Notes under the pieces: generated by a model
Database searches by the model: none
Seen by the model: only the letters and a program-made list of their open reading frames with translations
Told to the model about the DNA's origin: nothing
Made by a program: the position numbers and the translations under genes
Shown: positions 1 through 64,000 of the stretch, one piece after another
Layout of the letters: each line of letters begins with the position of its first letter
Position numbering within the stretch: position 1 is the stretch's first letter
DNA from: Methylophilales bacterium HTCC2181
GTDB lineage: Bacteria > Pseudomonadota > Gammaproteobacteria > Burkholderiales > Methylophilaceae
Assembly: GCA_000168995.1 (NCBI GenBank)
Contig: AAUX01000001.1
Span: 310,001-374,000 of the forward strand
Reading direction: 5' to 3'
Length of the DNA: 64,000 bases

Positions 1-528
1 TTAACTAATGAGCCTTGGGCGCCTGTTTGGATTGTGGACTTCCCTATGTTTGATTTTGATGAAGAGGGTAATCGATGGAATGCGCTTCATCATCCATTCA
101 CTTCCCCTAAGGATGGCCATGAAGGTCTGCTGGAGACTGATCCAGGAAATTGTTTATCAAAAGCCTATGACATGGTCATTAATGGTTGGGAGGTGGGTGG
201 CGGTTCCATACGTATTCATCAACAGACAGTTCAATCAAAAGTATTTAAGGCTCTCAATATTTCTGATGAAGAAGCCCGTGAAAAATTTGGGTTCTTGTTG
301 GACGCACTTCAGTATGGGGCTCCTCCACACGGCGGTCTAGCATTTGGCCTTGATCGATTAGCTACGCTCCTAGCTGGCGCTGATTCTATTAGAGATGTCA
401 TCGCATTCCCTAAGACACAAAAAGCGCAATGCTTGATGACACAAGCACCAAATATGGTGGATGAAAAACAGTTAAGAGAATTACATATCAAGGTAAGGCC
501 TACGAACGCTGAAAGAAAAAATGATTAA
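1..528 (+). CDS. aspS: Aspartyl-tRNA synthetase, C-terminal part (cut by window edge)
   Basis: The reading frame is open from base 1, so only the last 175 residues are present. AspRS charges tRNA-Asp (or tRNA-Asp/Asn) in the cytoplasm. The piece holds the end of the class II catalytic domain: the FPMFDF stretch, the HHPFTSP segment typical of bacterial Asp[10 protein letters not shown], and class II motif 3 (GLAFGLDRL) followed by the DVIAFPKT signature. The stop codon overlaps the start of the next gene by 8 bp, so the two are probably translated from one message. The missing part is the OB-fold anticodon domain and motifs 1-2. Confidence 0.97.
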
Positions 529-895
529 AGGTATTAATCATTTCAACTTAAGATCTGATGAAGAGACAATGCATATCTTAAAAGATTTTTATATCAATAT
601 CGTTGGGTTAGCTCTTGGCGAGAGGCCTGCATTCGAAAGCAAAGGTTTTTGGTTGAGTGCAGATGGTAAAGATGTGTTGCATCTTAGTACCACCAAAAAT
701 AATGAAGTAAAAGATCATCACGTTAATTCAACTTTTGATCATTTGGCATTTAGTGCTAACAATATGGCTTTTTATAAAAAAATGCTAACTGATAACAATA
801 TTGCATATAGTTACAGAGAGGTACCGGAAATCGGAACCAAACAACTTTTTTTTAAAGACCCTGTTGGAAATGGTATTGAGTTAATATTTATTTAA
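521..895 (+). CDS. VOC-family (glyoxalase/dioxygenase-like) metalloprotein
   Basis: A 124-residue protein with the beta-alpha-beta-beta-beta layout of the vicinal oxygen chelate fold. Probable metal ligands are His7 (in NHFNL), His74 (in FDHLAF) and Glu120 (in GNGIELIF), the usual H/H/E triad. Length and motif spacing resemble the FosX/FosA and glyoxalase-I branches, but those families include many uncharacterised members, so the substrate cannot be read from sequence. It overlaps the end of aspS by 8 bp and probably shares its transcript. Confidence 0.8.
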
Positions 896-926
896 ATTTC
901 ATTTAAACCTTAACGATGGAGAGAAA

Positions 927-1346
927 ATGAAAAGCTACAGAAAAGAGTTGTGGTTTGATGCACCGGAAAGAATGCACTTTACGAATATCACCCCTGACGT
1001 TAGAAACTGTTTGTCGGAAAGTGGCATTTCAGAAGGCTTTATTTTAGTTAATGCCATGCATATAACGGCAAGCGTATTTATTAACGACGATGAGTCGGGC
1101 CTTCACCATGACTACAAAAAGTGGTTGGAACATTTGGCTCCCCATGAGCCTGTGAGTGGCTATCGGCATAATGATACCGGTGAAGACAATGCTGATGCGC
1201 ATATGAAAAGGCAAGTGATGGGCCGAGAAGTAGTGGTAGCAGTTACCGGTGGCACACTTGATTTTGGTCCCTGGGAACAGATTTTTTATGGTGAGTTTGA
1301 TGGGCGACGAAAGAAAAGGGTGTTGGTAAAAATTATTGGTGACTAA
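927..1346 (+). CDS. yjbQ: YjbQ family protein (UPF0047)
   Basis: 139 residues, the usual length of the YjbQ family. Visible family features are the [10 protein letters not shown] segment near residue 45, the [14 protein letters not shown] block around residues 99-112 and the C-terminal [18 protein letters not shown] signature. YjbQ proteins are small trimeric proteins reported to have weak thiamine-phosphate synthase activity; the physiological role is not settled. A clear ribosome site (GGAGAG, about 917-922) precedes the ATG. It lies 31 bp after the VOC gene. Confidence 0.88.
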
Positions 1347-1414
1347 TAAAGGATTGTTGGGACTCAATTAAAATATCTTTATAAAAAATAACAGTTTGAT
1401 CAATAGAAAGCCCT

Positions 1415-2299
1415 ATGCCTAAAAAAAAATTCATAGCCATCGGAGGACTTTTATTGCTGTCTGTTGTATGGGGTTTAAATATCCCTTTTATGAAGGCGGC
1501 ATTAGAATTTTCCAGCCCAGCTAAATTTGCATTTTTACGCAATTTTTTTGGCGCAGTAGTACTATTTGTAATTTTGTTACTTTTACGCAAACCGATTGCA
1601 ACTAAAGCAACAGCAAAATTATTTACTCTTGGCTTGTTCCAAACTGCAGGATTTACTGGGTTTCTTATATGGGCTTTGGTTGAGGGGGGCGCAAGTAAGA
1701 CAGCAATTCTGACTTTCACAATGCCTATGTGGGTTGCCATCATGGCATGGCCCTTGTTGCAAGAAAAGCTCACGACTTCACAATGGATAGCCGTCCTTAT
1801 ATGCTTTTTAGGCATTGTGTTTATTTTTGATCCATTAAATACTAACAACAATTTTCGTAGCACTTGTTTAGCCCTAGCCTCAGGTCTTTCATGGGCTATC
1901 GGAGCTATTTTATCAAAACGCATGCATCATCAACACCCAAATATGGACCTTATCACCATGACGGCATGGCAAATGTTATGGGGATCCATTCCTTTATTAC
2001 TGGTAGCCATAATTTTTTCCTCACAACCAACTGTATGGACAGCTTATTTTTTGGGTATCGTATTGTTTAATGTAATTTTTGTTAACGCCATTGCTTACTT
2101 ATTGTGGTTTTATGCATTGAAATATCTTGAAGCCACATTCGTATCTATGCTTGCTTTGTTGACACCCATTTCTGCAGCAATATCCGCATGGCTTTTGTTA
2201 GGTGAGATACCAAATAGGATTGAAACCATAGGCTTTAGTCTTATCTTGTTTGGGCTTTTTTTATTGCTTCTATACAAAGGCAGAGAAAAGTTAACTTAG
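1415..2299 (+). CDS. EamA/DMT-superfamily membrane exporter
   Basis: 294 hydrophobic residues with about ten predicted membrane spans, arranged as two EamA repeats of roughly 140 residues. The first repeat starts with VWGLNIPFMKAAL and the second with SGLSWAIGAILSKR, both typical of drug/metabolite transporters of the RhaT/YdcZ type. Such proteins export metabolites such as amino acids from the cytoplasm; the cargo cannot be predicted here. It stands alone between yjbQ and yebC on the same strand. Confidence 0.85.
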   Translation: MPKKKFIAIGGLLLLSVVWGLNIPFMKAALEFSSPAKFAFLRNFFGAVVLFVILLLLRKPIATKATAKLFTLGLFQTAGFTGFLIWALVEGGASKTAILTFTMPMWVAIMAWPLLQEKLTTSQWIAVLICFLGIVFIFDPLNTNNNFRSTCLALASGLSWAIGAILSKRMHHQHPNMDLITMTAWQMLWGSIPLLLVAIIFSSQPTVWTAYFLGIVLFNVIFVNAIAYLLWFYALKYLEATFVSMLALLTPISAAISAWLLLGEIPNRIETIGFSLILFGLFLLLLYKGREKLT

Positions 2300-2365
2300 G
2301 TTATAGAAAACCAATTAACTGTTAAAATAAATACTTTATACGTTTTTTTAAATAGGCATGAAATT

Positions 2366-3094
2366 ATGGCAGGTCATTCAAAATGGGCAAATATTCAACA
2401 CCGTAAAGGTAGGCAAGATGCCAAACGCGGTAAGATTTTTAGCAAATTAACAAAAGAGATAACGGTTGCGGCAAGAATGGGGGGTGGCGATATTAACTTT
2501 AACCCTAGGCTAAGGTCGGCGGTCACTGCTGCCAAAGAAGAAAATATGCCGATAGACAATATTACCCGAGCTATAAAAAAAGGGACGGGGGAGCTAGAGG
2601 GAGTTAATTACGAAGAAATTCGTTATGAAGGATATGGTATTAATGGCGCCGCTATTATTATTGACTGCCTTACGGATAATAAGCAGAGGGCGGTCGCCGA
2701 TGTGCGCCATGCGCTTAATAAAAATGGGGGAAATTTAGGTACCGATGGGTCGGTAGCATTCTTATTTAAGCACTGCGGCATATTCTTTTTTGCCCCTGGG
2801 AATGACCAGGATAAACTGATGGAGGAAGCAATAGAGTTGGGCGCGGATGATGTAATCAATCATGATGACGGAAGCATTGAAGTGATTACGGGGCCCTCAG
2901 AATATCTGTCGGTAAAAGAAGGTTTTAGTAATAGTGATTTTAAATATGAGTTTGCAGAGCTAACGATGAAGCCAGACGTCGAAGTGAAGTTTAACGAATC
3001 GGATGGTGAGAAAATGCAGAGAATTTTAGATGTCTTAGAAGACTTGGATGATGTTCAGAATGTATATTCTAATGCATCCATCGGAGATGAATAA
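2366..3094 (+). CDS. yebC: YebC/PmpR family protein
   Basis: 242 residues, full family length. The N-terminus [20 protein letters not shown] is the family signature, followed by FSKLTKEI and the three-domain YebC fold. Members have been described as DNA-binding regulators (PmpR) and, more recently, as translation factors that relieve ribosome stalling at proline runs. The gene sits directly upstream of ruvC, a common bacterial arrangement. Its stop codon overlaps the proposed ATT start of ruvC by one base, which suggests translational coupling. Confidence 0.95.
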
Positions 3095-3627
3095 TTAACA
3101 CTGCATCCATTATCCTTGGTATCGACCCCGGGCTCAGGGTCACTGGGTACGGCATAATAAAAAAGAATAAACAGGATTTAAGTTACATTGCGAGCGGTAT
3201 CATCAAGACTGGTGATAGCAAAGACAGTTTAGCAAGCAGATTAAAATTAATTATTCAAGGACTAGAAGAGGTGATTTCGCAGTTTAACCCTGAATGTGTG
3301 GCCATCGAAAAAGTGTTTGTTAATACCAACCCTCAAAGTACCTTATTGCTTGGTCAAGCTAGAGGTGCTGCGATTTCTGCAGCAGTCATCCATGACTTAC
3401 CTGTATTTGAATATACTGCACTACAAATTAAAAAATCGGTTGTTGGTCAAGGCCATGCTAAAAAAGAACAGGTCCAATTGATGGTAAAGAAACTACTTGG
3501 ATTACCTTCTGTTGCTAGCACAGATTCTTCAGATGCTCTAGCCTGTGGGTTGTGCCATGCTAATATTAACGCTAGCATCGCTAAACTAGGGGTGAGCAAC
3601 CGTATGAAAGGTGGGCGAATCTTATGA
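3094..3627 (+). CDS. ruvC: Holliday junction endonuclease RuvC, apparent ATT start
   Basis: RuvC resolves Holliday junctions together with RuvAB. The acidic residues Asp11 (GIDPG), Glu72 (AIEKVF), Asp144 and Asp147 (DSSDALA) match the catalytic tetrad. No ATG, GTG or TTG lies upstream of the essential GIDPG motif: the frame opens after an in-frame TGA at 3088-3090 and only ATA (3091) and ATT (3094) precede the conserved N-terminus. ATT at 3094 gives 177 residues, the family length, and has GGAG at 3083-3086 spaced 7 nt away. The first ordinary start (GTG 3271) would delete Asp11. It overlaps ruvA by 4 bp. Confidence 0.9.
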   Translation: MNTASIILGIDPGLRVTGYGIIKKNKQDLSYIASGIIKTGDSKDSLASRLKLIIQGLEEVISQFNPECVAIEKVFVNTNPQSTLLLGQARGAAISAAVIHDLPVFEYTALQIKKSVVGQGHAKKEQVQLMVKKLLGLPSVASTDSSDALACGLCHANINASIAKLGVSNRMKGGRIL

Positions 3628-4205
3628 TCGGTAGAATCAAAGGGTATTTATTAGAAAAAATTCCTCCAATAATATTGATAGATTGCCAGGGTGTGGGTTA
3701 TGAAATTGAAGTGCCCATGACCACCTTTTTTGATTTGCCTGACGAAGGTTCAGAAATTACTTTGTTGACGCACCTTATTGTAAGAGAGGATGCACAGCTA
3801 TTATTTGGGTTTGCGACAGCCGCAGAAAGACAAATGTTCAGGCAACTTATCAAGGTAAATGGTATTGGCGCTAAGGTAGCCTTATCCATTCTTGGTAGTA
3901 TAGGCTCGAGTGATTTAGCAGATGCGATTCAACATGATGATATTAATATGCTCGTTAAAATACCGGGTATCGGTAAAAAAACTGCCGAACGATTAGTCTT
4001 AGAATTGAAGGATAGACTAAAAGATTTACACATTGATCCATCGGTCAAGAAGCATGCAACCCACATAGAGGATATTGAAAACGCTTTAATCAGCCTTGGA
4101 TACAGTGCAAAAGATGCTTCCATGGCAATTAAATTGCTCCCTGAAAATATATCGATTAACGATGGTATAAGGCAAGCATTAAAAAGTCTTTCTAATAATG
4201 CGTAA
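3624..4205 (+). CDS. ruvA: Holliday junction branch migration subunit RuvA
   Basis: 193 residues, standard for RuvA, which binds the four-way junction as a tetramer and loads RuvB. The N-terminal OB-fold starts [12 protein letters not shown]. The helix-hairpin-helix pair is visible as [14 protein letters not shown] and [19 protein letters not shown]-terminal domain that contacts RuvB (about residues 148-193) follows a short linker. The start codon overlaps the ruvC stop (ATGA), and ruvB follows after 8 bp, so ruvCAB is one operon. Confidence 0.97.
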
Positions 4206-4213
4206 ATTTACTT

Positions 4214-5224
4214 ATGATTGAACCTGATAGATTTGTAGACCCACAAACTTCCGACGTTGCCGAAGAGGGAGTGGAACGTGCCTTACGACCGAAGGATCTT
4301 CAAGAGTATGTTGGGCAAGAAAAAACTCGGGATCAATTGGAAATTTTTATTGGTGCGGCCAAAAATAGAGAGGAGGCTTTAGACCATGTCTTATTGTTTG
4401 GTCCTCCTGGTTTAGGTAAGACAACCCTAGCGCATATTATTGCAAAAGAAATGGGCGTAAATCTTAGGCAAACATCCGGACCCGTCTTAGAAAAAACGGG
4501 AGATTTGGCAGCCATTTTGTCAAATCTAGAACCTAATGACGTCTTATTTATTGATGAAATCCATCGTCTATCTCCTGTTATTGAAGAAATTCTATACCCA
4601 GCTATGGAAGATTACCGGCTTGACATCATGATTGGTGAGGGGCCTTCAGCAAGGTCTGTAAAGTTAGAGCTTCCACCCTTTACCCTTATAGGTGCAACTA
4701 CCCGAGCTGGCATGCTAACAAATCCCTTGAGGGACAGATTTGGAATTGTAGCGAGATTAGAGTTTTATAATGAAAGAGAATTATCTAAAATTGTTGAACG
4801 TTCAGCTGGTCTGCTAGAGGTATCAATTGACCAAGATGGCGCAAAAGAAATAGCTAAGCGGTCTCGAGGTACTCCAAGAATTGTTAATCGTCTATTAAGA
4901 AGAGTGAGAGATTTTGCGGAGGTGAAAGCTCAAGGTAAAGTGAATAAGTTAGTAGCAGATCAAGCCTTGAAGATGTTAGATGTTGATGTGGTAGGTTTAG
5001 ATTTAATGGATAGAAGCTTATTGGAGGCTATCATTATAAAGTTTGCTGGTGGCCCTGTAGGCCTTGATAATTTAGCGTCTGCTATTGGTGAAGAAAAGGA
5101 AACTATCGAGGATGTGATTGAGCCTTACTTAATTCAACAAGGCTATTTGATGCGAACACCAAGAGGAAGAGTAGCTACTGCGATGGCCCATCGTCACCTA
5201 GGGCTTCCAGAGCAGAATAAATAA
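4214..5224 (+). CDS. ruvB: Holliday junction branch migration ATPase RuvB
   Basis: 336 residues, the usual size. RuvB is the AAA+ motor that drives branch migration. Walker A is GPPGLGKTT near residues 58-66, Walker B is LFIDEIHRL near 111-119, sensor 1 lies in LIGATTRAG, and the arginine finger region is in NPLRDRFG. The C-terminal winged helix ([15 protein letters not shown]) is present. It is third in the ruvCAB operon and is followed 8 bp later by ybgC, as in many Proteobacteria where ruv and tol-pal loci adjoin. Confidence 0.98.
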
Positions 5225-5232
5225 GGGCATCA

Positions 5233-5619
5233 GTGAAGATAAGAGTTTATTACGAGGATACTGATAGTGGGGGGGTGGTATACCACTCTAATTATCTCAA
5301 TTTTATGGAGAGAGCGAGAACGGAGTGGCTCAGAGACTTGGGTATTGGCCAACATGCCTTAAAAACTAACGATAACCTGATGTTTGTAGTGTCAACCATC
5401 ACGATTGACTATAAAAAACCAGCCATACTAGATGATGAATTAACAGTTCAAACAGATTTACTTAGCATGAGGTCTTGCTCCATTGATTTAAAGCAGCAAA
5501 TTTTTAGAAAAAAAGAGTTGTTAACAAATAGCATAGTGACGGTTGCATGTATTGATGCTAACCAATTAAAACCAGTAAAAATACCTACAACAATTAAAAA
5601 ACTTATGGAGCTTTTATGA
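5233..5619 (+). CDS. ybgC: Tol-Pal associated acyl-CoA thioesterase YbgC
   Basis: A 128-residue hotdog-fold thioesterase of the 4-hydroxybenzoyl-CoA type. The active-site block is YYEDTDSGGVVYHSNYL, with Asp11 and His18 as the expected catalytic pair. In E. coli YbgC is encoded first in the tol-pal operon and acts on acyl-CoA/acyl-ACP at the inner membrane; its link to Tol function is unclear. The start is GTG at 5233, since no ATG precedes the motif. It overlaps tolQ by 4 bp (ATGA). Confidence 0.93.
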   Translation: MKIRVYYEDTDSGGVVYHSNYLNFMERARTEWLRDLGIGQHALKTNDNLMFVVSTITIDYKKPAILDDELTVQTDLLSMRSCSIDLKQQIFRKKELLTNSIVTVACIDANQLKPVKIPTTIKKLMELL

Positions 5620-6287
5620 ATATAGGCAGTGATTTATCTTTTTTCTCATTAATATTCGGAGCTAGTCTGCCTGTTCAGCTGGTCATGTTGATATTAATTG
5701 CAGCATCGGTCATTTCATGGAAATTTATTTACTTAAAAGTGAAATTCCTTAAAGAGTCGGAAGAAAATGCCCAAGAATTTGAAAAGTTTTTTTGGTCAGG
5801 CGGTGATCTTGCCAAACTTTATGAGTCGGTCAGTAATAACTCTAGAGGGATAAATGGTTTAGCGGAGATATTTCGATCAGGCTACAAAGAATATATGGGG
5901 CAGAAAGAACATCAGGCATTTGATAAGAAAAGTATTGAAAGCGTGAGGCGTGCCATGCGTGCTTCCTACAATAGAGAGATAGATACGCTGGATCAACATC
6001 TGCCTTTTTTAGCTTCTGTTGGTTCTGTTAGTCCCTATATAGGTCTTTTTGGAACAGTTTGGGGCATCATGAATGCATTTATTGGCCTATCCAATGTAGC
6101 ACAAGCAACATTAAGTCAAGTTGCACCCGGAATTGCAGAAGCATTGATAGCAACGGCTATCGGACTTTTTGCGGCAATACCGGCCGTAATTGCTTACAAT
6201 CGATTCGCCACAAAAGTTGATCGCTTGTCCTTACGGTTTGAAAGCTTTATAGAAGAATTCATTAATATTGTGGACAGAAAAGGGTAA
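5616..6287 (+). CDS. tolQ: Tol-Pal motor subunit TolQ
   Basis: 223 residues with three membrane spans: one near residues 18-38 and two in the C-terminal half (LPFLASVGSVSPYIGLFGTVWGI and the segment from GIAEALIATAIGLFAAIPAV). This is the MotA/TolQ/ExbB proton-channel fold. TolQ with TolR converts the proton gradient into movement of TolA during outer-membrane constriction. It is translationally coupled to ybgC and followed by tolR after 2 bp. Confidence 0.97.
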   Translation: MNIGSDLSFFSLIFGASLPVQLVMLILIAASVISWKFIYLKVKFLKESEENAQEFEKFFWSGGDLAKLYESVSNNSRGINGLAEIFRSGYKEYMGQKEHQAFDKKSIESVRRAMRASYNREIDTLDQHLPFLASVGSVSPYIGLFGTVWGIMNAFIGLSNVAQATLSQVAPGIAEALIATAIGLFAAIPAVIAYNRFATKVDRLSLRFESFIEEFINIVDRKG

Positions 6288-6289
6288 CA

Positions 6290-6676
6290 ATGAAGAAGCG
6301 TCGCCTAATGAATCAAATTAATGTTGTCCCATACATTGATGTTATGTTGGTTTTGTTAGTGATCTTTATGATCACTGCACCTATGACTAATCCCGGGGTA
6401 GTGGAGCTTCCTAAGGTGGGTGAGACATTAAAACAACAAGAAAGCCCTATCGTTATTTCAATAAAAAAAGATGGTTCGGCCGAAATTGATGGGAAAAAGT
6501 TTAAAAATGATGCCCTTCTGGCACATGTAAAAAAGTTAACGTCAGCAAAACCAGAGCAATCCGTGGTAATTGCTGCTGATAAAAAGGTAGATTACGGGCA
6601 AGTTATTACCATTATGGACCTATTGAAACAAAATGAGATTAGTAAAGTGGGTCTCCTTTTAACCCCAGCTAAATAA
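6290..6676 (+). CDS. tolR: Tol-Pal motor subunit TolR
   Basis: 128 residues of the ExbD/TolR family. A single N-terminal membrane span (about residues 16-34) carries Asp17 in the NVVPYIDVMLVLLVIFMI segment, the conserved proton-accepting residue. The rest is periplasmic with the usual IVISIKKDG and VVIAADKKVDYGQV segments. It sits 2 bp after tolQ and 6 bp before tolA, as in the standard operon. Confidence 0.97.
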   Translation: MKKRRLMNQINVVPYIDVMLVLLVIFMITAPMTNPGVVELPKVGETLKQQESPIVISIKKDGSAEIDGKKFKNDALLAHVKKLTSAKPEQSVVIAADKKVDYGQVITIMDLLKQNEISKVGLLLTPAK

Positions 6677-6682
6677 AATTAT

Positions 6683-7540
6683 ATGCGATTATCCTGGCTT
6701 GAAAATAACGATAATTTACAGGCTAATTTATTTACGCTAGTTATTCATTTAGCACTTTTTATTTTCATGATTTTCTCCGTAAATTGGCAAGTCAAAACCC
6801 CTTATTATGCTGAAGTTGAATTATGGGATGCCATTCCTACTCAAATAAAACCTAAGCCCCTCATAAAAAGAGCTACGCCTAAAGTACAAAAGCCGCAACC
6901 ATCGATAGCAGAAAAGATCGTAGAAGCTAAAAAAGATGCTGACATTCAGTTGAAAAAGAAAAAAGCAGCTGAGTTGAAAAAGAAAAAAGCAGCTGAGTTG
7001 AAAAAGAAAAAAGCAGCTGAGTTGAAAAAAATAGAACAATTGAAGAAAAAAGCATTGGAAGAAGAGAAGCTTGCTGAACTGCAAAAGCGGCTCTTGGAGG
7101 ATGAGGAGGTAGAAAAAGTACAAAAAAAACTCCTAGAACAGGATGACTTAGAGCGTTTGCAAGAAGAGCTGAGGAACAAGGACCTAGCCAAAGAAACTCG
7201 AATAGCCATTGAAGGAACCCAAGACCTTGTTGCTGGCACAAATTCTGGGGAGTTAGAAAAATATAAAGCATTGATTCAGCAAAAAATATATCAAAATGTA
7301 AATAAGCAACTATGTGGTCTGGACCCACTGGAACTAATCTTTGAAATCGTCTTGATGCCAACTGGTGACTTGATTGGCGGTGCAAAAATGATAAAGTCTA
7401 GTAAGATTGAAAGCTGTGATCAGGCCGTAGAAAGAGCCATACTTCAGGCACAACCCTTACCGATGCCTCAGGATAATCGTCTTTTTGCACAGCTTAAAAA
7501 GTTGAAGCTTAAATTTCAGCCAAACGGACCTATTAATTAA
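6683..7540 (+). CDS. tolA: Tol-Pal periplasm-spanning protein TolA
   Basis: 285 residues. One N-terminal membrane span (about residues 15-33) is followed by a Pro-rich stretch, a Lys/Ala/Glu/Leu-rich coiled-coil segment (about residues 75-175) and a C-terminal globular TolA domain with two cysteines (about residues 190-285). TolA links the TolQR motor to Pal and TolB across the periplasm. The coiled coil contains three exact 24-bp repeats (LKKKKAAE). The protein is shorter than E. coli TolA (421 residues), mainly because the helical domain is short. Confidence 0.93.
   Translation: MRLSWLENNDNLQANLFTLVIHLALFIFMIFSVNWQVKTPYYAEVELWDAIPTQIKPKPLIKRATPKVQKPQPSIAEKIVEAKKDADIQLKKKKAAELKKKKAAELKKKKAAELKKIEQLKKKALEEEKLAELQKRLLEDEEVEKVQKKLLEQDDLERLQEELRNKDLAKETRIAIEGTQDLVAGTNSGELEKYKALIQQKIYQNVNKQLCGLDPLELIFEIVLMPTGDLIGGAKMIKSSKIESCDQAVERAILQAQPLPMPQDNRLFAQLKKLKLKFQPNGPIN
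6950..7021 (+). repeat. Three exact tandem 24-bp repeats inside tolA
   Basis: Three identical units (6950-6973, 6974-6997, 6998-7021) each encode LKKKKAAE in the TolA helical domain. A partial fourth copy begins at 7022 and diverges after about ten bases. Exact identity at DNA level points to recent duplication or slippage; copy number could vary between strains. Confidence 0.95.
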
Positions 7541-7549
7541 CTAAAGGTA

Positions 7550-8854
7550 ATGTCTATGAAGCAGTCTTTTTGGAAATTCTTTTTTTTAATTTGGCTTGTG
7601 TGTATTTCAAATGCAAGTCATGCACTTGAGGTGATTGAGATTCTTGGAGGTAAAGCCAGTCAGATACCTGTGGCTGTCATTCCCTTTAAGGACAACAATG
7701 CCCAAAAAAGTATGCAGCTCATGCATGAAGTTATAACAAATGATCTTAATCGTTCTGGATTATTCAGCTCCATTGATATCTCCGGTGTTTCAGATTACCC
7801 GATTGATGAGCGAGAAGTGAATTTTAGTAACTGGGCTGCACTACAATCACAGTTTATTGTTGTGGGTAAAATTGATGCTATTGGAAGATCCAATAGTCAG
7901 ATGCAGGTAACGTGGAGTTTGATTGATATTTATAAGGAAAAAACGGTTTTATCGGTAGCTATTAAAGGACAGCCAAGCCAGTATAGAGTGATAGCCCACC
8001 GCATCGCAGATACTATTTATGAAAAACTCACTGGAAGCAAAGGAGTGTTTGATACGAACATAGCATTCGTAAAAAAACTGGGTAAAGAAAAGTACAGCCT
8101 ATTTATTGCTGATTACGACGGCCATAACCCAAGAGCAATTGTAAACTCTAGATACTCCATTATCTCCCCGAGATGGTCACCGAATGGAAAAAAGATAGCT
8201 TACGTCTCATTCGAAAAAAAGAAGCCTGTTATTTACGTTCAAGATATTGAGACAGGAAAAAGAACCTTGCTGGCTAATTTTAGAGGAAATAATAGCGCCC
8301 CTGCATGGTCCCCAGATAGTAAAAAGCTTGCGATTGTCTTGACTTATAGCGCTAACTCACAAATTTATACTATTGATGCAGATGGAAAAAATATCAAACA
8401 ATTGATGCGCACGCGATCCATTAATACTGAGCCTGCATGGTCACCCAACGGAAAAGAAATCTATTTCTCATCAGACCGAGCAGGAAGCGCACAAATTTAC
8501 AAAGTCGACGTTGATACCAACGAAGTAGTGAGAGTAACTTTTGAGGGAAATAATAACGTTAGCCCTAGCTTATCTCCCGATGGAAAATTATTACTTTTCC
8601 TCAATCAAGATAATGGAAGCTACAGAGTCGCTATACAAAATCTACTATCCAACCAAATGTTAAAATTAACAAACGGACCGGATGACGAGTCTCCGATCTT
8701 TTCTCCTAACGGACATATGGTATTATTTACTTATAAGGACTATGGAAAAGTCACAAAAATTGGTACAGTATCAATAAATGGATTAAAAATGACGCCCATT
8801 GATGTTGGTTCTGAGGCAATATTAGAGTCAACCTGGGGGCCACTATACGATTAA
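7550..8854 (+). CDS. tolB: Tol-Pal periplasmic beta-propeller protein TolB
   Basis: 434 residues. An N-terminal signal peptide ends near ASHALEV, followed by the alpha/beta N-terminal domain and a six-bladed beta-propeller with the repeated WSPDGKKIA / WSPNGK motifs from about residue 200. TolB binds Pal at the outer membrane and is displaced by TolA. Two in-frame starts exist, ATG 7550 and ATG 7556; the AAAGG at 7542-7546 is better spaced for 7556, so the true start may be six bases later. Confidence 0.96.
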   Translation: MSMKQSFWKFFFLIWLVCISNASHALEVIEILGGKASQIPVAVIPFKDNNAQKSMQLMHEVITNDLNRSGLFSSIDISGVSDYPIDEREVNFSNWAALQSQFIVVGKIDAIGRSNSQMQVTWSLIDIYKEKTVLSVAIKGQPSQYRVIAHRIADTIYEKLTGSKGVFDTNIAFVKKLGKEKYSLFIADYDGHNPRAIVNSRYSIISPRWSPNGKKIAYVSFEKKKPVIYVQDIETGKRTLLANFRGNNSAPAWSPDSKKLAIVLTYSANSQIYTIDADGKNIKQLMRTRSINTEPAWSPNGKEIYFSSDRAGSAQIYKVDVDTNEVVRVTFEGNNNVSPSLSPDGKLLLFLNQDNGSYRVAIQNLLSNQMLKLTNGPDDESPIFSPNGHMVLFTYKDYGKVTKIGTVSINGLKMTPIDVGSEAILESTWGPLYD

Positions 8855-8879
8855 ATTTTATTTAAACAAGGGAAAAACA

Positions 8880-9419
8880 ATGAAAAATTCTATATTACTA
8901 GCTTCGCTCCTCGCAGTTCTAGCAGCTGGTTGTAGCACTACAGATATTAATGATCCTATGGGCCTGAATGCGCCATTTCCTGAGCTTGAATCTAGAACGG
9001 GTGATGGATCAGAAGTTGATTTAATTGGCTCTAGTCAAGGAAAAAAATTAAACCAGTCGGCATTAGATGAGTTAGCTGCAGCTGCTGAGCTAGCTGATAG
9101 AAGCGTATATTTTGATTACGATAGCTTCGCAATCAAATCAGACTTTGAGGGCGTAATTAGTAATCATGCTACTTTTATCAATAAACACGATGCAGCAGTG
9201 GTGGTTTATGGTAATGCTGATTATAGAGGTTCGCATGAATATAACTTGGCCTTAGGACAGAAACGCGCAGTTGCGGTAAAACAGGCTTTAGAGGCGTTAG
9301 GTGTCAATGGCTCAGCGATCGAAACCATCAGTTTTGGTGAAGAGCATGCTAATCAAACATGTACCGGCAGCACTTGTGGTCAGGATAGGCGTGCAGATAT
9401 TGGTTATGTAGGCGAATAA
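8880..9419 (+). CDS. pal: Peptidoglycan-associated lipoprotein Pal
   Basis: 179 residues. The signal peptide ends in the lipobox LAAGC, so Cys18 is the predicted lipidated residue. The C-terminal OmpA-like domain (about residues 75-179) shows YFDYDSFAI and the peptidoglycan-binding block NADYRGSHEYNLALGQKRA. Pal anchors the outer membrane to the wall and is the TolA/TolB partner. A good ribosome site (AAGGGAAAA) lies before the ATG. Confidence 0.96.
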   Translation: MKNSILLASLLAVLAAGCSTTDINDPMGLNAPFPELESRTGDGSEVDLIGSSQGKKLNQSALDELAAAAELADRSVYFDYDSFAIKSDFEGVISNHATFINKHDAAVVVYGNADYRGSHEYNLALGQKRAVAVKQALEALGVNGSAIETISFGEEHANQTCTGSTCGQDRRADIGYVGE

Positions 9420-9446
9420 CGTAACGTATATAGACTAAAGCTTTAC

Positions 9447-10328
9447 ATGAAAAAATATTACTGGGCTGGCCTGATCCTCTGCGCGCAACTTTCGTACGCA
9501 GGGCTATTTGAGGACGAAGAAGCAAGAAAAAAACTTAATAGCATTCAAGACCAGCTCAATAATATACAAGGTAATATCCAGAGTAATATTGATGCAAAAG
9601 TCACTCAGGCACTAAAAAATCAAAATCCCCTGAAAATCCAAAATGCATTAACTCAAATGCAAGACCGGCTAGATAAGTTAAGGGGTGAAATTGAAGTTTT
9701 ACAATTTCAGCTAAACAATTCTCAGGAAAGAGAAAAGATCTTATATCAGGACATAGATGATCGAATAACTACCCTAGAAAACAACCCCCAAACAGCACCC
9801 TCTGACACCAAGGAGTTTGTAGATCAGAGCATGCCTCCCTCTACAAATATTGAAGCCCTACAAAACGACATCATTGATGAGCCCAATCCTGCGGTGGAAG
9901 AAAGTCCGATAGCTACTGAGGTGCCCCCGCTGATTGATAAGAACATTGAAGTAGCTGCTTACGATGAAGCTAATGCATTATTGCGAGCGACAAAATATCA
10001 AGAAGCATTTATTGCATTTGATCGCTTTATAAGTGCCTACCCAAAAGCAGAAAAAATTGCTGAAGCTAAATATAATCTTGGTTATGCTCAATTTGCCCTC
10101 AAAAATTATAATGCTGCGATTAAGACCTATTCTAAGGTTATAGAGCTTCATGTTGACAGTGCAATTGTTCCTGAGAGCATGTACGGCATTGCCAATTGCG
10201 AAATACAACTGGCTAAAATTGGAAATGCTAAGAAAACATTAAGAGATTTAATGCAAAGATTTCCAAATGCTGAAATTATTCCAAAGGCCAAAACAAGGTT
10301 AAAGGCTTTGGAATCGATTAATCTGTAA
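9447..10328 (+). CDS. cpoB: Cell division coordinator CpoB (YbgF)
   Basis: 293 residues. A signal peptide (about residues 1-18, ending near LSYAG) precedes a coiled-coil trimerisation region (about residues 25-110) and three C-terminal TPR-like repeats (about 170-290; ANALLRATKYQEAFIAFDRFI and following). CpoB is periplasmic and links Tol-Pal to PBP1B during septation. It is the last gene of the tol-pal block, 27 bp after pal. Confidence 0.93.
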   Translation: MKKYYWAGLILCAQLSYAGLFEDEEARKKLNSIQDQLNNIQGNIQSNIDAKVTQALKNQNPLKIQNALTQMQDRLDKLRGEIEVLQFQLNNSQEREKILYQDIDDRITTLENNPQTAPSDTKEFVDQSMPPSTNIEALQNDIIDEPNPAVEESPIATEVPPLIDKNIEVAAYDEANALLRATKYQEAFIAFDRFISAYPKAEKIAEAKYNLGYAQFALKNYNAAIKTYSKVIELHVDSAIVPESMYGIANCEIQLAKIGNAKKTLRDLMQRFPNAEIIPKAKTRLKALESINL

Positions 10329-10336
10329 CCTGAATA

Positions 10337-10987
10337 GTGGTTAAATCACAAACACTTAAAATCAATGAAATTTTTTATTCACTTCAGGGTGAATCATCCC
10401 GTATTGGACTACCAACAATTTTTATAAGACTTACAGGCTGCCCTATGCGGTGCAATTATTGTGATACGGCCTATGCCTTTCATGAAGGAAAAAATTTATC
10501 CATTGATGCAATTATTGAGGAAATTAAGCAGTACGATACTAATTTTATTACCGTAACTGGCGGTGAACCATTGGCACAAAGAAATTGCTATAGTCTTTTG
10601 GATCAATTATGTAGTTTAGGATATAACGTTTCTCTTGAGACAGGAGGAGCCCTATCCATTAATGAGGTTCACGAAAATGTGAAAATTATTCTTGATATTA
10701 AGACCCCTGGGTCCGGCGAATCAGAAAATAATCATTGGGATAATCTACCGTTAATTAAGCAAAAAGACGAAATAAAAATGGTTATAACAAACCAAGAAGA
10801 CTATGAATGGTCAAAAAACATCATTCAAGAAAAAGGACTTTATCTTAATTATGATATTTTATTTTCTCCCTCTTTTGGGCAGTTAGAACCTAGCCAATTA
10901 GCAGACTGGATTTTGCAGGATAATTTGAAGGTGAGAATGCAGGTCCAACTTCACAAGATTGTATGGGGTGAAAAAAAAGGTGTCTAA
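10337..10987 (+). CDS. queE: 7-carboxy-7-deazaguanine synthase QueE
   Basis: 216 residues of the radical SAM superfamily. The cluster-binding cysteines are Cys35, Cys39 and Cys42 (CxxxCxxC in [12 protein letters not shown]). The VTGGEPLAQ motif is the GGEP SAM-binding element. QueE makes the deazaguanine ring intermediate in preQ0/queuosine synthesis. The frame starts at GTG 10337. It overlaps queC, the next pathway enzyme. Confidence 0.95.
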
Positions 10988-11654
10988 ATCTGCAGTAATT
11001 CTTTTGTCTGGAGGCCTAGATTCAGCAACGGTTTTAGCTATTGCAAAGGCAGAGGGATACCAATGCTACGCCATGAATATTAATTATCAGCAACGCCATA
11101 GCGCAGAACTGAAGTATGCGAAACGCCTTGCTCATCATTATGATGTAGAAGAATATAAGGTTGTAGACATAGATTTGAGCTGGTTGACGGGGTCCTCACT
11201 TACTAATAAGTCGATGATTATCCCACAGAGCGCTTCTGAAGGAATTCCCTCAACATACGTCCCTGCTAGAAATACTATCATGATGACCTTGGCACTAGCA
11301 TGGGCAGAAACCATCAAGAGCCAAGCAATTTTCATTGGGGTTAATGCAATTGATTATTCCGGGTACCCTGATTGCAGGGAAGAATATATTAAAAGCTTTG
11401 AAGTGATGGCAAATTTAGCTACCAAAACAGGAGTAGAGGGGTCAAGAATAACAATTCATGCTCCTTTAATTCATTTAGATAAGGCAGAAATTATAAGCCT
11501 CGGAATACAAAAAGGACTGGACTATAGCAAAACAGTTTCTTGTTACCAAGCTACAGAAGAGGGCCACGCTTGCGGCAAATGTGATTCATGCAGATTGAGA
11601 AGAGAGGGATTTGAAAAGCTGGGTGTGGCAGATCCTACTTTATACGTAAGGTAA
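10980..11654 (+). CDS. queC: 7-cyano-7-deazaguanine synthase QueC
   Basis: About 224 residues of the PP-loop ATPase family. The ATP pyrophosphatase motif is SGGLDSAT near the N-terminus and the zinc site is the C-terminal CxxCxxC region (HACGKCDSC). QueC converts carboxy-deazaguanine to preQ0. The start is uncertain: GTG 10980 gives the usual N-terminus [14 protein letters not shown] 10968 and TTG 10959 are in frame upstream. All overlap queE, so the pair is translationally coupled. Other queuosine genes are not in the window. Confidence 0.94.
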
Positions 11655-11699
11655 AACTCATGCATAGCTATCTTTAACATAGGTCGAATCATATAAAAC

Positions 11700-11729
11700 T
11701 TGCCAAAACCATCTAAAGTAGCGTAAAAT
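11700..11729 (+). promoter_or_regulatory. Predicted sigma-70 promoter of the rpsP operon
   Basis: TTGCCA (11700-11705), an 18-bp spacer and TAAAAT (11724-11729) lie 47 bp before the rpsP start. The 122-bp gap after queC holds no terminator that I can see. Confidence 0.6.
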
Positions 11730-11776
11730 TTCGCCCTTTCTGTACAAAAAAATATTTTAATAACAAGAGAACATAT

Positions 11777-12346
11777 ATGGTAATCATTAGACTTTCAAGA
11801 AGTGGATCGAAGAAAAGACCTTACTTCAATGTAGTGGTGGCAGATTCAAAAAAAAGAAGAGACGGCCGCTTCATAGAGCGAGTAGGGTTTTATAATCCTG
11901 GCGCAAACCAAGGATCAGAGGCATTAAGACTTGATACGGACCGCATTTCATACTGGCAAGGCCACGGTGCATTATTGTCTGAAACAGTCGGAAGGATCGT
12001 AAAGCTTCACACTAAAGGCCCTGAAGGCTTGGAAGCAATGAAGAAAAAAGATTTAGATAAGGCTGCAGCAAAGAAAGCAAAGAAAGCAGCAGTTAAAGCT
12101 GAAGAGTTAGCAGCAGCAGCAGAGGCAGCTCCAGCAGCGGAAGAAGCTCCAGCAGCGGAAGAAGCTCCAGCAGCGGAAGAAGCTCCAGCAGCAGAGGCAG
12201 CTCCAGCAGCGGAAGAAGCTCCAGCAGCAGAGGCAGCTCCAGCAGCGGAAGAAGCTCCAGCAGCAGAGGCAGCCCCAGCAGCGGAAGAAGCTCCAGCAGC
12301 AGAGGCAGCCCCAGCAGCAGAGGCAGCTCCAGCGGAAGATAAGTAG
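11777..12346 (+). CDS. rpsP: 30S ribosomal protein S16 with a long Ala/Pro/Glu repeat tail
   Basis: 189 residues, about twice the usual S16 length (80-90). Residues 1 to about 82 are a normal S16 ([41 protein letters not shown]). A Lys/Ala linker (about 88-108) then leads into eleven hexapeptide units PAAE-E/A-A and a PAEDK end. S16 is an assembly protein of the 30S body. The tail is strongly acidic and probably disordered. First gene of rpsP-rimM-trmD-rplS. Confidence 0.96.
12127..12335 (+). repeat. Tandem 18-bp coding repeat in the rpsP tail
   Basis: About eleven 18-bp units encode PAAEEA or PAAEAA. The two variants differ at a few positions (gcggaagaa versus gcagaggca) and largely alternate, which suggests duplication of a 36-bp double unit. 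It is in frame throughout, so copy-number change in steps of 18 bp would keep the gene intact. Confidence 0.95.
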
Positions 12347-12376
12347 AGATTACGGATAATCTCTCCATCGAAAGCA

Positions 12377-12880
12377 ATGGAAGATGATGTAGTCATTATG
12401 GGGAAAATTGTTGGGCCTCATGGCATCAAAGGATGGCTAAAAGTACATCCTTTTACAGAAGAGATAGGAACGCTGAGTAATTACCCTCAATGGCTTATAT
12501 CAAAAGATGAAAAGCATTGGGTTGGCCATAAAGTTGAAACTGCGACAGTTAAAGATAAAACGTTGCTTGTCAAATTGGTGGGAATAGATGACCGAAATGG
12601 ATCTGATAGCGTCAATAAAAATATGGTTGGCATATTGAAAGAAGAGTTACCTAAATTAGACGCAGACACTTATTACTGGTCTGATTTGATAGGTTTGGAT
12701 GTACAGAATGAAGCTGGATATTATTTTGGTAGCATACAAACAATGATGGAAACAGGGTCAAACGATGTGATGGTAATTAAAGGTGAAAGAGAATTTTTGA
12801 TACCATACTTGCCTGATGTAATTATAAAAGTAGATCTCGAGGCTAAAAAAGTTTTAGTTGATTGGGATGAAAATTACTAA
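12377..12880 (+). CDS. rimM: Ribosome maturation factor RimM
   Basis: 167 residues. The N-terminal RimM domain shows IMGKIVGPHGIKGWLKVHPFT, and the C-terminal PRC-barrel domain has YYWSDLIGLDV and EFLIPYLPDVI. RimM binds S19 and helps mature the 30S head. It follows rpsP after 30 bp and its end overlaps the start of trmD, the classic rpsP-rimM-trmD-rplS order. Confidence 0.96.
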   Translation: MEDDVVIMGKIVGPHGIKGWLKVHPFTEEIGTLSNYPQWLISKDEKHWVGHKVETATVKDKTLLVKLVGIDDRNGSDSVNKNMVGILKEELPKLDADTYYWSDLIGLDVQNEAGYYFGSIQTMMETGSNDVMVIKGEREFLIPYLPDVIIKVDLEAKKVLVDWDENY

Positions 12881-13649
12881 ATCGTTATTTAGATTTGATT
12901 TAGTTACATTGATGCCCGAGATGTTTCAAGCATTAACTGATTTTGGAGTGACTGGTAGAGCATTTAAGTCTGGTGTGATTGAAATGCATGTTTGCAATCC
13001 GAGAGAGTTTGCAAAGGATGCTCATAACACTATAGATGATAAATCGTACGGTGGTGGTCCAGGAATGTTGATGATGGTAGAGCCATTGGTAAAGGCTATT
13101 GAGTTTATAAAAGAGAAGCAGCATAAAAAAGGGTTGAAAGGCGCTAAGGTAGTTCATATGACCCCGAGGGGTAAGTCATTGGATCACCAATTAGTAAGAG
13201 AATTGTTAAAAGAAGACTCATTAATTATTATTGCCAGTCGATACGAAGGTGTTGATGAAAGAATTAACGACTGGGTAGATGAAGAAATATCGGTAGGAGA
13301 TTATGTTATGAGTGGGGGTGAATTGCCAGCCATGACATTAATGGATTGTATGATTAGGCAATTACCTGGAGTTTTAAATGATGATGAATCAGCGAATCAG
13401 GATTCATTTGTGGACGGATTATTAGATCATCCTCATTTTACAAGACCAGAGCTTTATAGAGGGCTTAAGGTTCCTGAGGTTTTAATGTCAGGTGACCATG
13501 AAAAAATAAGAATATGGCGACTGAAAGAATCGCTAAGAGAAACTTGGACTAAACGTCCAGATTTGTTGGCCGAAAGGTTGTTGACGAAAGAGGAGTCTCG
13601 ACTGCTACAAGAAGTTAAAAGAGAGCAGGAACAAGACCCTTATAACTAA
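12867..13649 (+). CDS. trmD: tRNA (guanine-37-N1) methyltransferase TrmD
   Basis: About 260 residues of the SPOUT class. The fold markers are FDLVTLMPEMF at the N-terminus, SYGGGPGMLMM, ASRYEGVDERI and the SAM-knot segment EEISVGDYVMSGGELPA. TrmD makes m1G37, which prevents +1 frameshifting. ATG 12867 is preferred over TTG 12858 because it sits closer to the family N-terminus. It overlaps rimM by 14 bp. Confidence 0.96.
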   Translation: MKITKSLFRFDLVTLMPEMFQALTDFGVTGRAFKSGVIEMHVCNPREFAKDAHNTIDDKSYGGGPGMLMMVEPLVKAIEFIKEKQHKKGLKGAKVVHMTPRGKSLDHQLVRELLKEDSLIIIASRYEGVDERINDWVDEEISVGDYVMSGGELPAMTLMDCMIRQLPGVLNDDESANQDSFVDGLLDHPHFTRPELYRGLKVPEVLMSGDHEKIRIWRLKESLRETWTKRPDLLAERLLTKEESRLLQEVKREQEQDPYN

Positions 13650-13658
13650 AAGGAATAA

Positions 13659-14141
13659 ATGATGGCGAATATTATAGAAACATTAGAGAATGAAGAAATT
13701 GCACGACTTGGAAAGAAAATTCCAAAGTTTGCACCTGGAGATACACTTTCTGTTGGAGTAAACGTTGTTGAAGGAACAAGGTCTAGGGTTCAGTTATTTG
13801 AGGGAGTGGTTATTTCAAGACGAAATCGTGGACTCAATTCATCATTCATAGTAAGAAAAATTTCCTCAGGTGAAGGTGTCGAAAGAACATTTCAGCTTCA
13901 TTCTCCCCAAATAGAAAGCATTGAAGTAAAAAGACGTGGTGATGTTAAAAGAGCTAAGCTATTTTATCTTCGCGACCTCTCAGGCAAGTCTGCTCGTATT
14001 AAAGAAAGGCTTAAAGTGCGTCCAAGCGATAGTGAATTTGAAACTATCCCAGAGGGGACAGCTCCGACCCCAGTAGAGGCTCCATTAGAAGATATGGCCC
14101 CAGTAGAGGCTCCAGTAGTAGAAGAAAAATCTGCTGAATAG
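13659..14141 (+). CDS. rplS: 50S ribosomal protein L19 with an acidic C-terminal tail
   Basis: 160 residues (ATG 13659 or the adjacent ATG 13662). Residues up to about 120 form a normal L19 ([59 protein letters not shown]). The last 35-40 residues are an extra Pro/Glu/Ala-rich tail with repeated PVEAP elements. L19 lies at the 30S-50S interface. A strong terminator follows. Confidence 0.95.
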
Positions 14142-14160
14142 ACAATTCATAAAGTATGTT

Positions 14161-14189
14161 AAAAGCCCCAAATTTTGGGGCTTTTTTTT
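14161..14189 (+). terminator. Rho-independent terminator after rplS
   Basis: A GCCCC/GGGGC stem with an AAATTTT-type loop region is flanked by AAAA and a run of eight T. It ends the rpsP operon. Confidence 0.92.
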
Positions 14190-14298
14190 AACTTTCTTTT
14201 CTTTGATATTTAATTTAGAAAATCAATGAAATCCAGGTCGAATAGATTTAGAATAAAAAGAATGCATAAATCACACACACACATAAGGTAAATCTTAA

Positions 14299-15186
14299 TT
14301 GCATCAAAAAATTATTGATGATTTTATTGACCATTTATGGCTTGAAGATGGGTTGTCTAAAAATACGCTAAATAGTTATCGCTTTGATTTGATAATTTTC
14401 GATAGCTGGCTTGGCGAGCAAAAAAAAATAGCTATGATGGATGTTTCTGAATTAGAAATACAAGAATTTTTAGCTTTTAAATTTCCATCATCAAAATCAA
14501 GGAGCATATCTCGGCTTTTGGCAACCTTAAGAAGGTTTTTTCGCTATCAGCTCAGGGAGAAAAAAATTCAAAAAGACCCAACACTTAAAATTCAAACACC
14601 AAAAATTCCCAAATCATTACCAAAGTCATTGAGCGAAGAGGAGGTGGAAAGTCTTTTAGATGCACCTAACCTAGATTCATCTTCCGGCTTAAGAGACAGA
14701 TCTATGTTGGAGTTGCTATATGCTTGTGGCTTAAGAGTAACGGAGTTGGTCGATATTCAATTAACGGAAGTTATTCTTAGTGATGGCGTTATTAGGGTGA
14801 CTGGTAAGGGCTCTAAAACAAGACTGGTACCAATGGGAGAGGAAGCGGTAGATTGGATAAAAAAATATATTGCTGAAGCGCGGGATGATATTTTAAGAAA
14901 AAAAACATCTAAATTCTTATTTGTTACTAACCGAGGAGGAGCAATGACGCGGCAGGCTTTTTGGTATGTAATAAAAAAATATGCCGTAATTGCTAATATC
15001 AATAAACCAATGTCACCCCATATCTTGCGTCATGCATTTGCAACCCATTTAATTAATCATGGAGCAGACTTAAGAGTGGTGCAAATGTTATTAGGCCACA
15101 CAGATATTTCCACAACACAAATTTATACTCATGTGGCAAGGGAGAGATTAAAAAAAATTCACCAAGAACACCATCCGAGAGGGTAG
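14299..15186 (+). CDS. xerD: Tyrosine recombinase XerD
   Basis: 295 residues, the usual XerC/D size. The catalytic set is complete: Arg146 (CGLRVTEL), Lys170 (VTGKGSKTR), His241 and Arg244 (HILRHAFATH), His267 (LLGHTDISTT) and Tyr276 (IYTHV). XerD with XerC resolves chromosome dimers at dif under FtsK control. XerD rather than XerC is inferred from HILRHAFATHLINHGADLRVVQMLLGH. The start is TTG 14299; no ATG lies near it. It abuts folB tail to tail. Confidence 0.92.
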   Translation: MHQKIIDDFIDHLWLEDGLSKNTLNSYRFDLIIFDSWLGEQKKIAMMDVSELEIQEFLAFKFPSSKSRSISRLLATLRRFFRYQLREKKIQKDPTLKIQTPKIPKSLPKSLSEEEVESLLDAPNLDSSSGLRDRSMLELLYACGLRVTELVDIQLTEVILSDGVIRVTGKGSKTRLVPMGEEAVDWIKKYIAEARDDILRKKTSKFLFVTNRGGAMTRQAFWYVIKKYAVIANINKPMSPHILRHAFATHLINHGADLRVVQMLLGHTDISTTQIYTHVARERLKKIHQEHHPRG

Positions 15187-15534
15187 TTAGCGCTTTAAAA
15201 TAACACCAACGAAGTCTGTACTCGGTAGTATCTTGTTTTTTGCAATTTTTAATTCAATAGCTTTAATAGCAAATTGTCTCTTGATAGTTGAGACAATTTC
15301 TTCACCTAGTGATTCTAATAATTTGTAGCTATGATTATCACCAATTGTTACGATAATCTTCTCAATTTGGGCATAATCTAATGTCTCATCAATATCATCA
15401 GAATCGAATGGTGAATGTTTTTTGAGCTCAATATCAATATCGATATGTAGATTTTGATAGTGCTCCCTCTCAAAATCTGGGACACCAATCTTAGTTTTTA
15501 TCTGTAGGCCGTGAAGAAAAATATAGTTAGACAT
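15187..15534 (-). CDS. folB: Dihydroneopterin aldolase FolB
   Basis: 115 residues of the FolB tetrahydrobiopterin fold. Typical segments are IFLHGLQIKTKIGVPDFER at the N-terminus, LDYAQIEKIIVTI in the middle and KLLESLGEEIV. The enzyme cleaves dihydroneopterin in folate synthesis. It is divergent from plsY with a 35-bp gap and convergent with xerD with no gap, an arrangement near plsY and tsaD that is common in Betaproteobacteria. Confidence 0.93.
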   Translation of the reverse strand: MSNYIFLHGLQIKTKIGVPDFEREHYQNLHIDIDIELKKHSPFDSDDIDETLDYAQIEKIIVTIGDNHSYKLLESLGEEIVSTIKRQFAIKAIELKIAKNKILPSTDFVGVILKR

Positions 15535-15569
15535 GAAGGCGTAGGCTTTTTGAAATATAATGATCCTAT

Positions 15570-16157
15570 ATGATAAATCAAATTCTTTTTGTTGCCATTG
15601 CTTATTTAATTGGCTCCCTGTCTTTTGGCATTTTAGCGAGTAAAATTTTTAGCATTTCCGACCCAAGAACTATGGGATCAAAAAACCCTGGGGCGACCAA
15701 TGTGTTTCGAACAGGCAACAAATATGCTGCTATCTTCACCTTGCTTGGTGATATGTTAAAAGCGACTATGGTAGTAGCCCCGGCAATCGCTTACGATATA
15801 TCAGGCTTAGAATTAGTAGTGATTTCGCTGGCCGTTCTGCTCGGCCATGTATTCCCAATCTACCATAAGTTTAGGGGTGGAAAAGGTGTAGCGACTGCTT
15901 TAGGGATCCTGTTTGCAATTAATTGGGTCTTAGCGCTTATAGTTTTATTTGTTTGGCTTGTAATATTTTTGTTATTTAGGTATTCGTCTCTTGCGGCGAT
16001 TATTTCATCATTGGCTGCACCATTGATCGCATACTTTCTTAATCAAGGCCAAACTATTGTCATTATTGCTGGCTTAGTCGCATTGCTAATAGTGTATCGG
16101 CATCAAAGCAACATAAAAAATCTTTTGGATGGCAGGGAATCACGCTTTAAAAAGTAA
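15570..16157 (+). CDS. plsY: Glycerol-3-phosphate acyltransferase PlsY
   Basis: 195 residues with about five membrane spans. The three PlsY motifs are visible: SLSFGILASK, GSKNPGATNVFRTGNK (motif 2) and HVFPIYHKFRGGKGVATALG (motif with the GGKGVAT core). PlsY transfers the acyl group from acyl-phosphate to glycerol-3-phosphate in the inner membrane. It ends one base before the stop of the convergent tsaD. Confidence 0.96.
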   Translation: MINQILFVAIAYLIGSLSFGILASKIFSISDPRTMGSKNPGATNVFRTGNKYAAIFTLLGDMLKATMVVAPAIAYDISGLELVVISLAVLLGHVFPIYHKFRGGKGVATALGILFAINWVLALIVLFVWLVIFLLFRYSSLAAIISSLAAPLIAYFLNQGQTIVIIAGLVALLIVYRHQSNIKNLLDGRESRFKK

Positions 16158-16158
16158 G

Positions 16159-17163
16159 TTATATTTCGTTTAAGCGCCACCTTGGCATAACACTAAAACG
16201 ATAGTCAGTTTTTTTAGAAAGTTTAAATCTTAAAGACCCTGCTAAAGCAATCATGGCTCCATTGTCGGTGCAAAACTCTAACGATGGAAAAAAAACCCGA
16301 TAGTTATTTTTTTTGGATGAAGCAGTTAGCTTGTCTCTTAGTTGTATGTTGGCCCCAACTCCCCCAGAAACAACTATTTTATCTAGATTTAAGTGATTCA
16401 TAGCTTTAATCGTTTTGTGAATTAATACCTCGGTGATTGACTCTTGAAAGCTTGCTGCAATATTAGCTTTTATCTGATCTGTAAGTTGTGTTTGTTTTTT
16501 TACTAAGGTTAATACAGCAGTTTTTAAGCCGCTAAAACTAAAATCAAAGTCTTTGCTATGCATCATAGGCTTAGGAAGATTAAATATAGGAGATCCTGAT
16601 TCAGCCAGCTTCGATAATGCAGCTCCACCGGGATATCCAAGACCCAGAAGTTGTGCAGTTTTATCAAAGGCTTCACCTGCCGCATCATCGAGTGTATCTC
16701 CAATAATGTCATATTGTCCTATGTTTTTAACATGTATGATTTGGGTATGGCCACCGGAGACCAGTAAGGCTAAAAAAGGAAATTCCGGCTTATCATCTTC
16801 TAGCATGGGGGCTAAAAGATGGCCCTCCAAGTGATGAATTGGAATGCTGGGGATGCCTAGCGCACACGATAATGCTTCTGCAACGCTGCTTCCAACCAAC
16901 AGTGCTCCAGACAGACCTGGGCCTGCCGTATAGGCGACAGCATCAATTTGATGTCTTGCGATACCTGTTTGTATTAATAGTTGCTGTATGAGTGGAATAA
17001 TAAAGCGTATGTGATCCCTAGAGGCTAATTCTGGGACAACACCTCCATAATCTTTGTGCAGTTCAATTTGGGAATGAAGCGTATGGCCAAGCAATCCTCT
17101 ATTATCATCGTAAAGAGCGATACCAGTTTCATCACATGATGTCTCTATTCCTAGAACAAGCAT
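16159..17163 (-). CDS. tsaD: tRNA threonylcarbamoyladenosine transferase TsaD
   Basis: 334 residues of the Kae1/TsaD ASKHA family. The N-terminal [16 protein letters not shown], the metal-binding HHLEGH box near residues 110-115, and [16 protein letters not shown] are diagnostic. It installs t6A37 in ANN-decoding tRNAs together with TsaB, TsaC and TsaE. It is divergent from rpsU, an arrangement conserved in many Proteobacteria. Confidence 0.97.
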
Positions 17164-17179
17164 TATTTACTTAAATTGG

Positions 17180-17208
17180 TTGAAAAAAATGAATATTAGC
17201 ATTAAAAT
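17180..17208 (+). promoter_or_regulatory. Predicted sigma-70 promoter of the rpsU-dnaG-rpoD operon
   Basis: TTGAAA (17180-17185), a 17-bp spacer and TAAAAT (17203-17208) lie in the tsaD-rpsU divergent gap, about 70 bp before rpsU. The gap holds no other clear element. Confidence 0.65.
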
Positions 17209-17278
17209 GATCGCCTTTTCATGGGTAGTATAGTTTATGCTACTAAATTGAAGTTTTAACAATTATAGAGATTATTTG

Positions 17279-17491
17279 ATGTCAACAATTAAAGTTAAAG
17301 AGAATGAGCCATTTGATGTTGCCCTAAGAAGATTTAAGCGTCTGATAGAAAAAACAGGCCTAATTAACGATCTTAGAGCGCGTGAGTTTTACGAAAAACC
17401 AACATGGGAAAGAAAGCGTAAAGCTGCTGCTGCGGTAAAAAGACAATACCGTAGGCTCAGAAATCAAATGCTTCCTCCAAAATTGTATTAA
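17279..17491 (+). CDS. rpsU: 30S ribosomal protein S21
   Basis: 70 residues when started at ATG 17279 (TTG 17276 lies just before it). The sequence is a standard S21: [38 protein letters not shown]21 helps the 30S subunit base-pair with mRNA. It is first gene of the macromolecular synthesis operon rpsU-yqeY-dnaG-rpoD. Confidence 0.97.
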
Positions 17492-17497
17492 AAAATA

Positions 17498-17944
17498 ATG
17501 TCCTTAAAAGAAACAATTAATGAGGACATGAAAAATGCCATGCGCAGTAAAGACACTGCGCTACTCGGAACAATAAGGCTTCTTCAAGCCGCAATCAAAC
17601 AGAAAGAAGTGGACGAAAGAATTGACCTTGATGATTCCACCATCATTCCCATCATTGAAAAAATGTTAAAACAAAGAAATGACTCTATTGATGCTTTCAA
17701 GAAAGCAGAAAGAGCTGATCTTGTCTTAAAAGAAGAGTTTGAAGTGAGTGTCTTAAAAGGTTACATGCCTGAGCAAATGAATTTGTCAGATGTTCAGTCC
17801 GTAATAGACGATGTAATTAAAGAGGTAGGTGCTAGCTCAATGAAAGATATGGGCCCAGTGATGGCGAAGGTTAAAGAGAAGCTGGCTGGAAAAGCAGACA
17901 TGGCTGCAGTATCAAAAATTATTAAAGCTAAGTTAGCGTCATAG
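17498..17944 (+). CDS. yqeY: GatB/YqeY-domain protein
   Basis: 148 residues, the full length of YqeY proteins. The domain resembles the tail of GatB, which binds tRNA (MKNAMRSKDTALLGTIRLLQAAIKQKEVDE at the N-terminus; MGPVMAKVKEKLAGKADMAAVSKIIKAKL at the C-terminus). A precise function is not established. It lies 6 bp after rpsU and 49 bp before dnaG, its usual place in Betaproteobacteria. Confidence 0.93.
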   Translation: MSLKETINEDMKNAMRSKDTALLGTIRLLQAAIKQKEVDERIDLDDSTIIPIIEKMLKQRNDSIDAFKKAERADLVLKEEFEVSVLKGYMPEQMNLSDVQSVIDDVIKEVGASSMKDMGPVMAKVKEKLAGKADMAAVSKIIKAKLAS

Positions 17945-17993
17945 CACCATCGTAATTCATACATATATACTCTGAATCGTATAATATTAAATA

Positions 17994-19718
17994 ATGATCC
18001 CAGAATCATTTATTCAAGATATGTTAAATAGAACTGACGTTGTTGATGTGATCGACAAACGCGTCCAATTAAAAAAAGCAGGAGCCAACTTTGTTGCTTG
18101 CTGCCCCTTCCATCAAGAAAAGTCACCATCATTTTCCGTTAGCCCCTCTAAACAGTTCTATCATTGTTTTGGATGTGGGGCTCATGGATCAGCCATTACT
18201 TTCTTAATTGAGTTTGAGGGATTGACATTTGTTGAGGCTGTTCATCAAATCGCTAGCAGTCTTGGCCTTACCGTACCCAATGAAAGTAGGGCAGATCCAA
18301 AGAAAATAAAAGAAAACTTTGGGTTAGAGGAGGCAATGAAAATTGCTACTCAATTTTATCAAAAGGCTTTACGGTCGTCGCCAAAAGCCATTGAATATTT
18401 AAAATCTCGAGGTCTAACGGGAGCGGTTGCAAAAGAATTTTCTATTGGTTTTGCTCCTGATGGATGGCAGAACTTAGAGAATGCTTTTAAGCAGTATGAC
18501 GACGCTTCATTAGAAAAAGCCGGCTTAATCCAAAAGAATGAAAAAGGAAAGTATTACGATCGCTTTAGGAATCGTATTATGTTTCCCATTATTAATGAGA
18601 AAGGACAGGTTATTGGTTTTGGCGGCAGAGTAATCAATCCGGATGACACTCCAAAATATTATAACTCTCCTGAAACTCCCCTATTCCAAAAAAGTTACGA
18701 ATTATATGGACTTATTCATGCACGAAAGCCGATCAGGGAAAAAGGCTATGTGGTGGTAGTTGAAGGGTATATGGATGTTGTGGCTCTTACTCAGCATGAC
18801 TTTAGGAATGTAGTCGCCACTCTCGGCACGGCGACAACTATTTACCACATAAAAAAACTCATGCGCTATACGCAAGACATTGTCTTTTGTTTCGACGGAG
18901 ATAAAGCTGGTCAAACTGCAGCATGGAGAGCCATGATGAATGCATTAAGTGCGGTAACTGATAATGTGAGGTTAAAATTTCTATTCCTACCAGATAATCA
19001 TGACCCAGACTCATTTATAAGAGAATATTCAAAAGAGGCTTTTGATAGACTGGCTGAGGATGCATTACCTTTGTCAGAATATATTGTCAGGCGACTAACA
19101 TTAACTAATGATCTTTCCTCCCAAGAAAAAAAAGTGAGATTGTTGAATGACGTAGAGCCTATATTAAATGAAATGACGGCACCTAAAGTACATCTATTTC
19201 TTAGAAAAAAAATTGCGCAATTAGTGGGGCTGGATATGGAAGAGATAACCCATATCTTAAAAAATGCCAAAGCGACACAGCCTTCTGCCCAGAGAATAAA
19301 GCTTGAAAAAAAAGTACAAATGAATCCTATCAGACGGTTTATTTTATTTATTATTATTAATCCTAAGTTGGCGATAGCAGAGGATTTGAGGTTATTTTCT
19401 TCCAACGCAAACGAACACATTCTCGCCAAACTTATCATAGAAATTGCATTGGAAAATAACGGTAATAATGCTGCTGTCATGCTTCACTTAATTTCTAGCA
19501 AGGTGGATGAGTCAGTATTAAGGGAAATGGAAGGTCAAATTGTTAAGATCGATGGAGGGTTAAATTTAGAAGAAGAGGTGAAGGCTCTCCGTAATAGCCT
19601 GCAAAAAAAATTACTATCCTCAACAAATAAAACAAAATTAGGGGAGTTACAGGAAAAAAGCTTAGGCTCGTTAACAGACGAGGAAAAGGCTTTCTTAAAA
19701 AATATTAGAAGAAAGTAA
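17994..19718 (+). CDS. dnaG: DNA primase DnaG
   Basis: 574 residues. The N-terminal zinc domain has Cys37, His40, Cys58 and Cys61 (CCPFH and CFGCG). The catalytic core shows the EGYMDVVAL TOPRIM motif and FCFDGDKAGQTAAWRA. A C-terminal DnaB-binding part follows from about residue 440. DnaG lays RNA primers at the fork. Second-to-last gene of the macromolecular synthesis operon. Confidence 0.97.
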   Translation: MIPESFIQDMLNRTDVVDVIDKRVQLKKAGANFVACCPFHQEKSPSFSVSPSKQFYHCFGCGAHGSAITFLIEFEGLTFVEAVHQIASSLGLTVPNESRADPKKIKENFGLEEAMKIATQFYQKALRSSPKAIEYLKSRGLTGAVAKEFSIGFAPDGWQNLENAFKQYDDASLEKAGLIQKNEKGKYYDRFRNRIMFPIINEKGQVIGFGGRVINPDDTPKYYNSPETPLFQKSYELYGLIHARKPIREKGYVVVVEGYMDVVALTQHDFRNVVATLGTATTIYHIKKLMRYTQDIVFCFDGDKAGQTAAWRAMMNALSAVTDNVRLKFLFLPDNHDPDSFIREYSKEAFDRLAEDALPLSEYIVRRLTLTNDLSSQEKKVRLLNDVEPILNEMTAPKVHLFLRKKIAQLVGLDMEEITHILKNAKATQPSAQRIKLEKKVQMNPIRRFILFIIINPKLAIAEDLRLFSSNANEHILAKLIIEIALENNGNNAAVMLHLISSKVDESVLREMEGQIVKIDGGLNLEEEVKALRNSLQKKLLSSTNKTKLGELQEKSLGSLTDEEKAFLKNIRRK

Positions 19719-19725
19719 ATAGCTG

Positions 19726-19750
19726 ATTATTAAGGTTTTTACTTAATAAT
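19726..19750 (+). other. Hairpin between dnaG and rpoD
   Basis: A 9-bp perfect inverted repeat (ATTATTAAG at 19726-19734 and CTTAATAAT at 19742-19750) follows the dnaG stop. There is no T run after it, so it is more likely an mRNA-processing or stabilising hairpin than a terminator. In E. coli the dnaG-rpoD junction is an RNase E processing region, which fits. Confidence 0.45.
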
Positions 19751-19765
19751 GGAGCAAACGAATCA

Positions 19766-19794
19766 TTGACATAATATGGTCGAATTGCTAAAAT
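19766..19794 (+). promoter_or_regulatory. Predicted strong internal promoter of rpoD
   Basis: A consensus TTGACA (19766-19771), a 17-bp spacer and TAAAAT (19789-19794) lie 65 bp before the rpoD ATG. It would let rpoD be expressed independently of rpsU-dnaG. Confidence 0.72.
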
Positions 19795-19858
19795 CCCACC
19801 GCTCTACTGCTAAGATAATAAAAACCAACATTATTTAGCCAAATCATTTGAGGTAATT

Positions 19859-21823
19859 ATGGCACGACCTAAAAAAAATCCAGAAGATAAAAAAACCAAA
19901 CGCGTAACACGCGTCAAGAAATTAAAAGACTTATATCTTAAAGATGCGGTAAATAATCCTGAAGAGGCAGAAAATAGACGCCTGCAGTTGAAAGCTCTCA
20001 TTATCATGGGTAAAGAAAGAGGCTACCTTACTTACGCAGAAATTAATGATCATCTTCCCGATGAGGTGTCGGAAAGCGAACAAGTAGAAGGTATCATCGG
20101 CATTATTAACGACATGGGCATTATGGTCTATGAGCAAGCACCTGATGCAGAATCGTTACTAATGTCTGACGACCGTGCACCAGTAACGGACGAAGAGGCG
20201 GCTGAGGAAGCTGAACAGGCTCTTGCAACTGTAGACTCTGAGTTTGGCCGAACAACCGATCCTGTAAGAATGTACATGAGGGAGATGGGCACCGTAGACC
20301 TACTAACTCGTGAAGGCGAGATTGAAATTGCTAAAAGAATTGAAGATGGATTAAGGCATATGGTCCAGGCCATTTCGGCATGCCCGGGTATTATTGATGA
20401 TCTTATGAATATGGCCGAGAAGGTTAAGAAAGAAGAGTTAGGGGTAGAAGAGTTTGTTGATGGCTTGATTGATATGGAAGCCGAAAGGGAACTGGCTAAA
20501 GTAGAAGCGGCGTTGGCGCAAACAGATGATGAAGAATCTGATGAGGATGACGACGACGAAAATGATTCAGGAAAAGCAAGTGGAATGTCGGCTGAGGACT
20601 TAGCAATACTGACAAAAGAAGTACTTTCCCGATTCGGAAAAATTAAAAGGGCGCATAAAAAGTTATCTGAACTAAGAGAGCAAAAAAAATGGACTGATGA
20701 TGAAGAATATAAGAAACATCAAGACATTATTTTAAAAGAACTCATTAATTTCAGGTTCTCCTCCAAGTTTGTTGAGGTTCTATGTGACAAAGTAAGAACA
20801 TTTGTGAAGCAAATCAGGGGTCACGAAAGAGCTGTCATGGAATTCTGTGTGGAAGAATCTAAGATGCCTAGATCCCATTTTATTAAATCATTTCCTGGTA
20901 ATGAAACAAACCTTAAATGGTTGAAAGAGGAAATTAAGTCAGATAAGAAGTATGTTGAGAGCTTAGAAAAGCTTAAACACTCTATCCTAGACCAACAGTC
21001 TAAACTGATTGCTTTAGAAGAACTGGCTGGTATACCTATTAAGAACTTTAAAGAAATTAATAGGCATATGACTACGGGTGAAGCCCGAGCGAAGAGAGCA
21101 AAAAGAGAGATGATTGAAGCTAACCTTCGCCTCGTTATTTCAATCGCTAAAAAATACACTAACCGAGGACTCCAATTTCTTGATCTTATCCAAGAAGGCA
21201 ATATCGGATTGATGAAAGCGGTTGATAAATTTGAATATCGAAGAGGATATAAATTTTCTACCTATGCAACCTGGTGGATTAGGCAAGCCATTACACGATC
21301 TATCGCGGATCAAGCAAGAACGATCAGAATTCCTGTGCATATGATTGAGACTATCAATAAAATGAACCGTATCTCTCGACAGATCCTTCAGTCTACCGGT
21401 CAGGAACCAGAACCATCAGAGTTAGCTGAAAAAATGGAAATGCCTGAAGAAAAAATTAGAAAAATTCTTAAAATATCAAAAGAGCCAATCTCGATGGAAA
21501 CACCAATTGGTGATGATGAGGATTCACATCTGGGCGACTTCATAGAAGATGTTGGTACATTGACACCTGATGATGCAGCAGTTTATGGCAGCCTTAGAAG
21601 CGTAACCTCTGAAATATTAGAAGGCCTTACTCCAAGAGAGGCTAAGGTATTAAGAATGCGCTTTGGTATTGAAATGAATACTGACCATACTTTAGAGGAG
21701 GTTGGTAAGCAGTTCGATGTGACTAGAGAACGTATTCGTCAGATAGAAGCTAAGGCGTTGCGAAAATTAAGACATCCTACCCGCTCGGAAAGATTGAAGA
21801 GTTTCTTGGAGGGTAAAGAGTAG
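19859..21823 (+). CDS. rpoD: Primary sigma factor RpoD (sigma-70)
   Basis: 654 residues with region 1.1 at the N-terminus, an acidic non-conserved region (about residues 220-245, rich in Asp/Glu), and complete regions 1.2 to 4.2. Region 2.4 has [20 protein letters not shown], and region 4.2 ends with [20 protein letters not shown]. It is the housekeeping sigma factor. A tRNA gene begins five bases after its stop codon, so the two are probably on one transcript. Confidence 0.98.
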
Positions 21824-21828
21824 TTTTA

Positions 21829-21955
<127 letters not shown>

Positions 21956-22001
21956 CCGTCACAGACTACACATAGACTACAAAAAAATTACTCCTAATTA
22001 T

Positions 22002-22029
22002 TGACATAACTGCACTTTTTTTTTAGAAT
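22002..22029 (+). promoter_or_regulatory. Predicted promoter of the island OMP genes
   Basis: TTGACA (22002-22007), a 16-bp spacer and TAGAAT (22024-22029) lie 23 bp before the first OMP gene. It lies inside the island, so the two genes carry their own promoter. Confidence 0.65.
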
Positions 22030-22051
22030 CCAAAAAAAATAGGAAAATATT

Positions 22052-22645
22052 ATGAAATTCCAACCATTCATTGCAGCATTATTATTTGCCCTTACTACCC
22101 AGGTCTATGCCGAAGGTGTGTATGTGGGTATTGCTGGGGGCAAGCTTAATACTGAAACCAGTGTTACGGGACTGACTGGCACGGCTTCATTAAATGAGGA
22201 TGAAGATGATACCGGTTATAAGTTATTTGCGGGCTATCGGGCATCTAATAACTTTGGTGTGGAATTGCATTATGCAGATCTAGGGGAGGCATCATTATCC
22301 GGTAACATCGGGGATACTTTTATCAGCAATGGCGTTACTTATGGATTTACAGCCAATGGTGTAAAAATAGTTCAAGAGACAAAGTCTTACGGCGCAGCAG
22401 CTACTTACGCTCTTCCTTTAAATGACAGTTTTTCTTTATTAGGAAAAATCGGTTTTCACAGATGGGACATAGAAGATAGTCAGGGTTTTGACGAAGATGG
22501 CACTGAGCCATTCTATGGTATTGGTGCAAGCTACCAAGTAAACGAAAATGTTGCGATTCAGGCAGAATTTGAACGCTTTCAAATTGATTCTATTGATGTA
22601 GACGATATAGACTTGTTGTCTGTAGGACTCGCATTTCACTTCTAG
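22052..22645 (+). CDS. Outer-membrane beta-barrel protein (OmpA-like barrel)
   Basis: 197 residues. A signal peptide (MKFQPFIAALLFALTTQVYAEG, cleaved near Ala20) is followed by alternating hydrophobic strands such as GYKLFAGYRASNNFGVELHYADLGE and a final LLSVGLAFHF. A C-terminal Phe is the usual BAM recognition signal. The pattern fits an eight-stranded barrel of the OmpA/OmpX/OmpW kind with no periplasmic domain. Function unknown; it could be a small porin or surface protein. It is inside the tRNA-bounded segment, 19 bp before a second barrel gene. Confidence 0.82.
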   Translation: MKFQPFIAALLFALTTQVYAEGVYVGIAGGKLNTETSVTGLTGTASLNEDEDDTGYKLFAGYRASNNFGVELHYADLGEASLSGNIGDTFISNGVTYGFTANGVKIVQETKSYGAAATYALPLNDSFSLLGKIGFHRWDIEDSQGFDEDGTEPFYGIGASYQVNENVAIQAEFERFQIDSIDVDDIDLLSVGLAFHF

Positions 22646-22664
22646 ATGAAATTAGCTTTATATT

Positions 22665-23354
22665 ATGAAATCTAAATCAATTATTGCAGCTTTAGTCTTT
22701 ACTTTGACTAATCAGGCTTATGCTGACGCAATCTTATTTGAGGGTCTAGCCCTAGATGTATCGACCGGCTATCAACAAACAGAGAGAGATACCGAATCTA
22801 CGCTACTTCGTAACGGGGTTTCTGTTTCAACAGTTACGGCCTCAACCGATGAGGGTAGCGCCAATGCTGCACTAGGTGTGTCTTATAGCTTTGCACTTAG
22901 TTCAAACTACCTGGTAGGTATAGGATTCGATTATAATTTTACCGACCTTGATATTGGAAGACCGCTCATTGACTCAAATCCAGCAGAATCCACAGTAACT
23001 TTCGAACTAACTAATGTTATGAATTTATACGTTAAACCTCAGTTCATGATATCTGATACTAGCCAGATTTATGCTAAATTAGCGTACACAAGAGCAGATT
23101 TAGAGAGTAATGATGCTGTGGTAGATTTTATTGGTAATACGGAGCCATCACTTGATGGCTATTCTATCGGAGGAGGCTTTGCAAATATGATAAATGACAA
23201 TGTTTCACTCTTCATTGAGGCTAATTACTTCAATTATGGAGAGGAGGACACAACATATCGCTATGATGGGTCCATTGGCGGTTTGACATCAGTAGGAGTA
23301 GCCTCGGATATTGATGGTTATAATGCTAAAATTGGCATTGCTTACCTTTTTTAA
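22665..23354 (+). CDS. Second outer-membrane beta-barrel protein
   Basis: 229 residues. The signal peptide resembles that of the gene before it (SIIAALVFTLTNQAYADA) and suggests an old duplication, but the mature parts differ. The protein has amphipathic strands (GFDYNFTDLDIG, SLFIEANYFNYGEED) and ends in KIGIAYLF, a BAM-type C-terminal Phe. Probably an eight-stranded barrel. It lies 19 bp after the first gene and shares its promoter; a strong terminator follows. Confidence 0.8.
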   Translation: MKSKSIIAALVFTLTNQAYADAILFEGLALDVSTGYQQTERDTESTLLRNGVSVSTVTASTDEGSANAALGVSYSFALSSNYLVGIGFDYNFTDLDIGRPLIDSNPAESTVTFELTNVMNLYVKPQFMISDTSQIYAKLAYTRADLESNDAVVDFIGNTEPSLDGYSIGGGFANMINDNVSLFIEANYFNYGEEDTTYRYDGSIGGLTSVGVASDIDGYNAKIGIAYLF

Positions 23355-23373
23355 ATTAGCTAGTCTTATGATA

Positions 23374-23397
23374 AACCACCTTCGGGTGGTTTTTTTA
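23374..23397 (+). terminator. Terminator after the OMP pair
   Basis: AACCACC-TTCG-GGTGGTT followed by six further T. A UUCG tetraloop hairpin inside the island ends the two-gene transcript. Confidence 0.93.
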
Positions 23398-23409
23398 TGA
23401 ACGCATAAT

Positions 23410-23625
23410 TTAATCAAAATACTTATCAGCCGCCTCAATCTGCCAAGGCTCATAACCCTTAATCCAGCTTAACCTAATATCCTTTGATATCTCTCCTCTT
23501 GCTACCCCTTGATTAATTGCTAACAGCATGAGAATTTTAAACCTATCCTTTGCTTTGTGATTACCTTGCAGAGCTGCCTTTTCGTATAGCTGTTTAGCCA
23601 TGACATGACTGACTGGAGTACTCAT
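23410..23625 (-). CDS. Short Sel1-like ORF, possibly a truncated gene
   Basis: 71 residues. The segment AKQLYEKAALQGNHKAKDR resembles one Sel1/TPR-like repeat, and no signal peptide is visible. The ATG (23623-23625) falls inside the right-hand tRNA repeat, which starts at 23620. The gene therefore either begins by chance in the repeat or lost its 5' part when the segment was formed. A real Sel1 protein has several repeats, so a remnant is the more likely reading. Confidence 0.45.
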   Translation of the reverse strand: MSTPVSHVMAKQLYEKAALQGNHKAKDRFKILMLLAINQGVARGEISKDIRLSWIKGYEPWQIEAADKYFD

Positions 23626-23714
23626 AATCCCTTGGTCCCAGGTTCGAGTCCTGGTGGGCCCACCACTTATATTAAAGCTTTTAGAGGATTGTTCTTCTAA
23701 AAGCTTTTTTTATT
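23620..23714 (+). repeat. Distal copy of the tRNA 3'-half repeat (attR-like)
   Basis: It matches 21860-21955: the first 53 bp are identical, the rest has four mismatches and one deleted T. It contains anticodon loop, T arm, acceptor 3' strand, CCA and a terminator hairpin (AAGCTTTTAGA/TCTAAAAGCTT plus seven T). The D arm and 5' acceptor strand are missing, so it is not a functional tRNA. Confidence 0.92.
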
Positions 23715-23746
23715 CCGGCTAGAGCTGATCCAACCCGATATTTGCT

Positions 23747-25480
23747 TTAATTAAGCTTGGGATTAACCTTAAGGAACAGATAATCAATACCATGATATTG
23801 CAAATGTTTGATATCGTTGGTTAGCCCATAAAGTAATTTTAGGGACAGCTTACTCTCAATATTATCCTCCCCAATATCTTTTATTGCCGCTGCTGCTGAT
23901 TCTGCATTCACTCCTGATGGCGCTGATATAAACTCTAACTCAACCTCATCGCCCTCTTGATAGATACGGATATGCACGGTAACTTTATTTTTACGATTAT
24001 TTTTTTCTTGGTTTTCAATCAAAAAGTTTAATCCTTCCTCGGCAATCAACATTAATTTATTTTCCCACTTTTTTTGCCATTGGTTTTTCTTGGAAAAATT
24101 ATTAATTAAGTGGTTGATTTTTTCTATGCTCGCAATGTGAAGGGGAACGGAAAGCTTGTTCTTCGCCCTTTTTTTAAGCGAGAACAAGAACATGATAAGG
24201 ATTGCTGTTAAGCCACCCGAGGTTGTTCCATTGGAAAGGAAAATCTGCATGCCTTCAGGGAAAGCTTCATTGAATAAAAATCCACCTTGGAATCCAACTC
24301 CCGCAAAAAAACCAAAGCATACCGCCATCAACGCTTCAAAAGATAGCTTGGTCTGATTGACCATTTGTAGACCATGTCCAAATAATAAGATGATAATAAC
24401 CAGAATATACCCAGCCGCAACCGGGCTAGGGATTGCACTGATTAAAGCAATTAATTTCGGCGAAAGAGCAAATAATATCATGAATAAACCACCATAAAAA
24501 CCAACCCTTAAGGCAGCAACTTTGGTGATCTCCATAACGCCAATACTCATAGAGTATACGGTATTCGGAACCGATCCTAAAATACCTGCCAAGAAACTGC
24601 CTACTCCATCTGCATTAATTGCTCCTTGTATGGCTCTAAAGTCGATAGGCCGTGCTTTTCTATAAGAAAATTTTTGTACAGCAATACCGTCAGCATAAGT
24701 TTCTATACAACCAACAAACGTGATTAATACAAATGCCGGAAGCAACGCCCAGAAACTCTCGGTGAATGTAAAATCAAAACCTGGCCAATGATTATCAGGT
24801 AGACCAATCCAATCCGCAGTTATTACCTTAGAAAAATCAACTAACCCTACCTGATAAGAGTAAATAGATCCTATGACGATACCAATTAAGGGTGCCCACA
24901 GCCGTGAAGTTTTACTTCCAAATAGTGAAATTAATAGGATGGGAATCAATGTGGCAAGAAAGATATAAGGAACCGCCATATTGCCTACAAACTCGGCAGG
25001 AACCCTTTTTAACATTGACCATACTACCGGAGCGACATTAAGCGCCATGAGCATAAGCACGACTCCACCTATGGCAGGAGTTAACACCTTTCTTAAGGGC
25101 CCCATTTGTGAAGTAAAAATAAATGTTGCGAGCGACGCAACAGCAACCAGTGTAAGGAGGAGGGATGTCCCTCCTAGCTCCAATGCTGAAACGGCTACGG
25201 AAATAAAAGCAACATTTGATCCCACAAAAAGGAGATTTCGACCGCCAATAATTCCAAAACGACTAGCCTGCAACCAGGTTGATACCCCGCAAGCAAGAAC
25301 AGCTGCAAATACAAGCCAACTAATTTGGCCAGCACCTAGGCCAGCTTCTCGTCCCACGATAAGCGGTGTTAGCATAATACCAGTCACGATCATAATTGTT
25401 ACTTGCAACCCAAGACCAGCAGAAAGTAAATGGGCAGGCTTTTCGTCAGGCTCAAAACGCACTATATTATTATCACTCAT
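23747..25480 (-). CDS. NCS2-type permease fused to a degenerate RsbW-like ATPase domain
   Basis: 577 residues from ATG 25480 (a TTG lies 18 bp upstream). Residues to about 430 are a nucleobase:cation symporter-2 permease with about 12-14 spans; IETYADGIAVQKFS and the GSVPNTVYSMSIGVMEITKVA stretch match the NCS2 signature region. After a basic linker, residues about 440-577 have the layout of an anti-sigma HATPase domain, but the Mg-binding Asn is replaced by Phe (AEEGLNFLIEN) and the DxG box is gone (SAPSG). It is divergent from a STAS gene. Substrate unknown (purine, uracil or other). Confidence 0.78.
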   Translation of the reverse strand: MSDNNIVRFEPDEKPAHLLSAGLGLQVTIMIVTGIMLTPLIVGREAGLGAGQISWLVFAAVLACGVSTWLQASRFGIIGGRNLLFVGSNVAFISVAVSALELGGTSLLLTLVAVASLATFIFTSQMGPLRKVLTPAIGGVVLMLMALNVAPVVWSMLKRVPAEFVGNMAVPYIFLATLIPILLISLFGSKTSRLWAPLIGIVIGSIYSYQVGLVDFSKVITADWIGLPDNHWPGFDFTFTESFWALLPAFVLITFVGCIETYADGIAVQKFSYRKARPIDFRAIQGAINADGVGSFLAGILGSVPNTVYSMSIGVMEITKVAALRVGFYGGLFMILFALSPKLIALISAIPSPVAAGYILVIIILLFGHGLQMVNQTKLSFEALMAVCFGFFAGVGFQGGFLFNEAFPEGMQIFLSNGTTSGGLTAILIMFLFSLKKRAKNKLSVPLHIASIEKINHLINNFSKKNQWQKKWENKLMLIAEEGLNFLIENQEKNNRKNKVTVHIRIYQEGDEVELEFISAPSGVNAESAAAAIKDIGEDNIESKLSLKLLYGLTNDIKHLQYHGIDYLFLKVNPKLN

Positions 25481-25613
25481 ATTTAAAATCCTAGTCAAAA
25501 AAACATTTTTAATCTATATTAAATGATATTAACTATTAATATAAATTTTATTTTGGTTATTTAAAGGCATACATCACTGCATACTTATTAACAAACTAGG
25601 CAACATATATAAA

Positions 25614-25949
25614 ATGATAGAAATTAACCATGAAGTAAAAAATGACACCCTTATTATTAATCCTGTTGGGCGCCTTGACGGTTTGACGTCGAAAAAATTT
25701 ATGGAAGATACAGAGGGTCTTATAAAATTAAATTCTGCGCGTGTAATTATTAATTTAGATTCCCTTGATTACATCAGTTCAGAAGGGCTTCGATCTATTT
25801 TGACTACGGCAAAAACGATTAAATCTGAGGGTGGAAAGTTTGGCTTATGCTCTCCTCTAGAAGGAGTGAAAGAGGTTTTAGAGATAAGTGGTTTTGGTGC
25901 GATGCTTGGAGTCTATGAAAGCTTGGATCTTGCCTTAAGTAGTATCTAA
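25614..25949 (+). CDS. STAS-domain anti-sigma factor antagonist
   Basis: 111 residues, a complete single STAS domain of the SpoIIAA/RsbV kind. The loop holding the phosphorylatable serine reads DYISSEGLR; alignment to the DSSG loop of SpoIIAA puts the phosphosite at Ser56. VGRLDGLTS is the usual beta-2 element. Such proteins bind an RsbW kinase when unphosphorylated. The gene is divergent from the permease-RsbW fusion with a 133-bp gap, and a stand-alone kinase is encoded 486 bp downstream. Confidence 0.88.
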   Translation: MIEINHEVKNDTLIINPVGRLDGLTSKKFMEDTEGLIKLNSARVIINLDSLDYISSEGLRSILTTAKTIKSEGGKFGLCSPLEGVKEVLEISGFGAMLGVYESLDLALSSI

Positions 25950-26027
25950 ATATCGTTTCAGAATAATGCCCAAAAAATTAATTAGCTGTTCTACTCAATG
26001 CCTGCAATGCTTATTTTTCAGTAGATG

Positions 26028-26381
26028 CTAAGTAAGGACGAAACTCTCCGCTTCCTGCTGATTCGCAAAGAAAGAAGCAAATTGATCTAAACCGGCAAGA
26101 CATAATGTGGAGTAAATCTCCTCATTACAATCTAAGAAACACATTTTTGCAGAGCGGTTATGGACTGACTTAATAGCTAAGATTAAAGTCCGAATACCTA
26201 TTGAGGCAACGTAGGTCACATCTTGCATATTAATAATTATTGCTTGTCTTGGTGCGGCTGTCATCCCACTCAATTTAAGGCTAATTTGGTCTGTCCCTAG
26301 GATATCTAACCTGCCTGACAGGCTGATTAAAAAAGCACCAGATGACAGCTCTTTTTCTTCTATATTCATTGCACTATTCAC
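26028..26381 (-). CDS. Second STAS-domain antagonist protein
   Basis: 117 residues of a STAS domain (SGRLDILGTDQISL, AIIINMQDVTYVASIGIRTLI). The aligned phosphosite is Ser60 in YVASIGIR. Compared with the other STAS protein the flanking residues differ, so the two may answer to different kinases. The gene is convergent with the first STAS gene and divergent from the RsbW-like kinase gene, with a 53-bp gap. Confidence 0.85.
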   Translation of the reverse strand: MNSAMNIEEKELSSGAFLISLSGRLDILGTDQISLKLSGMTAAPRQAIIINMQDVTYVASIGIRTLILAIKSVHNRSAKMCFLDCNEEIYSTLCLAGLDQFASFFANQQEAESFVLT

Positions 26382-26434
26382 AAAATAATTTCATTCATCA
26401 TACTATTTATGAAAAAATATGACTACAATTAGTT

Positions 26435-26848
26435 ATGGTAAAGCCAAATAAAATGGTAATTTGCATGGGTGATGATTGGGCTGAGTTAACAGCGCTAACA
26501 GAAAAGTTGACCCTATTTTTTCGTACCCATCAAAACGTTAACATGATTAATCCTGTTAATTTACTTTTAGAGGAGCTTTACTCCAATACCCTTAATTACG
26601 GGCAATGCGGTAAAGCGCATGTAATTATCACACTTGAAATGCGTGATCATGAATTGCTGATTCACTACGAGGACAATGGCATCTCTTTTAACCCTTTTGA
26701 AGAGGCAAAGCAACCTGACCTTGGAAGCACTTTGGAAGAGCGGGCCATTGGGGGCTTAGGCATTCATTTTATAAAAAATATGACTGATTCTCAACAATAT
26801 GAACGCATAGAAGGCATCAATAAGATCACCTTAAGAAAGTCTTGCTAA
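26435..26848 (+). CDS. RsbW-like serine kinase / anti-sigma factor
   Basis: 137 residues of the HATPase_c fold. The N box is intact (LLLEELYSNTLNYG, Asn51), as are the Asp80-Asn81-Gly82 motif (YEDNGISFNPFE) and the Gly106-Gly107-Leu108-Gly109 motif (IGGLGIHFIKNM). An active kinase that phosphorylates STAS proteins is therefore expected. Its usual partner sigma factor is not in the cluster, so the final target is open. No PP2C phosphatase lies nearby. Confidence 0.87.
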   Translation: MVKPNKMVICMGDDWAELTALTEKLTLFFRTHQNVNMINPVNLLLEELYSNTLNYGQCGKAHVIITLEMRDHELLIHYEDNGISFNPFEEAKQPDLGSTLEERAIGGLGIHFIKNMTDSQQYERIEGINKITLRKSC

Positions 26849-26977
26849 CTTCAATTAAGCAACTTTTTTTATTCAAATTATCATTAATTGACATAAATTA
26901 GCAACAATTTTTGTTTAATATAGTTTTTCTGGTCAAAAATCAGAGTTCGTTCATTTAATCCCAAAAGGAAAATTAGC

Positions 26978-27232
26978 ATGAAAAAATTAACACTAATAGT
27001 TCTTACATTCGCCTCGATTTCAGGAGTGGTAGCAGAAACTACCGATTTTGAAAAAGCTATTCGTTATAGCCAGGTAGTTCAAGCAGCAAAAACTAATCAC
27101 AATAATTCACAAGCATGTGTTGCACAAACAGGCATGATAGAAGCATTAAAAAATACCAATATGGTAGATGCTTTAGAAATTGCAAAAAAAGAACAAGTCA
27201 CACTTTGCAAGGTTTTTAATCATAAGTCTTGA
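26978..27232 (+). CDS. Small secreted protein of unknown function
   Basis: 84 residues. A clear signal peptide (about 1-19, ending VVAE) leaves a mature part of about 65 residues with two cysteines (in SQACVAQTG and TLCKVF), which could form a disulfide. An AAAAGGAAAA ribosome site precedes the ATG and a terminator follows. I do not recognise the family. Confidence 0.7.
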   Translation: MKKLTLIVLTFASISGVVAETTDFEKAIRYSQVVQAAKTNHNNSQACVAQTGMIEALKNTNMVDALEIAKKEQVTLCKVFNHKS

Positions 27233-27274
27233 TATTTGTGCCTGTTATTGTAACTGGTTTTATTTAAGAAAAAA

Positions 27275-27299
27275 AAGGCTCCCGAAGGAGCCTTTTTTG
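27275..27299 (+). terminator. Terminator after the small secreted protein
   Basis: AAGGCTCC-CGAA-GGAGCCTT followed by further T (27275-27297). An A run precedes the stem, so it may work in both directions. Confidence 0.92.
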
Positions 27300-27402
27300 T
27301 TATAACGCTGTCTTTTAGAAATGAATTCTTGAAGAATAAGATCTCGCCAACTAATATTTGCGAGCATACAATAGAGCCGATTACTATGAGTTGAGGGTCA
27401 TA

Positions 27403-27573
27403 ATGATGCAATGGTGGGGCGATTACCAAATTTATCCGGAGCATGCTGAAAAATTGCTCCGTAACTTACAGCGCTATGAGTCGTATCGACCAACCTCCTA
27501 TTCAGACGCAACCAGGAATACTTTCGACAAAAATAAACGGTACCAATTTTTTGACGATAAGCTTAGCAATTAA
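27403..27573 (+). CDS. Small hypothetical protein
   Basis: 56 residues from ATG 27403 (or ATG 27406). GAGGG at 27393-27397 is a well-placed ribosome site. The product is rich in Tyr, Asp, Arg and Trp (starting MMQWWGDYQIYP) and has no signal peptide. I recognise no family. It may be a real small gene or chance. Confidence 0.4.
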   Translation: MMQWWGDYQIYPEHAEKLLRNLQRYESYRPTSYSDATRNTFDKNKRYQFFDDKLSN

Positions 27574-27656
27574 TCTAAGTATTACTCCATAGCAAACTTG
27601 CCTTCATCAGGTCGATTCCTGAAAATAAAAACGTGAGAAAGTCCCCTTAGCTAACC

Positions 27657-28349
27657 TTACCAAGCGATAGTTTTTCCAGCATAATCAACAAACTGCCCAG
27701 AATTTTCCAAAGTAAGACTATCAATAATTTCCATCATACCAACCACACTTTGATCAACATTAATTAACGCGTTCATTCCCCCCATGTCAGTTTGTACCCA
27801 TCCCGGGTGAAGGGTGAGGGTCGCAATACCGTGAGATTGTAAGTCGTGTTGTAAGCTTCGCATTACCATATTTAGTGCGGATTTACTGGATCGATAAATA
27901 TACGATCCACCACTCGTATTATCTGCAATGCTGCCCATCTTACTCGTGATTGACACCACTTTCTTCAAGCTCCCATCTAGAATATTGGGCAAAAAGGCTT
28001 GAGCTATTTCGTATGGAGCGATAGCGTTGGTAGTAAAACTTTCTAACCATGCCTGTTTACTCGCCGAGCTAAGTGAGCTCGATCGCCAGATCCCTGCATT
28101 ATTGATCAGAATATCAATGGGTTGTTTTTTTAGGGTATTAGCTAACTTTTGGATATCTTCCGATTGGGCAACGTCTAGGGCTAGTATTTGTATGTTGCTA
28201 TATTGCTTAGCCATACTATCTAATTGGTCGGCACGACTAATATCTCTACAGGTAGCCAGTACATAGAAATTTTTCTTTGCATAGAGTTCTACAAGCTTTA
28301 ATCCTATTCCCCTATTGCTTCCAGTTATTAATACAGAAGGTTGATTCAT
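27657..28349 (-). CDS. Short-chain dehydrogenase/reductase (SDR)
   Basis: 230 residues from ATG 28349; the frame runs further upstream but without homology. The Rossmann motif is TGSNRGIGLKL, NNAG is present (ILINNAGIW), and the catalytic Ser-Tyr-Lys set is visible as SITSK...YRSSK with Tyr and Lys four residues apart. It resembles the C-factor/CsgA-like SDR group with TLHPGWVQTDMGG. Substrate unknown. Divergent from the pentapeptide-repeat gene. Confidence 0.85.
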   Translation of the reverse strand: MNQPSVLITGSNRGIGLKLVELYAKKNFYVLATCRDISRADQLDSMAKQYSNIQILALDVAQSEDIQKLANTLKKQPIDILINNAGIWRSSSLSSASKQAWLESFTTNAIAPYEIAQAFLPNILDGSLKKVVSITSKMGSIADNTSGGSYIYRSSKSALNMVMRSLQHDLQSHGIATLTLHPGWVQTDMGGMNALINVDQSVVGMMEIIDSLTLENSGQFVDYAGKTIAW

Positions 28350-28418
28350 AACGATATATTTTTTATTAAGCAGAATTAAGTTTATACTAAAAAAACTAAA
28401 AGCTAACCGAGATTTCTT

Positions 28419-29357
28419 ATGAAACTTTTTCTTATTGTTTGCGCTCTTTTGATATCTACCCAGATTGTGGCGGCGGAATTTGATAACTACTGCACTACCA
28501 GTTTGGCCGAAGGTAATTTTCATAAAACCGACTGCTCGATTAAGGCTGAATTTGAAGGCAAGGATTATTGTTTTGGTAATAAAACCTCAAGGTCTGTTTT
28601 TGTGAATGAGCCGCTGACCATGATCAAAGAAGCGCGACAATTTTTTATTAAAAATACTGAAACCGATAGAACCAAAATGACGCAGCTTGCTGCAGACTCG
28701 ATGTTGGACGATCCGGATTGTGATTTATCACACAAGGACCTTGGGTACTTGAATTTTAAGGGTAAAGACTTAACACACTGTGTCATGGTCAACACTAGTT
28801 TTTTTGGCGCTGACCTTAGAGGGGCTAACTTGAATGGCACTAACTTGCAGCGTGCATACCTTAATTTAGCACGATTAGAGAATGCTAATTTTTCAGGAGC
28901 CAATCTTCGCGAAGCGACTATGTTTCAACCCATTTTTGGCAATACAAATTTTCGTGGCGCCAACCTTAGTAGCGCCAGAGTGATTGGCACCTTAGGCAAC
29001 GTAGACATGTCTTCTGCATTGGTACTGAATGGTCAATTTGGCCTCGATGTAGGTAATCAGCCTATGGGTCAAATGAAATTTGACTCCTCGGGAGGTGACT
29101 TTCATAACGCCAATTTTGAAGGTGCAGATTTAAATATTGCAAGTTTCATTTTTGGTAATTTGCGGGAAGCTAATTTGCGGCATACCAATTTATATCGGGC
29201 TGAATTGATTCAGGCAGACCTATCAGGAGCCGACTTAACAGGGGCTGATCTAACGGATGCGAATGTTGATGGAGCTAATTTCGATAAGGTTAAAGGCTTA
29301 GCAACGGTAAAAGGTTTTAATACAGTGAAGGGCAAGTGTAAAAATTGTGCCATGTAG
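28419..29357 (+). CDS. Secreted pentapeptide-repeat protein
   Basis: 312 residues. A signal peptide (about 1-18, ending IVAAE) is followed by a Cys-containing N-terminal part and then pentapeptide repeats A(D/N)LxX from about residue 108 to 295, with an interruption near 200-230. Such repeats fold as a right-handed quadrilateral helix. Unlike the DNA-gyrase-protecting Qnr proteins, this one should be periplasmic. Four further cysteines lie near the ends. Function unknown. Confidence 0.83.
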   Translation: MKLFLIVCALLISTQIVAAEFDNYCTTSLAEGNFHKTDCSIKAEFEGKDYCFGNKTSRSVFVNEPLTMIKEARQFFIKNTETDRTKMTQLAADSMLDDPDCDLSHKDLGYLNFKGKDLTHCVMVNTSFFGADLRGANLNGTNLQRAYLNLARLENANFSGANLREATMFQPIFGNTNFRGANLSSARVIGTLGNVDMSSALVLNGQFGLDVGNQPMGQMKFDSSGGDFHNANFEGADLNIASFIFGNLREANLRHTNLYRAELIQADLSGADLTGADLTDANVDGANFDKVKGLATVKGFNTVKGKCKNCAM

Positions 29358-29373
29358 ATGTTAAGAGCAAAAA

Positions 29374-29397
29374 AACGCTCCTTAAGGAGCGTTTTTT
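29374..29397. terminator. Bidirectional terminator between the pentapeptide gene and hup
   Basis: AACGCTCC-TTAA-GGAGCGTT with A run on the left and T run on the right. It can serve the + strand gene ending at 29357 and the - strand hup ending at 29412. Confidence 0.92.
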
Positions 29398-29411
29398 TAT
29401 ATCAACTTTTT

Positions 29412-29684
29412 TTAGTTTACAGCTGCTTTTAGTGCGGCACCAGCTTTAAACGAAGGAACTGTTCTTGCAGCAATTTTTAGCTCAGCACCAGTCTGTGGGT
29501 TTCTACCAGTACGCGCAGCTCTTTTAGCTACCTTAAATGTACCAAAACCAATCAAGGTTACTGAATCACCTTTTTTTAATGCACCCGTAACTGCTGCAAC
29601 GGTTGCATCGATTGCGCGTCCTGCTTCTGCCTTTGTTGATCCTGTTGCACTTGCTACTGCCTCTATTAGTTCGCCTTTATTCAT
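29412..29684 (-). CDS. hup: DNA-binding protein HU
   Basis: 90 residues, the standard HU length ([21 protein letters not shown], then [21 protein letters not shown] with the DNA-wrapping arm). HU organises the nucleoid. Beta (HupB) versus alpha cannot be decided, but most related genomes carry one main HU. The 227-bp gap to umuD contains its promoter region and the umuD operator candidate. Confidence 0.96.
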
Positions 29685-29887
29685 GTAATCCTCCAGATAT
29701 TATTAATGTATGTATCAAAATAAAACATTGTTTCTCTGTACCGTCAAACAATGTTTTATTTCTTTGCGCTACAAAACCCTTGCTAATACTGACTTTACGC
29801 CCAGCATTTCGTTAACTTTGCCTATTTTATTAATGCTTGTCAATATCTAAATGCCCATTTTATAACTATATGTCGAGCATTTTATAA

Positions 29888-29912
29888 TTTGATTAATGTT
29901 ACAATAATCAAA
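29888..29912 (+). promoter_or_regulatory. Palindrome overlapping the umuD start codon
   Basis: TTTGATTA (29888-29895), a 9-bp spacer and TAATCAAA (29905-29912) form a perfect 8-bp inverted repeat whose right arm reaches the A of the umuD ATG. Its position suits a repressor site. It does not match the E. coli LexA box (CTGT-N8-ACAG). Confidence 0.5.
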
Positions 29913-30487
29913 TGAAAAAAGTAAATCATGGAGGTTTTAGAGCAGGTTCTGGGCGTAAGCTAGGAAGTGGTAGTTATGGCGAACCTACGACCGTAATGCG
30001 TGTTCCTCAAAGCAAATCAACAGCTATTAGACAGTATATTATGCGGAAGCTATCCTATAATATTGATACCATCTTTACCGCCCCCTCTGAACTTGGTAGC
30101 CAGCCATTAGCATGGTTTTCTCATAAGGTACCAGCTGGCTTCCCTTCGCCAGCAGATGACCATGTAGAGAAGAGGTTGGATTTAAATGATTATTTGATTG
30201 CTCAAAAAGAAGCAACTTTTTTTGTTAGCATCAAAGGTGACTCGATGATCGATGCCAGCATCCATGATGGCGATATTGTGATTGTTGATCGATCAAAAGA
30301 CGCTAAGATTGGTGATATTGTACTAGCCTCTATAGACGGGGAATTTACCGTTAAAACATTAGCTAAGCATTTATCTCACCCAAGGTTACTGCCAGCGAAT
30401 AGTGAATATAAATACATTGATATTACTGAAGGCATGGTATTTGAGATTTGGGGGGTTGTGACCGGAGCGGTGAGAAAATTTAAATAG
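29912..30487 (+). CDS. umuD: UmuD-like S24 peptidase with an N-terminal extension
   Basis: 191 residues against about 140 in E. coli. Self-cleavage is expected at Ala75-Gly76 (KVPAGFPSP), with nucleophile Ser111 (KGDSMIDA) and general base Lys148 (FTVKTL). Processed UmuD forms DNA polymerase V with UmuC. The first 50 residues (GGFRAGSGRKLGSG, GEPTTVMRVP) are an extra basic segment that may bind DNA, as reported for the extended UmuDAb of Acinetobacter; that role here is inference. umuC starts 1 bp after the stop. Confidence 0.92.
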   Translation: MKKVNHGGFRAGSGRKLGSGSYGEPTTVMRVPQSKSTAIRQYIMRKLSYNIDTIFTAPSELGSQPLAWFSHKVPAGFPSPADDHVEKRLDLNDYLIAQKEATFFVSIKGDSMIDASIHDGDIVIVDRSKDAKIGDIVLASIDGEFTVKTLAKHLSHPRLLPANSEYKYIDITEGMVFEIWGVVTGAVRKFK

Positions 30488-30488
30488 C

Positions 30489-31748
30489 ATGATAGCTTTA
30501 GTCGACGTGAATAATTTTTATGTAAGCTGTGAAAGGCTTTTTAACCCTTATCTCATCAATAAGCCGGTAGTCGTGTTAAGTAATAACGATGGTTGCATTA
30601 TATCTCGTAGTCAAGAAGCAAAAAACCTAGGGATTAAAATGGGCGAGCCTTTATTTAAAGCATCGGCCATTATTCGGCAACACCAAGTGCAGGTATTGTC
30701 CTCCAATTACCCGCTTTATGCCGATATAAGTGCGCGTGTTATGTCTTTGTTATCGGACTTTACAAGTACGCAAGAGATTTACTCGATTGATGAATGTTTT
30801 CTTGATATGGAAGGCCATGAGAATTTGCAGGACATTGCTCGAAAGATCAAGCGCTTACTATGGCGCTATCTCCGTATGCCGGTTTGTGTCGGTATAGGGC
30901 CAACCAAAGTTTTAGCAAAGCTTGCTAATAGATGTGCAAAAAAACAAGACCAACAGAGTGGGGTATTTATTATCAGCAATGCTAGTGCCTCTGAGTTGAA
31001 TAACATGATGGATGATCTTTCCGTTGATCAGATTTGGGGTGTGGGAAAGGCTTTGGCAGTCAAACTACAAAAAAAAAGTATCTACTCCATATTGGATCTT
31101 AAGCAGTCTAATCCGACATGGGTGAGAAAATTCTTTGGCATAAATATGGAGAGAATTATTTATGAGCTTAATGGCGTTTCATGCCTATTGATTGACAATC
31201 AGTATGTAGCAAAAAAAGGAATTCGATGCTCCAGAAGTTTTGGTGAAAACGTAAATGATTACATACGATTGGCGGAAGCGGTCACTACATTTTCTGGTCG
31301 TGCTGCGCTGAAGGCAAGAAGCCAAAATACAGGAACTAATGCCGTAACTGTTTTTTTAAGCACTAACCCTTTTAACAAAGAACATCGTCATTATCAGGAT
31401 GCCATTACAATGCCTTTAGAGCAGCTAACAAATCAGACCAACCTCATTGTGAAAGCGGCACTGAGTGGACTAAGAAAAATTTACAAGCAGAAGGTTACTT
31501 ACAGTAAGTGTGGGGTTATTTTAAACAGCCTTGAAGAGCTAGATAAATTATCCTACCCTCTCATATCGCCCATCCATAATAGACAAGCTAACCTGACAAA
31601 AATAATTGATGAAATTAATAATAAGTTTGATAAAAATAGCTTACATATCGCATTTCAGCCCCTTTATCCATCATGGGATATGAGACAGTCATACCGCAGT
31701 CAATCCTATTCCACGTCATGGAGCGAGTTACTATTAGTTGGCTGTTAA
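30489..31748 (+). CDS. umuC: Y-family DNA polymerase V subunit UmuC
   Basis: 419 residues, full length. The polymerase motifs are ALVDVNNFYVSCERLF with the metal-binding Asp, and YSIDECFLDM with the second acidic pair. GPTKVLAKLANRCAKK and the DUF4113 C-terminus (SPIHNRQANLTKIIDEINNKF) complete the UmuC architecture. It performs error-prone lesion bypass. It is coupled to umuD. Confidence 0.96.
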   Translation: MIALVDVNNFYVSCERLFNPYLINKPVVVLSNNDGCIISRSQEAKNLGIKMGEPLFKASAIIRQHQVQVLSSNYPLYADISARVMSLLSDFTSTQEIYSIDECFLDMEGHENLQDIARKIKRLLWRYLRMPVCVGIGPTKVLAKLANRCAKKQDQQSGVFIISNASASELNNMMDDLSVDQIWGVGKALAVKLQKKSIYSILDLKQSNPTWVRKFFGINMERIIYELNGVSCLLIDNQYVAKKGIRCSRSFGENVNDYIRLAEAVTTFSGRAALKARSQNTGTNAVTVFLSTNPFNKEHRHYQDAITMPLEQLTNQTNLIVKAALSGLRKIYKQKVTYSKCGVILNSLEELDKLSYPLISPIHNRQANLTKIIDEINNKFDKNSLHIAFQPLYPSWDMRQSYRSQSYSTSWSELLLVGC

Positions 31749-32642
31749 TGCATTACCATTAGAGGGATTGAGCTTAATAAAAATATCCTGATCTTGTAGC
31801 TGCACTTTCCATCCTTCAAAATAAAGTTGGCTACGGGCTGGGTCAAGCTGAATCTTGAAGGGAGCAAGACCGCGATGGGTTAGTTTTTCGCCTTCAGAAA
31901 GTGTGTAAGTAGCTAAGGTATTATTTGCATCAAGCGTACAAATAGTTTGAGCTTGCGTGGAAACTAAATGAAAGTAAGTGGCGGGTTTCTCTGGGAGCTT
32001 AGTCGAGAAATTAGTCAGCGGTGCGGCGTTAGCAATAGTGCAAATAAAGGATAAAGCGGGCGTATCAGCAATAGCAACCTTAGGGCCTACCTTTTTTTTT
32101 GTGATGTCCGTCGGGGCAACAGCCTGATCAGGAATCTCCAATACAATAGGTAAATCATTTTTTATTGAGCCAGCTTCCTCTTCCATCAGAGTTAAGACGG
32201 GAGGAGCATCAGTGTTTGCTAACAAAGCCACATCATCATCGGAGAAAATATTAACCACAAAGATAGATCCAGCAATTATGAGGACAAGCGAAATCAAGAG
32301 AATAATAACAGATTTACTCAGCCCAATTTTTTGTATGTCCTCAACAATGCTCTGTTCAGTATTTGCAGGAACATCAGGCGGGATAATTTTTTTAATAGGC
32401 AATGCCAGTATGAAGGCATACCGCTTAATGGCCAAAGCTCTAAAGTGATCGTTAGCAAATCCATGAGGAAGCTGTTCTTCAATAGATTTAATTTGGTCCT
32501 CATGCAGGGTAAGTTGCTGAGCAATATCACTGCGAGAGATCTTTTGCTTTTTTCTTTCCTTTAGGAGCAAAGCTCCGTTGTAAATAAAAATTGGATTGGT
32601 AGTCAAAATATTAAATAAACCTAAAGGCGACAATTGCGACAA
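31734..32642 (-). CDS. RodZ-like HTH membrane protein
   Basis: About 302 residues. The cytoplasmic N-terminus has a Xre-type helix-turn-helix (LLLKERKKQKISRSDIAQQLTLHEDQIKSIE), a single membrane span lies near residues 108-132, and the periplasmic end (about 225-298) looks like the RodZ C-terminal domain. RodZ anchors MreB, but this locus is unlike the usual rodZ-ispG context. The longest frame starts at TTG 32642, overlapping the antiporter gene by 32 bp; TTG 32606 is another choice. It also overlaps the umuC 3' end by 15 bp on the other strand. Confidence 0.7.
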   Translation of the reverse strand: MSQLSPLGLFNILTTNPIFIYNGALLLKERKKQKISRSDIAQQLTLHEDQIKSIEEQLPHGFANDHFRALAIKRYAFILALPIKKIIPPDVPANTEQSIVEDIQKIGLSKSVIILLISLVLIIAGSIFVVNIFSDDDVALLANTDAPPVLTLMEEEAGSIKNDLPIVLEIPDQAVAPTDITKKKVGPKVAIADTPALSFICTIANAAPLTNFSTKLPEKPATYFHLVSTQAQTICTLDANNTLATYTLSEGEKLTHRGLAPFKIQLDPARSQLYFEGWKVQLQDQDIFIKLNPSNGNALTAN

Positions 32643-33867
32643 TGGTAGGAGGAATGGCTCCCATTAAAAGACCTAAAGGAGCAATAGTTTTTTCAGGAAA
32701 ATGGTCGCGCAATATCGCAATTCCTGCCGGGTTTGGAGCATTAGCAATGACCGTAAGACCGCCACCTGTTACCGCCCCCGCTACCAAAGAAATCTTAAAC
32801 TCATCAGATAACCCCTCCACCAAGGATCCAAGGTAGGTAAGAGCGGCATTATCCGTGATTGCTGTCAATGCAGTAGCACCAAAGTACACAGCGTCGGAAT
32901 TCATAGACATTAAGATAGGCTCTAGCCACCATTGTTGAACACCACCCAGTACAACAAGGCCTGCCAGAAAGAAAGCAACAAGCAGAGCTTGGGTAAGAAC
33001 GAGGGGATTTTGATATTTTTTGTACGCAGTACTAAACCCTAGGAAGAATAGAAAAAGGGCCATAAATATTGCCGGATGATGAGCAAAAAAGACCACACCA
33101 ACCAAAAATAAGAGGTGCATCAATATAACGGGGGGCGGCATTTTGGCGGCATTGTTTTTTTCTTTAAGCTTAATTTGATTTAGATCTTCTTTAAAAATGA
33201 GCACCAATATCACGGTATTAGTTAGAACAGCTAACGCTGATCGCCAGCCAAAATTGCTCAGCATAAATTGAATATCCCAATTCCATGTACTGCTGACCAT
33301 TAATACCGGGGGTGCAGCAAATGGCGTGAGAGTTCCTCCAATGGATATATTGACAAACAGCACACCTAATGTCGCATATTTAAAACGGCTGCTAGTTTCT
33401 TTACCAAAATAATTGACGCCTAAAAGCATGGCAGCCAATGTCATAGCGGCAGGCTCAGTGATAAATGAACCTAGAAGAGGAACTAAGCTTAAAAGAAGAA
33501 AGTAAATCGCCGTCTCCTTTGGGACAGGCATGACGCGTGCAATAGAAAGCACTATAGCTTCAGAGAGATGTAAGATAGGCTTTGTGGCCGCAATAACCAT
33601 AATCACAAAGACAAACATCGGTTCGGTATAATTTCGACTGTCCACATAAGCAACCGCACTGTCATAGCCATTGACGCCGAACATAAATAGCACTAACACT
33701 AATGCCCAAAAACCAAACACCACCTCTATCTCACCAAGCAAATGAAGCAGGCCTGAATAGTTTGGATGGCTGTGCGCTAATTCTAAAAAATATTTTGTAG
33801 AAAACGTATGGATAACGGCAATCAAGAAGAGGGATGCGCTTATAATGTCAATAAGTGATGGATTCAT
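32611..33867 (-). CDS. Putative Na+/H+ antiporter (PF07399-type)
   Basis: 418 residues with about 11-12 membrane spans. The conserved stretch SFITEPAAMTLAAMLLG and the ITDNAALTYLGS and ANAPNPAGIAIL segments match the family of putative Na+/H+ antiporters related to the ion transporter superfamily. It should exchange cations at the inner membrane; direction and ion are inferred. It overlaps the RodZ-like gene and may share its message. Confidence 0.8.
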   Translation of the reverse strand: MNPSLIDIISASLFLIAVIHTFSTKYFLELAHSHPNYSGLLHLLGEIEVVFGFWALVLVLFMFGVNGYDSAVAYVDSRNYTEPMFVFVIMVIAATKPILHLSEAIVLSIARVMPVPKETAIYFLLLSLVPLLGSFITEPAAMTLAAMLLGVNYFGKETSSRFKYATLGVLFVNISIGGTLTPFAAPPVLMVSSTWNWDIQFMLSNFGWRSALAVLTNTVILVLIFKEDLNQIKLKEKNNAAKMPPPVILMHLLFLVGVVFFAHHPAIFMALFLFFLGFSTAYKKYQNPLVLTQALLVAFFLAGLVVLGGVQQWWLEPILMSMNSDAVYFGATALTAITDNAALTYLGSLVEGLSDEFKISLVAGAVTGGGLTVIANAPNPAGIAILRDHFPEKTIAPLGLLMGAIPPTIVAIVAFRFI

Positions 33868-33997
33868 AGTTAAAAGTATCTAAAATTAGTTAAGTAGTTA
33901 AGCAAACAATGTTTTAACATTGTATTTAGGATGAGATTATATAGTTAATAAGATCATTAAAGAATACATTTTATTAAGGATTTTTTAAAGATTTATA

Positions 33998-35578
33998 ATG
34001 AAGCAACTATCTCAACAGGAGCTGAATCATCTCATGATGCTGCATCAGCAAAGCCGTTATGCAGAAGGTATCAAGGAAGCACAGAGACTCATAAAATCTT
34101 TCCCCGGTGAGCTGATGCTGTTTAATATACTGGGAGTTTGTTTGGAGCAAGAAGGGGCGTTTCAAAAGGCAGCCGACGCCTACAAACAAGCACTGAGTAT
34201 TAACCCCGCCATTCCAGAGCTACAATTCAACCTAGGTGCTATGCTGTATGCGCTCAACGAGCCAAAAAAAGCAATTCATCACTATGAAGAGGCTATTCGA
34301 TTAAATCCTAATTTCACGGAAGCTTATTTTAATCTCGGCACCTTACATCAAAGCCAATCGGAATATTCGCAAGCAATCAATGCATATGAGAAAGCGTTAA
34401 CAATTCAACCAGGATTTTATGAAGCGTTAGCTAATATTGGAACTATCAAGCAGTTGCAGGGCCGCTTAGACGAAGCTATTGAGTGTTTTAAAAGAACGAT
34501 CACCATTCAAGAGGATGCGAAGGGCCATTACAATTTAGCAGGAGCCTACCGCAATCAAGGCAATTTAATATTAGCTATCGATCATTTTAAAAAAGCCATA
34601 GACCTTGGGTCAAATGAGCCCGAGTTTTACTCGGATCTGGGTGATGCACTTTGGCATGACGGACAAATAAAAGCAGCAAAAGAATTTTTGCATATGGCGG
34701 TGAAAATCGACCCACAACATCCAAGAGCCAATTATCAGCTGGCAGTTTTTTTGTATGATAATAAAGAGTTTAAATTAGCCATGAACTACTTTGAGCAATC
34801 TCAGTTTGAAGATTGGCAGGAGCGGGTTCTTTATTGCCATTATAAATTAAAACAATTTAAGTTATTTGAAGACAAGTTATTAGCGCTCACTGCGCTTAAA
34901 AATAATTCTCCTTTCTTAGCCACATTATCCACTCATTTCGCGCAAAACTTTCAAAAGCAAGACTCTTATAAGTTTTGCCCATCCCCCTTAGATTTTGTCT
35001 GCCACCAAAAAATCCCTGAATTAACGAAAAACAATAAGGCATTAATCAAAAGCTTGCTGAGCGATATTGATTCCGCTGATATTGGCCAAAGAAAGCAAAG
35101 TCGTTTGACCGCCGGCATCCAATCGTCTGGCAATTTATTTAAACGGCCGGAACAGTCATTTCAAATACTCAAAGATGCTTTGATTAAAGTAATAGCTGAA
35201 TACTATCAAAACATAAAAAATCGGGATTGTGAGTTTGTACGATCATTCCCGACCAACATCGAATTTAGTAGCTCATGGTATGTAAAAATGCAAAATGGGG
35301 GACACCTTAACTCGCATATACATGAAGATGGATGGATAAGTGGTGCCGTTTATTTGTCGATCCCACCTCAGACCCTGCCATCGGATGACGGGTCGATTGA
35401 GCTGAGCACTGATGGTGACGATTACCCAAAAATGCATAACGACTTTCCAATAAAAACCATATTACCCGAAGCAGGAGAGGTTATTTTCTTTCCTTCGTCA
35501 GTATTTCATCGAACGATACCCTTTCAGTCAGACGAAGAAAGGATTTGTATCGCCTTTGATGTTAAGCCAGAAGCTTAA
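33998..35578 (+). CDS. TPR protein with C-terminal 2-oxoglutarate/Fe(II) oxygenase domain
   Basis: 526 residues. About six to seven TPR units fill residues 5-300 (typical blocks such as FTEAYFNLGTLHQSQSEYSQAINAYEKAL). The C-terminal 190 residues match the 2OG-Fe(II) oxygenase group of PF13759, with the metal-binding part in GGHLNSHIHEDGWISG and the distal histidine in SSVFHRTIPF. A protein or peptide substrate held by the TPR part is likely but unproven. Its stop overlaps the convergent YihY gene by 4 bp. Confidence 0.83.
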   Translation: MKQLSQQELNHLMMLHQQSRYAEGIKEAQRLIKSFPGELMLFNILGVCLEQEGAFQKAADAYKQALSINPAIPELQFNLGAMLYALNEPKKAIHHYEEAIRLNPNFTEAYFNLGTLHQSQSEYSQAINAYEKALTIQPGFYEALANIGTIKQLQGRLDEAIECFKRTITIQEDAKGHYNLAGAYRNQGNLILAIDHFKKAIDLGSNEPEFYSDLGDALWHDGQIKAAKEFLHMAVKIDPQHPRANYQLAVFLYDNKEFKLAMNYFEQSQFEDWQERVLYCHYKLKQFKLFEDKLLALTALKNNSPFLATLSTHFAQNFQKQDSYKFCPSPLDFVCHQKIPELTKNNKALIKSLLSDIDSADIGQRKQSRLTAGIQSSGNLFKRPEQSFQILKDALIKVIAEYYQNIKNRDCEFVRSFPTNIEFSSSWYVKMQNGGHLNSHIHEDGWISGAVYLSIPPQTLPSDDGSIELSTDGDDYPKMHNDFPIKTILPEAGEVIFFPSSVFHRTIPFQSDEERICIAFDVKPEA

Positions 35579-36798
35579 ATCACTTGTAATTTCTGTGCCA
35601 TTTTTTTTAAGAAATCCATAGCGATACCATTGTCTTCTTGGAGCAATTGGCGCATCTTTTTTTCTGGAAGAATAATGATACGTGCCCAATCGGATATAAC
35701 ATAAGCAGAAGCAACCCGAGGAATTTTATTGAGCAAAGATAGCTCGCCAAAATATTGGCCAGCGGAAATGGTCTCTACGACCTTTCCTCCCTTAACAATA
35801 CCTACCTCACCTTCGATAACGAAAAACAATCTTTGGTCGTGATCGCCGACCGTGAATATGATTTTATCTTTTTTGAGCCGCTGTCCAAAATAGCTCATCA
35901 ACTTTTTATGAATAGGGTGCCGATGGATATTCTCAATATTAAACAGTGCTTTAATTAATAAGATTTCTTTTTTGTGGAAAGCGGCGATAACCTCAGCACC
36001 AATAAGAAGTGCGGCGGTATTGAGATAGAGCCAAATGAGTGAAATAAATAAATTTCTCATCCCTCCAAAAAATACTCCGTAATATTCACTGATCGATGTG
36101 AAGTAACTAAAAGTATTACTTAACCCAAACCAACAGATGCTTGTTACTAAAGCGCCATAAAATATATATTGTGAATAGGTTTTAACCGGAATAAAAATTT
36201 TAAAAAAGAAGGAAACAACAATGACCAACAAGATAAAAGACAAAAGGGAGGTTAAAAAATTTTTTTCAATCAGGGGAACATAGTCCGTAAAAAAATTCGA
36301 TGCTTGCACCAGATAGATATTTATCGATGTGTAGATAAATAGCAGAACCATGATAGCGGTGACAGCTAATAGATCCCTGACTTTATTCTTTAAGTAGGTA
36401 TGTTTTCTTGCTGCACTAAATATATTATTAAAGCTCGATCTAAGAGCGGAGGTTAAGGGAGTCGAGCCAAGAAATAAAATAGTAATCCATAAGGCCCCCC
36501 AACTTGCCTTGGTTGATGAAACCTTTCCCACTTCAGCCATAATTCGGTTACTCATCTCGGGTAAGAGCAGTGCGGTGATGTGTTGCATCTTTTCAAGTGC
36601 GAGGGCGGAGCTGCTAAGCCATTGGCTTAAGAAAAATAAGATAAGTAAAACTAAAGGAATAAAAGCGAATAACGTAAAAAAAGAGATAGAAGCATTAGTG
36701 GCTAAAAAGTTGTGCCGCTTAAAGCTGGATAAAATTTCCTGAAAAATGAAATAGCTTTCACTTTGTCTGGCATCAACACCCTTTTTAAATAACTTCAT
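35575..36798 (-). CDS. YihY/BrkB-type membrane protein fused to a cyclic-nucleotide-binding domain
   Basis: 407 residues. The first about 285 residues form the YihY (UPF0761) membrane domain with six spans (FFTLFAFIPLVLLILFFL and later segments). Residues about 295-405 are a CRP/cNMP-type domain: GDHDQRLFFVIEGEVGIV and the phosphate-binding-cassette-like GQYFGELSLLNKIPRVASAYV. YihY proteins normally lack this domain. The Glu and Arg of the ligand cassette are present, so nucleotide binding is plausible. Confidence 0.85.
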   Translation of the reverse strand: MKLFKKGVDARQSESYFIFQEILSSFKRHNFLATNASISFFTLFAFIPLVLLILFFLSQWLSSSALALEKMQHITALLLPEMSNRIMAEVGKVSSTKASWGALWITILFLGSTPLTSALRSSFNNIFSAARKHTYLKNKVRDLLAVTAIMVLLFIYTSINIYLVQASNFFTDYVPLIEKNFLTSLLSFILLVIVVSFFFKIFIPVKTYSQYIFYGALVTSICWFGLSNTFSYFTSISEYYGVFFGGMRNLFISLIWLYLNTAALLIGAEVIAAFHKKEILLIKALFNIENIHRHPIHKKLMSYFGQRLKKDKIIFTVGDHDQRLFFVIEGEVGIVKGGKVVETISAGQYFGELSLLNKIPRVASAYVISDWARIIILPEKKMRQLLQEDNGIAMDFLKKMAQKLQVI

Positions 36799-36806
36799 CG
36801 TCGTAG

Positions 36807-37769
36807 TTATAGTGATTTAAATTTTTCGGTTGCCTTAATTAATCCATCCAATGTTCCTGCCTCAGAAGCGGAATGGCCAGCATCAGGAACCATGATTAAA
36901 TCCGATTGAGGTAATAATTGTGCGACTTCGTAAGCAGTTTTTGGAGGACATACCATGTCATACCTTCCTTGTACGATACTGATAGGCTTATCTTTAAGTA
37001 ACGAAAGGTTTTTCAGTATGGCTTTACCGTCCATAAAGCAGTCATGTTTAATGTAATGGAGCTGCACTCTTGCCCTCGCTAATTCAAAATCAAGATCCAC
37101 ATCATCGCTTGCATTACCCTGAGAAACGTTGGGTAGCATTTTTAAAATACTTCCCTCAAAGGTATTCCACATTACCGCGGCTTTTTTAGCTTCATTTTGA
37201 TCATCAGAAAATACTAGGTCAATATAGCTTTGTACTAGATTCGCTTTATTAATGTAAGGCTTATGCTTTATTAAATTGGCATGCAGTTCAGGAAAGAATT
37301 GGTCTACGTCATTCAGAAACCATTCAAGCTCATGTTTTCTGCTGAGAAAAACCCCTCTGAGAATCATTCCACTGGTAGCAGCAGGATACTCCACACCATA
37401 GGCGAGAGCGAGTGAGCTTCCCCAGGACCCACCAAACAATATCCATTGATTAATATTAAGGTGGTGACGAATGGCCTCCATATCAGCAATAAGATGGGCG
37501 GTGGTATTATTGTCTGTGCCACCCAACGGCTTACTTTTGCCGCAGCCTCTTTGGTCAAACAAAATAATATGATAATGATTAGGGTCAAAGAAGCGGCGTT
37601 GCCTTGGACCTGTCCCACCGCCGGGACCGCCGTGAAGAAAAACAATAGGCTGACCGTCAGGATTCCCTGATTGCTCAACGTAAATGCTATGCCCGCCTTT
37701 CCCTTCTAGCCACTCAGAGTGAAAGGGTTCAATTTCAGGAAACAATTCTTTGATGGAAGTGTCTTGCAT
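36807..37769 (-). CDS. pip: Proline iminopeptidase
   Basis: 320 residues of the alpha/beta hydrolase S33 family. HGGPGGGTGPRQRRFFDP (oxyanion region), the nucleophile elbow GGSWGSSLAL and the C-terminal catalytic His in PDAGHSASE are all visible. Pip removes N-terminal proline from peptides in the cytoplasm. It precedes the YihY-cNMP gene on the same strand (8-bp gap) and is divergent from xoxF. Confidence 0.95.
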   Translation of the reverse strand: MQDTSIKELFPEIEPFHSEWLEGKGGHSIYVEQSGNPDGQPIVFLHGGPGGGTGPRQRRFFDPNHYHIILFDQRGCGKSKPLGGTDNNTTAHLIADMEAIRHHLNINQWILFGGSWGSSLALAYGVEYPAATSGMILRGVFLSRKHELEWFLNDVDQFFPELHANLIKHKPYINKANLVQSYIDLVFSDDQNEAKKAAVMWNTFEGSILKMLPNVSQGNASDDVDLDFELARARVQLHYIKHDCFMDGKAILKNLSLLKDKPISIVQGRYDMVCPPKTAYEVAQLLPQSDLIMVPDAGHSASEAGTLDGLIKATEKFKSL

Positions 37770-37791
37770 AAAAGGCCTGCCTTAATTATTT

Positions 37792-37936
37792 AATAATGAT
37801 CATTATTGTAAAGCAAAAAAACCTGCTTTTTTTGATAAGTAAAATAAATCACTAATTGTAACGAAATTGTAACGAAAGTGTTGCAATTCATATTTTGGAG
37901 GTATAAAGTACTTTCCAAGTACAGAAACTTTGTACT
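37792..37936 (+). promoter_or_regulatory. xoxF/pip divergent regulatory region
   Basis: The 283-bp gap (37770-38052) contains a 16-bp palindrome (AATAATGATCATTATT, 37792-37807), two exact tandem 11-bp repeats ATTGTAACGAA (37855-37865, 37866-37876), a possible promoter TTGCAA-15-TATAAA (37881-37886, 37902-37907), a 10-bp palindrome AAAGTACTTT (37905-37914) and an inverted repeat AGTACA/TGTACT (37918-37923, 37931-37936). Two 11-bp repeats just upstream of the -35 suit an OmpR-type response regulator. All are sequence patterns only. Confidence 0.55.
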
Positions 37937-38052
37937 ACGAGCATGCAACCATTTGCTTTATTGAATTCCCAAAAGGGTTAAAACTTTGAAGAATACTTTA
38001 AGGGGGTTGTTTGCTTTTTTTGAAACCCTTAGTTAAAACTATGGAGATTAAT

Positions 38053-39930
38053 ATGCAATTAAATAAAATTAAATTAGCTCTTGGCTTTGCTGCTGCTGCT
38101 ACTATGGCTATGCCTATGGTTGCTTCAGCTGCTGCTGATCAAGAAAAAGCTATGTCTAATGCTAACAACTGGGCTCACCCACGTGGTCAGCATGACAACC
38201 AAGCTTATTCTAAGCTAACACAACTAAACAAAGGTAACGTTAAAAACCTTAAAGCAGCATGGACATTCGCTACTGGTGTAAACCGTGGTCATGAAGGTTC
38301 ACCATTAGTTATTGGTAACATGATGTATGTACATACAGCATTTCCAAATAACGTATATGCTTTAGATCTTAACAACGATCAAAAAATTGTTTGGTCTTAC
38401 TTCCCAAAACAAGATCCTAGCGTGCAAGCAGTTCTATGTTGCGATAACGTTAACCGTGGTCTTGGTTTCGGTGACGGTAAAATCTTCTTACAACAAAACG
38501 ACGGTATGTTAGTTGCGCTTGACGCAAAAACTGGTGCTAAAGTTTGGGATGCGTCTAACGTAGATCCTAAAGTTGGTGCTACAAACACTAACGCACCTCA
38601 CGTTATTAAAGACAAAGTGCTAACTGGTTGTTCTGGTGCTGAATTCGGTGTTCGTTGCTTCATGGCAGCTTACAACATCGCTGACGGTTCACTAGCATGG
38701 AAAGCAATGTCAACAGGACCTGATTCAGAAGTATTAATCGGTGCTGACTTCAACAAAGAAAACCCACTATATTCAGCTCTTTCAGTATACGAAGATGTGA
38801 ATGGCGGTAACAAGCAAGGTGGTTCTTTCAAAAAAATCCCTACTGACCAACTTCAAGGTGGTGTAGCTGATCTAGGTGTTAAAACTTGGCTCAAACCACA
38901 AGCGGTTAAAGATGGTTGGCAGCATGGCGGCGGTTCTGTATGGGGCTGGTGGCCGTATGATGCAAAAACAAACTTAGTGTACTACGGTACAGGTAACCCA
39001 TCAGTTTGGAACCCAGACGTACGTCCAGGTGACAACAAATGGTCTATGACTGTTTTTGCTCGTGATTTAGATACAGGTATGGCGCGTTGGGGTATGCAAA
39101 TGACTCCACATGACGAATGGGATTATGACGGTATTAACGAAGTTATCCTTTTTGACAAAGGTGGAAAAACATACGCTTGGCATCATGACAGAAACGGTTT
39201 TGCATACACATGGACAGCTGCAGAAGGTACATTAGTTGCTGCTGAAAAAGTGCATCCATTCGTTAACTGGGCTACAGACGTTGATCTTAAGTCTGGTGTG
39301 CCAAACAAACTTGCTGAGCATTCGACTCACCAAGATTACAACACTAAAGGTACATGTCCAGCTGCTCTTGGTACTAAAGACCAACAGCCTGCTGCATACT
39401 CACCTAAAACTGGCTTAATATACTCACCACTTAACCACGTATGTATGACATACGAACCAGTTGAGTCTAAGTATGTTGCGGGTCAGCCTTGGGTTGGTGC
39501 GACACTTACTATGTTTGCTGGTCCTGACGGCGTAATGGGTGGCTTTGCTGCTTATGATCCTATGACTAACAAAAAAGTATGGTACAACAAAGAGAAATTC
39601 TCAGCATGGGGTGGTGCAATGACTACTGCTTCAGACTTAGTTTTCTACGGTACTTTAGATCGTTGGTTTAAAGCTCTTGACGCGAAAAGCGGTAAAGAAC
39701 TTTGGAAATTCCAAGTTGGTTCTGGTGTGATTGGTAATGCATTCACATACGCACACAAAGGTAAACAACACGTTGGTGTCCTATCAGGCATCGGTGGTTG
39801 GGCTGGCGTTGCGATGAACCTTGGTCTTACAAATGACACAGACGCACTTGGTGCTGCTGGTGGTTATAAAGAACTAACAAAATACAACGCTGCTCCTGGT
39901 GGCGGTGGATTAACAGTATTTAGCCTATAA
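38053..39930 (+). CDS. xoxF: Lanthanide-dependent methanol dehydrogenase XoxF
   Basis: 625 residues from ATG 38053, which has GGAG at 38043-38046; the frame could start earlier (38041) but without a ribosome site. A signal peptide ends near ASA (residue 26). The PQQ-binding eight-bladed propeller shows LCCDNVNRG (vicinal Cys pair) and EWDYDG: Asp357 is the catalytic Asp and Asp359 is the extra Asp that marks XoxF; calcium-type MxaF has Ala there. It oxidises methanol in the periplasm. The messenger is flanked by a strong terminator. Confidence 0.97.
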   Translation: MQLNKIKLALGFAAAATMAMPMVASAAADQEKAMSNANNWAHPRGQHDNQAYSKLTQLNKGNVKNLKAAWTFATGVNRGHEGSPLVIGNMMYVHTAFPNNVYALDLNNDQKIVWSYFPKQDPSVQAVLCCDNVNRGLGFGDGKIFLQQNDGMLVALDAKTGAKVWDASNVDPKVGATNTNAPHVIKDKVLTGCSGAEFGVRCFMAAYNIADGSLAWKAMSTGPDSEVLIGADFNKENPLYSALSVYEDVNGGNKQGGSFKKIPTDQLQGGVADLGVKTWLKPQAVKDGWQHGGGSVWGWWPYDAKTNLVYYGTGNPSVWNPDVRPGDNKWSMTVFARDLDTGMARWGMQMTPHDEWDYDGINEVILFDKGGKTYAWHHDRNGFAYTWTAAEGTLVAAEKVHPFVNWATDVDLKSGVPNKLAEHSTHQDYNTKGTCPAALGTKDQQPAAYSPKTGLIYSPLNHVCMTYEPVESKYVAGQPWVGATLTMFAGPDGVMGGFAAYDPMTNKKVWYNKEKFSAWGGAMTTASDLVFYGTLDRWFKALDAKSGKELWKFQVGSGVIGNAFTYAHKGKQHVGVLSGIGGWAGVAMNLGLTNDTDALGAAGGYKELTKYNAAPGGGGLTVFSL

Positions 39931-39976
39931 TCCTTCGGGAATTTATAGAACTAAACATTGTTTAGTTAGTCTTAAA

Positions 39977-40007
39977 AACACCCTACTTCGGTAGGGTGTT
40001 TTTTTTT
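39977..40007 (+). terminator. Terminator after xoxF
   Basis: AACACCCTAC-TTCG-GTAGGGTGTT (39977-40000) followed by seven more T. It separates xoxF from xoxJ, so the two are not simply one transcript. Confidence 0.96.
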
Positions 40008-40073
40008 GCACTAAATTTTTATATGGAAGGATCTGAAACCATTATTAAAGACTTCAGATTAGGGATAATCATG

Positions 40074-40102
40074 AGTCATTGAACAGGGTTAGATAGTATA
40101 AT
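40074..40102 (+). promoter_or_regulatory. Possible xoxJ promoter
   Basis: A consensus TATAAT (40097-40102) lies 30 bp before xoxJ. The matching -35 position (AGTCAT, 40074-40079) is poor, which would fit an activator-dependent promoter. Confidence 0.4.
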
Positions 40103-40132
40103 GTTGCAACTGAATTTATAAGGAATAAACAA

Positions 40133-41017
40133 ATGTTAAAAAAAATCGTAGGTATTGCACTATTACTAATGATGAATGGTATGACACATGCGGCTGATAA
40201 TATCGAAGTAAATGCCGATATGGGAAAGCCCGGCCAACCAACACGTGTGCCTCAAGGTAATGAGTTTAAGGTATGTGCTGATCAAAATAATTTACCGTAC
40301 TCAAACTCGGCAGGTGAAGGTTTTGAGAACAAAATTGCTGAGGTTTTAGCAGCCGATTTAGGAAGAGAGCTTTCTTATCAGTACTGGCCAGATCGGTTTG
40401 GTTTTTTAAGAAACACATTAAATGCTTATCGCTGTGACTATATTATTGGAACCAACACAACCTACGATGCGCTTGGAACAACAAAGCCATATTATAAGGC
40501 TGGCCATGTATGGGTATACAGAAAAGACAGCGGTTTTGATATCAAGGACTGGAGCTCACCTGACCTTAAGAAAGGCACCATTGGGGTGAACGATAAGAGT
40601 CCAGTGGCGGTGGCATTGAATGCTAATGGTCTGATGTTTAATGCCAAACCCTATCGAATTCAGCGTGACTTGAACATGTCTCCAGGACAAATGATTGATG
40701 ACTTAGTAAAAGGTGATATTGATGTGGCTATTGCATGGGGCCCAATCGGTGGCTACTATGCCAAAAAATCTAATGCAGATCTCGTGGTGGTTCAAATACC
40801 TGAGTATGCTAGCGACGAAAGTAAGCTAAATGGAAAAACTTACTGGAATATTTCAGGTGGCGTACGTAAAAAAGAAACGGAGCGGCGCGATGAGTTAGAG
40901 AAAGTCATTGATCGCAATATCGACAAAATTTACCAGATCATGGAAGACTTCGGTATCCCTTACGCAAAACCATCCTTTGACGACCGGTTGGACGGATACA
41001 AGCGCCATAAGAACTAG
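40133..41017 (+). CDS. xoxJ: XoxJ periplasmic binding-like protein
   Basis: 294 residues. A signal peptide (about 1-20, ending THAAD) precedes a type-2 solute-binding fold (FKVCADQNNLPYSNSAGEGFENKIAEVLA) typical of MoxJ/XoxJ. XoxJ is thought to help activate or mature the methanol dehydrogenase; it is not a sugar transporter subunit. Position directly after xoxF and before the cytochrome gene supports the call. Confidence 0.93.
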   Translation: MLKKIVGIALLLMMNGMTHAADNIEVNADMGKPGQPTRVPQGNEFKVCADQNNLPYSNSAGEGFENKIAEVLAADLGRELSYQYWPDRFGFLRNTLNAYRCDYIIGTNTTYDALGTTKPYYKAGHVWVYRKDSGFDIKDWSSPDLKKGTIGVNDKSPVAVALNANGLMFNAKPYRIQRDLNMSPGQMIDDLVKGDIDVAIAWGPIGGYYAKKSNADLVVVQIPEYASDESKLNGKTYWNISGGVRKKETERRDELEKVIDRNIDKIYQIMEDFGIPYAKPSFDDRLDGYKRHKN

Positions 41018-41055
41018 ATTGTTGCTAAATTTGTGAAAAAAATTAGCCTAAAAGG

Positions 41056-41084
41056 GTGACAACTTTTTTAAAAAAAAGTAATAT
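41056..41084 (+). promoter_or_regulatory. Predicted xoxG promoter
   Basis: GTGACA (41056-41061), a 17-bp spacer and TAATAT (41079-41084) lie 117 bp upstream of xoxG, leaving a leader of about 110 nt that contains a short ORF. Confidence 0.55.
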
Positions 41085-41145
41085 AGTCGATTAAAATTTA
41101 GTAATCATTATTATCAATTAATCCCTTAATTTAAGGAAACTTTTT

Positions 41146-41169
41146 ATGTTTCAACTGTCCTACTTTTAG
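41146..41169 (+). other. Possible 7-codon leader ORF before xoxG
   Basis: ATG 41146 to TAG 41169 encodes MFQLSYF, preceded by AAGGA at 41133-41137 with 8-nt spacing. It ends 31 bp before the xoxG ATG. This could be an upstream ORF that tunes translation, or a chance ORF. Confidence 0.3.
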
Positions 41170-41200
41170 TGGGTTAAATTGAAATAGACTAGGAGAAATT

Positions 41201-41725
41201 ATGTTTTCAAAAAAAGTATTGGTGTCAACATTATTAGCGGCATGCTTGGCATGTTCTGCAAATGCAGGTGTAAAATTCACAAAAACGACTGATGGCACTG
41301 ATTTTACTGAAAAGCTGATGGCAACAAAAGGCGCTTTTGGTGATACAAAGAAAAAAGATAATGTCATGACTGAAGCTGAAAAGGTCTTCCTTGAAACGGG
41401 AAAGAATATATACGTTGGTGATGCAGCGGCAGAGAAGCGTGGTAAAAAAAGATTCGGATATTGGTCATGCACCCAATGTCACGGACCTACAGCCAAAGGT
41501 CAAGTGGGACCTGGCTTAGTAGGGCCAACATTTCGCTATCCTAAAGATGCGACCAATAAGGGTATGTTTGAAACTATTTGGTATGGCACTAACGGTGGTA
41601 TGGGAGGAAAAGGTTTCGGTGTGATGGCCCCAGATGATGGCATGACAGTTGATGAATTATTGAAAACTATTGCATGGGTTAGAACAAACGGTAGCAAAGG
41701 CGTAACTGGAAACGAAGGCCTATAG
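41201..41725 (+). CDS. xoxG: Cytochrome c electron acceptor of XoxF (XoxG)
   Basis: 174 residues. The signal peptide ends near ANAG (residue 23). One heme site is Cys90-x-x-Cys93-His94 (SCTQCHGPTAKG), and a Met ligand candidate is in GFGVMAPDDGM. This is the c-type cytochrome that takes electrons from XoxF in the periplasm. Gene order xoxF-xoxJ-xoxG is the usual one in methylotrophs. An AGGAG site precedes the start. Confidence 0.95.
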   Translation: MFSKKVLVSTLLAACLACSANAGVKFTKTTDGTDFTEKLMATKGAFGDTKKKDNVMTEAEKVFLETGKNIYVGDAAAEKRGKKRFGYWSCTQCHGPTAKGQVGPGLVGPTFRYPKDATNKGMFETIWYGTNGGMGGKGFGVMAPDDGMTVDELLKTIAWVRTNGSKGVTGNEGL

Positions 41726-41755
41726 TTTAGTTACAAACCTGTAATACATTACAAA

Positions 41756-41793
41756 AACGACTGAGGTATAATTGCCACAGTCGTTTTTTTTTG
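41756..41793 (+). terminator. Terminator after xoxG
   Basis: AACGACTG (41756-41763) and CAGTCGTT (41778-41785) form an 8-bp stem followed by further T. The 14-nt loop contains TATAAT (41767-41772), a -10-like element that might serve ndh. Confidence 0.85.
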
Positions 41794-41821
41794 CTTAATT
41801 AATCCATTAAAGATTCATACC

Positions 41822-43144
41822 ATGATAAAAAATTTACATAAGGTCGTTATTGTTGGTGGCGGTGCCGGGGGACTGGAACTAGCTACTAAACTTGGAGATT
41901 CTTTAGGCAAAAAAAAGAAAGCGCATATCACGTTAGTTGATGGAAAAAAAACTCACGTATGGAAGCCCTTACTTCATGAAATTGCAGCAGGCAGCCTAAA
42001 TCCAGATAAAGATGAATTAGATTATTTAGCTCAAGCTCACTGGCATCACTTTAATTTTCGTCTGGGTAAGATGAGTGGTATTGATAGAGTAAAAAAAGAG
42101 ATTTCACTTGACCCTTTTTATGACGATGATGGTACTGAGCTCATACCCAAACGACAATTTTCATATGATACGCTGGTCATTGCTGTAGGCAGCACCATTA
42201 ATGATTTCGGTATTAAGGGCGTAAAGGATCATGCTATCGCATTGGATACATTAGACCAGGCTGAACGTTTTCATCAAAAACTGCACAATGCCATTCTTCG
42301 AGCACAAACACAGTCTACAGAAATACAGGCTGGCCAATTAGAGGTAGTGATTGTAGGCGCTGGAGCTACCGGAGTGGAGTTAGCCGCCGAGCTTCACAAG
42401 GCAACCCGGGAACTAACGGCTTATGGCCTAGATAAGATCAATCCAGATAGGGATATAAATATCTCCTTAATTGAAGCGAGCGAGCGGTTATTACCAGCAT
42501 TACCACCAAGAATGAGTCAATCAGTGGAAGCTGAATTGAAAAAGCTTAATGTAAATCTTTATATGGGTGAGCGAGTCACCGAGGTTACAGAGAACGGTAT
42601 AAGAACGCATAAAGATCGTTATATTAATTCGGCATTGGTAGTTTGGGCTGCTGGTATTAAAGCACCAAGCTTTCTACAGAATCTTGGGTTAACAACGAAT
42701 AGTATTAATCAAATAGAAGTATTATCAACGTTGCAATCAAAAGAAGACCCTTCGATTTTTGCTTTTGGTGATTGCGCTGCTTGCCCTGAAAAGCCTGGCT
42801 CAACAGATATGGTGCCACCTAGAGCTCAGTCAGCTCATCAGCAAGCATCACTACTGGTAAAAACTATTAAGAAAGTCGTTGCTGGTAAAAGCAGCGTGTT
42901 ACCTCAATACCGATACAAAGATTATGGTTCGTTAGTAAACCTTGGCAGTTATTCGACTGTGGGTAACCTTATGGGATCTTTAATGGGTGGGAGCATGTTC
43001 ATTGAAGGTTTGATTGCCCGTTTGATGTATTTAATGCTTTATCAAATGCACCTTTTAGCACTGCATGGCATTACAATGGTATCACTTCGCCTAGTCGCTA
43101 AGTTTATTACACGAAGGACTGAAGCTCACGTAAAGTTGCACTAA
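41822..43144 (+). CDS. ndh: Type II NADH dehydrogenase
   Basis: 440 residues. Two dinucleotide folds show VIVGGGAGGLELATKL (FAD, about residues 9-24) and VVIVGAGATGVELAAEL (NADH, about 178-194). A C-terminal amphipathic/membrane-anchoring region (about 390-430) fits a monotopic enzyme that passes electrons to quinone without proton pumping. Downstream of xoxG it could recycle NADH from formate oxidation. The stop overlaps that of the convergent lplT. Confidence 0.94.
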   Translation: MIKNLHKVVIVGGGAGGLELATKLGDSLGKKKKAHITLVDGKKTHVWKPLLHEIAAGSLNPDKDELDYLAQAHWHHFNFRLGKMSGIDRVKKEISLDPFYDDDGTELIPKRQFSYDTLVIAVGSTINDFGIKGVKDHAIALDTLDQAERFHQKLHNAILRAQTQSTEIQAGQLEVVIVGAGATGVELAAELHKATRELTAYGLDKINPDRDINISLIEASERLLPALPPRMSQSVEAELKKLNVNLYMGERVTEVTENGIRTHKDRYINSALVVWAAGIKAPSFLQNLGLTTNSINQIEVLSTLQSKEDPSIFAFGDCAACPEKPGSTDMVPPRAQSAHQQASLLVKTIKKVVAGKSSVLPQYRYKDYGSLVNLGSYSTVGNLMGSLMGGSMFIEGLIARLMYLMLYQMHLLALHGITMVSLRLVAKFITRRTEAHVKLH

Positions 43145-44337
43145 TGTTTTTGTTCAGCATAATATTGGCTCGCAATGACCATAGTCAGCAATACGAATAG
43201 GCCAAAAATAAATACGATCCCATTGATGGGAAGATTTAATCCAACCATTAGCGTATAGGCACCACTAAGAATTAATATCCCTAAATTTTCACTAAAATTT
43301 TGCGCAGCAATGGAATGACCGGCACCGATCAGAATATGGCCGCGATATTGTAATAAGGCATTTAAGGGAACAATCAAAATACCACTAAAGACTCCAATGA
43401 GAAAAAGAACCAAAGCCGCCGTCTCCCAGCTGGTAATGAATACCATGGAGCAAACCAGAGCACCCATTAATATGCCCAAAGGGAGAATTTTAACTGAATC
43501 TTCCATTCTCACGTATCGTGATGAAATGATGGATCCAACCGCGACACCTAAAGCCACAACAGCAGTGAGCTTAGTAGCTTGATCCAGCCCATAATGTAAA
43601 GCAAATGCAGCCCAAGCAATTACTACTAAGCGTAAGGTTGCACCTGCCCCCCAAAAGAGGGTGGTAACGGCAAGGGATAATTGACCCAAGGGATCTTTCC
43701 ATAACTTTAAGTAAGAGCGAAAGAAATCTTGAGTCAGAAACCATGGATTTTTCTTTCGTGGTTTATGATTAATTGGCAGTATAGGTATGTAGCGGTTAAA
43801 AACGGCCGCTAATAAATAAAGAGCACTAATAATTAAGATTGCATAACTAAGATCCATATTCTTACTAGCTAACTCCCCCCCAATGACAGCACCAAAAATT
43901 ATAGCTGCTACGGTAAGGCCCTCCACCCAACCATTGGCTGGAACAAGCGATTCCTTGGGGAGCAGTTCGGTGAGAATGCCGTATTTAGCTGGAGAGTATG
44001 CAGCAGCACCTACCCCCACGATGGCATAAGCATACAAAGGCTCTAGACCAAAAAACATGGTAAGACAACCAATAAATTTTATACTATTCGCAATAAACAT
44101 TACTTGGCCCTTGGGCTTGGCATCAGCAAAAGCACCGACAAATGGGGCAAGGATGACATACGCAATAACAAAAAATTGTAATAATAATGGCTCATGCCAA
44201 TTAGGAGCCCCCGTACTGGCAATGAGTGCTATGGCAGCAAACAACAACGCATTATCAGCCAAAGCTGATAAAAATTGAGCGGTGAGGAATGGGTAAAATC
44301 CTCTGCTATCGATTGGTTTAGAGCGTCTCTGTAGCAT
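43141..44337 (-). CDS. lplT: Lysophospholipid transporter LplT
   Basis: 398 residues, 12-span MFS protein. The N-terminal LTAQFLSALADNALLFAAIALI, APFVGAFADAKPKGQVM and VGVGAAAYSPAKYGILTEL match LplT closely. It flips lysophospholipids back into the cell for re-acylation. In Enterobacteria it is paired with aas; here it follows the PhoH-like gene on the same strand with a 20-bp overlap. Confidence 0.88.
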   Translation of the reverse strand: MLQRRSKPIDSRGFYPFLTAQFLSALADNALLFAAIALIASTGAPNWHEPLLLQFFVIAYVILAPFVGAFADAKPKGQVMFIANSIKFIGCLTMFFGLEPLYAYAIVGVGAAAYSPAKYGILTELLPKESLVPANGWVEGLTVAAIIFGAVIGGELASKNMDLSYAILIISALYLLAAVFNRYIPILPINHKPRKKNPWFLTQDFFRSYLKLWKDPLGQLSLAVTTLFWGAGATLRLVVIAWAAFALHYGLDQATKLTAVVALGVAVGSIISSRYVRMEDSVKILPLGILMGALVCSMVFITSWETAALVLFLIGVFSGILIVPLNALLQYRGHILIGAGHSIAAQNFSENLGILILSGAYTLMVGLNLPINGIVFIFGLFVLLTMVIASQYYAEQKH

Positions 44338-45709
44338 AGTCCGCTAACCTTGATCGTTCCCCACGCATTAGCGTGACATGGCCATTATGACCCCATCCTT
44401 TAAACCGATCGACAACATAAGTTAAGCCTGAGCTTCCCTCAGTCAAGTAAGGCGTATCGATTTGTGCAATATTTCCTAAGCAAACTACTTTAGTTCCTGG
44501 GCCTGCTCGGGTAATAAGGGTTTTCATTTGCTTAGGAGTTAAATTTTGTGCCTCATCAATGATAAGAAATTTTTTAAGAAACGTTCGACCCCGCATGAAG
44601 TTCAACGATTTAATCTTGATACGTGACTGAATAAGATCTTGCGTTGCCGCTCTTCCCCAGGCGCCAGCCTCGTCGTCGGATTTATTAAGGACATCAAGGT
44701 TATCCTCTAAGGCACCCATCCATGGGGCCATTTTTTCTTCTTCTGTACCAGGAAGAAAGCCGATATCTTCTCCGACAGAAATAGTAACCCGAGTCATAAT
44801 AATCTCGCTATAAATTTTCTTATCAAGTACTTGTTCAAGTGCGGCAGCTAAGGTTAGTAAGGTTTTTCCAGTTCCTGCCTGACCTAACAATGTGACAAAG
44901 TCGACATTAGGGTCGAGCAGAAGGTTTAGCGCAAAGTTCTGTTCTTTGTTTCGCGAATTAATGCCCCAAACATTAGACTTACTCAAAGTGAAGTCTTGAA
45001 CAATTTGAAGGGTTGCACTATCTCCCTCTATTTTCTTAACAATTGCATGAAAAGGTTTGTCATAGTCATAAAAAACAAATTCATTAATAAGAAAATCACT
45101 GCATAAGGGACCGGTGAGCTTATAAAACATTCGCCCTTCCTCTTGCCATGATTCCATTGCCTTACTATGCTTTTCCCAGAAGTCTTCTGGGAGCTCTTTA
45201 TACCCTGAATACAATAACTCAGTGTCACCCATAACCTTATCGTTAAAGTAATCTTGAACAACAATACCCAGCGCACGCCCTTTAATCCGAATATTAATAT
45301 CCTTGGAAACTAAAATCACCTCTCGTTTTGGGAGTTTCTTTTTTAAATTAAGCACGATATTTAAAATTTGATTGTCTGCAATACTCCCTGCAAGCATTGG
45401 TAATTCAAAGTCGACTGGATCGGTTTGTAAGAATAAGCTGCCAGATACGTGGGGATTAGTTGCGGAGCTTAAAGGGCACCCATTGGCGATATCGATCGTA
45501 GAGTCACCCATAATTTCTTCAAGATAGCGACTCGTTTGTCGAGCATTCCTAGAAACCTCTGAGACCCCTTTTTTATTGTTATCTAATTCTTCCAGAGTAA
45601 TCATTGGAAGATAGATATCATGCTCTTCAAATCGGAATAGGCAGGATGGATCATGGAGTAGTACGTTTGTGTCGAGCACAAAAAACTTTGCAGTATTATT
45701 TTTCGCCAT
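44318..45709 (-). CDS. PIN-PhoH family ATPase
   Basis: 463 residues. An N-terminal PIN nuclease domain starts FVLDTNVLLHDP (Asp13) and continues with the acidic residues of MITLEELDNNKK. The C-terminal PhoH ATPase has Walker A GQAGTGKTLL and Walker B KFLIIDEAQNLTP. PIN-PhoH fusions are RNA helicase/nucleases in some bacteria. The physiological role is unknown. Start is ATG 45709. Confidence 0.93.
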   Translation of the reverse strand: MAKNNTAKFFVLDTNVLLHDPSCLFRFEEHDIYLPMITLEELDNNKKGVSEVSRNARQTSRYLEEIMGDSTIDIANGCPLSSATNPHVSGSLFLQTDPVDFELPMLAGSIADNQILNIVLNLKKKLPKREVILVSKDINIRIKGRALGIVVQDYFNDKVMGDTELLYSGYKELPEDFWEKHSKAMESWQEEGRMFYKLTGPLCSDFLINEFVFYDYDKPFHAIVKKIEGDSATLQIVQDFTLSKSNVWGINSRNKEQNFALNLLLDPNVDFVTLLGQAGTGKTLLTLAAALEQVLDKKIYSEIIMTRVTISVGEDIGFLPGTEEEKMAPWMGALEDNLDVLNKSDDEAGAWGRAATQDLIQSRIKIKSLNFMRGRTFLKKFLIIDEAQNLTPKQMKTLITRAGPGTKVVCLGNIAQIDTPYLTEGSSGLTYVVDRFKGWGHNGHVTLMRGERSRLADYATETL

Positions 45710-45730
45710 AGAGTTTATATTATGCAGAGG

Positions 45731-46195
45731 TTAGTTATTTAGGATCTCTAGTATCTCTTGAACATGGCCAGCAACTTTTACGCCACGCCATTCATGAGAT
45801 AATTTACCATCCGGATCGATAAGGAATGTACTTCTTTCCACCCCCCTGACTTGTTTACCGTACATATTTTTCATTTTTATTACATCAAATAGGTTGCACG
45901 CGATTTCGTCTGGATCACTTAGTAGCTGAAAAGGAAAGCTATACTTAGCTTTAAAGTTCTCATGGGATTTAACAGAGTCTCTGGACACACCAAAAATTTC
46001 CGTATTGAGCTTCTGAAAAGCGCTGTAATTATCGGTAAAATCGATGCCTTCGTTAGTGCATCCTGGAGTCGAATCTTTTGGGTAAAAGTAAATAATAATA
46101 TTCTTGCCTGCATAGTCACTTAAGGAAAAAGTAGCGTCTCCTGTTGCTTGAAGTGAAAAGTCTGGCACTTTGTTATCTATGGTAACTTGAGTCAT
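45731..46195 (-). CDS. bcp: Thioredoxin-dependent thiol peroxidase (Bcp/PrxQ)
   Basis: About 154 residues from ATG 46195 (ATG 46207 adds four). The peroxidatic cysteine is Cys46 in STPGCTNEG. E. coli Bcp has a second cysteine five residues later; here that position is Ile/Gly (NEGIDF), so the resolving cysteine is absent or elsewhere. It reduces peroxides in the cytoplasm. It lies 21 bp upstream of the PhoH gene on the same strand. Confidence 0.92.
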   Translation of the reverse strand: MTQVTIDNKVPDFSLQATGDATFSLSDYAGKNIIIYFYPKDSTPGCTNEGIDFTDNYSAFQKLNTEIFGVSRDSVKSHENFKAKYSFPFQLLSDPDEIACNLFDVIKMKNMYGKQVRGVERSTFLIDPDGKLSHEWRGVKVAGHVQEILEILNN

Positions 46196-46256
46196 TTTTA
46201 TTTGCATTTCCTAATATTTAATCTTCGTTAATTATACCTATATTTCCTAGAGCTTA

Positions 46257-47528
46257 TTACACTATCCCTTCCATATACTGGACATCTACCAGATCTCCTG
46301 GTTCAACTGTTTTATGCTGCATCTCAAGAATAATAAAGCAATTAGCCTCACTCATAGAGCTTAAAATCCCCGATCCTTGACTTCGGGTCGGAGTTACGGT
46401 CAAGTTATCTTGATCGTGAGTTAGAATCGCTCGTTGGAATTCCATTCGACCGGGTTTTTTAGTAATAGTGGTGGTACATTTTGCCTTAAACTTTGGAGGA
46501 GGGGTATAGCCTTGCTCTCCCATTAATAAACGAATAGCGGGTTGAACCATTTGATAAAAAGTTACCATTGCTGAAACGGGATTTCCTGGTAGCCCAAAGT
46601 AATGTGCTTCATTGATTGTTCCATAGGCTAAAGGACGGCCTGGTTTAATCGCTAATTTCCAAAAAAGAATTTTCCCTATTTCACTAAGCACCTCTTTCAT
46701 AAAGTCTGCTTTACCGACAGAAACTCCACCCGAAGTAATAATCACGTCAGCTTTTTGTGACGCAAGCAATAAAGCCTTTCTAATTAATTTTTTATCATCA
46801 GGAATATTGTGTAGATCTATTTTTTCTATAGAGGGTGCTTGAAGCATGGCTCCAATAGTGTAGTGGTTGCTATCATAAACCTGACCCTTTTTAAGTATAT
46901 TACCAACCTTAACCACCTCATCTCCTGTTGAGAAGTATGCCACCCTGAGCTTCTTAAATACCTCAATCTTCGCAATTCCTAATGAGGCCAAAAGTCCAAT
47001 TTCCGCTGGACGAATAAATTTCCCTGACTTTAATATGACCTGCCCTTTAGAGATATCCTCACCCATTTTTCTGATGTTGGCGTCAATTTTGGGTAATGTT
47101 TTAATATGAATAGAGCTGCCATCAATATCTATTAATTCAATTGGCACCACAGCACTGGCCCCTCGAGGTATTTTACCCCCAGTCATGATTTCCAATGCCT
47201 CTCCTGGCTCTATCTGAAAATCCTCTAAAGACCCAGCAAAAGCCGAGCCGACGACCTCAAATGTTGTACTGCTATTTTTGCTAAAACAAATAGCGTAGCC
47301 ATCCATCGCAGAATTATCATAATTTGGCACATCGGAAAAAGATTGGATATCTTTTGCAATAACTCGTCCTAAAGCATCTTCAATGGGAAGAGTTTCATTT
47401 TGCTTTAGCGGAGCTAAGAATTGCGCAATCCAATCTTGAGCACTATAAAAGTCCATAGCATTCGGGTCATAGTCACTTAAACAACCAGGATCGGTTGCAA
47501 GATCAGTAAGGGAAATATTTTTTGTCAT
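46257..47528 (-). CDS. moeA: Molybdopterin molybdenumtransferase MoeA
   Basis: 423 residues. The MoeA features NYDNSAMDGYA, MTGGKIPRGASAVVPIE, the STGDEV loop and TSGGVSVGKADF are all visible. MoeA inserts molybdate into the adenylated molybdopterin. Overlaps mobB by 4 bp. It belongs to the four-gene - strand Moco run opposite the formate dehydrogenase operon. Confidence 0.97.
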   Translation of the reverse strand: MTKNISLTDLATDPGCLSDYDPNAMDFYSAQDWIAQFLAPLKQNETLPIEDALGRVIAKDIQSFSDVPNYDNSAMDGYAICFSKNSSTTFEVVGSAFAGSLEDFQIEPGEALEIMTGGKIPRGASAVVPIELIDIDGSSIHIKTLPKIDANIRKMGEDISKGQVILKSGKFIRPAEIGLLASLGIAKIEVFKKLRVAYFSTGDEVVKVGNILKKGQVYDSNHYTIGAMLQAPSIEKIDLHNIPDDKKLIRKALLLASQKADVIITSGGVSVGKADFMKEVLSEIGKILFWKLAIKPGRPLAYGTINEAHYFGLPGNPVSAMVTFYQMVQPAIRLLMGEQGYTPPPKFKAKCTTTITKKPGRMEFQRAILTHDQDNLTVTPTRSQGSGILSSMSEANCFIILEMQHKTVEPGDLVDVQYMEGIV

Positions 47529-48037
47529 GTGCTCTCTAATGTCGTGATAATAAATTGTGTTAGCGTATCTATGTCATTAATGTTAATAATCGGTATAGGA
47601 GCGGTAAAAGATTCATCAGTGAGTACAGCAACAATATTAGGGTCAGTTAAATAGAGCTTTTCACTGGAGTGTTCTTTTCGAAATACTTCAATTTTTTTAT
47701 AATGTGAGCTTCTTAATCCTTCAATCAGAATGACATCGACACTCTTATCCATCCTCTCAATTAATGACTCAAAAGAAGGAGCACTCCCTTTGTTCTCGGT
47801 AATTAAAGCAGACCTTTCATCATTCATTATTAGGGTTTGGAAAGCGCCAGACTTTCTAAGGCGATAGCTATCTTTTCCGGGATAGTCGATCTCAAAATTA
47901 TGATGACCATGCTTAACCACCGAAACTCTTAAATTTTCTTTAATTAACATCGGTATTAATTTTTCTAATAAGGTAGTCTTACCAGATCCGCTGGAGGATG
48001 CCGTCACACCCAATATAAATGGCTCCTTATGCTTCAT
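47525..48037 (-). CDS. mobB: Molybdopterin-guanine dinucleotide biosynthesis adaptor MobB
   Basis: 170 residues. Walker A is GVTASSSGSGKTTLLEKL near the N-terminus; KHGHHNFEIDYPGKDSYRLRKSGA is the MobB signature. It is a GTP-binding partner of MobA in forming MGD. The start overlaps mobA by 11 bp. Confidence 0.94.
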   Translation of the reverse strand: MKHKEPFILGVTASSSGSGKTTLLEKLIPMLIKENLRVSVVKHGHHNFEIDYPGKDSYRLRKSGAFQTLIMNDERSALITENKGSAPSFESLIERMDKSVDVILIEGLRSSHYKKIEVFRKEHSSEKLYLTDPNIVAVLTDESFTAPIPIININDIDTLTQFIITTLEST

Positions 48038-48593
48038 CTTGGTAATTTTTTAATTCTTCTTGATCGTTTATATTAGCAAAACCCACCTCATCATGGAAAA
48101 TAATTTCTTTGTAATGATTAGATTTAACCCAGCTCATCAATTTATAATTTTTTGAAGTAATGAATGGATCAATGCTTTTCCTTACGGAACGATGGCACAA
48201 CATAAAAGTTGGCTGTAGATTACCATGAACCAAGGGTATAAAAATGTTAAAGCCTTCCTTCCCAATGCCCGAAGAGAGTTTATCCACCAGGTTTTCCGGC
48301 AGACTTGGGCAGTCCGTAGGGCAGAACTGTACCCAGTCTGTTCGCACATTTTTTAGTCCAGAATAAATCCCTGATAAAGGCCCTATTTTTTCTTGTATAT
48401 CATCAGGGAATTGAACGTCTGACGGGTAGCCTTTTATTATTTCGTTAGTGCTTATCCATACCTTATTTACTTGAGGGCTAACTCTTTCATACACATGATC
48501 GATAAGCTTTTTCCCATTTAGCTTCACCAATGACTTATTCGCTTTCATGCGTGTGGATAAGCCACCCGCCAAAATAACTGCATCAATATCCAC
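48027..48593 (-). CDS. mobA: Molybdenum cofactor guanylyltransferase MobA
   Basis: 188 residues. Nucleotidyltransferase motif LAGGLSTRMKANKSLVKLNGK at the N-terminus, FPDDIQEKIGPLSGIYSGL and FCPTDCPSLPENL are typical of MobA. It adds GMP to Mo-molybdopterin, producing the bis-MGD form that FdsA needs. It lies between mobB and moaA. Confidence 0.95.
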   Translation of the reverse strand: MDIDAVILAGGLSTRMKANKSLVKLNGKKLIDHVYERVSPQVNKVWISTNEIIKGYPSDVQFPDDIQEKIGPLSGIYSGLKNVRTDWVQFCPTDCPSLPENLVDKLSSGIGKEGFNIFIPLVHGNLQPTFMLCHRSVRKSIDPFITSKNYKLMSWVKSNHYKEIIFHDEVGFANINDQEELKNYQDEA

Positions 48594-48599
48594 TCTTTA

Positions 48600-49592
48600 T
48601 TAACCGCCGGTATGAGACATAAACCTGACAACGGCAGGCCTGCTTTGTTTGAGGTCAAAGTCGTGTGAAATGGGCTTAATTTTCATGCTAGCAATAATTG
48701 CTTCCTTGATAGGCTGATCATTATCTGGGTGATCTCTTAATAAAGGCAATAACTCAATTTTTTCTTCTTGACCTAAACATAAAAAAAGCTCTCCCTTACA
48801 GCTTATTCTTACCCGATTACAATCCTCGCAAAAATTATGACTATGAGGTGATATTAATCCTATTCGTGTTTTCGTTCCATCAATTTGCCAGTAATTTGAG
48901 GGCCCCCCCGTCGTCATTGAAATCTTACTTATACTATATTTACCCTTTATTTTTTCCAGTACATCTTTGTTGCTTATGGCTGTAATTTTCCTCTCAAAAT
49001 CTGTTTCTCCTAGAGGCATCTCCTCAATAAAGGAGATATCGAGATCATGCTCAATTGCATAATTAATAAGGTCGAACTGTTCATGGTCATTAATGCCTCT
49101 CATAAGAACGGTATTGAGTTTAATCTTTTCAAACCCAACACTAATGGCATGCTCTATGCCTTCAAGTACATTCTCTAATACACCTATTCTTGTCATTTTT
49201 TTAAATGTTGTCGGGTTGAGGCTGTCCAAACTCACATTAATCCTTTTGACCCCCGATTCCTTAAGCATAGACGCTTTTTTCTTTAATTGACTAGCATTCG
49301 TGGTGAGTGTTAGCTCTTTTAGCTGTGTTTTTTTCGATAGGCTAGAAAAAAGGGAGTCTATATTCTTGCGTACAAGGGGCTCTCCTCCGGTAATCCTGAT
49401 TTTTTCAACACCAAGACTGATAAAAATTGAAGCAATACGATCAAGCTCTTCAAGGGATAGTAACTCCGTTTTAGGGAGAAATTCCATCTTTTCGGCCATG
49501 CAGTAAACACATCTGAAGTCACAGCGATCGGTAACGGAGATACGAATATAATTTATCGTGCGATTGAACTGATCAATGAGCTGGCTTGTCAT
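48600..49592 (-). CDS. moaA: GTP 3',8-cyclase MoaA
   Basis: 330 residues. Radical SAM cysteines are Cys24, Cys28 and Cys31 (DRCDFRCVYCMAE); the second cluster cysteines are in CEDCNRVRISCKGELFLC. The C-terminal GG (TGG, residues 329-330) needed for activity is present. It performs the first step of molybdopterin synthesis. It is divergent from fdsG with a 103-bp gap. Confidence 0.97.
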   Translation of the reverse strand: MTSQLIDQFNRTINYIRISVTDRCDFRCVYCMAEKMEFLPKTELLSLEELDRIASIFISLGVEKIRITGGEPLVRKNIDSLFSSLSKKTQLKELTLTTNASQLKKKASMLKESGVKRINVSLDSLNPTTFKKMTRIGVLENVLEGIEHAISVGFEKIKLNTVLMRGINDHEQFDLINYAIEHDLDISFIEEMPLGETDFERKITAISNKDVLEKIKGKYSISKISMTTGGPSNYWQIDGTKTRIGLISPHSHNFCEDCNRVRISCKGELFLCLGQEEKIELLPLLRDHPDNDQPIKEAIIASMKIKPISHDFDLKQSRPAVVRFMSHTGG

Positions 49593-49624
49593 ATTGAATG
49601 GTAAGACTATTAATTTGTTTTAAT

Positions 49625-49664
49625 TGTAACAACTATGTTACACCTTATAAAGTTTAAGTATAAT
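49625..49664. promoter_or_regulatory. Inverted repeat and promoter between moaA and fdsG
   Basis: TGTAACA-N4-TGTTACA (49625-49642) is a perfect 7-bp inverted repeat. TATAAT (49659-49664) lies 17 bp after its right arm, so the repeat covers the -35 position of the fds operon. It could coordinate fds and moa expression. Confidence 0.6.
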
Positions 49665-49695
49665 AACGGGCATATTTAATCAAAATTTAATTTTA

Positions 49696-50169
49696 ATGAA
49701 TTTATCAGAGACACAGCGCATTACTATCGAAAAGCACGTTGAGACCTTCTTAACGAAGCCTGGTGCATTATTACCATTGATGCATGCCATCCAAGATAGT
49801 CTTGGCTATATCCCGGAAGACTCCTACCCAATCATTTCTTCTGCTTACAATCTGTCTATCGCAGAGATTCATGGGTTCGTTACTTTTTACCATCATTTTA
49901 GAACCAGCCCTTCAGGAAAGAATATTTTACAGGTTTGTCGCGCTGAATCATGTCAGTCGATGGGTTCTGAAAGCATTGAAAACTACTGCAAAAAAGTTCT
50001 TGGGGTAGATTACCACGAGACCTCAAAAGATGGCGTCATAACTCTTGAACCCGTTTATTGTTTAGGTAATTGTGCTTGCTCGCCTTCGGTAATGATGAAT
50101 GATAAGGTCATTGGGCGAGTAACACCTGAAAAAATAGACAATATAATTAAGGCAGTAAAACAATCATGA
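49696..50169 (+). CDS. fdsG: NAD-dependent formate dehydrogenase gamma subunit FdsG
   Basis: 157 residues of the NuoE-type thioredoxin-like [2Fe-2S] fold. The four cysteines are in [11 protein letters not shown] and CLGNCACSP. FdsG carries electrons between FdsA and the FMN of FdsB. ATG 49696 is followed by the normal N-terminus. It overlaps fdsB by 4 bp. Confidence 0.94.
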
Positions 50170-51713
50170 CTTATAAAATTTATATACCTATTGATTCAAC
50201 GGCTTTATCTTTAGGAGCGAATGATGTTTTTTATGCCATTACTGCCGAAGCTAAAAAAAGAAAGATTGATTTAACCGTTATTCGTAATGGTTCTCGAGGA
50301 TTATTTTGGCTTGAGCCCCTCGTTGAAGTAGAAACAAAGAGTGGCAGAGTAGCATTTGGCCCAGTCACTACTAACGATGTAGAAAAATTATTTGACCAAG
50401 AGTTTTACTTAGGCAAGGAAGGTGTATTATTCCTAGGACTAACTGATGACCTACACTGGTTAAAAAATCAGGAACGTCTCACCTTTGCCCGCGTTGGCAT
50501 AACAGATCCGCTTGATATAAATGATTATGAAAAGCATGCTGGGTTTAATGGTTTAAGAAAAGCTATCGAGTTAGAGCCACAGCTTATTGTTAATGAAGTG
50601 ACTGACTCGGGTCTACGCGGAAGAGGAGGAGCTGCCTTTCCAACAGGAATAAAATGGCAGACTGTCTTAAATACTCCTTCTAAAACTAAGTACATAGTTT
50701 GTAATGCAGATGAGGGAGACTCAGGAACCTTCTCAGACAGAATGATCATGGAGAATGATCCTTTTGTCCTTATAGAAGGAATGATTATTGCCGGTATGGC
50801 AGTAGGAGCTGAGTATGGTTACATTTATCTTCGCTCAGAATATCCTGATGCTCAAGAAGTTCTTAACAAAGCTATAAACATTGCGAAAGAAAAAGGATTC
50901 CTAGGAAACAATATACTAAGTTCTGGTTACAATTTTGATCTTGAGGTAACAAGGGCTGCAGGGGCTTATATTTGTGGCGAAGAGACCTCTTTGCTGGAAA
51001 GCTTGGAAGGAAAAAGGGGTATGGTGAGATATAAACCACCACTGCCAGCTATCGAAGGCTTGTATGGAAAGCCGACTGCTGTAAACAATGTCATTACTTT
51101 GGCAACTGTGCCTATTATTATGGATAAAGGCGCCTCATTTTATGCTGATTTTGGCATGGGCCGGTCAAAAGGTACGCTCCCTATTCAGCTTGCAGGTAAT
51201 CTTAAACAAACGGGTTTAATTGAAAAGGCATTTGGTATATCCCTTAGAGAGCTTTTGTATGATTTTGGGGGTGGTTCGTTTACAGGGAACCCAATAAAAG
51301 CTGTTCAAGTAGGTGGCCCCTTAGGCGCATTTTTGCCAGAAGGTCAATTCGATACGCCTTTAGATTATGAAAAATTTTCAGAAATTAATGCGGTGGTTGG
51401 ACATGGAGGAATTGTTGCTTTTGATGACACGACTGATATGGCGAAAATGGCTAGGTATTCCTTTGAGTTTTGCGCAATAGAGTCTTGCGGAAAATGTACT
51501 CCTTGTAGGATTGGCTCAACAAGAGGTATGGAAGTAATTGATAAGATTAAGGGTGGAATTGATCAAGATAAAAATGAAAAGCTTTTGAGAGATCTTGGTG
51601 AAACAATGGTAAATGGCTCATTATGTGCTATGGGAGGGATGACGCCTTTTCCAGTAATCAGTGCTTTAAACTTTTTCCCAAAAGACTTTGGTCTTGAAAA
51701 GAAGAAAGCATGA
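50166..51713 (+). CDS. fdsB: NAD-dependent formate dehydrogenase beta subunit FdsB
   Basis: 515 residues with an N-terminal thioredoxin-like part, then the NuoF-type module: [16 protein letters not shown] binds FMN/NADH, and [16 protein letters not shown] holds the [4Fe-4S] cysteines. It transfers electrons to NAD+ in the cytoplasm. Middle gene of fdsGBA. Confidence 0.96.
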
Positions 51714-51763
51714 GCTTAAACTTAATGACTTAATAAGAATAACAACTTAGAGTATTTAAACTT

Positions 51764-54607
51764 ATGGATGACACTAAAGATTTCGGAACCCCAAAAAAAA
51801 CCGCTGATAAAACGGTTAACCTAACCATTGATGGTTTTGATATTTCTGTACCTGAAGGGACCTCTATTATGCGAGCGGCTTCGGAAGCAGGAATAAGTGT
51901 CCCGAAATTATGCGCAACAGATAGCGTAGATCCTTTTGGGTCATGCCGACTATGCCTCGTCGAGATCGATGGGAGAAGAGGTTACCCGGCTTCATGTACA
52001 ACACCAGTAGCTGAGGGCATTCAAGTTAAAACCCAAACACCAAAATTGGAAGACTTGCGACGTGGTGTTATGGAGCTTTATATTTCCGACCATCCATTAG
52101 ATTGTTTAACATGTGCAACCAATGGTGACTGTGAGCTTCAAGATATGGCGGGTGCTGTTGGATTAAGAGATGTTCGCTACGGATATGAAGGTAAAAACCA
52201 TCTAGATTCTGCGAAAGATGAAAGCAATCCATATTTCACTTTTGACCCTTCAAAATGTATCGTTTGCTCTCGATGCGTTCGAGCCTGTGAGGAAGTTCAA
52301 GGAACCTTTGCGCTAACTATCGATGGGAGGGGTTTTGACTCCAAGGTATCGGCTGGAAATAAAGACTTTATAGATTCCGAATGCGTATCATGTGGTGCCT
52401 GTGTTCAAGCATGCCCAACAGCAACTTTGATCGAAAATTCTATTATTGACAATGGAGTTCCTGATCGATCTGTAACAACTACTTGCGCTTATTGTGGTGT
52501 CGGTTGCTCATTTAATGCTGAAATACAGGGGGATAAAGTAGTTAGAATGACTCCAAATAAAGATGGCGGAGCTAATCACGGACACTCATGCGTAAAAGGA
52601 AGGTTTGCTTGGGGATATACTACACATAAAGACAGAATTACTACTCCAATGATCCGAAAAAGTATCAAGGATCCTTGGAAAAAAGTTAGCTGGGATGAAG
52701 CGATAGCCTATTCTGCCTCGGAGATAAAACGAATCCAAAAGAAATATGGTGGTGATTCAGTTGGCGCTATATCTTCTTCAAGATGCACTAATGAAGAGGT
52801 GTACGTTGTGCAAAAATTAGTGCGAGCTGCTTTTGGTAATAACAACATTGATACTTGCGCCCGAGTTTGCCATTCACCAACTGGCTACGGATTGAAACAA
52901 ACTATTGGAGAATCTGCTGGTACTCAAACATTTGATTCCGTTATGGAGTCTGATGTCATTATGATTATCGGAGCAAACCCTACTGATGGACACCCAGTTT
53001 TTGCATCACAGATGAAGCGGCGATTGAGGGAAGGAGCAAAATTAATTATTGTTGACCCGCGTGAAATTGATCTCGTAAAAAAATCTGTTCATATTAAAGC
53101 TGACTACCACCTCAAACTGAAGCCTGGCTCAAATGTAGCCACCATTAATGCTTTATCACATGTGATTGTTGCTGAGGGTTTGGTGGATGAGGAATTTGTA
53201 AAAGAAAGATGTGAAATTGAATCATTTAATTTATGGAAAGAGTTTGTTGCACTCGAAAAAAATTCACCTGAGGCCTTAGAAGGGGATACCGGTATACCTG
53301 CCAATATTGTTCGTGATGCAGCCAGGCTTTTTGCGACTGAACCTAACGGAGCAATTTATTATGGACTTGGAGTAACAGAGCATAGCCAAGGATCAACTAT
53401 GGTTATGGCTATCGCTAATCTAGCTATGGCAACAGGAAATGTTGGTCGTGAGGGTGTTGGTATAAATCCATTACGAGGTCAAAATAACGTTCAGGGCGCA
53501 TGCGATATGGGGTCGTTCCCTCATGAGTTTCCTGGATATAGACACGTATCCGACACAACCACTCGAACCACATTGGAAGACGCATGGAATGTTAAGCTCC
53601 AAGGTGAGCCTGGTTTGCGAATCCCTAATATGCTTGATGAAGCAATATCAGGAAAATTTAAAGCCCTTTATTGTGAAGGCGAAGATATTGCTCAATCAGA
53701 TCCTAATACTCAGCATGTTACCCATGCGCTTGAGTCAATGGAGTGCGTTATTGTTCAAGATCTCTTTCTGAATGAGACCGCAATGTATGCGCACGTCTTC
53801 TTACCTGGATCATCATTTTTAGAGAAAAATGGAACATTTACCAATGCAGAGAGAAGAATTTCTCCAGTAAGAAAAGTAATGCAGCCTAAAAACGGTTATG
53901 AGGACTGGGAGATCACAGCGATGCTTTCTAATGCGCTTGGATATCCAATGAATTATAAGCATGCCAGCGAGATCATGGATGAGGTTGCAAGCTTAACCCC
54001 AACGTTCAAAGGTGTAAGCTTCAAAAAATTAGATGTACTGGGAAGTATTCAGTGGCCTTGTAACGATGAAAGCCCAGCAGGGACACCTACTATGCATATT
54101 GATGAATTTGTTCGAGGTAAAGGTAAGTTTTTCATTACCGAGTACGTGCCTACAACTGAAAAAGTTAATAACAAGTTTCCATTAATTATGACAACTGGTC
54201 GAATTTTGTCACAATATAATGTGGGGGCCCAAACAAGACGAACAAAGAATATTAAGTGGCATGACGAAGATGTAGTAGAGATTCATCCACACGATGCAGA
54301 AGAGCGAGGCATCATTGAAAGCGATTGGGTGGGAATCACAAGCAGAGCTGGAGAAACAGTATTGCGAGCAAAAATCACTGAAAGAGTTCAGCCTGGGGTT
54401 GTTTATACTACCTTTCATCACCCGGAATCAGGAGCGAACGTTATTACGACGGACAATACTGATTGGGCAACGAATTGCCCAGAATTTAAGGTAACGGCAG
54501 TTCAGCTAACCAAGGTTTCAGAATTGTCATCGTGGCAAAATAAATATAAAGACTTTAGTGAAAAACAAATAAATTTCGTAAAAAAAGACAATGCCAAGGT
54601 TAACTAG
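51764..54607 (+). CDS. fdsA: NAD-dependent formate dehydrogenase alpha subunit FdsA
   Basis: 947 residues. From the N-terminus: a [2Fe-2S] domain (CATDSVDPFGSCRLC), a NuoG-like His/Cys domain (LDCLTCATNGDCELQDM), two [4Fe-4S] sites (CIVCSRCVRAC and CVSCGACVQAC), the cofactor-proximal cluster (CAYCGVGCSF) and the bis-MGD catalytic domain. The active-site ligand is Cys369 followed by His370 (CARVCHSPTG), a cysteine rather than selenocysteine. It oxidises formate to CO2, the last step of methanol oxidation. Confidence 0.97.
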   Translation: MDDTKDFGTPKKTADKTVNLTIDGFDISVPEGTSIMRAASEAGISVPKLCATDSVDPFGSCRLCLVEIDGRRGYPASCTTPVAEGIQVKTQTPKLEDLRRGVMELYISDHPLDCLTCATNGDCELQDMAGAVGLRDVRYGYEGKNHLDSAKDESNPYFTFDPSKCIVCSRCVRACEEVQGTFALTIDGRGFDSKVSAGNKDFIDSECVSCGACVQACPTATLIENSIIDNGVPDRSVTTTCAYCGVGCSFNAEIQGDKVVRMTPNKDGGANHGHSCVKGRFAWGYTTHKDRITTPMIRKSIKDPWKKVSWDEAIAYSASEIKRIQKKYGGDSVGAISSSRCTNEEVYVVQKLVRAAFGNNNIDTCARVCHSPTGYGLKQTIGESAGTQTFDSVMESDVIMIIGANPTDGHPVFASQMKRRLREGAKLIIVDPREIDLVKKSVHIKADYHLKLKPGSNVATINALSHVIVAEGLVDEEFVKERCEIESFNLWKEFVALEKNSPEALEGDTGIPANIVRDAARLFATEPNGAIYYGLGVTEHSQGSTMVMAIANLAMATGNVGREGVGINPLRGQNNVQGACDMGSFPHEFPGYRHVSDTTTRTTLEDAWNVKLQGEPGLRIPNMLDEAISGKFKALYCEGEDIAQSDPNTQHVTHALESMECVIVQDLFLNETAMYAHVFLPGSSFLEKNGTFTNAERRISPVRKVMQPKNGYEDWEITAMLSNALGYPMNYKHASEIMDEVASLTPTFKGVSFKKLDVLGSIQWPCNDESPAGTPTMHIDEFVRGKGKFFITEYVPTTEKVNNKFPLIMTTGRILSQYNVGAQTRRTKNIKWHDEDVVEIHPHDAEERGIIESDWVGITSRAGETVLRAKITERVQPGVVYTTFHHPESGANVITTDNTDWATNCPEFKVTAVQLTKVSELSSWQNKYKDFSEKQINFVKKDNAKVN

Positions 54608-54615
54608 GTTATCGA

Positions 54616-55443
54616 GTGAGCCAAGATAAGTTTATCCAGTCTGAGCAGTCGGTTGCTAAGTGCCTAGCGTATAAAAAAAAAGAAGGTTATCTTGAGATCC
54701 AAGATTTAATTGCTGAAGAAACTCCTGTGGCAATGGTTTTTAATGGAATATCTCATGCCGTGATGATGGCAACACCCCAAGACCTAAATGATTTTGCCCT
54801 AGGATTCAGTATTGCTGAAAATATTATTAATTCTTTGGAGGATATGTATGCCTTAGAAATACATACAACTGATAATGGAATTGAGCTAGCAATAAGTATA
54901 TCAACCGAAACATTTAACCGGTTAAAGGAAAATAGAAGAAGTTTAATAGGGCGAACAGGTTGCGGGTTATGTGGCACAGAAAGTCTAAATCAATTTAAAA
55001 AAATTCAAGAATTACTCACTCTAAATACATCTAGGGCAATATTTTCCTCTAATAACATCATTAAGGCACTAAGCAGTTTTCCTGAAAACCAGATGTTACA
55101 AAAACAAACTGGTTCAACTCATGCTTCGGCATTGTGCAGCAATAATGGAGATATTCTATTAACCAGAGAGGATGTGGGACGTCATAATGCTTTAGATAAA
55201 ATTATCGGCGCAAGCTACAAAATGGAATACGTAGACTTTGGCGAATTATTTTTGATTACTTCTAGTAGAGCTAGTTATGAGATGGTACAAAAAGCAGCTA
55301 AACTGAATATTTGTTTGCTGGTAGCAATATCCGCACCAACGGCATTGGCTGTAAGGCTTGCAGACAGCCTGGGAATAACACTGATTGGTTTTGCTAGAAA
55401 CAAAAATTACAATATTTACACACACAAAGAAAGAATTAGATAG
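54616..55443 (+). CDS. fdhD: Formate dehydrogenase accessory sulfurtransferase FdhD
   Basis: 275 residues; starts at GTG 54616. The essential CxxC pair is in TGCGLCGTES. FdhD moves sulfur to the Mo cofactor of FdsA, without which the enzyme is inactive. It sits between fdsA (8-bp gap) and fdsD. Confidence 0.94.
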   Translation: MSQDKFIQSEQSVAKCLAYKKKEGYLEIQDLIAEETPVAMVFNGISHAVMMATPQDLNDFALGFSIAENIINSLEDMYALEIHTTDNGIELAISISTETFNRLKENRRSLIGRTGCGLCGTESLNQFKKIQELLTLNTSRAIFSSNNIIKALSSFPENQMLQKQTGSTHASALCSNNGDILLTREDVGRHNALDKIIGASYKMEYVDFGELFLITSSRASYEMVQKAAKLNICLLVAISAPTALAVRLADSLGITLIGFARNKNYNIYTHKERIR

Positions 55444-55455
55444 TAGAATCGTCAG

Positions 55456-55665
55456 ATGGAAAATGATCACCTAATTAAAATGGCAAATCAAATCGGAAGT
55501 TTTTTTAAAAGCTACCCAGATCAGGAGTATGCTGCCAAAGAAATAGCCTCTCATTTAAAAAGATTTTGGGCACCAAAAATGAGAGAGACAATAAAGGGAA
55601 TATCTGCTAGAAGCGAATCAATGCTAGACGACATAGTTAGAACTGCAATTAACAAGCACCTATGA
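55456..55665 (+). CDS. fdsD: Formate dehydrogenase delta subunit FdsD
   Basis: 69 residues, the usual size. The sequence IKMANQIGSFFKSYPDQEYAAKEIASHLKRFW matches FdsD, a small subunit/assembly factor of NAD-linked formate dehydrogenase. It ends the operon, one base before the stop of the convergent glycosyltransferase gene. Confidence 0.9.
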   Translation: MENDHLIKMANQIGSFFKSYPDQEYAAKEIASHLKRFWAPKMRETIKGISARSESMLDDIVRTAINKHL

Positions 55666-55666
55666 A

Positions 55667-57301
55667 TTACTTCGATAGTAAAATATAGTAAAATTTATCT
55701 CTAGCCCTTTTCCCCGTCCAAACTTCCTTCCAGTCCTTGTATTCCGATCCGATTTCATTAGTATTTGAGAGTGATATTAACGATAGGCGACAAGCCTTGT
55801 TATTTTCGAATGCGTTTATAGGTTTGATTTTGGTGTAATAGTGTAATAAATCAATTTGGCTATTTGATAAGTTATTAACATACATGCAACTTGATGATTG
55901 CGTAAGAAATGGCTTAAGTTGAGTGTAGATTTGTTTATGGCTTTTTCTGTTGTCAATAAATGGACCCCAAAGCATTATCAACGCAACCCAGAGCATCGTT
56001 ATTCCAATTGCCCAGTTAGTAATTGATGATCTGTTAGTTAATTTATTATTCACAACATTAACTACCCAAAAGGCTGAAAGAATTAGGGCGATCAAGAAAG
56101 GCAAAACCTGAAAGCTCGCAAGTAAATCGCCAGACAGATAAAACATTCGCTCATATATTTTTTCAGGGAGCCCTGTATGCATGGCAAACCAACCAAGCCA
56201 TATTAAAGAACATAAGAAACCGAATACCAGTATGCCAAACCAATTTAATGCGCTGGCATAACTCCTTTTTAAAAGGTCTATCGAACCAACAGCTAAGATA
56301 CAAAAAGGAATTATAAAGGGTATCCAATTAATTTGGTCTTCTTGAATGCTAAAAGAAATCACTAAAAAATATGTGAAGATAAAAATAACAGGAAGTAAGA
56401 TTCTTTTTTGAGAAAGAAGACTGCTAAAGTTGTTGTAAACTATCCATATGGCTAGAGGAAATGCAGGCCAAGTAAACCAGGACAGGCCCTGAAGGTTGTA
56501 CCAAAAATTTGGATTGCTATTAAAGTGTGGTTGATTAATCCAAGCAAAAAATAAGTTGGCATCAGACTGATAAAACAAGAATAACCATGAGCCAATAATG
56601 CATGAAAAAATTAAATATGAGATGCTTAAAAAAGTAACGTACCTTTTATTCATCCAAAAGCTAAAGAAGCCCAACGCAAGCGAAGTTAGTACAATGGATA
56701 GAGTCGGTACGAATCCATTGGATAAGAAGGTAATCGACAGGCCAAGTCCTAAAATAATACTAGCCCGAAAAGGCCTTCTGAAATAAAGTGAGAATGAGTA
56801 TAGGCTTAATGAAATACCTGCCAGAGCAGAAATCTCAGGCGAGAGTGTATGAATATTTAAGATTAGACCTATTGAAGCAATAAAAAGTAGCCCTGATGTC
56901 CTCCCAAAACTCGGCCCCCATAATTCTCGTGTTAATAGACCTAAAGATATCATGGTGATTGATACCCACATAGCATTGGCAATTCTTGCTGCATCGTGTA
57001 ACTCCAGCAATGGAGAAAACAGTTTTGCAAAGGCAGCACCAAAAAAAGCATATAACGGCGGGTACAGAGGAATACTATTACTTGCATTGGTTGGATGGAT
57101 GAAGTGATTATGTAAATAAATCTCTAAAATCTGACTGATAGTTGCTGACTCATGAGGCCGCCAAGGTTCATGACCAGTAAGTCCCGTAACAACCCATATG
57201 AAAGCGAGGAAAAAAAATAAATGCAGCTTTGTTTTTTCACCAAGAATTTTTCTTGGTGACGACATATTCCCTTGCCAGTCATGATCTAAATAAATTTTCA
57301 T
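55667..57301 (-). CDS. GT39-like glycosyltransferase (ArnT type)
   Basis: 544 residues with about 11-12 membrane spans and a periplasmic C-terminus. The N-terminal TGLTGHEPWRPHE region, with the acidic pair near residues 45-52, matches the ArnT/PMT (GT39) group, which transfers sugars from polyprenyl-phosphate carriers to lipid A or other acceptors. The donor cannot be told from sequence. It is convergent with fdsD. Confidence 0.7.
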   Translation of the reverse strand: MKIYLDHDWQGNMSSPRKILGEKTKLHLFFFLAFIWVVTGLTGHEPWRPHESATISQILEIYLHNHFIHPTNASNSIPLYPPLYAFFGAAFAKLFSPLLELHDAARIANAMWVSITMISLGLLTRELWGPSFGRTSGLLFIASIGLILNIHTLSPEISALAGISLSLYSFSLYFRRPFRASIILGLGLSITFLSNGFVPTLSIVLTSLALGFFSFWMNKRYVTFLSISYLIFSCIIGSWLFLFYQSDANLFFAWINQPHFNSNPNFWYNLQGLSWFTWPAFPLAIWIVYNNFSSLLSQKRILLPVIFIFTYFLVISFSIQEDQINWIPFIIPFCILAVGSIDLLKRSYASALNWFGILVFGFLCSLIWLGWFAMHTGLPEKIYERMFYLSGDLLASFQVLPFLIALILSAFWVVNVVNNKLTNRSSITNWAIGITMLWVALIMLWGPFIDNRKSHKQIYTQLKPFLTQSSSCMYVNNLSNSQIDLLHYYTKIKPINAFENNKACRLSLISLSNTNEIGSEYKDWKEVWTGKRARDKFYYILLSK

Positions 57302-57323
57302 ATGACTTTAATGATATATAAAA

Positions 57324-57348
57324 AAAGGCAGCGATGCTGCCTTTTTTT
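57324..57348. terminator. Bidirectional terminator beside rpmE
   Basis: AAAGGCAGC-GAT-GCTGCCTTT with A and T runs on both sides. It lies between the ends of the L31 gene and the start region of the GT39 gene, so it terminates rpmE on the - strand. Confidence 0.88.
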
Positions 57349-57361
57349 ATACTGTTGATTG

Positions 57362-57562
57362 TTACATACCGTATTTTTGTTTAAATTTCTCGACACGTCC
57401 TGCTGTGTCTAAAATTTTCTGCTTACCAGTGTAAAAAGGATGGCATTGAGAACAAACCTCAATACTGAGGTCTTTAGCAATAGTTGATTGAGTTTTAAAT
57501 GTATTTCCACAACTGCAAGTTACATTAACTTCTGGGTAGTTTGGATGAATATCTTTTTTCAT
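57362..57562 (-). CDS. rpmE: 50S ribosomal protein L31 (zinc type)
   Basis: 66 residues. Four cysteines (Cys16, Cys18, Cys37, Cys40) give the zinc-binding C+ form. [16 protein letters not shown] and [20 protein letters not shown] are typical. It follows rho after a 71-bp gap on the same strand, the common rho-rpmE order. Confidence 0.97.
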
Positions 57563-57633
57563 AGTAATACTCTTAATTTGATTGAGGCGTAATTATTAAT
57601 GATTATGAGTTAAAAATCAATAAATATTATTGA

Positions 57634-58893
57634 TTAGCCCCTTCTCATGCTATCGAAGAAGTCATTATTATTTTTTGTTGACTTAACTTTATCTAGAAGG
57701 AATTCCATGGCTTCAAGCTCATCCATTGGGTACAGAAGTTTTCGAAGAACCCATATCTTTTGAAGTACATCTGCAGGAATGAGCAATTCTTCTCTTCGCG
57801 TGCTGGATTTGTTAACATTAATTGCGGGATAAACTCTTTTTTCAGCCATTCTTCGATCCAGGTGTATTTCCATATTACCTGTGCCTTTGAACTCTTCATA
57901 AATAACGTCATCCATCCTAGATCCGGTATCTACTAGGGCAGTTGCAAGTATAGTAAGTGAGCCACCTTCTTCAATATTTCTTGCTGCCCCAAAAAAACGT
58001 TTGGGCTTTTGAAGTGCATTTGCATCTACACCACCCGTTAAAACTTTTCCTGATGAGGGAATAACTGTATTGTAGGCTCTTGCTAATCTAGTAATTGAGT
58101 CCAAAAGTATTACGACATCTTTTTTATGCTCGACTAAGCGCTTTGCTTTTTCTAGGACCATTTCTGCCACCTGTACATGCCTGGTTGCTGGTTCATCAAA
58201 AGTAGAAGCCAAAACTTCACCTTTAACTGACCTTGTCATTTCAGTAACCTCTTCTGGTCGCTCATCAATTAGCAAAACAATCAAGGAAACATCGGGATGA
58301 TTTGCGGTAATTGCATGGGCAATATTCTGCATCATGACGGTTTTTCCACTCTTAGGACTAGCGACTAACAAACCCCTCTGCCCTTTTCCTACAGGAGAAA
58401 TCATATCAATCACTCTACTTGTATAGTTTTCAACACCTTCCGTATCTCTCTCGAGCGTTAAAGGTTCAGTAGGAAATAAAGGAGTTAGGTTCTCAAATAG
58501 AATTTTATTCTTTGTATTTTCTGGTGCATCATTATTTACTTTATCTACTTTCACTAAAGCAAAATATCGCTCACTATCCTTTGGCGTTCTAATTTCACCT
58601 TCAATGGTGTCTCCTGTATGAAGATTAAATCTTCTTATCTGTGAAGGAGATACATAAATATCATCAGGGCCTGCAAGATAAGATGCCTCTGCAGATCTTA
58701 AGAATCCAAAACCATCAGAGAGTACTTCAAGTGTTCCGCTACCAAAAAGTACCTGACCATTTTTTGCTTGATTCTTTAATAAAGCAAAAATTAGATCTTG
58801 CTTACGCATCCTTCCGGTGTTTTCAATTTTTTCAGCAATGGCTAAATTGACTAACTCAGCAATTGGAAGGTGTTTTAGGTCGGATAGATGCAT
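57634..58893 (-). CDS. rho: Transcription termination factor Rho
   Basis: 419 residues, the standard Rho size. The N-terminal RNA-binding domain ([18 protein letters not shown]) and the ATPase core with Walker [17 protein letters not shown], Walker [17 protein letters not shown] and [20 protein letters not shown] are present. It terminates untranslated transcripts. It follows trxA on the same strand (8-bp gap). Confidence 0.98.
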
Positions 58894-58901
58894 AATTTTT
58901 C

Positions 58902-59228
58902 TTATATTGTGCTGTCAATGAAGGCAGCTAGTTGTGATTTGGATAAAGCTCCTACTTTCGTGGCCTCGATATTTCCATCTTTGAATATCATTAAGGTTGG
59001 TATGCCTCTTACTCCATATTTTGCCGGAGTCTGAGGGTTATCATCAATATTATGTTTAGCTATTATTAGCTTTCCTTCATATTCTGATACCAAAGATTCC
59101 AATATCGGCGCAATCATTTTGCAAGGCCCACACCACTCAGCCCAATAGTCAACTAAGACCGGGATATTGGATTCTAATACTGTTTTTTGAAATGTTTCAT
59201 CAGTTAGATGAATAATGGAATTGCTCAT
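58902..59228 (-). CDS. trxA: Thioredoxin
   Basis: 108 residues. The active site is WCGPC (Cys33, Cys36) and the cis-proline region is RGIPTLMIF. It is a cytoplasmic disulfide reductant. The trxA-rho-rpmE order is shared with many Proteobacteria. Confidence 0.97.
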
Positions 59229-59327
59229 AGATTTTATAGGTTTTTGTATTTATATTGATTTTTTGGGATTTAATTCTCAGAACAATTCAAACTATAAAAC
59301 ATAAATTTCAAACAAGCAATATATATT

Positions 59328-59900
59328 TTATTCAACCATTTCAAACAAGGGTACGACCTTTTTTACGCCTCTTGATGATTTCGCTATTTTAATAGCGCTT
59401 GCAACATCTTTTTCACTAAGTATTCCCATTAAATAGACGACTTGTCTTTCAGTAACTACTTTCACATGCAAAGGGAATAGCTGCGTTTCATTTTCTTGGA
59501 TAAATAACCTAGACTTAATATTTGCTGTAATTAATGTATCATTAGCTTCCGATTTGAGGCTGCTATTTTCGGGGGTTACTAAAAGGAAATTTTTAACGCC
59601 TTTAACATTTGGCATTTTTTGTATCTGTTCTCCCACTAAATCTTTAGTTTCTTCTGACCTTACTTCTCCTGTTATCAAAACAGTCTGGTTGTAGCTAACG
59701 AAGCTTACATTTGATCCGGAATAAATGTCTTGCGTGTTAAGTATGGATTGAATTTCAATTTTCTGGTCGTTGAATTGGGCTTCTGTTGTGCGTTTATCGG
59801 CATAGGATGATGGGGCACTTACCACTGCAATAGGAGCGCATCCAACAAGATGAAAGCTAATTAAGATAAATAGTATGTAAAATTTGTATGCTTTAACCAT
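59328..59900 (-). CDS. dolP: Dual-BON-domain outer-membrane lipoprotein (DolP-like)
   Basis: 190 residues. The lipobox is HLVGC (Cys21). Two BON domains follow, each about 60-70 residues (NVSFVSYNQTVLITGEV; HVKVVTERQVVYLMGILSEKD). DolP (YraP) in E. coli binds anionic lipid at division sites and supports BAM. The length and order match. It is divergent from rsmI, which in E. coli lies in the same neighbourhood. Confidence 0.88.
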   Translation of the reverse strand: MVKAYKFYILFILISFHLVGCAPIAVVSAPSSYADKRTTEAQFNDQKIEIQSILNTQDIYSGSNVSFVSYNQTVLITGEVRSEETKDLVGEQIQKMPNVKGVKNFLLVTPENSSLKSEANDTLITANIKSRLFIQENETQLFPLHVKVVTERQVVYLMGILSEKDVASAIKIAKSSRGVKKVVPLFEMVE

Positions 59901-59945
59901 ACAATGATTATATATTGAATTTAATTTTTTGAGAATCTATTTGCT

Positions 59946-60788
59946 TTGAAGGCTGGACTGTATCTTGTAGCAACACCTATTGGTAATCGAGACGATATCT
60001 CGATAAGGGCTTTAGATACACTAAAAAATGTTGATATGATTGCATGCGAGGATACAAGGCATTCATCGCTATTGTTATCTTTTTTTGGAATTAAAAAGAA
60101 ATTAATATCCCTGCATCAGCATAACGAGGAAGATAAAGCGACATATATTGCCAGCTTGATTCAGCAAGGATATGCCTTAGCTTATATATCGGACGCAGGA
60201 ACTCCTGCAATAAGTGACCCGGGAGCATTGTTGGTTCGGCATATGCATAATCTGCAGATTAATGTAGTTCCTATTCCTGGACCTTCGGCACTAGTCACTG
60301 CCTTTTCTGTATCTGGATTTCCAACTAACAACTTTTTGTTTTATGGGTTTTTACCAAATGCAAATGGTAAGTGTAAAAAAGCTTTACTGGATATCTATCA
60401 AAAAAAAGTTACAGCCATTATTTATGAATCTCCCCATAGGATAATCAAAACTCTTGAGCTAGTAAGGCAAGTATTTGGCGAAGAACATGAAATTGTGATT
60501 ACTCGAGAGCTGACTAAGATTTTTGAAACAATATACAAGGGTTACGTGGGCAACCTCATAACGGAAATTGAGTCTAAAAAAGATAATCAAAAAGGTGAAT
60601 TTGTATTAATACTATCAGAGCCAAATGATCATTCAGAAAGCTCACAATTAATGCCGTTGAAAGAGGCTTTAGAAGATACGTTAAATGTGGTTTCTTTAAA
60701 TCAGTCTGTCAAAATTATTGCTAAAATATATAATAAGAATAAAAAAGAAATTTATAATCTTGCGTTGGAATTAAAAAAAAATGAATGA
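59946..60788 (+). CDS. rsmI: 16S rRNA (cytidine-1402-2'-O) methyltransferase RsmI
   Basis: 280 residues. LYLVATPIGNRDDISIRAL, CEDTRHSS and SDAGTPAISDPG are diagnostic of the RsmI SAM-binding fold. The start is TTG 59946; no ATG lies before LYLVATPIGN. It methylates C1402 in the 16S decoding site. It overlaps pyrC by 8 bp. Confidence 0.95.
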   Translation: MKAGLYLVATPIGNRDDISIRALDTLKNVDMIACEDTRHSSLLLSFFGIKKKLISLHQHNEEDKATYIASLIQQGYALAYISDAGTPAISDPGALLVRHMHNLQINVVPIPGPSALVTAFSVSGFPTNNFLFYGFLPNANGKCKKALLDIYQKKVTAIIYESPHRIIKTLELVRQVFGEEHEIVITRELTKIFETIYKGYVGNLITEIESKKDNQKGEFVLILSEPNDHSESSQLMPLKEALEDTLNVVSLNQSVKIIAKIYNKNKKEIYNLALELKKNE

Positions 60789-61809
60789 AATAAGAATCTT
60801 AAAGCCAGACGATATGCATCTTCATGTAAGAGATGGAGCAATTATGGCAAATGTAATCCAAGACACCGCAAGACAGTTTGCACGCGCCATAATAATGCCA
60901 AACCTGAGTGACCCAATTATCAATGCATTTAAAGCAGAGCAATATTATAGAGCTATTAAAGCCACTTCAACCGACCTAGAGCCCTTAATGACTTTATATT
61001 TTACTGATCAGTTAACCATGATTGAGCTTGATAAAGTGAAGCATTCTCCGCATATTCATGGTGTTAAGTTGTACCCTGCAGGCGTAACAACTAACTCTGA
61101 GTCAGGTATAGATTCGATCAATGATTGTTTTCCAATCTTTGAAATGATGGAAAAAAAAGGTATTCCACTTCTTTTACATGGTGAAGTAAACGACCCTTCT
61201 GTTGATATCTTCGACAGAGAAAAGGTATTTATTGATAAATACTTAACTAATATTTGCAAAGAATTTCCTTCACTCCGAATAGTTTTTGAACATATTTCAA
61301 CAAAAGAAGCGGTAGATTTTGTGAGCAACTCAAATCAACTGGTTTCGGCTACAATAACACCTCAACATATACTTTTAAATCGAAACGATCTTCTCGTTGG
61401 CGGTATAAAACCCCATAATTATTGCTTACCCATTGTTAAACGATCTTCCCATCAAAAAGCAGTGCTCAATGCAGCAATATCGGGTAATCCTAAGTTTTTT
61501 TTGGGTACAGATAGCGCACCACACTTCAGAAGCCAAAAGGAATCTGCCTGTGGATGTGCAGGCATCTATTCTGCGAGAACGGCGCTAGAGTTTTATGCCC
61601 AAATTTTTGATGAAAATAATGCCCTGGATAAACTCGAGAATTTTGCAAGTAAGTTTGGAGCAGATTTTTATGGACTTCCCCAGAATAAAGTCTTTATCAC
61701 ACTTACAAAAAAAGAATACAAGGTACCAAGCTCGATATTGATAGAGAATCAGGAATTAATTCCATTTTACGCCGGTGAAACATTAAAATGGCAGCTATCT
61801 TCCAATTAA
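60781..61809 (+). CDS. pyrC: Dihydroorotase PyrC
   Basis: 342 residues, class II dihydroorotase. The metal-binding HLHVRDG (residues 13-19), HGVKLYPAG with the carbamylated Lys, LLLHGEV, FEHIST and the catalytic Asp in FLGTDSAPH are all visible. It forms dihydroorotate in pyrimidine synthesis. It overlaps rsmI by 8 bp and is followed by the RNase P RNA gene. Confidence 0.97.
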   Translation: MNEIRILKPDDMHLHVRDGAIMANVIQDTARQFARAIIMPNLSDPIINAFKAEQYYRAIKATSTDLEPLMTLYFTDQLTMIELDKVKHSPHIHGVKLYPAGVTTNSESGIDSINDCFPIFEMMEKKGIPLLLHGEVNDPSVDIFDREKVFIDKYLTNICKEFPSLRIVFEHISTKEAVDFVSNSNQLVSATITPQHILLNRNDLLVGGIKPHNYCLPIVKRSSHQKAVLNAAISGNPKFFLGTDSAPHFRSQKESACGCAGIYSARTALEFYAQIFDENNALDKLENFASKFGADFYGLPQNKVFITLTKKEYKVPSSILIENQELIPFYAGETLKWQLSSN

Positions 61810-61813
61810 AAGA

Positions 61814-61822
61814 TGTTAAAAT
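61814..61822 (+). promoter_or_regulatory. Extended -10 promoter of rnpB
   Basis: TGT-TAAAAT is an extended -10 element ending 6 bp before the predicted RNA 5' end. No good -35 is seen, as expected for this promoter class. Confidence 0.5.
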
Positions 61823-61828
61823 CTTGTC

Positions 61829-62113
61829 AAGTTGACTAGACAGTCGCTATATATGCAAATATATAGAGGAAAGTCCGGGCTCCATAGAGCAAAGTGATGG
61901 CTAACAGCCATACGCCGTGAGGCGAGGAATAGGGCCACAGAGACGAGCGTATTAAGTTACGGTGAAACGCGGTAACCTCCACTTGGAGCAAGGCCAAATA
62001 GGGTAGCATTGGCACGGCTCGTGTCGCTACCGGGTAGGCTGCTTGAGTGCATAAGTAATTGTGCAACTAGATGAATGACTGTCCACGACAGAACCCGGCT
62101 TATCGGTCAACTT
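61829..62113 (+). ncRNA. rnpB: RNase P RNA (type A), compact form
   Basis: About 285 nt against 377 in E. coli. P1 pairs 61829-61836 with 62106-62113. Universal parts are present: GAGGAAAGTCCGGGCTCC (61867-61884), GAGCAAGGCCAAATAGG, GGGTAGGCTGCTTGAG and GACAGAACCCGGCTTATCGG. P3 is cut to TATATA-TGCAAA-TATATA, and the P12 helix of the specificity domain is missing or tiny. The RNA processes tRNA 5' ends. Confidence 0.96.
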
Positions 62114-62154
62114 AACCTAAAACATAACCCATTGAACAATAAAGAAATTGTCCT

Positions 62155-62182
62155 AAAAAGTGCTTGCAAAGCACTTTTTTTT
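62155..62182 (+). terminator. Terminator after rnpB
   Basis: AAAAAGTGC-TTGCAAA-GCACTTTTT plus further T. Its loop contains TTGCAA (62164-62169), which also reads as the -35 of the mraZ promoter. Confidence 0.88.
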
Positions 62183-62192
62183 TGCCTATAGT
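62164..62192 (+). promoter_or_regulatory. Predicted mraZ (dcw cluster) promoter
   Basis: TTGCAA (62164-62169), a 17-bp spacer and TATAGT (62187-62192). Transcription would start near 62199, at the edge of the MraZ repeats. The -35 lies in the terminator loop of rnpB. Confidence 0.6.
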
Positions 62193-62202
62193 GTATCTGT
62201 AA

Positions 62203-62227
62203 GGGAAAAAGTGGTAATTTGTGGGAA
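62203..62227 (+). promoter_or_regulatory. MraZ-binding repeats
   Basis: Three GGGAA/GGTAA units (62203-62207, 62213-62217 and 62223-62227) occur at exact 10-bp steps. MraZ of E. coli binds TGGGN repeats spaced by 5 nt in front of its own operon; this pattern matches. It suggests autoregulation. Confidence 0.75.
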
Positions 62228-62285
62228 ATTATTAAACGAGACTAAGGGCGTTCAGTAATTTCCCATCTTTTTAGGGTGATGATAA

Positions 62286-62732
62286 ATGTATAGAGGTGCG
62301 ACACTTTTAAATCTAGATGGTAAAAGCAGGGTAGCCATACCAACTAAATACCGAGAGGTGTTGATGCACGAATCATCCGGGTCGATAGTGATAACAGCCC
62401 ATCCTCATGGCTGTCTTTTGTTGTATCCAAAATCAGCTTGGGAGCCAATTCAAAACAAAGTAATGAAATTTTCAAGCTTCGATAAAAAGTCTAGCGGTCT
62501 TCAGCGCTTATTAGTTGGTTATGCCGAAGATGTAAATATTGATGCGTCTGGCCGTCTTTTAATTTCCTCCGAACTAAGGACATATTCAAACATAGACAAA
62601 ACCTTAATGTTAGTTGGCCAAGGAAGTCACTTTGAATTATGGAGTCAAGAATTATGGGAGAAGGAAATTAACCAAATTAATATTAATGAGACTAATGAAT
62701 TGCCAGAAGAACTGGGAGGATTTTCATTATGA
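62286..62732 (+). CDS. mraZ: Transcriptional regulator MraZ
   Basis: 148 residues with two SpoVT-AbrB-like repeats: [23 protein letters not shown] and [18 protein letters not shown]. It represses the division and cell-wall (dcw) cluster from its repeated operator. First gene of the cluster; overlaps rsmH by 4 bp. Confidence 0.96.
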
Positions 62733-63666
62733 GTAAAGAAAATTTCACTCATATCCCGGTACTGCTCAATGAAAGCATTGATGGACTAAATATCAATCCA
62801 GCTGGAACATATCTCGATTGTACTTTTGGTCGAGGCGGTCATTCAAAAGAAATTTTAAAAAGACTTAATCAAAACGGAAGGCTTGTAGCGATAGATCAAG
62901 ACCTTGCAGCAGTTGCTGAAGGAAAAAAAATTAACGATAAAAGGTTTGATATATACCATGGAAAATTTTCATCAATGGATGAAATAGTAAAAAAAAAAGT
63001 ATTAAAAAGCTGGATGGAATTTTGATGGATCTTGGAATTTCATCACCACAAGTCGATAATGCGGAAAGAGGTTTTAGTTTTAGGCTGGATGGTCAGCTTG
63101 ATATGAGAATGAATCAAGATCACCTTGAAACAGCAGCAGATATAGTGAATAGCTACGATGAGGCTGAGCTAATATATATTCTTAAGGTATATGGTGAGGA
63201 AAGATTTGCAAAAAGAATTGCAAGATCAATAGTGGCTCATAGAGCGGATGTTGGGAGAATAGAAAAGACAATACAATTAGCGCAAATAATCAACAAAGCT
63301 GTTCCTAAGCGAGAGCCAGGGAAAGATCCTGCAACAAGAACATTTCAGGCACTTCGTATCAAGGTCAATCAAGAAATAGAGGAAATCGAAAAAGCTCTAC
63401 CCATAGCCTTTGATCTATTGAATAAAAATGGGCGAATAGCAGTAATAAGCTTTCATTCGCTTGAAGATAGAGTCGTAAAGAATTTTGCAAAACAGCAGTT
63501 AGAGACAGACCTTATACCTAAATATATTCCAATTAAGGCATCTGAAATACGAAAGTCAAACCTTAAAAAAATAGGAAAACTAATCATTCCTTCAGAAATT
63601 GAGATAAAAGAAAATCCAAGATCTAGAAGTGCAAAACTGAGGGTGATAGAGAGGATTGAAGAGTAA
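62729..63666 (+). pseudogene. rsmH: 16S rRNA m4C1402 methyltransferase RsmH, split by a one-base frameshift in an A10 run
   Basis: The N-terminal part (62729-63025; [25 protein letters not shown]) runs out of frame after the A10 run at 62989-62998; the C-terminal part (63022-63666; MDLGISSPQVDNAERGFSF, ISFHSLEDR) continues in another frame. One extra A, or a -1 slip on the run, would join them into about 312 residues, the normal length, reading [15 protein letters not shown]. RsmH is rarely lost, so a base-call error or slippage-based rescue is as likely as true inactivation. The downstream part could also be translated from TTG 63022 or ATG 63025 but would lack the SAM motif. Confidence 0.85.
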
Positions 63667-63923
63667 TGCGATTAAATTTAATCCTTTTTTTTGCATTAAT
63701 AATTTTTTCATTAGCAACGGTAAATTCAGAACACCAATACAGAAAAAAATACTCAAAATTAGATATGGAGAATAAAAAGACATTGGAATTAAGAGATGAA
63801 AAAACCAAGTTACAGCTGGAGGAGTCTGATAAGTCAGGAAATGAAAGAATAGAACAAATTGCAAAAAAGAAACTGCGTATGCACAACCCATCAGAGAAAG
63901 AAAAAGTTTTTTTAGGAAAGTGA
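63666..63923 (+). CDS. ftsL: Cell division protein FtsL
   Basis: 85 residues: a short cytoplasmic start, one membrane span (about residues 3-20), and a periplasmic leucine-zipper-like coiled coil (about residues 30-75). FtsL joins FtsB and FtsQ in the divisome. Start overlaps the rsmH stop (TAATG). Position between rsmH and ftsI is diagnostic of the dcw cluster. Confidence 0.9.
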   Translation: MRLNLILFFALIIFSLATVNSEHQYRKKYSKLDMENKKTLELRDEKTKLQLEESDKSGNERIEQIAKKKLRMHNPSEKEKVFLGK

Positions 63924-63927
63924 AGTA

Positions 63928-64000
63928 ATGATTAAAAAAGCAAAGACACGACAGGAGTTTTTTGAGCTAAGTAATTTCAGAAGACGATTTATGGTTTTGA
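63928..64000 (+). CDS. ftsI: Peptidoglycan transpeptidase FtsI, start only
   Basis: Only the first 24 codons are present, beginning MIKKAKTRQEFFELSNFRRR and then entering a hydrophobic stretch. The basic N-terminus before a membrane segment and the position after ftsL fit FtsI (PBP3). Nothing more can be said because the window ends. Confidence 0.75.
   Translation, partial: MIKKAKTRQEFFELSNFRRRFMVL

What the first reader, a model, noticed from the sequence alone, without database searches (positions are those of the whole stretch)
23747..26848. Permease fused to a pseudo-RsbW domain inside a partner-switching cluster
An NCS2-type permease carries a C-terminal domain with the layout of an anti-sigma HATPase, but with the Mg-binding Asn and the DxG box lost. 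Next to it are two STAS antagonists with intact phosphosites (Ser56, Ser60) and one kinase with all ATP-binding motifs. Partner-switching proteins normally control sigma factors, and none is encoded here. A plausible model: the pseudo-kinase domain binds an unphosphorylated STAS protein and couples transport to a regulatory switch, or the STAS proteins gate the permease. I know of no described system of this make-up.
Basis: partly seen in the sequence, partly recalled or inferred. Interest (0 to 1): 0.82.

Follow-up and report, generated by a model that had tools for sequence, protein, structure and literature searches.

The report
Transporter wired to a partner-switch
A bacterial membrane transporter carries, as its tail, a dead copy of the kinase that normally holds down sigma factors, and in several bacteria it sits beside the working kinase, its small switch protein and the opposing phosphatase, which suggests that this signalling circuit controls a transporter rather than gene transcription.

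Summary
The C-terminal ~135 residues of the NCS2-fold permease have the RsbW/SpoIIAB fold by profile, PDB-sequence and predicted-structure tests, and have lost the Mg-binding Asn and both glycine boxes. Two STAS proteins with intact serines and one intact kinase lie beside it. Found in addition: (1) this genome has one SpoIIE phosphatase next to its own sensor kinase, far away here but in the same cluster in relatives; (2) fused membrane domains (24, one with its tail cut off by a contig end) split from 22 unfused ones in a tree (support 0.988); (3) none of the 24 keeps the Gln/Glu-Asn pair that canonical relatives use to hold nucleobases. In the genus, permease, STAS A and close kinase occur in the same 6 of 31 genomes. 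Outside it, 5 of 17 fusion loci have partner-switch genes nearby, 10 have none in the flanks read. Best model: unphosphorylated STAS A docks on the pseudo-kinase tail and switches the transporter. Anatomy and association are shown; binding, phosphorylation, gating and substrate are inferred. 'No sigma factor here' needs a qualifier: housekeeping rpoD lies 1.9 kb away, a neighbour not conserved. New variant of a known kind.

The parts
24158..25480 (-). Membrane domain of the permease (NCS2/UraA fold); ATG start at 25480, alternative TTG at 25498
   Evidence: Xan_ur_permease E 9e-51; E. coli uracil permease E 1.5e-17 in PDB; start from homologues
23747..24157 (-). C-terminal RsbW/SpoIIAB-like HATPase domain without ATP-binding motifs (pseudo-kinase)
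   Evidence: relatives' tails
24545..24550 (-). TM10 NAT-motif position: Met-Ser (M317-S318, TTG numbering) where canonical relatives have Gln/Glu-Asn
   Evidence: motif and role from PMC3405029 passages
25481..25613 (.). Divergent intergenic stretch between permease and STAS A; same divergent layout in 4 other genus genomes (G018, G023, G024, G026)
25614..25949 (+). STAS A (RsbV/SpoIIAA-like, Ser56): core antagonist, present in the same 6 of 31 genus genomes as the permease
   Evidence: STAS E 1.2e-16; TIGR00377 over cut-off
26028..26381 (-). STAS B (Ser60): lies between STAS A and kinase only in this genome and near-twin G024, where it is in line with a glutaminase gene
   Evidence: STAS E 5.4e-13
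26435..26848 (+). RsbW-like serine kinase with all ATP motifs
   Evidence: HATPase_c_2 E 5.7e-12

Best explanation
This is a partner-switching pathway whose target is a membrane transporter. A sensor kinase (HisKA-HATPase-REC-Hpt with a PAS-like front, encoded elsewhere in this genome) feeds a response-regulator-SpoIIE phosphatase; the phosphatase dephosphorylates STAS A and the RsbW-like kinase rephosphorylates it. Unphosphorylated STAS A docks on the ATP-dead RsbW-like tail of the NCS2-fold permease, switching transport on or off; phosphorylated STAS A cannot dock. Shown: the domains, the lost motifs, the intact kinase and serines, the phosphatase and sensor in the genome, the association in the genus and at some loci outside it, and that the fused membrane domains form one branch. 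Inferred: docking, direction of the signal, sign of control, and substrate. The substrate is probably not a standard nucleobase, because the TM10 Gln/Glu-Asn pair is gone.
For: Fold; control against STAS negative. Genus: permease in 6 of 31 genomes; close kinase (E<1e-30) and STAS A in those same 6 and no other genus genome (four other genus genomes have only weak kinase hits, E 7e-4 to 0.005, in frames of 583-601 aa), although in G019 the permease is on another contig from the STAS-kinase pair. Pathway-type SpoIIE is seen in G000, G018, G019 and G026. Whole pathway in one locus: G026 (permease, STAS, kinase, sensor kinase, REC-SpoIIE; for the G000 orthologues) and G193 (STAS, kinase, one 1349-aa PAS-HK-REC-Hpt-REC-SpoIIE protein, permease). 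The input varies while the permease stays: REC-SpoIIE (G070, G539, G154), PAS-like-SpoIIE (G018; PAS below its cut-off), ammonium-transporter-SpoIIE (G410). Neighbour control within 1.5 kb: 3 of 7 fused permeases against 0 of 32 unfused NCS2 genes (Fisher p 0.004). A strong RsbW-type hit (E<1e-10, threshold chosen after seeing the data) in 18 of 18 genomes with the fusion and 6 of 26 genomes I chose without it. Tree of membrane domains: 24 fused (G089 tail not seen) against 22 of the 32 unfused, split support 0.988.
Against: No interaction, phosphorylation or transport evidence exists. Outside the genus 10 of 17 fusion loci carry no STAS, kinase or SpoIIE in the flanks read (G745 three loci, G585, G160, G235, G405, G347, Azospirillum, Pseudoroseomonas), Thiodictyon has STAS only, G089 is cut by its contig end, and G154 shows only SpoIIE before its contig ends. 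G011 keeps a 61%-identical REC-SpoIIE but has no permease, STAS A or close kinase. G024 lacks SpoIIE (85% complete), and the G023 SpoIIE over cut-off belongs to a different switch, its own copy being cut by a contig end. Four permease-free genus genomes also have SpoIIE. The counts ignore shared descent; the RsbW-type hit of G585 lies in a 408-aa frame and may not be a free kinase. Loss of the nucleobase pair could mean that the membrane domain no longer transports.
Confidence: 0.5

Rival explanations
1. The permease is an input, not the output: a transceptor whose membrane domain senses a solute and whose dead kinase tail soaks up or releases STAS A, thereby tuning another target such as the glutaminase, the Na/Pi-type transporter or an unknown regulator.
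For: None of the 24 fused proteins keeps the TM10 Gln/Glu-Asn pair and none of the 15 in the second branch has the TM8 Glu (six have Asp); two relatives add a GAF domain in front of the membrane domain; recurring neighbours could be effectors: glutaminase in G019, G024, G026, G193 and a Na_Pi_cotrans gene in G018, G019, G023, G154, G193, G539.
Against: Dedicated inputs (PAS, sensor kinase, REC, Amt) already exist at the phosphatase; no homologue of the recurring neighbours was found in the 64-kb window or in the G070 and G410 loci; the window protein keeps the TM8 Glu and Asp.
Confidence: 0.22
2. A conventional partner switch that acts on a sigma factor or other regulator elsewhere in the genome; the fused permease is a neighbour with an unrelated role.
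For: The kinase and STAS A are of the standard RsbW/RsbV kind; rpoD lies 1.9 kb away; a close REC-SpoIIE without the permease exists in G011.
Against: The permease tail is itself of RsbW type; permease, STAS A and close kinase share the same 6 of 31 genomes, even when unlinked (G019); of 21 other loci tested only the near-twin's has a sigma-70 homologue nearby (ECF-type sigma factors could be missed).
Confidence: 0.15
3. The C-terminal domain is only a dimerisation or stability tail derived from an RsbW-like gene, with no link to the switch today.
For: Anti-sigma HATPases are dimers (recalled); 10 of 17 fusion loci outside the genus have no linked STAS, kinase or SpoIIE; STAS domains of SLC26 proteins are described as needed for stabilisation and function (PMC8256260 passages).
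Against: Repeated linkage in different families (G070, G410, G539, G193, genus) against 0 of 32 unfused controls.
Confidence: 0.1

Closest known systems
RsbU-RsbV-RsbW / SpoIIE-SpoIIAA-SpoIIAB partner switches (sigma-B, sigma-F)
   Same: SpoIIE-type phosphatase, STAS antagonist with phosphorylatable Ser, HATPase Ser kinase; the permease tail has the same fold as RsbW/SpoIIAB
   Different: no dedicated sigma factor found nearby; a second, ATP-dead RsbW-like domain is fused to a permease
SiaABCD, HptB-HsbR-HsbA-HsbD and BgrSTUWV (partner switches with a diguanylate cyclase as output)
   Same: partner switch with a non-sigma target controlled by a STAS or STAS-like protein (PMC8457831 passages)
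   Different: the target there is a diguanylate cyclase; here the candidate target is a transporter with an RsbW-like tail
MlaB-MlaF (STAS protein on an ABC transporter)
   Same: a free STAS protein binds a transporter subunit, and a phosphomimic at the conserved STAS Thr weakens binding (PMC7367683 passages)
   Different: ABC ATPase, not an NCS2 permease; phosphorylation of MlaB has not been shown there; no HATPase docking domain
SulP/SLC26 transporters with C-terminal STAS domain
   Same: same membrane fold class (recalled) with a partner-switch-type domain at the C-terminus
   Different: the mirror image: SulP carries the STAS side, this permease carries the RsbW side
NCS2/NAT nucleobase permeases (UraA, XanQ, UapA)
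   Same: membrane domain
   Different: TM10 Gln/Glu-Asn pair absent in all 24 fused members examined; extra C-terminal domain; separate branch

Membership tests
NCS2/NAT permease (PF00860) | NCS2 membrane domain | tested here: met
   E 9e-51, 173 bits against cut-off 27; uracil permease in PDB E 1.5e-17
NCS2/NAT permease (PF00860) | NAT signature Q/E/P-N-X-G-X4-T on TM10 | tested here: not met
   window reads M-S-I-G-V-M-E-I-T; the Gln/Glu-Asn pair is absent in 24 of 24 fused (three keep only the Asn, G089 has Pro-Ser) and present in 10 of 11 unfused examined; motif from PMC3405029 passages
NCS2/NAT permease (PF00860) | TM8 substrate-binding Glu | tested here: met
   E266 (TTG numbering) in the window and in 9 of 9 branch I members; 0 of 15 branch II members, six of which have Asp
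NCS2/NAT permease (PF00860) | transport of a nucleobase | not testable with these tools
   needs uptake assays
RsbW/SpoIIAB anti-sigma kinase (permease tail) | anti-sigma HATPase fold | tested here: met
   relatives' tails
RsbW/SpoIIAB anti-sigma kinase (permease tail) | N-box Asn, DxG and GxG ATP-binding motifs | tested here: not met
   Phe, S-A-P and K-L-S at those places in the profile alignments
Partner-switching system | STAS protein with phosphorylatable Ser | tested here: met
   Ser56 and Ser60; phosphorylation itself not tested
Partner-switching system | Ser kinase with intact ATP motifs | tested here: met
   N51, D80, GGLG 106-109; HATPase_c_2 E 5.7e-12
Partner-switching system | PP2C/SpoIIE phosphatase | tested here: met
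   one in this genome, REC-SpoIIE at G000:C3:854384-855547 (domain E 1.2e-37), unlinked here; beside fused permease or STAS-kinase in G018, G019, G026, G193, G070, G410, G154
Partner-switching system | sigma factor or other effector bound by the switch | tested here: inconclusive
   no sigma-70 homologue in the flanks of 20 of 21 other loci; the permease is the candidate effector, binding untested
SulP/SLC26 transporter | STAS domain fused to the transporter | tested here: not met
   no STAS match in the permease; tail profile does not match STAS

The most novel reading that the evidence does not exclude
A class of bacterial partner-switching circuits in which the direct target is an integral membrane transporter: a catalytically dead anti-sigma kinase fused to an NCS2-fold permease serves as the receptor for the STAS switch protein, so that a phosphorylation circuit known for controlling transcription gates a solute (not a standard nucleobase) across the membrane.
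Probability: 0.45. Interest if true: 0.85.

Novelty: new variant of a known kind. Interest (0 to 1): 0.72.

Why it matters
If right, it adds transporters to the short list of non-sigma targets of partner switching, gives a use for pseudo-kinase anti-sigma domains as docking receptors, and supplies a small system in which STAS control of a transporter can be tested directly, a matter still unsettled for SLC26 STAS domains and for MlaB. It also marks out an NCS2 branch whose plasmid members are annotated simply as 'solute carrier family 23 protein' and that probably should not be called xanthine/uracil permeases.

Tried and rejected
Full-length structure prediction of the permease failed (mean pLDDT 35, pTM 0.20) and is not used. 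The C-terminal model rests on two near-identical sequences; only one of five models was usable (mean pLDDT 65 against 34-39). Relatives taken from whole genomes were not given to the structure tool because its rule does not list them.

Considered and rejected: an rpoD link (not conserved); that both STAS genes belong to the core (of 61 genomes searched, STAS B has a close relative only in G024 at 91%, next best 33% in G034; in four genus genomes STAS A and kinase are 5-8 bp apart or overlap); chance resemblance of the tail to HATPases. Against my reading: 6 of the 11 tails in the shuffle test did not beat the best shuffle (five scored 0.1 bits or less, G070's was not reported); five of these six are of branch II, so the HATPase assignment of that branch rests mainly on the joint profile and is weaker one by one.

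Limits of the surveys: the order search with the G070 permease scored at most 3 candidates a genome and was cut at E 1e-30; the phylum search with the branch II tail scored at most 10 of up to 111 candidates a genome; a second place in the Azospirillum plasmid record was not read; flanks were cut by contig ends in several loci. Counts of fusion loci are lower bounds.

Searches that gave nothing: the G193 tail against plasmids; papers on glutaminase with STAS (two unrelated rows). Five literature searches aimed at such a fusion listed none in the rows shown (4, 20, 15 of 205, 20 of 25, and 12 of 14 papers); I saw listings only, and the library holds only open-licence PMC papers.

Weak hits of the window-type tail profile in G208, G244, G295 and G032: in the three read (G208, G295, G032) they are RsbW-type kinases beside STAS and SpoIIE genes, not fusions; G244 was not read. 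Weak hits in G403, G631, G780 and G371 were not followed; the G474 stretch gave no match to any of six HMMs.
Full report
Setting. The window is G000:C3:310001-374000 of a 1.30 Mb genome. A near-twin locus (99% identical permease) is in the record 'Methylophilales bacterium UBA4017', so this is a small-genome Methylophilales bacterium.

Check of the observation. All four genes are present. The permease matches Xan_ur_permease (E 9e-51) and its nearest solved relatives are uracil and uric acid-xanthine permeases. STAS A and STAS B match the STAS family, and the small kinase matches HATPase_c_2. STAS A Ser56, STAS B Ser60 and the kinase motifs EELYSN, EDNG and GGLG are intact.

The rest of the pathway. 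The genome has one SpoIIE phosphatase, a REC-SpoIIE protein at G000:C3:854384-855547, directly after an 875-aa HisKA-HATPase-REC-REC-Hpt sensor kinase with a PAS-like front (PAS below its cut-off), about 480 kb from the window's end. In relatives these genes are in the cluster: G026 has permease, STAS, kinase, sensor kinase and REC-SpoIIE together; G019 has STAS, kinase, sensor and phosphatase together with the permease on another contig; G018 has a 401-aa protein that joins a front like the sensor's directly to SpoIIE. G193, from another family, encodes one 1349-aa PAS-PAS-HisKA-HATPase-REC-Hpt-REC-SpoIIE protein next to STAS, kinase and fused permease. These fusions place sensor, phosphatase, STAS, kinase and permease in one line.

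Co-occurrence. Among 31 genomes of the genus the permease is in 6, and the close kinase (E<1e-30) and STAS A are in exactly those 6; four other genus genomes give weak kinase hits in long frames. SpoIIE is over the cut-off in 5 of those 6 and 4 of the other 25; of the five, G023's hit belongs to a second, different switch (its own phosphatase gene is cut by a contig end), so the pathway-type phosphatase is seen in 4 of 6. G011, without the permease, has a 61%-identical REC-SpoIIE. These counts ignore shared descent.

How widespread. Searches of 101 relatives, of 399 order-level genomes with the G070 permease and with the window-type tail, of 398 phylum-level genomes with two tail profiles, and of the plasmid collection gave 17 fusion loci outside the genus: G070, G089 (tail cut off by the contig end, filed here by its membrane domain), G154, G160, G193, G235, G347 (split by frame breaks), G405, G410, G539, G585, G745 (three loci, four permeases), and plasmids of Azospirillum thermophilum, Candidatus Thiodictyon syntrophicum (two permeases) and Pseudoroseomonas cervicalis. 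These are lower bounds. Partner-switch genes lie nearby in 5 of 17 (G070, G193, G410 and G539 with kinase, STAS and SpoIIE; G154 with SpoIIE before the contig ends); Thiodictyon has a STAS gene and a free-standing copy of the tail; 10 have none in the flanks read; G089 is undetermined. Control: within 1.5 kb, 3 of 7 fused and 0 of 32 unfused NCS2 genes have kinase, STAS or SpoIIE. Genome-level control: a strong RsbW-type hit (E<1e-10, a threshold set after seeing the data) in 18 of 18 genomes with the fusion and 6 of 26 chosen genomes without; for G585 it lies in a 408-aa frame.

One branch with an altered binding site. A tree of the membrane domains alone (440 columns, 46 sequences; 22 of the 32 unfused) puts all 24 fused proteins (23 with the tail seen, plus G089) on one side and all 22 unfused on the other (support 0.988), with two fused branches: I (window type, 9 sequences, 1.0) and II (15 sequences, 0.886). 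In UapA, E356 (TM8) and Q408 (TM10) hold xanthine, equal to UraA E241 and E290, and the family motif is Q/E/P-N-X-G-X4-T (PMC3405029 passages). The window has Met-Ser for Gln/Glu-Asn; none of the 24 keeps the pair (three keep the Asn alone), while 10 of 11 unfused examined do. Branch I keeps the TM8 Glu in 9 of 9; branch II in 0 of 15, with Asp in six. The ascorbate carrier SVCT2 also lacks the Gln/Glu (same passages), so loss means changed specificity or loss of transport, and the data do not choose.

STAS B. In four genus genomes STAS A and kinase are 5-8 bp apart or overlap; in the window STAS B lies between them on the other strand, and in G024 STAS B and a glutaminase gene lie there together. 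STAS B is therefore most likely an insertion of this lineage and not part of the core.

Recurring neighbours. A Na_Pi_cotrans-family gene is near the cluster in G018, G019, G023, G154, G193 and G539, glutaminase in G019, G024, G026 and G193, and acetolactate decarboxylase in G018, G019 and G023; none of these was found in the 64-kb window, G070 or G410 (Pfam). Their part, if any, is unknown.

Mechanism. The fixed elements of the linked loci are STAS A, kinase and fused permease; the phosphatase's input varies (REC, PAS-like, sensor-kinase fusion, ammonium-transporter domain in G410). An element that stays while inputs change is best read as the output. Since the tail is an RsbW-like domain without the ATP motifs, its likely role is to bind the unphosphorylated STAS protein without modifying it. 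MlaB shows that a STAS protein can control a transporter (PMC7367683 passages), and SiaC, HsbA and BgrV show partner switches with non-sigma targets (PMC8457831 passages). The direction of control and the substrate are not known; the transceptor reading stays open.

Known or new. Five searches of the paper library listed no description of such a fusion (listings only). The parts are known kinds; their combination is a new variant.

Noticed in passing
L133:11333-13501 (G410): Ammonium transporter (Amt) domain joined to a SpoIIE phosphatase, directly after kinase, STAS and fused permease: ammonium as a possible input of the switch.
   Followed up: partly
L074:5431-6984, L073:137-1690, L071:6303-7856, L136:8729-10342, L160:7113-8777, L161:9538-11130: A Na_Pi_cotrans-family protein (517-554 aa) recurs near the cluster in both branches (G018, G023, G019, G193, G154, G539); in G018, G023, G019 and G193 together with a homologous ~230-aa protein of unknown family.
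   Followed up: partly
L136:522-2021, L071:7911-8885, L072:6503-7471, L069:7665-8648: Glutaminase genes recur beside the cluster (G193, G019, G026, G024) but not in the window; an alpha-acetolactate decarboxylase gene is next to the permease in G018 and G023 and beside the STAS-kinase pair in G019.
   Followed up: partly
L131:8581-11100 and L132:8527-11058: Fused permeases with an extra N-terminal GAF domain (839 and 843 aa).
   Followed up: no
L141:1536-2057 (NZ_CP020371): A 173-aa free-standing copy of the pseudo-kinase tail, annotated hypothetical, next to a STAS gene and near two fused permeases.
   Followed up: no
L140 (NZ_CP029358): The Azospirillum thermophilum fused permease lies near guanine deaminase and urate hydroxylase genes, a hint of purine-related context.
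   Followed up: no
L094, L095, L097: A second partner switch (HATPase kinase and a SpoIIE protein of about 407 aa, with a ~220-aa STAS-looking protein in G001 and G015) next to what look like type IV pilus genes in G001, G015 and G023 (kinase and SpoIIE; the STAS and pilus names by eye).
   Followed up: no
L136:1759-2058: A second STAS-like ORF (99 aa, E 2.5e-11) just before the STAS gene of G193, so two STAS genes there too.
   Followed up: no
window 19859-21823: Housekeeping rpoD after dnaG, 1.9 kb from the permease; of the loci tested only this one and G024 have it near the cluster.
   Followed up: yes
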